31,053 nt of DNA, taken from Lachnospiraceae bacterium. GTDB lineage: Bacteria; Bacillota_A; Clostridia; Lachnospirales; Lachnospiraceae. The stretch spans positions 1 through 31,053 of the forward strand of contig JAEEWS010000035.1 in assembly GCA_016287765.1 (NCBI GenBank). Reading direction: 5' to 3'. The position numbers and the translations under genes are program-made. This document shows, one piece after another, positions 1 through 31,053 of the stretch. Numbering within the stretch: position 1 is the first letter of the stretch; the number at the start of each line of letters is the position of its first letter. The notes under the pieces are model-generated. The model saw only the letters and a program-made list of their open reading frames with translations. It was not told the origin of the DNA and did no database searches.

Positions 1-1
1 G

Positions 2-199
2 GTGCAGATGGTTAAGATTTTTAGCATAGAAGATAGAAAAAGCACATTGGATTATATTCTCTCAACAGCCAAAGATTGTCCTAAGATAGTTTCTTTGGTT
101 CAAGTAGGATCCGGAGCTGAAGGTTTCCGTGATGAAAAGTCAGATTTGGATTTTGTAATAGCATATGAGATGCAAGAACTGCGAAAGGGAAGTGGCTAA
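2..199 (+). pseudogene. Truncated nucleotidyltransferase (aminoglycoside 6-adenylyltransferase-like), N-terminal fragment
   Basis: The frame encodes about 60 residues containing GSGAEGFRDEKSDLDF, the strand-turn-helix signature of the Pol-beta-type nucleotidyltransferase fold (GS followed by a DxD-like SDLDF that binds metal and nucleotide). In relatives such as streptomycin adenylyltransferases this motif lies near the N-terminus of a protein of roughly 280 residues. Here the similarity ends about six residues after the motif and the frame stops. The start is uncertain because the window begins here: GTG at 2 or ATG at 8, and the frame may be open upstream. The helix bundle and C-terminal domain are absent, so the product is not expected to be active. 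Directly after the break the DNA encodes the end of an unrelated HMA domain in another frame. Confidence 0.7.
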
Positions 200-344
200 G
201 GCGATAAATTCGGTAAAAGGATTGTCAGCCAAAGTCAGCCTGGAGAAGAATGAGGCTTATGTGTCCTATGAGAATGAGCCGTGTGAAGAAAAGGCGATAG
301 ATGCAGTACAGAAACTGGATTTTGTTGCCTATTTAAAAGATTGA
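165..344 (+). pseudogene. Heavy-metal-associated (HMA/CopZ-like) domain, 5' truncated
   Basis: From ATG 165 a 59-residue frame reads MRCKNCEREV, then AINSVKGLSAKVSLEKNEA, and ends near AVQKLDFVAYLKD. This is the MxCxxC metal-binding loop, first helix, second strand and last helix of an HMA domain as in copper chaperones or the N-termini of P-type metal ATPases. The first beta strand, which normally precedes MxCxxC, is missing: the frame has a TAG stop at 159-161, and the DNA upstream belongs to the nucleotidyltransferase fragment. I see no ribosome binding site before ATG 165. I infer the remnant of a small metallochaperone gene whose start was lost by a rearrangement near position 160. It could still be made by coupling to the overlapping upstream frame, which stops at 199, but this is unlikely. 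Confidence 0.6.
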
Positions 345-346
345 AA

Positions 347-422
347 AAATTTTGACCCCCGGGGACGGGGTTATTGGTTCAAAAAAATGAACCTCTAACC
401 CCGTCCCCGGGGGTCAAAATTT
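347..422. repeat. Inverted pair of GGGGACGGGG repeats (copy group A)
   Basis: Two 34-bp arms (347-380 and 389-422) are reverse complements with two mismatches and are separated by an 8-nt A-rich loop. Each arm contains the core GGGGACGGGGTT (361-372 on plus, 397-408 on minus) with outer AAATTTTGAC and inner GGTTC boundaries. Transcribed from either side it would fold into a very stable hairpin and probably stop transcription. The same core recurs at 2251, 23961, 25380 and 26680, so this is a dispersed repeat family of REP/MITE type. No transposase is visible in the window. Confidence 0.85.
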
Positions 423-434
423 ACCGGAGTAATC

Positions 435-463
435 TTGTACAAGGGGGATTTGTGTGCTATAGT
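435..463 (+). promoter_or_regulatory. Candidate sigma-A promoter for the membrane protein gene at 529
   Basis: TTGTAC (435-440) and TATAGT (458-463) are spaced by 17 bp and lie about 65 bp before the start codon at 529. Position and spacing fit; each hexamer deviates from consensus. Confidence 0.45.
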
Positions 464-528
464 TGATTTTCGGCAGAACTTATGTTTCTGTTGTGGGAGT
501 AAAATAAAATTACAGGGGGAAGAAAAAA

Positions 529-975
529 ATGAATGAGAAAAAGTTTAGTGTACTTGCTTTAGTGGCATTGATACTTCAGGCAATAATGACCTTGATAGGT
601 ATTATAATGGTGATCATGCAAAAAACGCTGCTCCCAAAGTTTTACGGACAGTTATATGATGCTGACAGAATGATATTTCCGTCGGCACCTGTCTTTATGG
701 TCCTGATGCTGGCAATCTATTTTATTTTCTTCTTTATTTCCAGAGAAGAGGGTAACAAGACCGGGGTCATTCTGCTTGTTGTATTTGCTGTTTTGATCTC
801 TTTATTGAACGGATTCGTAAATACGTTGGTGATCAGATTTTACAGTCGCTTCGGAACTGAAGCTGTTGCGGCGTATACGGCGCTTACTTCACTTATTTCT
901 TCTATACATTTTTTGGGGCTGCCTGCGTCAGTGCTTTTTTACGTCGCTTGCGGCAGATATACGGCTTGTGAGTGA
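529..975 (+). CDS. Small integral membrane protein of unknown function
   Basis: A 148-residue hydrophobic protein that I do not recognise. It starts at an ATG preceded by a good ribosome binding site (AGGGGGAAG). Four membrane segments are likely, at about residues 8-30, 50-70, 77-102 and 114-142. A polar stretch with FYGQLYDADRM lies between the first two and a charged turn (SREEGNKTG) between the second and third. There is no signal peptide cleavage motif and no recognisable catalytic motif. The C-terminus ends abruptly with CGRYTACE. It stands alone: a repeat pair upstream, its own candidate promoter at 435-463 and a hairpin terminator at 1012-1056. Confidence 0.75.
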   Translation: MNEKKFSVLALVALILQAIMTLIGIIMVIMQKTLLPKFYGQLYDADRMIFPSAPVFMVLMLAIYFIFFFISREEGNKTGVILLVVFAVLISLLNGFVNTLVIRFYSRFGTEAVAAYTALTSLISSIHFLGLPASVLFYVACGRYTACE

Positions 976-1011
976 ATGCAGCGGGAAAAGATAATACTTA
1001 AAGCTCTATAG

Positions 1012-1060
1012 AACACGTTAACGTTTTCAGACTTTTGTCATAAACGCTAACGTGTTTTAT
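1012..1060 (+). terminator. Hairpin terminator after the membrane protein gene
   Basis: The arms 1012-1026 and 1042-1056 pair over 15 bp with one wobble, around a 15-nt loop, followed by TTTTATTAATTTT. The position, 37 nt after the stop codon, fits a Rho-independent terminator, although the stem is AT-rich. Confidence 0.6.
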
Positions 1061-1084
1061 TAATTTTAAAAAAGTTTAAACAAG

Positions 1085-1114
1085 AAAAAAGAAGGGCTCA
1101 TGCAGCTCCTTCTT
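1085..1114 (-). terminator. Terminator of the minus-strand RNA
   Basis: Read on the minus strand, AAGAAGG-A-GCT pairs with AGC-CCTTCTT around the loop GCATG (7 plus 3 bp with one bulged A), followed by a run of T. The T run exists only in the minus direction, since plus is followed by a G run. Confidence 0.65.
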
Positions 1115-1269
1115 GGGGGGGAATTTTAAATAAAATATAGATGACCCTAAACATAATATATACAACGATCTTCCTCAGCGACCAATGTATACGCCGTTTA
1201 CTGTGAGCTGATACTCACCTTTATTACTCACAACTTATGACCCTATTCATCAAAACGGCTTCTATATTT
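1085..1269 (-). ncRNA. Candidate structured small RNA divergent from the MerR regulator
   Basis: No convincing gene is present here, but the minus strand has every part of a small RNA unit: a strong promoter (1275-1305), an expected start near 1268 and a terminator (1085-1114). The predicted fold is nested. P1 joins 1262-1269 to 1133-1140 (8 bp, perfect) and begins at the expected first base. P2 joins 1253-1259 to 1193-1199 (7 bp, perfect). P3 is a hairpin of 1214-1218 with 1203-1207. P4 joins 1186-1192 to 1158-1164 (7 bp with one G-U) and has an inner pairing of 1180-1183 with 1167-1170 (one G-U). The two G-U pairs are allowed only if the minus strand is the RNA; on plus they would be A-C mismatches. 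The sequence AGGGTCAT occurs twice in single-stranded parts. I cannot match it to a known riboswitch or RNA family. A GTG-started 18-codon frame (1175-1231) is an alternative reading. Confidence 0.55.
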
Positions 1270-1274
1270 GTTCT

Positions 1275-1305
1275 ATTATAATCTGTACCCTAAGGTACGA
1301 TTCAA
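1275..1305 (-). promoter_or_regulatory. MerR-type promoter with 19-bp spacer and operator (site 1)
   Basis: On the minus strand TTGAAT (1305-1300) and TATAAT (1280-1275) are spaced by 19 bp. That is the lengthened spacer typical of MerR-activated promoters, where the regulator untwists the DNA. The dyad GTACCCTAAGGTAC (1285-1298 as read on plus) fills the spacer. The same sequence recurs with 12 of 14 bases identical at 1402-1415 before the merR-like gene. Confidence 0.65.
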
Positions 1306-1393
1306 TATTATTTTGAAAAAAATATTAATATTTACTTTATATTGTTTTTTCTTTTTACCTTGTTTTTAAAAATATCGGATGATAGAATATCTG

Positions 1394-1424
1394 TTGATAT
1401 CGTCCCCTAGGGTACGAGTTTGAT
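1394..1424 (+). promoter_or_regulatory. MerR-type promoter with 19-bp spacer and operator (site 2)
   Basis: TTGATA (1394-1399) and TTTGAT (1419-1424) are spaced by 19 bp around the dyad GTCCCCTAGGGTAC (1402-1415), ahead of the MerR-family gene at 1461. The dyad has the same orientation relative to its promoter as site 1. I infer autoregulation. The -10 is weak, as expected for a promoter that needs its regulator. Confidence 0.55.
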
Positions 1425-1460
1425 CTTAGTTTAGGCTTGTAATGATCACGGAGTTTAAAA

Positions 1461-2243
1461 ATGAATGTAGAAAATGATTATCTGTTTAAGATCGGAGAAG
1501 TGGTCAAGATCTGCGGAGTGACCCGTAAAGCACTTCTGGTGTATGAAAATGAGGGACTGGTTGTACCGGCCAATAAGGATAAGTACAGTGGCTTTCGTTT
1601 CTATTCGGCTGAGAATATAACCCAGATCAGGTCCATAAAAGCTTTGCAGAAAGCAGGATTATCACTTAAAGAAATAGCCGGTTATCACAATGACCCCGAA
1701 AAAATAGACGAATATCTGAAACGTCTTATAGATCTCAGGGATGAATTGGATCGTAATATAACCAAACTAAAAATACGTTCAATGAAGACAAACAAGATGG
1801 AGATCAGCATAATCAATCTTTCCAAAACAGTCTGTTTTTCAAAAAGAAAGATATGCAGCAGTCTGCCTGAAGTGATCGCACATTTACGTGAAACGGATAT
1901 TGAAGCGGGAAAGACAGGATCCGGATTGAAAGCGGCAGCTCTTTTTGCGATAGTTTCACGGGCGGGGCAGGATAAGATGGACTGGACAAGCTGTATTCCC
2001 ATAGATAAAGGATATGCCGGACCGGAACGGCTGGAAATCCCCGAAGGAGTAGCACTTTGCCTGAATTATCGCGGACCATATGAAAAACTGGATGAGCCTG
2101 TGAAGGTACTGAAAGAATATGCACAGGAGCACAGATATCACCTTATTGGAGCTTTCAGACTTGATTTTGTGGAAGGTCCGCCTACTCTTGGCAATAGGTC
2201 TGAAGATTACCTTACCCGTATAACGGTATTTATCGAAGTATAA
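1461..2243 (+). CDS. MerR-family transcriptional regulator with GyrI-like effector domain
   Basis: A 260-residue protein with the MerR layout. The winged helix-turn-helix spans about residues 8-75 (FKIGEVVKICGVTRKALLVYE, then GFRFYSAENITQI). A dimerising coiled coil follows at about 80-108. The C-terminal domain (about 115-260) resembles the GyrI/AraC effector-binding fold of BmrR- and TipA-like multidrug regulators, with LCLNYRGPYEKL and the ending YLTRITVFIEV. Such proteins bind hydrophobic or cationic compounds and activate promoters with a 19-bp spacer. Two such promoters, with shared operators, lie just upstream: one reads this gene and the other reads the divergent structured RNA. No exporter gene is adjacent, which is unusual for this family. 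The gene ends 7 nt before an inverted repeat pair that separates it from the converging chemoreceptor gene. Confidence 0.85.
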   Translation: MNVENDYLFKIGEVVKICGVTRKALLVYENEGLVVPANKDKYSGFRFYSAENITQIRSIKALQKAGLSLKEIAGYHNDPEKIDEYLKRLIDLRDELDRNITKLKIRSMKTNKMEISIINLSKTVCFSKRKICSSLPEVIAHLRETDIEAGKTGSGLKAAALFAIVSRAGQDKMDWTSCIPIDKGYAGPERLEIPEGVALCLNYRGPYEKLDEPVKVLKEYAQEHRYHLIGAFRLDFVEGPPTLGNRSEDYLTRITVFIEV

Positions 2244-2250
2244 AACTAAA

Positions 2251-2310
2251 ATGACCCTTTTGGGACGGGGTCATAAAGTGTCACCCACAACCCCGTCCCC
2301 AAAGGGTCAT
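2251..2310. repeat. Inverted pair of GGGGACGGGG repeats (copy group B) between convergent genes
   Basis: The outer arms 2251-2271 and 2290-2310 are reverse complements (ATGACCCTTT, then GGGACGGGG) with one mismatch, and an 18-nt centre separates them. The cores are TGGGACGGGGTC at 2261-2272 on plus and AACCCCGTCCCC at 2289-2300. It lies between the stop codons of two converging genes and probably serves both as a hairpin terminator. Confidence 0.8.
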
Positions 2311-2324
2311 AATATTATAGAAGA

Positions 2325-3719
2325 TCATATCTCTGTGATCTCTGTGTCTCCGGTTACGGTGATAGCCTGCTTTAAGGCACCGAACAGGCTCCTTAAAGTA
2401 GTGAAGGTCTCGTAAGCCTTATTGAAGTTATCCGCGGCCAGCTTTTTGTTGCCGTTTTCATTAGCCTGCCAGGAGGCAGTAGCGTATTTGTGGAGTTCTT
2501 CGTGAGTCCTTTCCACATTCTTGAAAGCGGGAGAAGAGGTGATGCGGGGATCGGTCTGTCTGCCCAGCCATTTGCCAAGTTTGCAGCCTGCGGGATTGTT
2601 GAGTTGCTCAAGCTTCAGCTGTTCATAGCCCGCAAGGTTATTAAATACTCTCCAGGTGAAGATGAGATGGTCTATTTCGAATACTATCATCCAATCCAGA
2701 GTATTAAGCTTAGCGCCGCCTCGTGCCAGATCGCTTCTTAATTTGTCCACTGCTCTTGAAATAGTGTATAGGTGCTTACCTGTGGCCATGCATTCGTCTG
2801 CAAGTTTATCATAGCTGTCGGCTATGGAGTCGATGGAGGCGATAACATTTTCCGTAAGCGCGGTCTGGGTGTTTATCTCGTCATATATATGATCTACGGA
2901 TCCGCTTATGGCGTCTATCTGACCGCCCATCTCGTTGATCCTGTCTATGGACTTGTGTACTCTTTCGTTTCCTGCAATAAGCTGATCGGAGGTCATGGTA
3001 ATGGATTCAGTAATGCCGTCGATGCCTTCGATAAGTTCCTTGACATAATCCTCGATCTTTTCTACGGATCTGGTGGTTTCCGAAGAAAGGTCCTTCATCT
3101 GCCCCGCAACTATGGCAAAGCCCTTTCCTGCTTCACCTGCCCTGGCAGCTTCTATGGAGGCATTGAGGGCGAGAAGCCCTGTCTTGTTGGCAATCTTCTT
3201 TACCATATCCACGATCTCGTTTATTTTATTGGCCTTGTCTCTGAAAAGCTCAGTTCTGTCACTGATGGCTTCCACACGTCCTGTAGACTGGTCCACCAGC
3301 TCCACACTTTCGGTCATCTCGTCAATGGAAGCCTGGGACATTTCCATAAGGGCATGGGTATTGTCCTTGATCTTCATTACCGAGTCCTGGATATCCATGA
3401 TGGAATCGCCAATGTCTTTGCTGGCACCACGTATGTCATCTATGGAAACATTTTGGGATTCCACCTGTTCGATCATGGTTTTGACACAGGAACTGTCCCC
3501 GATGGTGACCATGGCCTTATTAAGCTTCATGACCATCTTGTTGTTGGACACGACTACGCTTTTAATAAGCGCATTGTACTGTTTGGCCAGTTCACAGTCC
3601 GTAAAATCGCCTTCCCGGGCATAGGCATACTCTCCGGTCACAGCCTTTTCCATAAGGCTCATAAGCATTTCCCGGTCATTATTGGTTTCTGCTCCGCTTT
3701 TTTTCTTTGAATTAAACAT
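2325..3719 (-). CDS. Soluble methyl-accepting chemotaxis protein with C-terminal CZB zinc-binding domain
   Basis: A 464-residue chemoreceptor with no membrane segment, so cytosolic. A short N-terminal region (1-75) is followed by the helical signalling domain with the conserved hairpin tip at about 175-212 (GLLALNASIEAARAGEAGKG, FAIVAGQMKDLS), which contacts CheA and CheW. At 340-450 lies a chemoreceptor zinc-binding (CZB) domain with the expected ligands His351 (EIDHLIF), Cys379 (CKLGKWL), His406 and His410 (HEELH). Known CZB domains sense zinc or oxidants such as hypochlorous acid through the Zn-Cys core. I chose ATG 3719 because GGAGAGG lies just before it; the frame is open to ATG 3740, which has a poor site. 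No che genes are nearby. The last residues (VTGDTEITEI) are not the pentapeptide that binds CheR. Confidence 0.88.
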   Translation of the reverse strand: MFNSKKKSGAETNNDREMLMSLMEKAVTGEYAYAREGDFTDCELAKQYNALIKSVVVSNNKMVMKLNKAMVTIGDSSCVKTMIEQVESQNVSIDDIRGASKDIGDSIMDIQDSVMKIKDNTHALMEMSQASIDEMTESVELVDQSTGRVEAISDRTELFRDKANKINEIVDMVKKIANKTGLLALNASIEAARAGEAGKGFAIVAGQMKDLSSETTRSVEKIEDYVKELIEGIDGITESITMTSDQLIAGNERVHKSIDRINEMGGQIDAISGSVDHIYDEINTQTALTENVIASIDSIADSYDKLADECMATGKHLYTISRAVDKLRSDLARGGAKLNTLDWMIVFEIDHLIFTWRVFNNLAGYEQLKLEQLNNPAGCKLGKWLGRQTDPRITSSPAFKNVERTHEELHKYATASWQANENGNKKLAADNFNKAYETFTTLRSLFGALKQAITVTGDTEITEI

Positions 3720-3789
3720 AAATACCTCTCCTCTTATCATTTCATCCGACAGATAAATCTATAATAGCAAAAAATCAGTTATAAGAACA

Positions 3790-3812
3790 TAGTAAATTGT
3801 GCTACTTTACTA
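3790..3812. promoter_or_regulatory. Inverted repeat, possible operator between divergent genes
   Basis: TAGTAAA (3790-3796) and TTTACTA (3806-3812) are perfect inverse copies around 9 bp. They lie between the chemoreceptor gene (minus) and the acylation operon promoter (plus). Two half sites of about one helical turn suggest a dimeric regulator; none is identified. Confidence 0.35.
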
Positions 3813-3829
3813 CATAAAAAATAAGTTTT

Positions 3830-3858
3830 TTGACAGTTATGAGAGGGTAGTATATAAT
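3830..3858 (+). promoter_or_regulatory. Consensus sigma-A promoter of the SGNH-MBOAT operon
   Basis: TTGACA (3830-3835), a 17-bp spacer and TATAAT (3853-3858), with both hexamers perfect, lie 39 bp before the start codon at 3898. It is one of the strongest promoters in the window. Confidence 0.75.
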
Positions 3859-3897
3859 ATATTTTAAAATATAAATGATATATGGATCGGTAAGACA

Positions 3898-6123
3898 ATG
3901 AAGAAGCTTCAATATGTTGTGATCATTGCTGCCATGCTGGCTCTGGCTGCCTTTTACCTTAAGCCTTCTTTTCAAAAAGAAGAGGAGACGGTAAAAACCG
4001 CGGAGGACACATGCACAGTGGCAATAGTTCCTGCGGAAGAGTTTACTGTGGTATCTTCCAATCCCATGAGGGTTAAAAAGGGAGAAAATGCGGAATTTGA
4101 GGTCAGTATCAATGAGAATTACTATTGCGTTGATACTGACCTTTATAGGTGCGTAAATGACAAGATAATTGTAGAAAATGTATCTTCCGACAGAAGTTTT
4201 TATATAAAGACCATCAGAAAATACAATGTAACCGTGGAAGAAGCAAAAAACGGAACAGTAGAGCTTATAAACAACGAGGGGACAAGGTTCTGTGAGGGAG
4301 ATACGGCAGAACTTATTCTTACCCCTAAAGATAATTACCTTATTGAGGGTATCCTTATTAATGATGTGCTTTATCCTGTCAGAAGCGATGGCGGATACAC
4401 ACTGAAGGTTGATGAGGATTGTACCGTCCGCGGCCTCTTTGCCGGTGTCGAGAAGAACTTTGTGCTGGCCAAGAAGAACATAGGCCGGGTGGAAGTCAGC
4501 GGAAACAAAGACTATGGTCGTTTCCTTTATGGTGATGAACTGGTGCTTTCGGTTGTGCCCACAGAAGGGATCATCTTTAAGGGCTGGACTACCGGCGGCT
4601 TTTTAAAGGACGGCGGAGTCATCATCGGTACCGGGGAAACATATGCCTTTACGCTTACCGAGGATACTGAGATCTACGCTAATTTCCTGGATGTGAACAA
4701 CTATTCGGCCTCTTTCGTGGCAGATCATGAAACAGGAGAGGTCAAGGCTTTTGCAACTCTTTCAGCCGATGAATACGGTGAGCTTCCTATTTACAACAAT
4801 GTAAAGAAAAGAGAGGGCTATCTCCTTACGGGCTTCAATACAGAAGCAGACATGAGCGGCGATTCCTACTGCGTGGGAAGCATGTTTGTGATGCCCCATA
4901 ATAACGTTACCTTCTATCCCGAATGGACCAAGTGCGCTGACCCGGATAAGCTGGAATACAGCATTAAGAGCGGAAAGGCAGTGATAAGCGGGATAAGGGA
5001 AGGGGCAGTGGATGAGAACGGTACTCTTTGCATTCCCGATAATATTGACGGCACTGCTGTTTCGGGGATCGGCGCCGATGCCTTTTCGGGTAACAGCGAT
5101 ATCCGTACCCTTATCCTTCCTCCGGGGCTGTCATCTCTGGGCGACCGCGCACTTAAAAACTGTACGAATCTGAAGACCGTATACCTGGTAGAAACCATTT
5201 CTGCCATAGGAAAGGACTGCTTCGCAAACTGTGAGGCTTTCACGGACCTGAGACTCATCCAGTCCTATGCCAAGGTTTATGATCTGGACTATGATTCGGC
5301 GCTTGCAGAAAAATACATGAGGCTTAAAAACACCGAAGGTCCCCGCATCATTCTGGTGGGCGGCTCAAATCTCAGTTTCGGCATAAATTCTGAGATCTTA
5401 AGGAAAGCATTTCCCAAGTATGATGTGGTGAATTTCAGTACCACCTATCTGTACGGCCTTTCACCCCTTCTTGACCTGGTGGATAAAAACGTTCATGAGG
5501 GAGATGTAGTGATCCTGGCTCCGGAGTGCTACTTACAGATGTATTGCGCCAAGGAGACCACCAGTTTCAACAACTGGGAATATGTGGATTGCAATCCCGA
5601 CATGCTCAAGGATATCAACATTAAGAATAATACTGCTTTTCTTAATACCGCACTGACTTTCTTTTACAATAAACGGGTGCATTCACCAAAGAAGGTCTTT
5701 AATTCCAATCCGGTCTATTCCAGATCCGGATTCAATGAATACGGGGACCTGGTCACTGCTCGAACGGGCAATAAAGTGTTGGAGCCCGTGATACCTTATG
5801 CGGGACTAATCACGGATAAAGGAATGAAGAGGATCAATGAGGCCTGCAGGTCCTTTACCGAAAAGGGGGCAAAGTGCTACTTTACCTTTACGTCTCTGTC
5901 CCTTGGCAGCAAGACCGGGGAGCAGGTGGTTAAGGGGGCAAAAAACTATCTTTCTTTACTGGATCAAAAGCTGGATAAGGAAGTGGTCCCGATTATTTCA
6001 GATCTGGAGGATTATCTTTTTGATACATATATGTGCTATGGAATCTGTTATCATCTGACCCTTGAGGGGGCAGAACTCAGAACGGAACAGCTTGTAAAAG
6101 ACCTTTCGGCCTATTTGGAATAA
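3898..6123 (+). CDS. Membrane-anchored SGNH-like protein with InlB-type and BspA-type repeats; probable O-acylation partner, catalytic Asp apparently lost
   Basis: A 741-residue exported protein. An N-terminal anchor or signal (5-20) precedes three to four bacterial repeat (InlB/Flg_new-like) modules at about 45-345, e.g. EGIIFKGWTTGG and GYLLTGFNTEADMSGDSY. A leucine-rich BspA-type stretch follows at about 350-455 (IGADAFSGNSDIRTLILPPG). The C-terminal SGNH/DltD-like domain spans about 460-741, with the nucleophile motif GGSNLSFG (Ser490) and the last block CYHLTLEGAELRTEQ (His719). In the sister protein at 7522 the last block reads YDSNFH, with Asp four residues before His; here that position is Gly715 (YGICYH). 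Activity may therefore be lost or depend on another residue. It is followed after 13 bp by an MBOAT gene, so I infer a role in acetylation of a surface polysaccharide. The ribosome binding site is weak. Confidence 0.75.
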   Translation: MKKLQYVVIIAAMLALAAFYLKPSFQKEEETVKTAEDTCTVAIVPAEEFTVVSSNPMRVKKGENAEFEVSINENYYCVDTDLYRCVNDKIIVENVSSDRSFYIKTIRKYNVTVEEAKNGTVELINNEGTRFCEGDTAELILTPKDNYLIEGILINDVLYPVRSDGGYTLKVDEDCTVRGLFAGVEKNFVLAKKNIGRVEVSGNKDYGRFLYGDELVLSVVPTEGIIFKGWTTGGFLKDGGVIIGTGETYAFTLTEDTEIYANFLDVNNYSASFVADHETGEVKAFATLSADEYGELPIYNNVKKREGYLLTGFNTEADMSGDSYCVGSMFVMPHNNVTFYPEWTKCADPDKLEYSIKSGKAVISGIREGAVDENGTLCIPDNIDGTAVSGIGADAFSGNSDIRTLILPPGLSSLGDRALKNCTNLKTVYLVETISAIGKDCFANCEAFTDLRLIQSYAKVYDLDYDSALAEKYMRLKNTEGPRIILVGGSNLSFGINSEILRKAFPKYDVVNFSTTYLYGLSPLLDLVDKNVHEGDVVILAPECYLQMYCAKETTSFNNWEYVDCNPDMLKDINIKNNTAFLNTALTFFYNKRVHSPKKVFNSNPVYSRSGFNEYGDLVTARTGNKVLEPVIPYAGLITDKGMKRINEACRSFTEKGAKCYFTFTSLSLGSKTGEQVVKGAKNYLSLLDQKLDKEVVPIISDLEDYLFDTYMCYGICYHLTLEGAELRTEQLVKDLSAYLE

Positions 6124-6136
6124 GGGGGGATCGTAT

Positions 6137-7510
6137 ATGAACATCATGTCATTGACATATATAGGGTTTCTTCTTGTGACCTTACTTGTTTACAGGCTGA
6201 TCCCGCAAAGGGCTCGAAAGATCTGGCTTTTCCTCTGCAGCATTCTTTTTTGCGGTCTTGTGTTGCCGCTGCAGACCCTGGGCATGCTTTTGTATGCCTG
6301 GATCGTGCTTGTTCTCGGCAAATTGTTGGGAAGGCATAAAAGTAAGGCCCTTCTTGCCTTCGGCATTATATTAAGCATAGGCTTACTCTACTTCTTTAAG
6401 TATCTGAATTTTACCATGTCGGTCATAGGCATAGACAGGACCTTTAAGATAATTGCCCCTATAGGCATTTCCTATATAGTCTTTCAATGCATCGCCTATC
6501 TTACGGAAGTTTACAGGGAGAAGATCACACCGGTAAGTGAACCCATGGATCTCTTCATTTACATGTTTTTCTTCCCCAAGGTATTGTCAGGCCCCATTGA
6601 ACCGCCGGAAAGATTCATCCCTCAATTGTATGTGCCTGTTAAAAACACCTATAAGGACTATCTGGTTTCCTTTTCCTATATAGTTAACGGCTTTGTGAGA
6701 AAGATGGTGGTGGCGGATTTCCTCGCTGTAGGGGTTGACGCTGTATATGCCTCGCCGGACAAGGCAGACAGGTTTTCGCTCATTTTTGCGGCTGTCATGT
6801 ATTCTTTCCAGATCTACTTCGACTTTTCGGGGTACACCGACATAGCGATAGGATCTGCGGGGATGTTTGGGATAAGGCTTACGCAGAACTTCAACAGACC
6901 CTATCTGGCAACAGGGATCAGGGACTTCTGGAAGAGATGGCACATCAGCCTTTCCACCTGGCTCAGAAATTATATTTACATCCCCCTGGGCGGAAATCGC
7001 AAGGGCTTTGCCAGGAAGCAACTGAATACGTTTATCACCTTTGCGGTAAGCGGTCTGTGGCACGGCGCTTCCCTTACCTACGTCTTATGGGGAGCTTTTC
7101 ACGGTCTGATGCAGGTCATTGAAAATCTGTTCGACAGGAAGAAAATGAAGGAAGACAACCTGTTTATCAAAGGGATCAAAGTGCTTATCACCTTTGTACT
7201 CGTGACCATAGCCTGGATCTTCTTCAGGATACCGGGGATCGGAGATCTTAAAACCTTCGGGCATAGCTTCATACACAACACTCCCGATCTCACGGCAGCG
7301 GTAAAGCTTTGCTGCATGACAGTATCTGCGGGAGTGATCGTATCCCTTGGTTTCCTTTTTTCCGAACTGACCCGGCTCTTTTGCATGAAAAAAGGAAGGA
7401 CCTTGGCAACGCTTTTTATCTGCCTTTTGGATGTATTTCTTATTATCGCCTCCATCGGCTTCTTCCCGGGTAACACGGCAGAGAGCAGTTTTATATACTT
7501 TAATTTCTAA
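6137..7510 (+). CDS. MBOAT-family membrane O-acyltransferase (AlgI/DltB-like)
   Basis: A 457-residue polytopic membrane protein with MBOAT hallmarks: SGPIEPPERFIPQL, then FDFSGYTDIAIGSAGMFGI, RPYLATGIRDFWKRWHISLS and TWLRNYIYIPLGGNR. The catalytic region SGLWHGASLTYVLWGAFHG contains His309 and His322. About ten membrane helices are likely. Family members (AlgI, PatA, DltB) move an acyl group, usually acetyl, across the membrane and hand it to a periplasmic or outer SGNH partner that modifies alginate, peptidoglycan or teichoic acid. Here the gene sits between two SGNH-like genes with 13- and 11-bp gaps, so the three form one operon and probably one machine. AGGGGGGATC overlapping the upstream stop serves as ribosome binding site. 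The polymer is unknown. Confidence 0.88.
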   Translation: MNIMSLTYIGFLLVTLLVYRLIPQRARKIWLFLCSILFCGLVLPLQTLGMLLYAWIVLVLGKLLGRHKSKALLAFGIILSIGLLYFFKYLNFTMSVIGIDRTFKIIAPIGISYIVFQCIAYLTEVYREKITPVSEPMDLFIYMFFFPKVLSGPIEPPERFIPQLYVPVKNTYKDYLVSFSYIVNGFVRKMVVADFLAVGVDAVYASPDKADRFSLIFAAVMYSFQIYFDFSGYTDIAIGSAGMFGIRLTQNFNRPYLATGIRDFWKRWHISLSTWLRNYIYIPLGGNRKGFARKQLNTFITFAVSGLWHGASLTYVLWGAFHGLMQVIENLFDRKKMKEDNLFIKGIKVLITFVLVTIAWIFFRIPGIGDLKTFGHSFIHNTPDLTAAVKLCCMTVSAGVIVSLGFLFSELTRLFCMKKGRTLATLFICLLDVFLIIASIGFFPGNTAESSFIYFNF

Positions 7511-7521
7511 AGATTAAGATT

Positions 7522-8946
7522 ATGAACGAGAGAAAAAACTTATTTAAATTCATATTGTTTTTGATGATCTTTTTGATCTGCTTTGCAGGCATATGCTTTC
7601 TCGGCTGCAAATACCTGTCTGCTCTCAAAAGGGTTTATGACGAGTCATTTTATGCGGGACTTAAGACCAAGTATGACAGATTGACTTCGGTGAAAGGGCC
7701 CAAGATCGTGGTGATAGGAGGCTCCTCCGTGGCTTTCGGAATTGACAGTAAGATAGTGGAGCGGGAAACAGGAATTCCCTGTGTAAACTTCGGACTTTAT
7801 GCGGCCATAGGCTTTAAGCCCATGCTGGATCTGTCAAAGAAGAGCATAGGTGAAGGCGATATTGTGGTGCTGGCACCGGAGCTTTCCTCTCAGATGTATT
7901 CCGGATATATAGGCTACGAGTATCTGACGGATTCGGTGGAAGGAAGACCGGACTTGGCGACTGCTCTGGGAAAGGAGTACGCAAAAGGGTTTCTCTCGGC
8001 TCTTCCCAAGTATTTAAGCCGAAGGAACAGGATCTTAAAAAGCGGGATATCCGTAGATGGTGTATATGCCAACAGCTCCTTTGATGAGTATGGTGATATA
8101 GTCTATTTAAGGAATGAAAATGTGATGAACGGCGGCTATAATAAAACAGATCTTCCGGAGATATCCACCGACATCCTTACAGAAGAATTCTTTGATATGG
8201 TGAATACCTATGCAGAGTATTGCAAAGAGAGGGGAGCGAGCGTATATCTGGGCTTTCCTCCTATGAACGCGCTTTCAGTTAAAGATACAGATGAGGCGCA
8301 GGAGGCTTTCTTAAATAAGCTTAAGGAAGATCTGGACTTTGAGATCCTTGCATCCCTTGAGGATCATATTATGGATCCGGGGTATTTTTACGATTCCAAT
8401 TTCCACACCAATGATCCCGGAACTGTGTATAACACATTGCTCTTGGTAAATGATATAAAGCGAGTGACAGGAAATATGACATTGACTTCCATAGAGATAC
8501 CTGAGCCTCTTGCGGGAGAGGAAGAGGAAGATACCGATAAGGAAATACAGAACGACGGCATCTTTAATTTCATTCTTACGGACAAGGGCATAGTGGTAAA
8601 AGGTCTTACGGAAGAGGGAAAGGCGCTTACGGAACTAAATGTGCCCACAGTACTTGGGGGGTACAATGTATGGGACATCGATTCCTTTGCCTTTGAAGAC
8701 TCCAAAGCTATAAAACTTACGCTTCCGGACGGTATAGGAATAATCCGGGAAGGCATATTAAAAAATGCGGATTCGATAAAAAACGTATACATTTATTGCA
8801 AAAACCTTCCCGAAGTGTCTTCCGACATGCTTTATATGGCTCCGGAGGATGTGGTGCTTTATGTGGAAAAGGACGTATACGGAAAATATGTGACTGACTA
8901 TTTCTGGGGACTTTTCTCCCATAAATTGAAGCCTATGGATGAATAG
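7522..8946 (+). CDS. Membrane-anchored SGNH/DltD-like acyltransferase partner with C-terminal BspA-like leucine-rich segment
   Basis: A 474-residue protein with an N-terminal membrane anchor (about 9-29). The SGNH-like domain (about 55-315) has IGGSSVAFG (nucleophile Ser68), VVLAPELSSQMY and the last block FYDSNFHTNDPG with Asp291 and His295, so the triad looks complete. An acidic linker (AGEEEEDTDKE, about 331-341) leads to a BspA-type leucine-rich segment at 350-470 (WDIDSFAFEDSKAIKLTLPDG). The gene at 3898 carries the same two kinds of module in the opposite order. It is third in the operon with the MBOAT enzyme and is the best candidate for the enzyme that transfers the acyl group onto the target polymer. 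The leucine-rich part may bind that polymer or a partner. The ribosome binding site is weak, suggesting translational coupling. Confidence 0.78.
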   Translation: MNERKNLFKFILFLMIFLICFAGICFLGCKYLSALKRVYDESFYAGLKTKYDRLTSVKGPKIVVIGGSSVAFGIDSKIVERETGIPCVNFGLYAAIGFKPMLDLSKKSIGEGDIVVLAPELSSQMYSGYIGYEYLTDSVEGRPDLATALGKEYAKGFLSALPKYLSRRNRILKSGISVDGVYANSSFDEYGDIVYLRNENVMNGGYNKTDLPEISTDILTEEFFDMVNTYAEYCKERGASVYLGFPPMNALSVKDTDEAQEAFLNKLKEDLDFEILASLEDHIMDPGYFYDSNFHTNDPGTVYNTLLLVNDIKRVTGNMTLTSIEIPEPLAGEEEEDTDKEIQNDGIFNFILTDKGIVVKGLTEEGKALTELNVPTVLGGYNVWDIDSFAFEDSKAIKLTLPDGIGIIREGILKNADSIKNVYIYCKNLPEVSSDMLYMAPEDVVLYVEKDVYGKYVTDYFWGLFSHKLKPMDE

Positions 8947-8948
8947 AG

Positions 8949-8977
8949 TTGAAAAAAAGTCCTATTTATTGTATATT
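8949..8977 (+). promoter_or_regulatory. Promoter of the Tic20-like/PspC operon
   Basis: TTGAAA (8949-8954), 17 bp and TATATT (8972-8977) lie about 55 bp before ATG 9031. A small dyad ACGAC-AAA-GTCGT (8985-8997) covers the expected start of transcription and could be an operator or a 5' hairpin. Confidence 0.5.
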
Positions 8978-9030
8978 TATTCCAACGACAAAGTCGTATG
9001 AATAATGATCATTCAGGAGGAAAAAAGATT

Positions 9031-9330
9031 ATGGGAAAGAAGTTAACCGGTGCTGTTTCTTACATTACCATCATCGGATGGATCATCGCATTTGTTCTCG
9101 GTGACAGAAAAGGTGCCAAAGTTCATTTGAATCAGAGCCTTGTTATTGTTGTGGCAAATCTTATCCTTACGATAGTTGCCAAGGTTCTGGGCGGTATTGC
9201 CATCGTGTCCACTGTTTTATGGGTACTTGACATTATCCTGTTTGTGCTTATGATATTAGGCTTTATCCGTGCTATCATGGGCAATGATGAGCCCCTTCCC
9301 ATAATCGGCGGAATTAAGATCTTAAAGTGA
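9031..9330 (+). CDS. DUF4870/Tic20-like small membrane protein
   Basis: A 99-residue protein with three predicted membrane helices (about 7-22, 34-58 and 60-83). The arrangement resembles the DUF4870 or Tic20-like family: GAVSYITIIGWIIAFVLGDR, then KVHLNQSLVIVV (usual pattern FHxxQ), and the C-terminal ALxGxxxPLPxIG motif seen here as AIMGNDEPLPIIGGIKIL. The family's molecular role is unknown. I chose ATG 9031 because AGGAGG lies 8 nt upstream; the frame is open to ATG 8998, which has no site. It is followed after 45 bp by a PspC gene and a shared terminator, so the two are probably co-transcribed and may both serve membrane stress. Confidence 0.75.
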   Translation: MGKKLTGAVSYITIIGWIIAFVLGDRKGAKVHLNQSLVIVVANLILTIVAKVLGGIAIVSTVLWVLDIILFVLMILGFIRAIMGNDEPLPIIGGIKILK

Positions 9331-9375
9331 TCGGGATTCAAGAACTATAACTAATTAGGAGCAGAGGAAAAGAGT

Positions 9376-9579
9376 ATGAGTAAAAGATTATACAAAAGCA
9401 GAGAGAGAAAACTTGCGGGCGTTTGCGGAGGAATAGCGGAGTACTTTGATATCGACCCCACGATCATAAGGATTGTATGGTTGATCTTTGTATTATGTGC
9501 AGGTACCGGATTAGTGGCATATATAATCGCGGCTATCGTTATGCCGGATCAGCCGGACAATATGGATAACATACAATAA
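9376..9579 (+). CDS. PspC-domain protein
   Basis: A 67-residue single-domain PspC protein. KRLYKSRERKLAGVCGGIAE is the conserved start, followed by YFDIDPTIIRIVWLIFVL and one long hydrophobic hairpin (about 32-58) ending IVMPDQP. In enterobacteria PspC is an inner-membrane regulator of the phage-shock response; stand-alone short PspC proteins in Firmicutes are common and little studied. The start has an AGGAGCAGAGGAAAAG leader. A clear terminator at 9592 ends the two-gene operon. Confidence 0.88.
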   Translation: MSKRLYKSRERKLAGVCGGIAEYFDIDPTIIRIVWLIFVLCAGTGLVAYIIAAIVMPDQPDNMDNIQ

Positions 9580-9591
9580 AATAATAAAAAT

Positions 9592-9615
9592 GCAGCCGTT
9601 GCGGCTGCTTTTTTT
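9592..9615 (+). terminator. Rho-independent terminator after the PspC gene
   Basis: GCAGCCG-TTG-CGGCTGC (9592-9608), a perfect 7-bp GC-rich stem, is followed by eight T. Confidence 0.9.
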
Positions 9616-9630
9616 GTGCCTTCCCGACAG

Positions 9631-9658
9631 TTGCTACAAGCTTTATTTATGGTATAAT
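9631..9658 (+). promoter_or_regulatory. Promoter of the phosphodiester glycosidase gene
   Basis: TTGCTA (9631-9636), 16 bp and TATAAT (9653-9658) lie 36 bp before ATG 9695. Confidence 0.55.
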
Positions 9659-9694
9659 TTACCTATAAGATCTCTTAAGAGAAAAGGAGAAATA

Positions 9695-11134
9695 ATGGAT
9701 TCCGTTATAAAGACTTTTAAATATGATAACGGTGAGATACAAAGGGTACAGCAGGTGACATTGGAAAAGGAGGAAGCATTTCATTTCTTTAAGCCCGCAA
9801 AAAGTGAAAAGGCTTTTGAAAGGATATGCGCTCTCTATAAGAACTTTACTGTACCCAAATGTCCTTATATATTCGGCAGGATGATGCATTTCTGTCTTCC
9901 GGAGGATATTAGGGTTCCTGAAGAGGTGCTGGAAACCGCAAAGAAATATGAAAACAAGTATGGTATTCTTTCGGACGATATAAATAAAGTAGCCATAGCC
10001 TTTAAAGAAACGCTTAAGATAAGTAATAAGGGTGAGGTCAGCGAGAAAAGAGGAAAGAGGAGCGGTCACTCGGAAGCAGTTTCGGATTTTTACCGATTGC
10101 TTAAGGATAGGGGCTGTGCAAAGACTGTCTGCGGTAAACTCCCCTTAAATAAGATCCTTCCTGTGGGAAGGGACTTTGGTCTGATATCGGAATCAGAGAA
10201 GGGATCGACTTTAAAAGCGAATTCCACCTTCTTTATAATGGACTCCTTTGATGTTACATCCCTTTACGATGTGATAGGAACACCCTTCGGGCTTACGGCC
10301 GAAAATGGAACGATCCTGACCCCTCCCCTTTATAAGAGAGAAGCTTTTACAGTGGGAGCGGATGGCAGTGTACGGATAGAAAGCCCGGAAATAAAGGACC
10401 TCACAGTCCGGATCGGAGGACTTTCCTTAAAAGACGGAGAAGAGGGGGTTACCTTCTTTGAAAGACCGAAAAGAAACAGAACCCCTCTCGTCAGGAAAAA
10501 AGAAAGGGCTCTGGATCTGGCGGTGATCGGTAAAAAGGTGGTGGCTGTCAAGAAAAACGGTAAAATGACTGTTCCCGCCGCAGGTTTTGTTATAAGGATA
10601 AAAGGAGACAGGCTTTTTTCAAAAGATAATGCGGAGTATGATAAAACGGTAAGAAGTCTGGTGGGAGCCGAGGTAACATATGCTTGGGAGACGGATGTGA
10701 GATTTGCGGTTTCTGCGGGGAATTCTCTTGTGATAAATGGAGAAAAGACCACAGGTTTTAAGGCAAAGTATTATAATATTAGATTTCCCTGGAAGGTTAA
10801 ATATCCCCCTTCATTGTATCCCTTAAGCTTTAAAAGGGACAGAGCGCCCAGAATGGCCATCGGAGAGGACAGCGACGCTAAACTTGTGCTTTTGTGGTTT
10901 GAAGGAAAGGGGAAGTTTTCCTATGAAAAGGGTGTGGATTCCTGTGGAGCAAGCCTTAAGGAAATGGCAGACATATGTTCGGAGCTCGGGATCAGAAATG
11001 CCGTGAACCTGGACGGAGGCGGTTCCGCTCAAATAATGTATAAAGGAAAAAGAGAACTTAAGATATCCGACAGGAATAAAAAGGATAATACAGAAAGTGA
11101 AAGGGCGATACCTTTGGGACTCTGTGTGAAATAA
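9695..11134 (+). CDS. Phosphodiester glycosidase family (NAGPA/DUF2233-like) protein without a signal peptide
   Basis: A 479-residue protein. The C-terminal part carries the NAGPA hallmark NAVNLDGGGSAQIMYKGK (about 443-460). Earlier family-like segments are ANSTFFIMDS and GTPFGLTAENGTILTPP. NAGPA-type enzymes remove a sugar from a phosphodiester-linked glycan, and bacterial relatives act on exopolysaccharide or teichoic-type polymers. The N-terminal 150 residues or so are charged and match nothing I know. No signal peptide or membrane anchor is visible, unlike most bacterial members, so the protein appears cytosolic or is exported by an unseen route. I chose ATG 9695 because AAAAGGAG precedes it; the frame is open to ATG 9590, but that overlaps the upstream terminator. 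It is monocistronic, with a terminator at 11140. Confidence 0.7.
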   Translation: MDSVIKTFKYDNGEIQRVQQVTLEKEEAFHFFKPAKSEKAFERICALYKNFTVPKCPYIFGRMMHFCLPEDIRVPEEVLETAKKYENKYGILSDDINKVAIAFKETLKISNKGEVSEKRGKRSGHSEAVSDFYRLLKDRGCAKTVCGKLPLNKILPVGRDFGLISESEKGSTLKANSTFFIMDSFDVTSLYDVIGTPFGLTAENGTILTPPLYKREAFTVGADGSVRIESPEIKDLTVRIGGLSLKDGEEGVTFFERPKRNRTPLVRKKERALDLAVIGKKVVAVKKNGKMTVPAAGFVIRIKGDRLFSKDNAEYDKTVRSLVGAEVTYAWETDVRFAVSAGNSLVINGEKTTGFKAKYYNIRFPWKVKYPPSLYPLSFKRDRAPRMAIGEDSDAKLVLLWFEGKGKFSYEKGVDSCGASLKEMADICSELGIRNAVNLDGGGSAQIMYKGKRELKISDRNKKDNTESERAIPLGLCVK

Positions 11135-11139
11135 AAAAG

Positions 11140-11164
11140 GCCGTCTCCGGTCAAAGGAGACGGC
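11140..11164. terminator. Bidirectional terminator between convergent genes
   Basis: GCCGTCTCC (11140-11148) and GGAGACGGC (11156-11164) form a perfect 9-bp stem with a 7-nt loop. The minus direction has a T run (A run at 11133-11138); the plus direction has only TTCTCTT. It serves the minus-strand operon best. Confidence 0.85.
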
Positions 11165-11169
11165 TTCTC

Positions 11170-11838
11170 TTAAATGTGAAATCTTCTCTGGAATTCTCTG
11201 GCCACGGCTCTTCCTTTAAAGATGATGGCACCCGCAAGTACCGTAATGGTGATGATAAGGCATATGCCCCAGGTCATGGGCATATCTTTACGCAAGGTGT
11301 ACATCACACTGAAAGGGATCACGCTGAAGAGCAGACCCGTTAACAGGTAGGTCATGGCATTTCCCTGCTTGTCCAGCATGGTAAGGGCAAAGTTCACGAC
11401 CAGGCTGGCGGCGATGGTGATGGGAAGGATCCAGTCACGGAACAGCCAAAAGAAATCAAAGCAATAAGAGGTTACGCCCAGAAGGACAAGGATCCAGAAT
11501 ACCATCACGGTGACCCTTCTGGCGGATGCGGTTCCGGGTTTAAATTGCTTCATTATCCCAAATTCAAAGGCGACAAGCCACATGGCGATTATCAGGCTCC
11601 AGTGAAGGTTTGGAAAGCCCGGAAAACGGATCTCAAGTAAAAGATCAAGACCCAGTCCCGCTATTATGATCGCCCAGACTATAAACAGTTGCACCTTGTA
11701 CAGAAAGGAACGGAACTGTAAAGAGGGATGTTCGGGGAAATAAGGACTTTCACCTTCACCGGTTAAGCGGCTTTGACATAAAGGGCATTTGGTGAGGTTT
11801 CCGCCCACTTCTATTTTACAATAAGGACATTTCTTCAT
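11170..11838 (-). CDS. Zinc-ribbon membrane protein (DUF6320-like)
   Basis: A 222-residue protein that starts with a zinc ribbon, CPYC and CPLC (Cys4 and 7, Cys18 and 21), within the first 25 residues. Six membrane helices are likely at about 49-70, 79-95, 110-128, 136-152, 160-180 and 188-208, and the end is basic. It matches my memory of the DUF6320 family found beside acyltransferase and esterase genes in Clostridia; its role is unknown. Its ATG overlaps the stop of the upstream acyltransferase gene by one base (TAATG), so translation is coupled. The zinc ribbon should face the cytosol and might bind a partner or nucleic acid. Confidence 0.7.
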   Translation of the reverse strand: MKKCPYCKIEVGGNLTKCPLCQSRLTGEGESPYFPEHPSLQFRSFLYKVQLFIVWAIIIAGLGLDLLLEIRFPGFPNLHWSLIIAMWLVAFEFGIMKQFKPGTASARRVTVMVFWILVLLGVTSYCFDFFWLFRDWILPITIAASLVVNFALTMLDKQGNAMTYLLTGLLFSVIPFSVMYTLRKDMPMTWGICLIITITVLAGAIIFKGRAVAREFQRRFHI

Positions 11839-13085
11839 TATCTGACCACCTCCGTTGCATAAACTCTGATCTCAATACCGGAATCGGCCAGACCTCTGAC
11901 AAGGTTTTTTACGACCGCAGTATTTGAATAGGGAGACGAAACACCGAGAGTAAGGTCGTTCTTGTAACTGAAGATAGTGGAAAAAAGGTTACTGGAACTG
12001 CAAAAACCGTTGTAATTCTCAATAGCGTCCTCCACTTCGCACGGGGGCTTTTGAATGCCCAGATTGGACAATACCATGGACACTTTTTTATCGGTTATCC
12101 GGGTAACGGTCCTTACCACCAGCTGTTTTATGAAAAGAGGTACTGCACGGACGGGAGCCACATATTCCATGGTCTCGTAATTATCCATCTGCTTCTTTAT
12201 ACTTTCCTCGGACAATTGGCTTTTTAGGGTGGCATCAAATTCAAGAGCCAGTTCTTCAAGGGTTATATCCTTATCAAATACATGGGTTACATTTACATTG
12301 TTAAAAAAGTTTCTGGCGGTGTGGGAAGGATAATACTTCCTTAAGTTTACCGGAAGAGAAACGGTAACGGGCTTGTCCCTTCTTCTGGGAGGCATTTCAT
12401 CTCGGATGGCCATCATCCAGGCTGCTCCGAGAAAGCTTGTAAGTGAAACACCGATACTTTTTGCCTTGGGAAGGATCTGATCCACAGGCATATGTATCTC
12501 GAAAAACTGCAATTGATCATAGGGGAGTTTAAATCCTCCGGGGTGATAAGCATTCTTTTTGGAACTTCTGGAAAGGCTCATATTTCCGAAAAACTGGCGA
12601 TAGCTGTCCTGAGACAGGTCGTCCGCCGAAGCACCGGAATGGAGCGCCACGTCCCCGTATTTTCCGGGATATTTGAGCTTAAGGTAGTGGAGGACCAGAA
12701 TGTTAAGGAACTCCAAACCTCCTGTGCCGTCCGAAAGAGCGTGGAATAGTTCCAGATTTATCCTTTTACCGAAATAGGTGACTTTATAATGAAGCATTGC
12801 TTTTGCAGGGTTATACAGAGCAGGGCAGACGCGGTCGCTTTCCTCGGAGACCACAGGCATGATATCCGTGTCTTCTATATAGTGCCAGAACACGCCGCGC
12901 CTTATGCGCACCTGCACCTGAGGCCTGTCCTGAATAGCCATGAGCACGGCTTCCTGAAGTATAGCCGGATCTATGTCCTCTTTCAGGATGCAGCTAACCC
13001 TAAACGAACGTGTGTCCCTTTTGGAGACTGACGCCAAAAAGACCTTAGCCACGTTATCTATTCTGTACCAGTTGTTACTTGTCAT
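11838..13085 (-). CDS. Alcohol acetyltransferase / condensation-domain-like acyltransferase
   Basis: A 415-residue protein of the chloramphenicol acetyltransferase/condensation superfamily. The catalytic motif is HALSDG at 115-120 (HxxxDG, with His115 as general base), preceded by two-stranded segments such as DRPQVQVRIRR. A second conserved region SLPVNLRKYYPSHTARNFFNN stands at the usual channel position, and MVLSNLG lies near 345. Such enzymes move an acyl group from a CoA or carrier thioester to an alcohol or amine. There is no signal peptide. I chose ATG 13085 with GAGGG five bases upstream; a TTG at 13097 is less likely. It lies 17 bp downstream of an esterase gene and overlaps the next gene, so the three form one operon, with possible opposing roles in ester formation and cleavage. 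Confidence 0.75.
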   Translation of the reverse strand: MTSNNWYRIDNVAKVFLASVSKRDTRSFRVSCILKEDIDPAILQEAVLMAIQDRPQVQVRIRRGVFWHYIEDTDIMPVVSEESDRVCPALYNPAKAMLHYKVTYFGKRINLELFHALSDGTGGLEFLNILVLHYLKLKYPGKYGDVALHSGASADDLSQDSYRQFFGNMSLSRSSKKNAYHPGGFKLPYDQLQFFEIHMPVDQILPKAKSIGVSLTSFLGAAWMMAIRDEMPPRRRDKPVTVSLPVNLRKYYPSHTARNFFNNVNVTHVFDKDITLEELALEFDATLKSQLSEESIKKQMDNYETMEYVAPVRAVPLFIKQLVVRTVTRITDKKVSMVLSNLGIQKPPCEVEDAIENYNGFCSSSNLFSTIFSYKNDLTLGVSSPYSNTAVVKNLVRGLADSGIEIRVYATEVVR

Positions 13086-13102
13086 ATTATCCCTCAAGTT
13101 AA

Positions 13103-14050
13103 TTATAGATTGTTTTCTCTTATCTCTTGTGTTACATAGGCGGCAAGTCGCTTCATCGCCTGAGTGGCAAGGGGCAGCGGCATTTGCTGGTATACGTGCC
13201 AGCCGTTCTCGTCGATGTCAAGGACCGCTCGTCCGCCTTCTTCAGTGATCCTGTCCTTAAGCCTTCTGCTATCGTCAAGCAGGATCTCGTTCCGCCCTGC
13301 CATGATAAATACCGGAGGAAGGCCGTTAAGCTGTCCGAAAAGCGGGCTGAAGGCCGGATCCTTGGGATCTTTGTTATCCCCGATGTAGGCCTTGGCTGCA
13401 CCCAGCACGTAATCTCTGGTTAAGATCGGATCCTTTTCCTTATAGATCTCATAGGAGGGGGCAGTGCCGGTCATATCGGTCCAGGGACTGAACAGCAGGA
13501 GCCCTCGGGGCACGGGCCTGTTTTCGCAAAGCAGCTTTTGGGTCAGGCAAAGGGCCAGATTGCCGCCTGCGGAATCTCCCGCAATAAAGATGTGATCCGG
13601 TGCATATGTATTCTCGACCAGGTGGTCCCACACAGCCATACAGTCGTTTAATGCAGCGGGGTAGGGATGCTCCGGAGCCAGTCTGTAATTAATGGAATAG
13701 GTGGTAAAACCTGTGGCTAAAGCAAATTTGGAGGCCAATATTCTGGCATAGTCCAGCTTTCCCGTAACGTATCCGCCGCCATGAGCATAGAGTATGGCGA
13801 AGTTGGGATTGTGGGCCAGTTCCGGGCTCACGGCTTCACATTTAATACCGTTAACAGTAAAAGGTCTTATATTTATATCATTTTTGGGAGCAGCCAGACG
13901 CCCGGCTCTTTCCATTACCCGGCGATGACGCTTGAGGTCTTCTTCCTCAAGGGAACTTCCGGATATGAAATTTACTACTTTAAGAGCCTTGAGCATGGTG
14001 TCATTCAGGTTCTTGAGACCCTGCTGCTTCTTAATGTCTTTATTATCCAT
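13103..14050 (-). CDS. Alpha/beta hydrolase, hormone-sensitive lipase family esterase
   Basis: A 315-residue esterase of the bacterial HSL (family IV) group. The oxyanion motif HGGG is at 90-93 (LYAHGGGYVTG), followed by YRLAPEHPYPAAL at 122-134. The nucleophile elbow GDSAGG is at 158-163 (Ser160). The likely acid is Asp259 or Asp260 (ILLDDSRRL) and the base His285 (NGWHVYQ). The length is normal for the family. No signal peptide is present, so the enzyme is cytosolic and probably acts on short acyl esters such as acetylated sugars or alcohols. It is the first gene of a minus-strand operon with an acyltransferase and a membrane protein, with a promoter at 14104-14132. Confidence 0.85.
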   Translation of the reverse strand: MDNKDIKKQQGLKNLNDTMLKALKVVNFISGSSLEEEDLKRHRRVMERAGRLAAPKNDINIRPFTVNGIKCEAVSPELAHNPNFAILYAHGGGYVTGKLDYARILASKFALATGFTTYSINYRLAPEHPYPAALNDCMAVWDHLVENTYAPDHIFIAGDSAGGNLALCLTQKLLCENRPVPRGLLLFSPWTDMTGTAPSYEIYKEKDPILTRDYVLGAAKAYIGDNKDPKDPAFSPLFGQLNGLPPVFIMAGRNEILLDDSRRLKDRITEEGGRAVLDIDENGWHVYQQMPLPLATQAMKRLAAYVTQEIRENNL

Positions 14051-14103
14051 TTGAACTCTCTTTACTTGATTTTTGATCCGATCGAATATTACAGATCTGT
14101 ATT

Positions 14104-14132
14104 ATTATATACCAAACGATGTATGATAACAA
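14104..14132 (-). promoter_or_regulatory. Promoter of the esterase-acyltransferase operon
   Basis: On the minus strand TTGTTA (14132-14127), 17 bp and TATAAT (14109-14104) lie 53 bp before the start codon at 14050. Confidence 0.65.
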
Positions 14133-14147
14133 GGACTTCGAACCTAC

Positions 14148-14176
14148 TTGACGGAGTAAAAACAGAAAGTTATAAT
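14148..14176 (+). promoter_or_regulatory. Promoter of the HD-GYP gene
   Basis: TTGACG (14148-14153), 17 bp and TATAAT (14171-14176). Transcription would start near 14183, upstream of every possible start codon. Confidence 0.65.
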
Positions 14177-14251
14177 AAAGGGTAACTTTGAATTTTACCG
14201 GATATGATGATGTATGTACTTTTGACAGGCCATATGGCAAGGAGGCAGCAT

Positions 14252-15442
14252 TTGGCATATTTAAGGAGTATATTTAACAGGAAAAGCATATTTTGGTTTG
14301 TGTGTGCGCTTGTTCTTTGGCTGGCACTTTTCGTAGATCTTGTTATCTCCGTAAGGAGCGAAAATTCCTCTTTTTCTTATTCCTTTGCAGGCGATTCGGA
14401 CAGAGGTTCTCTTCCCGTAGATGTAAGTATAAATGTATCCCAGTCCTGGGATGATTATATCGGAGATGTACAGATCAAAGGAGCGGAATATGACGGTACT
14501 GTAGTCAACGGATCGGGTAAAGAGATCAGAAACTGGATACTTACAATAAAGCTTCCGGAAAGTGACGGACAGATCGATTCCAGCTGGAACGGGACTTATG
14601 AGAAAACCGGTAACGCGATAGATTATTATCCCGATAAGAATGTATATGTCATTGAAAAGGACAGTTTCAGAACTTTTGGTTTCATCCTTAAATCCGCAGA
14701 AGTTTATAATGACTTCGCTTTTGATATTTCGGGACGATATGTTACCTATAAAGAAGACTATCCCATGTATTGGGCTATAGTGTATATTACGATCGCATAT
14801 GCGGTTGCCTTTATAATGTATGCCTCCATGCAGATAAAAATGGAGATGCGAAGAAGAAGCGACGATGAGATAATCAGACAGACCATGATGGTCTTTGTAA
14901 ACTCCATCGATGCCAGAGACGAGTACACAAAAGGCCATTCCGTAAGAGTATCCGAATATTCTTCGGCCATTGCGAAAGAAATGGGCTATTCGGATGATGA
15001 AGTCAGGAAGATCGGATATATAGCTCTTCTTCATGATTGCGGTAAGATCATGATCCCGGGTAGTGTTTTAAAGAAGCCCGGGAAATTAACGGAAGAAGAG
15101 AAGCGTGAGATCCGGCAACACACCGTTATGGGCGGAAAGATGCTGGAGGGATTCACCTCTTTGGAAGGCGCCAGAGAAGGAGCCCTATACCATCATGAGT
15201 ATTATAACGGAGAAGGATATCCGGAGGGGTTAAAAGGTGAACAGATACCTAAGCCGGCAAGGATAATATGTGTGGCGGATTCCTTCGATGCCATGAACTC
15301 CGACAGATGCTACAGAAAGCATTTGGGAAGAGAGAGGATAGAGGCGGAACTCAGAAATAATAAAGGCATTCAGTTCGATCCGGAAGTTGCGGAATGTATG
15401 TTAAGACTTATAGAAACCGGAAAATTGCATGTAATGGATTGA
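14252..15442 (+). CDS. HD-GYP c-di-GMP phosphodiesterase with an extracytoplasmic CBM2-like domain
   Basis: About 396 residues. Membrane helices at 12-33 and 172-192 flank an outer domain. That domain (about 65-148) has the pattern of a family 2 cellulose-binding module: NWILTIKLPESDGQIDSSWN, later FRTFGF, with Trp at the expected sites. A short linker leads to a cytosolic HD-GYP domain (about 205-396) with HDCGK (His261, Asp262), HHEYYNGEGYPEGL (from His314) and RIICVADSFDAM. HD-GYP proteins hydrolyse c-di-GMP. I infer a sensor that links carbohydrate contact to c-di-GMP level, but the binding surface is unproven. The start is uncertain. TTG 14252 has a perfect AGGAGG six bases upstream; ATG 14204 and ATG 14234 lie in the same frame with poor sites. 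Confidence 0.78.
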   Translation: MAYLRSIFNRKSIFWFVCALVLWLALFVDLVISVRSENSSFSYSFAGDSDRGSLPVDVSINVSQSWDDYIGDVQIKGAEYDGTVVNGSGKEIRNWILTIKLPESDGQIDSSWNGTYEKTGNAIDYYPDKNVYVIEKDSFRTFGFILKSAEVYNDFAFDISGRYVTYKEDYPMYWAIVYITIAYAVAFIMYASMQIKMEMRRRSDDEIIRQTMMVFVNSIDARDEYTKGHSVRVSEYSSAIAKEMGYSDDEVRKIGYIALLHDCGKIMIPGSVLKKPGKLTEEEKREIRQHTVMGGKMLEGFTSLEGAREGALYHHEYYNGEGYPEGLKGEQIPKPARIICVADSFDAMNSDRCYRKHLGRERIEAELRNNKGIQFDPEVAECMLRLIETGKLHVMD

Positions 15443-15450
15443 GATCAAAA

Positions 15451-15481
15451 GGTCAAGGGACAGCCCTTGATCTTTTTTTTT
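15451..15481 (+). terminator. Terminator after the HD-GYP gene
   Basis: GGTCAAGGG (15451-15459), ACAG loop and CCCTTGATC (15464-15472): 9 bp with one G-U, then a run of nine T. Confidence 0.9.
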
Positions 15482-15500
15482 CTCGGAATAAAAAAAACAC

Positions 15501-15557
15501 AATACCACTTGACACATTATACTATGTGATGTATAGTATGGTGCGTCAAGTGGTATT
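15501..15557 (+). promoter_or_regulatory. 57-bp palindrome containing the PadR operon promoter
   Basis: The outer arms AATACCACTTGAC (15501-15513) and its exact inverse (15545-15557) enclose a second dyad ATACTAT/ATAGTAT. TTGACA (15509-15514), 17 bp and TATAGT (15532-15537) form a promoter within the palindrome. A bound regulator would cover both hexamers, so I infer repression by the PadR protein encoded just downstream. The start of transcription lies in the right arm, so the full hairpin would not be present in that RNA. Confidence 0.7.
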
Positions 15558-15604
15558 GAAGGGCTGAGAATATATATGCCTGACTTTATCAAAAGGAGGT
15601 TTTA

Positions 15605-15928
15605 ATGGAAGCGCAATTCAGAAGAGGAATACTGGAAGCCTGCGTTCTGGCGGTCCTTGAAAAGAGCGAATCCTACGGCTATCAACTGGTAAAAGATGTA
15701 AACCGGTTTATAGAGATAAGCGAATCTACCATGTATCCCATACTCAGGAGGCTTGAACAGACCGATCAACTGGAGGTCTTCAGTATGGAGCACAACGGAA
15801 GGCTCAGAAAGTATTACAGGATCACGGACGAAGGAAGAAAAAAGATCACGGAGTTATTGGAAGAGTGGAAGGAGATCGTTAAGATCTACCGGTTTATAAT
15901 TAATGAGAGAGAGGGAGACCATGAATAA
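15605..15928 (+). CDS. PadR-family transcriptional regulator
   Basis: A 107-residue PadR protein: FRRGILEACVLAVLEKSESY at the start, YGYQLVKDVNRF, then the recognition and wing region STMYPILRRLEQTDQLEVF and LRKYYRITDEGRKKI. A short C-terminal helix serves dimerisation. It has a perfect AAAGGAGG site. The members of this subgroup sit in front of DUF1700 and DUF4097 genes in many Firmicutes and repress their own operon. The 57-bp palindrome over the promoter is the likely operator. Its stop codon overlaps the start of the next gene by eight bases. Confidence 0.92.
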   Translation: MEAQFRRGILEACVLAVLEKSESYGYQLVKDVNRFIEISESTMYPILRRLEQTDQLEVFSMEHNGRLRKYYRITDEGRKKITELLEEWKEIVKIYRFIINEREGDHE

Positions 15929-16541
15929 GCAGGAATTTCTCCAAAAGCTGAAAGATGAGTTGGAAAAACAAAAAATCGGAAATGCGGACAGCATGTTGGA
16001 TTTCTATGATGAAATGATATGTGACCGCATTGAAGACGGGATGAGTGAAGATGAGGCCGTTGCTTCACTGGAGAGCATTGAAGAGATCGTGGAAAAAGCG
16101 GCTATGGAAAGACCTGTAACGGCGATCGTTAAGGACAAGGTCATAAAGAGCAGGGAAAATGCAAAGGCAAAGGGAAACGGCGGAGCATGGATAGTGCTGG
16201 CGATCCTGGGATTTCCGATCTGGCTGCCGTTATTGACAGTGTTGTTAAGTCTGTTCGCTGTCCTGTGGATAGTATATTGGGTTTGTGTGCTGTGCCTTAT
16301 TATAATCGCACTTTGCTTCCCCATCATCGGAGTTTCGGGCGTTTTGGGAACAATACTCGGGAGCTTGGGTTATCTGACATTCCCGGGAATCCTTGTTTCG
16401 GTAGGTACGGCAGCGCTGTTCATCGGAATAAGCGTGCTTTTGTCAAAGCCTTTTGTGTCCCTCTTAAAAGGGACCTGGAAGTTTTTCGTCTATATGCTAT
16501 CAGGACTTAAAAGGCTTTTGTTTGGCGGTATAAAAAGATAA
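15921..16541 (+). CDS. DUF1700 (HAAS-type) membrane protein
   Basis: A 206-residue protein. The N-terminal helical HAAS/DUF1700 domain (1-75) has MNKQEFLQKLKDELE, DSMLDFYDEMICDRIEDGMS and EDEAVASLESIEEIV. Three or four membrane helices follow at about 86-170 (IVLAILGFPIWLPLLTVLLS), with a basic C-terminus (LKRLLFGGIKR). The family is often encoded between PadR and DUF4097 genes and is thought to act in the envelope stress response; the mechanism is unknown. I chose ATG 15921 with GGGAG before it and overlapping the padR stop, which implies translational coupling. The ATG at 15903 is less likely. Confidence 0.88.
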   Translation: MNKQEFLQKLKDELEKQKIGNADSMLDFYDEMICDRIEDGMSEDEAVASLESIEEIVEKAAMERPVTAIVKDKVIKSRENAKAKGNGGAWIVLAILGFPIWLPLLTVLLSLFAVLWIVYWVCVLCLIIIALCFPIIGVSGVLGTILGSLGYLTFPGILVSVGTAALFIGISVLLSKPFVSLLKGTWKFFVYMLSGLKRLLFGGIKR

Positions 16542-16565
16542 TTGTGGGAGAAAAGGAAGAAAAAA

Positions 16566-17657
16566 ATGAGTAAAAGAGTATTATATGGCTTGATAGCCTG
16601 CGGTGCAGGACTTATAATTATTTTTATAGGATTTGTTTTGGGAAGGGGAGATAATATGGTATTCGGAAAAAATTCAAACTATAACCGGGTTGAGAAAACA
16701 TATGTCTGCACAAGCGATATAAACGATCTGGTGGCAAATGAGTCTGACATCGATATCGTTATCGGAACGGGAAATGTGGACAAGATCACCATCCGTTATT
16801 TTGTGGATGAGGAGATGGAAAAGGTAAATATCGCGGAAAAGGACGGAAGATTGACTTTTGATCGTGAGAACAGGAAAAGGTTTTCGTTTAATATAGGATT
16901 TGAGTTTAAATCCTATGATACCGAGATCATTTTGCCGGAATCCTTTAACGGAAGGGCAGTCATCGGAACCACCAGCGGAACTATAGAGGCAGAGGATATC
17001 AAGGGTACCGGAGTGGTGCTTAAGGCTAATTCGGGTTCTGTCAAGGCGAGGAGGATAGAAGCGGAAGACCTGACTGTGACCACTACCAGCGGGCATATTA
17101 CCCTGGACAGAGCAGAGGTTAAAAACTGTGTGGATCTGGAAAACAATTCCGGCGGAATAGGGGCCAACAATATCGAATGCGAAGATATTAAGATCAAGAC
17201 CACCAGCGGAAGCATAAAGAGTGAGGAGATCACGGCAGAAAATGCGGAGCTTAACAGTTCCTCCGGAAGTATCACGGCGAATGAATATAAGGTGGACAAG
17301 AAAATGCAAATGCATGCCACCAGTGGCAGCCTTCGTGTGTATGATTCAAAGATAGGGATCCTTAAATCCGAAAATTCCTCCGGAAGTCACACCTATAACA
17401 AGGTTACCGTGGACGAGATCAGTGCGGAAGCAAGCTCCGGCGGTATCCAAATGGAGAAGCTTGACATTAAAAAGACCGGCAACTTTAAGACCACCAGTGG
17501 AAGTGTCCACGGAAGTATAGAAGGAAAAGAAAGTGATTTTTCCGTGTTAGTGGATAACACCTCCGGATCCTCCAACATCAAAAACAGCCGTAGCGGAGAG
17601 AAAACACTGGATATCAGCACCACCAGCGGCAGTACCCGCATAAGTTTTACGGATTAA
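16566..17657 (+). CDS. DUF4097 beta-repeat membrane-anchored protein (LiaX/YvlB-like)
   Basis: A 363-residue protein with one N-terminal membrane helix (about 5-27) and a long repetitive beta region. From about 130 to the end a motif of the form TTSGSI or NSSGSI returns about every 18-22 residues, at least eleven times, each followed by a short strand. This is the DUF4097 right-handed beta-helix or beta-stack arrangement seen in YvlB and in the enterococcal LiaX protein, which is linked to daptomycin and antimicrobial peptide response. I chose ATG 16566 because AGGAAG precedes it; a TTG at 16542 overlaps the previous stop. It is the last gene of the PadR operon. I see no clear terminator behind it. 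The repeats probably face the cell surface and sense or shield envelope damage, which is inference. Confidence 0.85.
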   Translation: MSKRVLYGLIACGAGLIIIFIGFVLGRGDNMVFGKNSNYNRVEKTYVCTSDINDLVANESDIDIVIGTGNVDKITIRYFVDEEMEKVNIAEKDGRLTFDRENRKRFSFNIGFEFKSYDTEIILPESFNGRAVIGTTSGTIEAEDIKGTGVVLKANSGSVKARRIEAEDLTVTTTSGHITLDRAEVKNCVDLENNSGGIGANNIECEDIKIKTTSGSIKSEEITAENAELNSSSGSITANEYKVDKKMQMHATSGSLRVYDSKIGILKSENSSGSHTYNKVTVDEISAEASSGGIQMEKLDIKKTGNFKTTSGSVHGSIEGKESDFSVLVDNTSGSSNIKNSRSGEKTLDISTTSGSTRISFTD

Positions 17658-17785
17658 AGGGTAGAGAAAGCCTATGCCTTCGGGACAAAAAAGATAAATA
17701 TTGACTTTTCTATTTGAACGAAATTTGTTACAATAGCAAACGTAATTTTATTCTTTAAGTTATCTAATACGGAGGTATATATAAA

Positions 17786-18073
17786 ATGGTTAATTCTATT
17801 GATGCGGAAGACGATCAGTTCGCTTATCGCTATGACACACAGCTTTTGATCGACAGAAGAGACAAGGATCTCGATGAGGACGAGATCGCTGATTACATCA
17901 CGGAAAATTTCGAGGGAAACAGCCTGATCGCAGCAGGCGACGAGGATCTCATAAAGATCCATTTCCATACCAACGAGCCCTGGAAGATCCTGGAATATTG
18001 CAATACCATAGGCGAGATCTATGATATTGTGGTGGAGGACATGATCAGGCAGTCCAACGGACTTCACGGCTAA
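17786..18073 (+). CDS. Stand-alone DAK/FakA C-terminal-type domain protein
   Basis: A 95-residue protein that matches a segment of the C-terminal phosphatase-like part of FakA/YloV proteins (fatty acid kinase subunit A, DAK2 family). Residues 12-60 read FAYRYDTQLLIDRRD, then GNSLIAAGDEDLIKIHFHTNEP, where the family has GDSLVVVGDxDLIKVHVHTNDP; residues 60-90 (ILEYCNTIGEIYDIVVEDM) match the helix after it. In FakA this follows an ATP-binding DAK2 domain of about 200 residues that is absent here. A clear GGAGG site and a complete frame argue for a real small gene and not decay. The role is unknown; it might be a regulatory subunit for a full-length FakA or DhaK paralogue encoded elsewhere. Confidence 0.75.
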   Translation: MVNSIDAEDDQFAYRYDTQLLIDRRDKDLDEDEIADYITENFEGNSLIAAGDEDLIKIHFHTNEPWKILEYCNTIGEIYDIVVEDMIRQSNGLHG

Positions 18074-18078
18074 ATATT

Positions 18079-18100
18079 TGGAACCATAGGGGACGTTTCT
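18079..18100 (+). repeat. Possible degenerate half copy of the GGGGACGGGG repeat
   Basis: GGAACC-ATA-GGGGACGTTTC resembles the GAACCTTTGGGGACGGGGTT unit but lacks the second G run. It lies in the short gap after the DAK-like gene. Confidence 0.25.
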
Positions 18101-18105
18101 TTTTT

Positions 18106-18148
18106 GGCTTTTTTATAAAAGCCGGAGAAGGATCGTCCTTGCTTTTTT
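18106..18148 (+). terminator. Candidate terminator hairpins after the DAK-like gene
   Basis: GGCTTTT/AAAAGCC (18106-18112 with 18117-18123) and AAGGA-TCG-TCCTT (18128-18140) are followed by GCTTTTTT. The second stem with its T run is the likelier terminator. Confidence 0.5.
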
Positions 18149-18173
18149 ATATATTTATCAAGAGGTGAAAGAT

Positions 18174-19490
18174 ATGTGGGCTTACGAAAGCGTTTTCTAT
18201 CAGATATATCCCCTGGGATTTACCGGAGCGCCCTTTGAAAACGACGGGGTGCAGGAACACAGGATATTAAAGATCATTGATTGGCTCCCGCACATTAAAC
18301 GGTTGGGAGCTGATGCTGTTTATCTGTGTCCCGTTTTCGAGTCGGATACCCATGGCTATAATACAAGGGACTACAACCGGGTGGACTGCCGCCTGGGCAC
18401 GAACGGGGACCTTAAAAAGGTGGTCTCGGCTTTTCATGAAAACGGTATCAAAGTGGTGCTGGACGGCGTGTTCAACCATGTGGGCAGAGGCTTTTGGGCT
18501 TTTAAGGATGTGCTGGAAAAGAGAGAGAACTCGCCCTACGTAAACTGGTTTTCACGCATAGATTTCGGCGGCAATTCAAATTACAACGACGGTCTTTGGT
18601 ATGAGGGCTGGGAAGGTAATTACGATCTGGTAAAACTGAATCTTTGGAATCCTGAAGTTAAGGAGCACCTTTTTAAGGCAGTGGGCGGATGGATAGATGA
18701 ATTCGACATAGACGGCCTGAGGCTGGATGTGGCCTATTGCCTTGAAAAAGAATTTCTGCACGAACTTAAGGTTTTCTGCGGCTCCAAAAAAGAAGATTTC
18801 TTTTTATTGGGTGAGGTGCTTCACGGAGAGTACGGAAGGATGCTTTCCGAGATGAGCCTTGATTCCCTTACAAATTATCAATGTTACAAAGGACTTTATT
18901 CGGCTGTAAACAGCTTTAACCTTTTTGAGATAGTTCATTCCCTTTTGAGGCTCTTTGGACCGGAAGACTGGACGGTGGCAAGGGGGTCACATCTTCTTTC
19001 TTTCCTTGATAACCACGATGTGACCAGGATCGCTTCTGTATTAAATGATGAAAGGGAACTTAAGCCTGCCTATGCCCTGATGTTCGGAATGCCGGGCATT
19101 CCCTGCGTGTATTACGGCAGCGAATGGGGTGTGAAGGGAGACAAAAAGGACGGTGATCCGGCACTCAGGCCCTGCTTCGATGCACCGGTATTTAATGAAC
19201 TGTCGGAATATATTTCCCGGCTTTCGGAGATCAAAAAGCGGGAGAAGGCTCTTAATTACGGAGGTTTCAGAAGTCTGCTCCTTACAAACAGAGCCTGTGT
19301 GTTTGAACGCAGATGTGACAATGAAAGGATACTTGTGGCGGTAAATATCGATGACAGGCCCTTCATGGCGCAGTTTGACGCAGGCTGTCAATGGGCTGAG
19401 GAATTGATCTCGGGAGAGGACCATGATTTTACGGGAGGAAGTGAATTGGCTCCTTTTGGGGTATATTTCTGGAAAATGAAAGATATGTAG
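18174..19490 (+). CDS. Intracellular GH13 alpha-amylase family enzyme (maltodextrin-type)
   Basis: A 438-residue GH13 protein with all four conserved regions: DGVFNH (from Asp97), GLRLDVAY with the nucleophile Asp185, LLGEV with the acid/base Glu214, and FLDNHD with Asp282. The sequence starts directly in the barrel (YESVFYQIYPLGFTGAP). It lacks the N-terminal CBM34 domain of typical cyclomaltodextrinases and neopullulanases. No signal peptide is visible, so it should act on imported maltodextrins. A C-terminal beta domain (about 370-438) is present. I chose ATG 18174 with AGAGGTG upstream; GTG 18165 is possible. No sugar transporter or maltose regulator adjoins, so the substrate is inferred from family alone. 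Confidence 0.85.
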   Translation: MWAYESVFYQIYPLGFTGAPFENDGVQEHRILKIIDWLPHIKRLGADAVYLCPVFESDTHGYNTRDYNRVDCRLGTNGDLKKVVSAFHENGIKVVLDGVFNHVGRGFWAFKDVLEKRENSPYVNWFSRIDFGGNSNYNDGLWYEGWEGNYDLVKLNLWNPEVKEHLFKAVGGWIDEFDIDGLRLDVAYCLEKEFLHELKVFCGSKKEDFFLLGEVLHGEYGRMLSEMSLDSLTNYQCYKGLYSAVNSFNLFEIVHSLLRLFGPEDWTVARGSHLLSFLDNHDVTRIASVLNDERELKPAYALMFGMPGIPCVYYGSEWGVKGDKKDGDPALRPCFDAPVFNELSEYISRLSEIKKREKALNYGGFRSLLLTNRACVFERRCDNERILVAVNIDDRPFMAQFDAGCQWAEELISGEDHDFTGGSELAPFGVYFWKMKDM

Positions 19491-19530
19491 ATAAACTATC
19501 TAAAATTTGACTTCTTTTTTCCGAATTTAT

Positions 19531-19592
19531 GGTTGACCTGTGAATATTTATTCGCTAATATGTATACATTACATTGTTTTTTGGGGTCAACC
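19531..19592 (+). promoter_or_regulatory. Promoter and inverted repeat before the antiporter gene
   Basis: TTGACC (19533-19538), 17 bp and TAATAT (19556-19561). GGTTGACC (19531-19538) has an exact inverse copy GGTCAACC at 19585-19592, so one arm overlaps the -35 and the other lies in the leader about 45 bp before the start codon. A dimeric or looping regulator is possible. Confidence 0.45.
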
Positions 19593-19637
19593 TGAGTGGT
19601 GTAAGGAGAAATTGAACAAAAATAGGGAGGCAATTCT

Positions 19638-21260
19638 ATGAAAAAGAACAAAGTACTGATCGCAGCGATCGTAGTTGTTGCTGTAATTGCTGTGATCGCC
19701 ATTGTGCATGCTGCGGGAACCGATTCCTTTGCAGGCACGGCCTGGGCGCTTCTTCCGCCTTTGGTAGCTATTGCACTGGCACTCATTACCAAGGAAGCTT
19801 ATTCCTCACTCTTTGTGGGAGTATTTCTGGGGGCCTTCATGGCAGCAGGCTGCTCGGTGCTGGGAACATTGGACACTTTGACAGTTGACGGCTTTTCCGC
19901 AGCTATTGCAGACAATGCGGGAATCTATCTTTTCCTGGTGATCCTGGGAATAATCGTTGCCCTTGTAAATAAGTCCGGAGCATCCCGTGCTTTCGGTACC
20001 TGGGCACAGAAACACATAAAGACCAAGGCTGGCGCACTTCTTGCCACCTTCGCACTTGGTGTTCTGATCTTCATCGACGACTACTTCAACTGCCTTACGG
20101 TAGGTTCTGTAATGGCTCCCGTAACAGACAGCAAAAAGGTATCCAGAGTTAAACTGGCTTATATCATCGATGCTACCGCAGCTCCCGTATGTATGATCGC
20201 TCCTGTTTCTTCATGGGCGGCAGCGGTTTCGGGCTGTGTGGAAAGTGATACCTATTCCGGTATTGCTCTCTTCGTAAGAGCTATCCCTTACAATTTCTAC
20301 TCCATCTTCACCTTTATCTTTATCATCGGCCTGGTACTTATGGGATTCGATTACGGTAAGATGAGCGGTTTTGAGATCAAGGCTCAGGAAACGGGAGACC
20401 TTAGTATCCTGAATGTAGATATCAACGAAGACAAGAATGTACGTGATGTAGAGGAGAATGGACCTCAGTCACCGGGAAGAGGAAAGATAATCGATCTGGT
20501 ACTCCCCATCGTTCTTCTTATAGCTTTGTGTATCTGGGGACTGGTTAGAAACGGATATCAGTCACTTGACGGAGAGGGAAGTGTTATAGATGCTTTCTCC
20601 AATACCGATTCCTATGTGGGACTTCCCTGGGGCTGTATCCTTGCGCTGGTCATCATCATCATTTATATGATCATCCGTAAGATCGTTTCCTTTGAAGAAG
20701 CTATGGAATGCATACCCAAGGGCTTTATCGCCATGGTACCTGCCATCACCATCCTTGTACTTGCCACATCTCTTAAGAACATGACCAACGGTGCACTTTC
20801 CGCATCCGAGTTCGTTAAAGCTATGATGGCCAACGCTCAGGGCCTTTCCTGGCTCCTTCCCGCCATCACCTTTGTGGTTGCCTGTGTTATCGCTTTTGCC
20901 ACCGGTACTTCCTGGGGAACCTTCGGAATCCTTATTCCCATTGTTTCCGCCATCTTTCCGGAGACCAGCTCGCTGTTCTTCGTAGGCATATCTGCCTGCC
21001 TTGCGGGCGCTGTATGCGGCGACCACTGTTCACCCATTTCCGATACAACGATCATGTCCTCGGCGGGTGCTCATTGTAACCACATCGATCACGTAGAGAC
21101 CCAGCTTCCATACGCCTTAAGCGTTGCGGGCATATCCTTCGTGACCTATCTTGTAGCCGGTATCCTGGATTTTGCAGGCGTTGCATGGGTGTCCATTCCC
21201 GTCGGAGCGGTGATGACGGTTGGATTCCTTTTCGTAATGAAAAAGATATATGCAAAATAG
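19638..21260 (+). CDS. NhaC-family Na+/H+ (or organic acid/Na+) antiporter
   Basis: A 540-residue integral membrane protein with 12 or more helices. Family features are FAGTAWALLPPLVAIALALITKEAYSSLFVG near the start (about 31-60), FIDDYFNCLTVGSVMAPVTD (about 136-155), the helix break FATGTSWGTFGILIP (about 421-435) and CGDHCSPISDTTIMSSAGA (about 463-481). In NhaC and MleN relatives these polar breaks bind the cation. A hydrophilic insertion at about 250-280 (NEDKNVRDVEENGPQSPGRG) splits two halves. AGGGAGG precedes the ATG. NhaC proteins move sodium out for protons, and some relatives exchange malate and lactate; the substrate cannot be told from sequence alone. It is monocistronic, with its own promoter and terminator. 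Confidence 0.88.
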   Translation: MKKNKVLIAAIVVVAVIAVIAIVHAAGTDSFAGTAWALLPPLVAIALALITKEAYSSLFVGVFLGAFMAAGCSVLGTLDTLTVDGFSAAIADNAGIYLFLVILGIIVALVNKSGASRAFGTWAQKHIKTKAGALLATFALGVLIFIDDYFNCLTVGSVMAPVTDSKKVSRVKLAYIIDATAAPVCMIAPVSSWAAAVSGCVESDTYSGIALFVRAIPYNFYSIFTFIFIIGLVLMGFDYGKMSGFEIKAQETGDLSILNVDINEDKNVRDVEENGPQSPGRGKIIDLVLPIVLLIALCIWGLVRNGYQSLDGEGSVIDAFSNTDSYVGLPWGCILALVIIIIYMIIRKIVSFEEAMECIPKGFIAMVPAITILVLATSLKNMTNGALSASEFVKAMMANAQGLSWLLPAITFVVACVIAFATGTSWGTFGILIPIVSAIFPETSSLFFVGISACLAGAVCGDHCSPISDTTIMSSAGAHCNHIDHVETQLPYALSVAGISFVTYLVAGILDFAGVAWVSIPVGAVMTVGFLFVMKKIYAK

Positions 21261-21277
21261 ATAAAAAGATGTTTAAA

Positions 21278-21305
21278 AATGGAGATTTTCGGATCTCCAT
21301 TTTTT
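21278..21305 (+). terminator. Terminator after the antiporter gene
   Basis: AATGGAGAT (21278-21286), loop TTTCGG and ATCTCCATT (21293-21301), followed by TTTT. Confidence 0.85.
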
Positions 21306-21417
21306 ATTTATTTTTTCCTTTAATTCTATCATGGTTTATGGTACAGTTCTTTTCATATGAATAAGACCGATGGTCGATCAGGCATATGTTCTGTCGACTT
21401 CGGGTCAGGAGGACAAC

Positions 21418-22455
21418 ATGGTATCATTTGAAAGCGATTATATAGCGGGAGCACATCCCAAGGTATTGCAGAGACTGGTGGACACCAATCAGGAAAGCCT
21501 TTCGGGCTATGGCACTGATAAGTATTGCAGCAGTGCAAAGGAAAAGATAAAGAAGGCTTGTGACGCACCGGATGCGGAAGTGGAATTTCTGACCGGCGGA
21601 ACCCAGACCAATATGGTGGTCATTTCCACTATGCTGAGAGGTAATGAAGCAGTTATAGCCGCAAAGACCGGACATATTAACTGTCATGAGGCGGGAAGCA
21701 TTGAGTATTCCGGATATAAAGTAATGGAAGTGGAGCAGTATGAAGGTAAGCTTAAAGCTAAGGATGTGGATGCGCTGGCTGAAACCTTCTACGGCGATGA
21801 AAATCATGAGCATATGGTATATCCCAAGATGGTATATATATCTCATCCCACGGAATACGGTACGCTTTATTCCAAAGCTGAACTGGAAGAACTGGCAGCA
21901 GTATGCAAAAAGTACAGCATGTACCTTTTCCTGGACGGGGCCAGACTGGGCTACGGTCTCATGAGTAAGGCAACGGATGTGAGTCTTCATGACATAGCAA
22001 AGCTCTGCGACGTGTTCTATATCGGAGGCACCAAAGTGGGCGCCTTGTGCGGAGAAGCCATTGTCTTTAAGAAGGGCTTAAGACCCGAGCATTTCGTAGG
22101 GCTTATAAAACAGCGCGGAGCTCTTGTGGCCAAGGGTAGATTGCTGGGTGTTCAGTTTGACGCATTGTTTACAGACGGTCTTTATTTCGAGATCGGAAGA
22201 TATGCGGAAGAAATGAAAGAGAAACTCAGAAAGCTTTTCATAGATCGTGGGATCAGGTTCTTTATAGATTCCCCCACGAATCAGCAATTTGTTATCCTTG
22301 AAAACAGCATGATGGAAGAGCTTAAGAAATATGTGGCTTTCAGCTTCTGGGAGAAGCTTGATGCGGATCATACCGTAGTGAGATTTGCCACCGGCTGGTC
22401 TACAACCGAAGAGGACCTTAAGGTGCTGGAGGATGCATTAAATAAAGTAATGTAA
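21418..22455 (+). CDS. Threonine aldolase / beta-eliminating lyase family PLP enzyme
   Basis: A 345-residue fold-type I PLP enzyme. It starts with the substrate-side motif FESDYIAGAHP, followed by LSGYGTDKYCSSAKEKIK, FLTGGTQTN (cofactor phosphate loop), HINCHEAGSIE (His stacking on PLP), FLDGARLGYGL (the Asp binds the pyridine nitrogen; Arg) and YIGGTKVGALCGEA (the Lys forms the Schiff base). This is the order of low-specificity L-threonine aldolases, which split threonine into glycine and acetaldehyde; related enzymes in the same family act on other beta-hydroxy amino acids. AGGAGG sits just before ATG 21418; the frame is open to 21370 without a good site. It is monocistronic and ends at a terminator shared with the converging MATE gene. 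Confidence 0.87.
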   Translation: MVSFESDYIAGAHPKVLQRLVDTNQESLSGYGTDKYCSSAKEKIKKACDAPDAEVEFLTGGTQTNMVVISTMLRGNEAVIAAKTGHINCHEAGSIEYSGYKVMEVEQYEGKLKAKDVDALAETFYGDENHEHMVYPKMVYISHPTEYGTLYSKAELEELAAVCKKYSMYLFLDGARLGYGLMSKATDVSLHDIAKLCDVFYIGGTKVGALCGEAIVFKKGLRPEHFVGLIKQRGALVAKGRLLGVQFDALFTDGLYFEIGRYAEEMKEKLRKLFIDRGIRFFIDSPTNQQFVILENSMMEELKKYVAFSFWEKLDADHTVVRFATGWSTTEEDLKVLEDALNKVM

Positions 22456-22463
22456 AAAAACAG

Positions 22464-22504
22464 GACGTCAAAAAGGTATTTTACCTTTTTGACGTCTGTT
22501 TTGT
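22464..22504. terminator. Bidirectional terminator between convergent genes
   Basis: A perfect 15-bp stem (22464-22478 with 22482-22496) with a 3-nt loop. T-rich DNA follows in the plus direction (TGTTTTGTTTTT) and an A run precedes it, so it should work for both the aldolase and the MATE genes. Confidence 0.88.
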
Positions 22505-22506
22505 TT

Positions 22507-23883
22507 TTATTCTACCAGATTATTTATCCAGATACGTTTCCTTAATAAGATCGCTCCCAGCGCTACCTTAAACAGATCCGCCGCCTGTACACAGATGTAC
22601 AGGGGAAGGATGGGCATTGCTGTAAAGGCGCTTAACGCAAAAGCTATGGGGAAGGAAACCAGCAACACAAACACCGAATCGAAGAAGAAGGTGATGATGG
22701 TCTTTCCGCCGGATCTTAGTGTGAAATAGGACGCATTCAGAAAGGCATGTATGGGAAGGCAGCATCCGTTGATCCTCAGGAGATTTGCGGCAAGCTCCTT
22801 GATCTCCGGTTCAGTATTATAAAGCTCGGGGAAAAGGGGAGCGCAGATAAATTCTATGCCGCCGAATACCACGCAGATAAGCACTGCCATGGTGATCAGT
22901 TTTCTGTCCGTATCCACCGCTTCGTCGTTCTTGGAAGCACCCAGGAGATTACCGATTATAATGGCTATAACGGATCCCATGGAGATGACCATTACATTGA
23001 ACAGGTTAAATATGGTGTTTGAAATGTTTACCGCAGCCACCACATCCAATCCTCGTGTGGAATAGCGCTGGGTAAGTGCAGACATTCCGAGAGACCAAAG
23101 GAATTCATTGGCAAAGAGAGGGGTTCCTCTGTAAAGGATCTTCTGTACCAGCTCCTTAGGGATGGCAAGGGACTTGTAAAGGCCTTTTATAAACGGACAC
23201 TGTTGCGAATGGGTATGCGTCCATATCAGTATTATCAAAAATTCCACAAAACGGGCAATTATCGTTGCAATGGCTGCACCCACTACTTCCAGGCGGGGAG
23301 CGCCAAAGTGGCCGAAGATCAGGATATAGTTAAGAGCAAGGTTTAATACGGTTGCCGTGATACCTGCTATCATAGGAACCGTGGTCTGTTCCGTCTCGCG
23401 GAGAGTTCCGGAATAGGCATTGGTGAAGGTAAAAGGAATGAGTCCGATCAGCATTACCAAAAGGTAATCCTTGGCATGGCCGAAAGTTTTCTCCATGTCC
23501 AGAGCGGCATCGGTTTCCGTCATGAACAGGTGGATCAGGGTATCACCCTGAAAATAGAAGATGAGCAGTCCTGCCACCAGAATGGCTGATGCTATCATGA
23601 GCTTAAACCGCATGGTTGCCCGCACACCTTCGTGATCACGCTTTCCGTAGTATTGCGCCGTAAATATGCCGGGGCCGGAAATGGCTCCGAAAATAGCCAG
23701 ATTGAACACGAACATTAGCTGATTGACAATGGAAACACCTGTCATCTGCTCCGTTCCGATGGCGCCTACCATAATGTTATCCAGAAGACCCACGAAGTTG
23801 GTGATCATGTTCTGGATGATAATGGGGATGGCTATCCTTAATACGTTTTTGTAAAATCTCTTATCTCCGAAATACTTTTCCAT
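22507..23883 (-). CDS. MATE-family efflux transporter
   Basis: A 458-residue polytopic protein with the 12-helix MATE layout. The N-half has IPIIIQNMITNFVGLLDNIMVGAIGTEQMTGVSI and FGAISGPGIFTAQYYGKRD; the C-half has the matching NEFLWSLGMSALTQRYSTRG and VIAIIIGNLLGASKNDEA. These transporters export cationic drugs or metabolites in exchange for Na+ or H+. I chose ATG 23883 with AAAGAGGT upstream; the frame is open to 23958, but that part reads as untranslated leader. No regulator adjoins. Three tandem GGGGACGGGG repeats lie about 80 bp upstream, between this gene and the divergent esterase gene. Confidence 0.88.
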   Translation of the reverse strand: MEKYFGDKRFYKNVLRIAIPIIIQNMITNFVGLLDNIMVGAIGTEQMTGVSIVNQLMFVFNLAIFGAISGPGIFTAQYYGKRDHEGVRATMRFKLMIASAILVAGLLIFYFQGDTLIHLFMTETDAALDMEKTFGHAKDYLLVMLIGLIPFTFTNAYSGTLRETEQTTVPMIAGITATVLNLALNYILIFGHFGAPRLEVVGAAIATIIARFVEFLIILIWTHTHSQQCPFIKGLYKSLAIPKELVQKILYRGTPLFANEFLWSLGMSALTQRYSTRGLDVVAAVNISNTIFNLFNVMVISMGSVIAIIIGNLLGASKNDEAVDTDRKLITMAVLICVVFGGIEFICAPLFPELYNTEPEIKELAANLLRINGCCLPIHAFLNASYFTLRSGGKTIITFFFDSVFVLLVSFPIAFALSAFTAMPILPLYICVQAADLFKVALGAILLRKRIWINNLVE

Positions 23884-23960
23884 ATAAACCTCTTTCCAAG
23901 CAGTCAGAGGATTATAGCATAGGAAAACCGCAAAGTAAAGAAAAAACGGAAAATGCAAAA

Positions 23961-24091
23961 TGAACCTAGGGGACGGGGTTAGGGGTTCAAAAAAGATTCA
24001 AAATGAACCTTTGGGGACGGGGTTAGGGGTTCAAAAAAGATTCAAAATGAACCTTTGGGGACGGGGTTAGAGGTTCAAAAAGAGTCAAAAT
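23961..24091 (+). repeat. Three tandem direct copies of the GGGGACGGGG repeat (group C)
   Basis: Cores GGGGACGGGGTT stand at 23969, 24013 and 24057, an exact 44-bp period. Each unit runs TGAACC-TTT-core-AGGGGTTCA followed by AAAAAGATTCAAAA, and each carries its own short dyad TGAACC/GGTTCA. The second and third units are nearly identical; the first has lost one base before the core. The rest of the 435-bp gap between the two divergent genes (23884-24318) is AT-rich and otherwise holds only a TATAAT at 24210-24215 without a clear -35. Confidence 0.88.
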
Positions 24092-24318
24092 AAGGCTTTT
24101 CAAAAGAACAGCTTTATTGTATGCTGTAACAGTACAACAATTGATAAAACTAATTAAGGGGGGGCAAGCTCAAAAAGGCAATAAATGGGTTATATGAAAT
24201 ATATTCATTTATAATTGCGAAGAAACGGGCAATGATAAAGGCTATAATACAGAAAATATGTTATAGGGATTATGACAACACAGATGAACTAAAATACGAT
24301 CTGACAGGGAGTAAAAAG

Positions 24319-25377
24319 ATGAAAAGAAGTATTATTAAGCTGCTGCCGCCGATGTTGGCACTTATTCTGGCAATAGGATGCGGCAGGGAAAATGAAAAAG
24401 CAGGAGCGGGTATCACCAATACGCCTATCCCGACTTTTACACCCACCGCTACGGCGACGGTTACACCCACCGCCACTGCCACACCTATTGTAAAACCCAC
24501 AGCTACCCCTATACCTGGCGGCGAGGTAGTATTTAAAAACGGAGAGGAGAAGAGTTATATGGAAAAATGTAAAACCGTGTTGGAGACTAAACCTGAGGTT
24601 TCCGTGTATATAGCAAAAGAAGGTGTAAAATACGGCAGATTCAAAAAGTACACCTACTACTCCCGCACAGCAGAACGTGATACCAATGTAAATGTACTTC
24701 TTCCCGCCGATTATACGGAAAGCAGGAAATATCCGGTGCTTTATATTTTACACGGATTCTGGGACAATGAAGATTGGATGGCAAGATCCCAGGTAAATCT
24801 GAATTATCTTTTGGGAAATCTACAGGCTGCGGGCGTTGCAAAAGATATGATCGTGGTACTTCCTTATATATACTGCAGCAAGGACAGACCTGTCTGCACC
24901 GCCATGGATCTTGAAAATTCCTTATGCTACGACAACTTTATAAATGATCTTACTACAGATCTTATGCCTTTTATTGAGAGCAATTTCTCCGTTGCCACAG
25001 GCAGAGACAATACTGCTATAACAGGTTTTTCCATGGGTGGAAGAGAATCATTGTTCATAGGTGTTTCCCATCCCGAGTTGTTCGGATATGTCGGCGCGGT
25101 ATGCCCTGCACCCGGCCTTGTAAAGATCTCCGATTCTCCCATGCATCCGGGACAGATCACAAAAGAGCAGATGACATTTGCCGAGGATTCGCCTCATCTT
25201 CTCCTGATCACCGGATCAAAGGCAGATAATGTTGTGGGAACTTCGCCGAAGGAATACCACAATATCCTTACCGCTAACGGCGTGGAGAATATCTGGCATG
25301 AACTGCCCGACACCGCCCACGATCACACCAGCGTAAAACCTCATTTATATAATTACCTCAGAATGATCTTTTGGTAA
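24319..25377 (+). CDS. Lipoprotein esterase of the CE1 / esterase D type (feruloyl or acetyl xylan esterase-like)
   Basis: A 352-residue lipoprotein. The signal peptide ends in the lipobox LAIGC at residue 21 or so, followed by a Thr/Pro linker (about 32-68). The alpha/beta-hydrolase domain (about 105-352) begins YTYYSRTAERDTNVNVLLP and has YPVLYILHGFWDNE (oxyanion region). The nucleophile elbow is ITGFSMGGRES (Ser238), and His334 lies in DTAHDH; the acid is probably the Asp in GSKADN. The domain resembles the feruloyl esterase modules of xylanases and carbohydrate esterase family 1, so I infer release of ferulate or acetate from plant cell wall glycans at the cell surface. I chose ATG 24319 with GGGAG upstream; the frame is open to 24232, but that would bury the signal peptide. 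Confidence 0.8.
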   Translation: MKRSIIKLLPPMLALILAIGCGRENEKAGAGITNTPIPTFTPTATATVTPTATATPIVKPTATPIPGGEVVFKNGEEKSYMEKCKTVLETKPEVSVYIAKEGVKYGRFKKYTYYSRTAERDTNVNVLLPADYTESRKYPVLYILHGFWDNEDWMARSQVNLNYLLGNLQAAGVAKDMIVVLPYIYCSKDRPVCTAMDLENSLCYDNFINDLTTDLMPFIESNFSVATGRDNTAITGFSMGGRESLFIGVSHPELFGYVGAVCPAPGLVKISDSPMHPGQITKEQMTFAEDSPHLLLITGSKADNVVGTSPKEYHNILTANGVENIWHELPDTAHDHTSVKPHLYNYLRMIFW

Positions 25378-25379
25378 AA

Positions 25380-25443
25380 TGACACCCGGGGACGGGGTTA
25401 TAGGTTCACTTTTTGACCCTTTGGGGACGGGGTTGGTGGTTCA
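25380..25443 (+). repeat. Two direct copies of the GGGGACGGGG repeat (group D)
   Basis: Cores GGGGACGGGGTT stand at 25388-25399 and 25423-25434, a 35-bp period. The first begins two bases after the esterase stop codon. The flanks TGAC and GGTTCA match the other copies. Confidence 0.85.
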
Positions 25444-25457
25444 TTTGATATATATTG

Positions 25458-25486
25458 TTGTGGGATCCAGACCAAAGGATTATAAT
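25458..25486 (+). promoter_or_regulatory. Candidate promoter of the permease gene
   Basis: TTGTGG (25458-25463), 17 bp and TATAAT (25481-25486) lie 33 bp before ATG 25520. The -35 is weak. Confidence 0.45.
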
Positions 25487-25519
25487 ACTATCTGACTGAA
25501 TAGTCCGGAGGAGGAAAAA

Positions 25520-26677
25520 ATGAAGAAGATAAACGGAGAAGCAAAACTCACTTTTATGGAATCCACAAGCATAATCGTAGGGCATGGTGTGGGAGCGGGC
25601 ATATTATCCGTCCCTTATCTTGCCAGCCGTAATTCCTGGAGGGACATCATTTGGCTGATTGCGGTCTGCTATGCCATAAATCTTGTAATGCATCTCATGA
25701 TAGCGGAGCTCAGCTATAATAACAACGGAGCGCAGTTTATCAAATGTATCGAGGCTGAGCTGTTTAAAGGAAAAGTCAAGCAGGTGGTTACCTGGATAGC
25801 CTTTGGCTTTTTGGGGCTTTCGGTGCTTTCAAATGTGGTGGGCTTTATCACCGGCGGTGGTGCGGCGCTCACTGCGTGGCTGGGGCTTCCCGGATGGCTC
25901 GGAATGCTGATATATTATGCAGTTACGGCGTTTGTTGTCCTTTTTGGAATGAAGCTGGTGGGCATATGCGAAAAGATCTCCGTTTTTGCAATGGTCATCG
26001 TTATGGGAGTTCTTTTGGTCGCAACGCTGGTGAATGAACATACTGGGTTTGCGAATCATTTTATAGCCGGATCCAACATAGTGGCCCTTTACAGCATGAT
26101 CGCTTTTTCGCTTTCTGCGGTAATGAGTGTACCCCAGGTGGTAAAGGGACTTGAGGGAGATGTGAAGAAGATCCGAGCCTCAATCGCCTGCGGAACAGGT
26201 ATCAACGTCGGCCTCATCCTTTTGATCACGTTCATGACGCTTTTCGCCTGTGGAAATGAAGTTTCCGGTGACGGTGCGCTCGTGGATCTTTCTGCGAAAC
26301 TGGGCGGTTGGGTCGGTATCGTGGGCTTCATTTTTTCATTGTTGGCTCTGTCCACATCCTTCTGGGCCAATACCCTGAATCTCAGAGATATCATAAATGA
26401 ACAGACCAAGTGGGGGACTAAGTTGAGTTACCTGGTTTCTTCCCTTCCCTGCCTGGTGATCGCCCTTTTCGGTTTCTCAAACTTTGTGGGTTTTACCAGA
26501 ATAGCAAGCGTTATCCAGGTTCTTACAGGCATAGGTATAATCTGCGCCTATCACAATACCAGAAAAAAAGCGGCAAAGTCCGAGATCTGTGGGGTTTTTG
26601 GAAAACTTCCCTTCCAGATCATAGTATGCGTGAGTTCTGTGCTCGCCACATTGGGAGCATTGGCAAGGGTACTGTAA
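25520..26677 (+). CDS. Amino acid permease (aromatic amino acid/APC superfamily)
   Basis: A 385-residue permease with 10-11 membrane helices. The first helix contains the unwound substrate site ESTSIIVGHGVGAGILSVPYL (about 14-34), typical of the APC fold. The arrangement resembles the tryptophan/tyrosine permease group. A later helix has FSLSAVMSVPQVVKGLEGDV (about 196-215). The start has a strong GGAGGAGG site. Substrate cannot be fixed from sequence; aromatic amino acids are a guess from family. The aldo/keto reductase gene begins 42 bp downstream with no terminator other than a single repeat copy, so co-transcription is possible. Confidence 0.8.
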   Translation: MKKINGEAKLTFMESTSIIVGHGVGAGILSVPYLASRNSWRDIIWLIAVCYAINLVMHLMIAELSYNNNGAQFIKCIEAELFKGKVKQVVTWIAFGFLGLSVLSNVVGFITGGGAALTAWLGLPGWLGMLIYYAVTAFVVLFGMKLVGICEKISVFAMVIVMGVLLVATLVNEHTGFANHFIAGSNIVALYSMIAFSLSAVMSVPQVVKGLEGDVKKIRASIACGTGINVGLILLITFMTLFACGNEVSGDGALVDLSAKLGGWVGIVGFIFSLLALSTSFWANTLNLRDIINEQTKWGTKLSYLVSSLPCLVIALFGFSNFVGFTRIASVIQVLTGIGIICAYHNTRKKAAKSEICGVFGKLPFQIIVCVSSVLATLGALARVL

Positions 26678-26679
26678 TA

Positions 26680-26704
26680 TTTTGACCCCGTCCCCAAGGT
26701 TCAT
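26680..26704 (-). repeat. Single GGGGACGGGG repeat copy (group E), inverted
   Basis: TTTTGACCCCGTCCCCAAGG is the complement-strand form of the repeat (core at 26684-26695). It fills most of the 42-bp gap between the permease stop and the next start, and its GGTTCA edge adjoins the ribosome binding site of the reductase gene. Confidence 0.8.
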
Positions 26705-26719
26705 TTAGGAGGAGATCAT

Positions 26720-27916
26720 ATGCAATACAGGAAAGATAAACATGGCGAAGACCTTTCGGTAATGGGATTCGGATGCATGAGGTTCCAGAAAAAGGGAACA
26801 GGCATAGATATGGAGAAGGCGGAGCAGCAGATCATGGAAGCAATAGATCTGGGCATCAATTACTTTGATACAGCCTATGTCTATTCCGGAAGTGAAGCGG
26901 CTATCGGAGAGATATTCGAGAAGAACCATGTGAGAAAAAAGATAAAGATCGCAACTAAGCTGCCTCAGTACCTGATAGGAAGCAATGCGGCCCTGGATAA
27001 GTTCTTTAAGGAGGAACTATCAAGGCTCAGGACAGATTATGTGGATTACTATCTCATGCACCACCTGACAGATGTGGCTATGTGGGAAAAACTTAAGAAC
27101 GTGGGAGTCAGAGAGTGGCTGGATGAGAAGAAAAAGTCGGGAGCCATCAGAAATGTGGGCTTTTCCTACCATGGAAATTCAGATGGGTTCTTGAAGATAT
27201 TGAATGACTACGACTGGGACATGTGCCAGATCCAATACAATTATTTTGATGAAAATTCCCAGGCAGGTGTTGTAGGACTGAAGGCCGCTGCTGAGAAGGG
27301 CATACCTGTGGTGATCATGGAGCCTTTAAGAGGCGGAAAACTGGTGAACATGCTTCCGGATACGGCCAGGAAAGCGATGAAGGAAAGCGGAAGAGACTGG
27401 AGCCCTGCAGAATGGAGCTTCCGTTGGCTCTTCAACCAGCCGGAAGTGACGGTGGTTCTGTCCGGAATGAACACCTCGGAAATGGTGCAGGAAAACTGCA
27501 AGACCGGAGATCTGGCCCGGGCGGGAGAATTTACGGAGAGCGATTTTGAAACCCTGGCAAAGGTAACGGCAGCCATAAAAGAGAATGAAAAAGTGGGCTG
27601 TACCGGTTGCAGATATTGTATGCCTTGCCCCAAGGGAGTCGATATCCCGGGCATATTCCGTTGTTACAACGCGATGTACATAGAAGGCAAGTCCGAGGGA
27701 CGCTTCCAGTTCGCCCAGACCGTGGGACTTACCAAGGAGCCTTCCTTTGCAAGCCAGTGCATAGAATGTGGCAAGTGCGAGAAGCATTGCCCTCAGAATA
27801 TCCCCATCAGGGAGAAACTTAAGGAAGCAGATAAAGCGCTGAGACCTCTGCCTTATAAAGTAGGGATCAACGTGGTAAGAAAATTCATGTTCAGAAAGAC
27901 CAAAAAGGATGACTGA
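26720..27916 (+). CDS. Aldo/keto reductase with C-terminal iron-sulfur (4Fe-4S) domain
   Basis: A 398-residue protein. Residues 1-285 form the aldo/keto reductase barrel with the catalytic set Asp50 and Tyr55 (NYFDTAYVYSG), Lys80 (IATKLP) and His114 or His115 (YYLMHHLTD), plus the NADPH-side segment VVLSGMNTSEMVQENC. The C-terminal 110 residues carry two Cys clusters, CTGCRYCMPCP (from Cys294) and CIECGKCEKHCP (from Cys347), as in ferredoxins that bind two 4Fe-4S centres. This fusion is common in anaerobes and suggests electron transfer with ferredoxin in place of, or beside, NADPH. AGGAGGAG precedes the start, directly behind a repeat copy. Confidence 0.88.
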   Translation: MQYRKDKHGEDLSVMGFGCMRFQKKGTGIDMEKAEQQIMEAIDLGINYFDTAYVYSGSEAAIGEIFEKNHVRKKIKIATKLPQYLIGSNAALDKFFKEELSRLRTDYVDYYLMHHLTDVAMWEKLKNVGVREWLDEKKKSGAIRNVGFSYHGNSDGFLKILNDYDWDMCQIQYNYFDENSQAGVVGLKAAAEKGIPVVIMEPLRGGKLVNMLPDTARKAMKESGRDWSPAEWSFRWLFNQPEVTVVLSGMNTSEMVQENCKTGDLARAGEFTESDFETLAKVTAAIKENEKVGCTGCRYCMPCPKGVDIPGIFRCYNAMYIEGKSEGRFQFAQTVGLTKEPSFASQCIECGKCEKHCPQNIPIREKLKEADKALRPLPYKVGINVVRKFMFRKTKKDD

Positions 27917-27929
27917 TAAGAAGATTATT

Positions 27930-27968
27930 GGCCCAGAGAGAAAAAATCTTCCTCTGAGCCACTTTTTC
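27930..27968 (+). terminator. Terminator after the aldo/keto reductase gene
   Basis: GGCCCAGAG (27930-27938) pairs with CTCTGAGCC (27952-27960) with one mismatch, followed by ACTTTTTCTT. It ends right at the 3' end of the converging esterase gene. Confidence 0.75.
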
Positions 27969-29633
27969 TTATTCTCTCACATTGTAGCGCCTGTATATGC
28001 ACTCGATCCTATCGGATTCCAAGACGCATTCTTTGCCGTTTTGGTTGGTATAGGTAATGGCCTGAACAGACATGGGATTAAAGGTAAGACCTGTAACTGC
28101 AGCGCCGACAGCATCTGTGGTTCCGGCAGTCTGAAGTCTGTAAAGTTCGGTTGCAATGACGGAAGCAACGTTCACGGCACCCGCATAGGACAGATGCAGG
28201 GTATCTTCCTCGGTTCCTTTAAACGAATTGTAAAGATGGAAATTTTGGGTTACAAAGGTCTTGCCCAGAATTCCGTATTGTTCACTTGTGATCGAAGCGA
28301 CGTCTATAAGGAAGACGCCTTTTTCTTTTGCCAACGCACGGATTCCGTCCATGAAAGCCGCTTTTCCGCCGCCTTCCGGAGCTTCAAACTCGCCCAGATC
28401 CTTGCCCTTGCCGCTTCGCCAGAACTTAGCTGTCTGCATGGGAGTACAGAGCACGGGGATGATGCCTTTTTCGCGGCAGGCATCGATCATGGAAGTAAGA
28501 TAAGAGCGCATCTCCTCCACCGAACTGTAGGACTGGTCATTTATACCATGCATGATGATGAAATAATCACCGGGCTGTGCATTCTGAAGCACTCCTCCGA
28601 AAGCGGATTCGCACCAGCTCTTGGCATAGGTTCCGCCGGCACCAAGGTTTGTAATAGCCACATCCCCGGTCAAAAATTGATTTAACACCTGGCCCCAGCC
28701 TGTACGGTATGTACCTGCTTTGGGAATCTTTGTTTCGATAGGGTAGTAGGCTGAACAGGTGGAGTCCCCCGCCAGATAGAGGTGAGTCTTTCTGGGACGG
28801 ATGGTGGATGAACGCCTGATCTCCACCGCCGAAAGGTCGTAATCCTTTTCGCCCAGGCTGACCCTTAAAGTACCGCCGGTCACAAAAGCATCCTCCATAT
28901 AATAATCATAAGGCTTGAGACCTGTTCTGCCGGATCCGTCTATTCCCACGTTACAGCCCAGCGCCTCGCCGTTAATGCAGACCAGGGATCTGCCTGTACC
29001 GTATTTTGTAATGTTCACGTTGTAAAATCCGTCGGGCACCGCTGCTATAAAGCAAACATCGCTACCCTTTAAGTGAACGCCGTTTTTAAGGTTTTCAACC
29101 TTGCCGTAAAAGCCATATAAATTCTCGACACTGTAAACGTCCTTTGCCACCACGTTGATCTCGGAAGCTTCCGGGGTTTCGGTACGCTTTCCGAGAACAA
29201 ATCTGAAGATAGGAGAAACTTCCGCTTTAACGCAGTCCCTTACGGAAAAGGTTATCTTACCCGAAACTTCTGTCATATCCATTTCTTCGAAGGATCCGTC
29301 TGTTTTAAGAAGGGTAACCTGGTAAAGGGCACCTTCCTTGTAACAGGCCATGTTGGACACATCCACGGTCAATTCATCAACACCGGAAAGATCATCATTT
29401 AAATAGAGATAATCCGATTCGATAAATTCTCTGGGGATCTCATAGCTTTTGGGAACTTCCGTAGGCGTGGGGGTTAAAGTGGGTGCTTCCGTTGCGGTAG
29501 GTGTTGCGGTCGGAGCAGCGGTTGCAGTGGGAACGGGGGTGGGAGCAGGCGTTTCTTCTGCCTCTTTGCAGCCCGTAAATAAAGCCGCCGAAAGAAACAG
29601 AGCGGCAGCAAGTGATCTGGTTTTTAATCTCAT
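27969..29633 (-). CDS. GDSL/SGNH esterase lipoprotein (rhamnogalacturonan acetylesterase-like)
   Basis: A 554-residue lipoprotein. The signal peptide ends in the lipobox LFTGC (Cys22), and a Thr/Pro-rich linker follows (29-62). An N-terminal beta domain (about 65-275) includes VPDGFYNVNITKYG, similar to the galactose-binding-like part of rhamnogalacturonan acetylesterases. The SGNH domain (about 283-500) has all blocks: LAGDSTCSAYY (Ser291), NLGAGGTYAKS, GINDQS (Asn365) and EDTLHLSYAG (Asp477, His480). This is the CE12-type pattern, so I infer release of acetyl groups from pectin or a similar glycan at the cell surface. The last 55 residues are an extra tail with no match I know. GAGGAG precedes the start at 29633. 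The LacI gene lies divergently upstream. Confidence 0.83.
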   Translation of the reverse strand: MRLKTRSLAAALFLSAALFTGCKEAEETPAPTPVPTATAAPTATPTATEAPTLTPTPTEVPKSYEIPREFIESDYLYLNDDLSGVDELTVDVSNMACYKEGALYQVTLLKTDGSFEEMDMTEVSGKITFSVRDCVKAEVSPIFRFVLGKRTETPEASEINVVAKDVYSVENLYGFYGKVENLKNGVHLKGSDVCFIAAVPDGFYNVNITKYGTGRSLVCINGEALGCNVGIDGSGRTGLKPYDYYMEDAFVTGGTLRVSLGEKDYDLSAVEIRRSSTIRPRKTHLYLAGDSTCSAYYPIETKIPKAGTYRTGWGQVLNQFLTGDVAITNLGAGGTYAKSWCESAFGGVLQNAQPGDYFIIMHGINDQSYSSVEEMRSYLTSMIDACREKGIIPVLCTPMQTAKFWRSGKGKDLGEFEAPEGGGKAAFMDGIRALAKEKGVFLIDVASITSEQYGILGKTFVTQNFHLYNSFKGTEEDTLHLSYAGAVNVASVIATELYRLQTAGTTDAVGAAVTGLTFNPMSVQAITYTNQNGKECVLESDRIECIYRRYNVRE

Positions 29634-29705
29634 GGTAATTCTCCTCTTTTATCTTTAAACTATATTATAGCAATTTCTGTAGCATTTGAAAAGAAAATAA
29701 AGGTA

Positions 29706-29761
29706 ACGTCCCTACCTCACCAGCAAAGAAGCGAAGCGGACCGCGAGTGAGGTAGGGGCGT
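29706..29761 (+). repeat. Long hairpin between the esterase and LacI genes
   Basis: The arms 29706-29720 and 29747-29761 pair over 15 bp with one wobble that fits only the plus strand (T-G; A-C on minus). The 26-nt centre includes GCGAAGCGGACCGC. It differs from the GGGGACGGGG family. It may be a REP-type repeat or a structured leader; no T run follows. Confidence 0.55.
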
Positions 29762-29803
29762 GTGAACAGTAGCTGTTTTACAATAACGATGAAACAAACA
29801 AAG

Positions 29804-29821
29804 TTTTTACACGTGTATAAA
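29804..29821. promoter_or_regulatory. LacI-type operator
   Basis: The dyad TTTTTACACGTGTATAAA has ACACGTGT as a perfect centre with one mismatch farther out. The size and central CG fit LacI-family operators. It lies just upstream of the regulator's promoter and between the two divergent genes, so it may control both. Confidence 0.55.
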
Positions 29822-29826
29822 AACCC

Positions 29827-29855
29827 TTGACTAAACCTGTTCCGTTTTATAGAAT
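29827..29855 (+). promoter_or_regulatory. Promoter of the LacI-family gene
   Basis: TTGACT (29827-29832), 17 bp and TAGAAT (29850-29855) lie 41 bp before ATG 29897. Confidence 0.6.
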
Positions 29856-29896
29856 AGAGTTAAACACAGTTTTATGTGGACAGAAACGGAGCAGGG

Positions 29897-30931
29897 ATGA
29901 CTACTGAGGAATTTGCCAAGATCATCGGCGTTTCCAGAGTTACGCTGTCCAAGGTCATTAACGGGGCAGGCGGCGTTTCTCCGAAAACCGAGGAGAAGAT
30001 CAAAAAATATATAAAAGAATATAATTTTGAACCCAATATGGGGGCCAGAAGCCTGGTGGGTAAGGGGGAGCAGATCATAGGTTTTGTTTCCGCCTACTCC
30101 GGCAGCTATTCCGGTGCTTCAAAGAACATAGTTTCACATTTTGCCACGGAGCTGGTAAACCTGGCTGTTGGCAGCGCCCAGAAGAGGGATTATAAGACCC
30201 TTGTATGTCTTACGGACGTGGAGAAGGATGTGGATTCTGTTGAGAGGCTCTTTAACAGTAAGCTGATAAGAGGAGCTGTCCTTCTGGGATACAACATTGG
30301 TAATGAAGACATAGACAGGATCGGCAGCAAAGGCTATCCCCTGGTTTTGGTAAATCAGGAAAGAGATTCCAGATATAAAAACACTGTTGTGGTAAACATG
30401 GACGATCAGATCTCAGCCTACTTTGCCATTGAAAAGTTAGTGGATCACGGTCATAAGAATATCCTTTACATAGGCTGTAACAGGCACAGGCTTCCGGCTA
30501 TGAGAAGACATGAAGGCGTCATGTCGGCTCTCAGCAAGTATAAGGACAGGATCACGGAATTTAAGGAGATCGATTGCAATTTCAGTGAGGAAAAGGCATA
30601 TGAAGAGGTAAAGAAGATATATGCCGATAAGAAGGAAAAACATCCTACCGGGATCTTTGCCGCCAACGATGTTATGGCAATAGGTGCCATGAATGCCCTT
30701 AAGGAACTGGGATATGACATACCGAAGGCGGTTTCGATCATAGGTTTTGATGACATTCCTCTAGCCAAATACATTACTCCCGGGCTTACCACTATGAGAT
30801 GCAATTTTGAACAGATCGCGGACACGGCGGTGAATTCCCTTATAGACATGATAGAAGGAAAGGAGATAAGCAACCACATAGAGCTTCCTGCCGAATATGT
30901 GGAACGTGGTTCTCTCGGATATGCAGACTAG
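29897..30931 (+). CDS. LacI-family transcriptional regulator
   Basis: A 344-residue regulator. The N-terminal helix-turn-helix (1-22) reads MTTEEFAKIIGVSRVTLSKV, followed by the hinge segment with NMGARSLVGKGEQIIGFV. The periplasmic-binding-like sensor domain (about 60-340) has GIFAANDVMAIGAMNALKELG and AVSIIGFDDIPLAKYITPGLTT, the conserved end of the family. The sensor probably binds a sugar or glycan fragment. ATG 29897 has only a weak site (GGAGCAGGG); a GTG at 29876 is possible. A LacI-type operator (29804-29821) precedes its promoter. The divergent GDSL-type esterase gene is the nearest candidate target, which is inference. Confidence 0.88.
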   Translation: MTTEEFAKIIGVSRVTLSKVINGAGGVSPKTEEKIKKYIKEYNFEPNMGARSLVGKGEQIIGFVSAYSGSYSGASKNIVSHFATELVNLAVGSAQKRDYKTLVCLTDVEKDVDSVERLFNSKLIRGAVLLGYNIGNEDIDRIGSKGYPLVLVNQERDSRYKNTVVVNMDDQISAYFAIEKLVDHGHKNILYIGCNRHRLPAMRRHEGVMSALSKYKDRITEFKEIDCNFSEEKAYEEVKKIYADKKEKHPTGIFAANDVMAIGAMNALKELGYDIPKAVSIIGFDDIPLAKYITPGLTTMRCNFEQIADTAVNSLIDMIEGKEISNHIELPAEYVERGSLGYAD

Positions 30932-30958
30932 TACATCGGTTATTAAATAACTGGACCC

Positions 30959-31052
30959 AATGCTTGCCTGTTTACCCGACTGCCCGTACATGAAAGCCTC
31001 GGAGTAGCCCGCTACACCTGCGTTTTCATGCACGAGCATTCGAGCAAACATT
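30959..31052 (-). ncRNA. Candidate structured RNA or hairpin repeat at the right edge
   Basis: A nested fold fills the region after the LacI gene. The outer stem pairs 30959-30967 with 31044-31052 (9 bp), a middle stem pairs 30981-30995 with 31024-31038 (15 bp), and an inner hairpin pairs 31004-31007 with 31012-31015. The three non-Watson-Crick positions in the two long stems are G-U only if the minus strand is the RNA (A-C on plus). The region also reads as an open minus-strand frame, but that frame runs on into the antisense of the LacI gene. The element may extend past the window edge. No family was recognised. Confidence 0.45.
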
Positions 31053-31053
31053 C

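Follow-up and report, generated by a model that had tools for sequence, protein, structure and literature searches.

Among described systems, the activators BmrR and EcmrR come closest to the regulator studied here. EcmrR is described as acting on a 19-bp promoter spacer with a pseudo-palindrome (PMC8113463), and BmrR as activating through distortion of the promoter DNA (PMC7722741). On the RNA side, the C-rich small RNAs of Gram-positive bacteria, such as RoxS and RsaE, offer a point of comparison; in Bacillus subtilis, the C-rich regions of RoxS are reported to base-pair with targets through G-rich sequences (PMC5419742). A search of open-licence PMC papers returned no recognisable case of a MerR regulator acting through a small RNA.

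We analysed a stretch of 31,053 nt from a Lachnospiraceae bacterium (hereafter the window), in which a MerR regulator had been predicted to be paired with a divergent structured RNA instead of a divergent gene. The locus resembles the BmrR/EcmrR activators in its MerR HTH, its GyrI-like domain and a promoter with a 19-bp spacer. In contrast to these activators, the MerR family of the window carries four invariant cysteines, and what it faces divergently is in most cases a surface protein or a regulator; the window itself has no partner gene.

A MerR regulator with a GyrI-like effector domain

The merR gene (1461..2243, plus strand) encodes a protein of 260 aa. Its N-terminal HTH was matched by Pfam PF13411 with 54.9 bits (cut-off 21.6), and the GyrI-like Pfam match reached 23.6 bits, slightly below the cut-off of 26. 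The best PDB profile match was EcmrR (E 8.1e-25, residues 10-259). With the predicted structure (mean pLDDT 84.8) as the Foldseek query, the best match was again EcmrR (6xl5), followed by BrlR and BmrR; the full-length chains of these three proteins, at the top of the Foldseek list, share only 17-22% identity with the window MerR. The predicted effector domain matched the C-terminal domain of EcmrR (6wl5, TM 0.78 by target) as well as the GyrI-like proteins CtaZ and CTR107. Together, the sub-cut-off Pfam score and the matches of the modelled structure point to a GyrI-like effector domain behind a MerR HTH, which bears out the original prediction for this protein.

Cysteines 125, 132, 178 and 200 of the effector domain were invariant in 48/48 aligned family members, and the window merR ORF retains all four. 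Such conservation in the alignment would be compatible with a metal, cofactor or redox role.

The divergent promoter and two operator-like dyads

On the minus strand, a divergent promoter comprises a -35 element, TTGAAT (1300..1305), and a -10 element, TATAAT (1275..1280). Operator O1, the dyad GTACCTTAGGGTAC (1285..1298), lies inside the 19-bp spacer (1281-1299), the arrangement expected of GyrI-like MerR regulators. In a promoter-plus-dyad scan, in which the score is the sum of box matches and dyad pairs, this promoter scored 17, a value that none of 1000 dinucleotide-shuffled versions of the 260-nt region before merR attained; across the 31 kb scanned, only five other matches attained at least 15, with scores of 15-16. 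The proposal of a MerR-type minus-strand promoter was thus upheld.

We also found a second operator-like dyad, O2 (GTCCCCTAGGGTAC, 1402..1415), which had escaped the earlier analysis. It lies closer to merR, 45 nt before the gene, and is probably the site where MerR acts on its own promoter. A candidate for that promoter, TTGTTT-17-TAGAAT (1360..1388, plus strand), was picked out by eye and is absent from the promoter scan output. O1 and O2, approximately 117 bp apart, flank this candidate, as would be expected if O1 mainly controlled merR itself and minus-strand transcription were incidental. We consider such an arrangement improbable, as O1 sits inside a near-consensus minus-strand promoter with 19-bp spacing, just as in 51/57 relatives.

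The promoter and its partner gene in homologous loci

A protein search with MerR identified 218 relatives with E values of 1e-10 or lower. The MerRs P0002 and P0003 share 63-65% identity with that of the window. A first genome scan with the single MerR protein as query returned no match, and a scan with the family alignment identified 58 homologous merR loci. Promoters were counted in the 57 loci with at least 200 nt upstream (L032, with 44 nt, was dropped); L077-L081, inspected under an assumed orientation, and L111 were left out of the counts. The divergent promoter scored at least 15 in 51/57 loci, at least 16 in 46 and at least 17 in 29. The corresponding plus-strand controls in the same 57 loci numbered 4, 1 and 0, and the shuffle controls (n=1140) gave 2.3%, 0.4% and 0%. 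Six loci stayed under 15 (L019, L034, L049, L057, L065 and L072), four of which (L019, L049, L057 and L072) show a weaker version of the divergent promoter by eye. Most relatives have TTGACT, TTGAAT or TTGCAT at the aligned -35 position. Because 51/57 loci reach a score that only 2.3% of shuffles attain, the divergent promoter is a property of this MerR family.

Genes were counted in the 54 loci with an assigned promoter (L032, L034, L057 and L065 dropped). An ORF of at least 60 aa with a ribosome-site-like motif was present within 320 nt in 49/54 loci compared with 63/540 shuffles, and with the threshold raised to at least 100 aa the counts were 45/54 and 12/540. Of the five loci that failed the 60-aa count, L027 and L041 each show, at 148-149 nt, an ORF of 115 aa that looks PadR-like by eye, whereas a few of the ORFs counted (L049 and L050) could be frames that arose by chance. 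A signal-peptide-like sequence was recognised by eye at the beginning of about 30/54 first divergent ORFs. Pfam families in the divergent ORFs of 45/54 loci were S-layer homology (6), response regulator receiver (5), LytTR (5), DUF4379 (3) and Listeria-Bacteroides repeat (3), other families having 1-2 members each. In this family a divergent gene is the rule (49/54 loci), but the partners are mostly secreted or surface proteins, with some LytTR response regulators, rather than the exporters named in the original prediction.

Across L019-L076, the near-constant operator of one MerR family precedes very different genes, including those for surface proteins, LytTR regulators, DUF4379 proteins, a LemA-family protein and a polysaccharide deacetylase. 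At L066, whose promoter sequence is the same as that of genome G054, two surface-protein-like ORFs of about 800 aa (1394-3802 and 5175-7586) flank merR, and one of the two operator copies of G054 (L113) lies ahead of an ORF whose beginning resembles that of the second.

The usual partner was missing from three loci. In L025 the divergent promoter runs into a convergent ORF, in L058 an apparent gene remnant takes the place of the normal divergent gene, and in L076 a leader like that of L061 leads to a hairpin and then, judging by eye, to a convergent ORF. Partner loss thus seems to occur in this MerR family.

Genome-wide, a strict operator pattern had a single site in G029, beside merR, and two sites about 3.8 kb apart in G054, both at the merR locus; it had no site in five other merR-bearing genomes and three genomes of the genus. 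The patterns in the two genomes with sites suggest that a MerR of this kind is a local activator.

Seven genomes of the genus held only distant MerRs (best E 1.2e-10) and no MerR orthologue, the chemotaxis protein of the window had only generic matches in the genus, and no MerR relatives were found in viral contigs.

A promoter without a gene in the window

The divergent MerR/surface-protein loci of relatives (for example L066 in Falcatimonas, L061 and L021) share the regulator family and the operator type with the window, but they have a divergent protein gene and the window has none. On its minus strand, the 700 nt that follow the -10 element contain no start of an ORF of at least 40 aa, and a riboswitch or cis-leader reading would call for a same-strand downstream gene that is absent from these 700 nt. 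What the promoter would yield is a short transcript of approximately 186 nt (1083..1268, minus strand), with ends placed from the promoter and the terminator (start 1268 +/- 1). Folding gave a terminator-like hairpin (1114-1089) with a U run (1085..1114, minus strand), at -12.1 kcal/mol and a z of -2.40 (5/200 shuffles as good); this hairpin is not among the output of a simple terminator scan of the window. The hairpin and U run agree with the earlier proposal of a terminated transcript of about 185 nt. Because relatives have a gene where the window has only some 186 nt and a plausible terminator, the claim of a MerR regulator without a divergent gene holds. No gene remnant was recognised within the 186 nt.

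The convergent neighbour (529..975, plus strand) encodes 148 aa without a Pfam or NCBIfam match. A hairpin at about 1008-1060 (plus strand, z -6.22), 3' of this gene, separates it from the short transcript and is probably its terminator; a sub-threshold Rfam match to a microRNA family at the same place was taken as chance. These features bear on a further explanation, in which the transcript would be translated into a very small peptide or would act as a leader, with read-through of its terminator into a feature farther on. Three-frame translations do contain short frames, for example ATG frames of 8 and 18 codons. However, no ORF of at least 40 aa starts within the 700 nt, and past the terminator the minus strand is the antisense strand of the convergent gene, which itself ends in the strong hairpin; we regard this explanation as highly improbable.

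Predicted fold of the short RNA

The predicted fold spans 1134..1268 on the minus strand and consists of P1 (1268-1261/1141-1134), P2 (1259-1253/1199-1193), P3 (1218-1213/1208-1203) and P4 (1192-1186/1164-1158) with an inner helix (1184-1180/1170-1166). Free-energy minimisation of 1268-1125 yields this structure (-32.4 kcal/mol), so that the nested helices first drawn from the sequence, with P1 starting at about 1268, the expected first base, were recovered in full. The claim that this is a structured RNA beyond chance fared worse. Separate shuffle tests gave z values of -2.07, -2.24 and -2.16 for the minus strand, 26/1000 shuffles folding as well in the last of them; a z of -2.07 or lower occurs in 10.9% of 430 minus-strand tiles of 144 nt from the window, and the long-range closing helix was equalled or beaten in 127/500 shuffles. 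The original prediction had further used G-U pairs to assign the fold to the minus strand. This argument fails relative to composition, the plus strand folding with a stronger z of -4.46 (0/200) and -4.06 (0/1000), and the strand assignment therefore rests on the promoter and the terminator.

Searches for relatives of the RNA

None of the 4227 families of Rfam 15 gave a gathering-score match in the window, so an Rfam hit that would explain the RNA as a known element did not turn up; with E values up to 5 allowed, the three sub-threshold matches (DISC2, mir-7131 and snoR07) were far under their cut-offs. Searching 195 related genomes with blastn returned three matches of 24-42 nt and otherwise no RNA relative; of the three, two fall on the promoter part of the query. 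The match in G029 is the promoter of a true homologous merR locus, the one in G024 sits in DNA that looked coding, and the one in G175 covers 26 nt (query 152-177) in a genome where no MerR relative was found. Plasmids and phages gave no RNA relative, and one exact 26-base pattern of the RNA had no match in viral contigs. A covariance model built from the window sequence alone recovered, from 63 MerR loci (64 sources with self), only itself and one match at L063, which at 19 bits and E 0.43 is at chance level. The same model gave 0 matches in 397 family genomes, an empty result that, without a positive control, shows nothing.

Origin and possible role of the short transcript

Two readings of the locus have to be weighed. 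The one we favour is that the short transcript is what remains after loss of the usual divergent target gene, to which we assign a probability of about 0.52, only just above even. It is preferred because L076, L058 and L025 likewise have no normal partner and because the RNA nowhere clearly beats chance. The locus would then consist of a locally acting MerR/GyrI-like activator and a divergent promoter with a 19-bp spacer whose former target has been lost; the corresponding gene of relatives encodes, in most cases, a secreted protein, a surface protein or a LytTR response regulator. On the model of BmrR and EcmrR, a ligand-bound MerR dimer would untwist the 19-bp spacer at O1 and switch the promoter on. 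Polymerase would then yield only the non-coding transcript of about 186 nt, stopping at the hairpin terminator, and the RNA would have no dedicated job. O2, near merR, may let MerR restrain its own gene. Some features speak against target loss: the promoter and O1 are intact and the four cysteines are kept, which could fit a recent orphan but would also fit a working pair, and the terminator lies directly behind the short stretch, in which no remnant of a gene is recognisable. If the target was indeed lost, the locus shows both a near-constant operator before very different genes and the residue left after target loss.

The other reading, for which the chances appear distinctly lower, is that the MerR sensor switches on a dedicated trans-acting small RNA of 186 nt, in which an exposed run of seven C (1115..1121, minus strand) pairs with G-rich ribosome-binding sites. 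It is kept alive by the intact promoter with its own terminator and no gene, the intact regulator, the apparent local action of this regulator family and the exposed C run. The bases of the run have predicted unpaired probabilities of 0.76-0.86 each, and it could serve as a seed; of 23 start regions inspected in the window, two have a G5 or G6 (529, CAGGGGGAAG; 6137, AAGGGGGGAT). On the other hand, the window shows no enrichment of seven-base C or G runs (2 versus 4.6 expected under a Markov model). Two copies of the 9-mer TAGGGTCAT lie in the RNA, and neither strand of the window has it anywhere else, but a direct repeat of at least 9 nt also arises in 98/2000 shuffles. The small-RNA reading is further weakened by a fold that 26/1000 shuffles match and by the failure to find a homologue with blastn (195 genomes) or the covariance model (63 MerR loci and 397 genomes).

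The operator sites of G029 and G054, all at the merR locus, bear on the same reading. If the regulator acts locally, as they suggest, the short RNA would therefore be its main target in the window. The operator pattern behind the argument is strict, though, and five other merR-bearing genomes gave no site. It is rather unlikely that the only local target is now a riboregulator with an exposed C7 seed, replacing a surface-protein gene, so that the compound is read out by mRNA pairing. With RoxS and RsaE the window RNA shares a single-stranded C-rich region (here the C7 run, predicted to be mostly unpaired). Unlike them, it would be under MerR control, and neither a sequence relation nor a gathering-score Rfam match was obtained for it. 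If the RNA does work in this way, the locus would be an instance of a drug sensor of the GyrI-like MerR type whose output is a small RNA.

Other features of the window

In the surroundings of the locus, GC-rich palindromic repeats lie at 349-419 and 2251-2311 (GACCCCCGGGGACGGGG... / ATGACCCTTTTGGGACGGGG...) and are multi-copy in the genus. When flanking synteny in the genus was searched for with 2-2320 as query, the matches numbered 141 in G001, 66 in G005, 14 in G002, 13 in G004, 3 in G003 and 0 in both G006 and G007; the matches listed are confined to the repeat palindromes, within query 342-428 or 2267-2311. The region 2-345 resembles, by eye only, a broken or truncated nucleotidyltransferase-like gene: after a frame of 65 aa (2-199), codon-like sequence continues in a different frame. 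At 3898-6123, the window encodes a secreted-looking protein of 741 aa with BspA-type leucine-rich and InlB-type repeats, the general kind that often partners this MerR family divergently; the promoter-plus-dyad scan of the window gave no good operator promoter near it. At 15408-15624, ahead of an ORF at 15903, lies a strong inverted repeat (CACTTGACACATTATAC...GTATGGTGCGTCAAGTG), for which z falls as low as -8.1.
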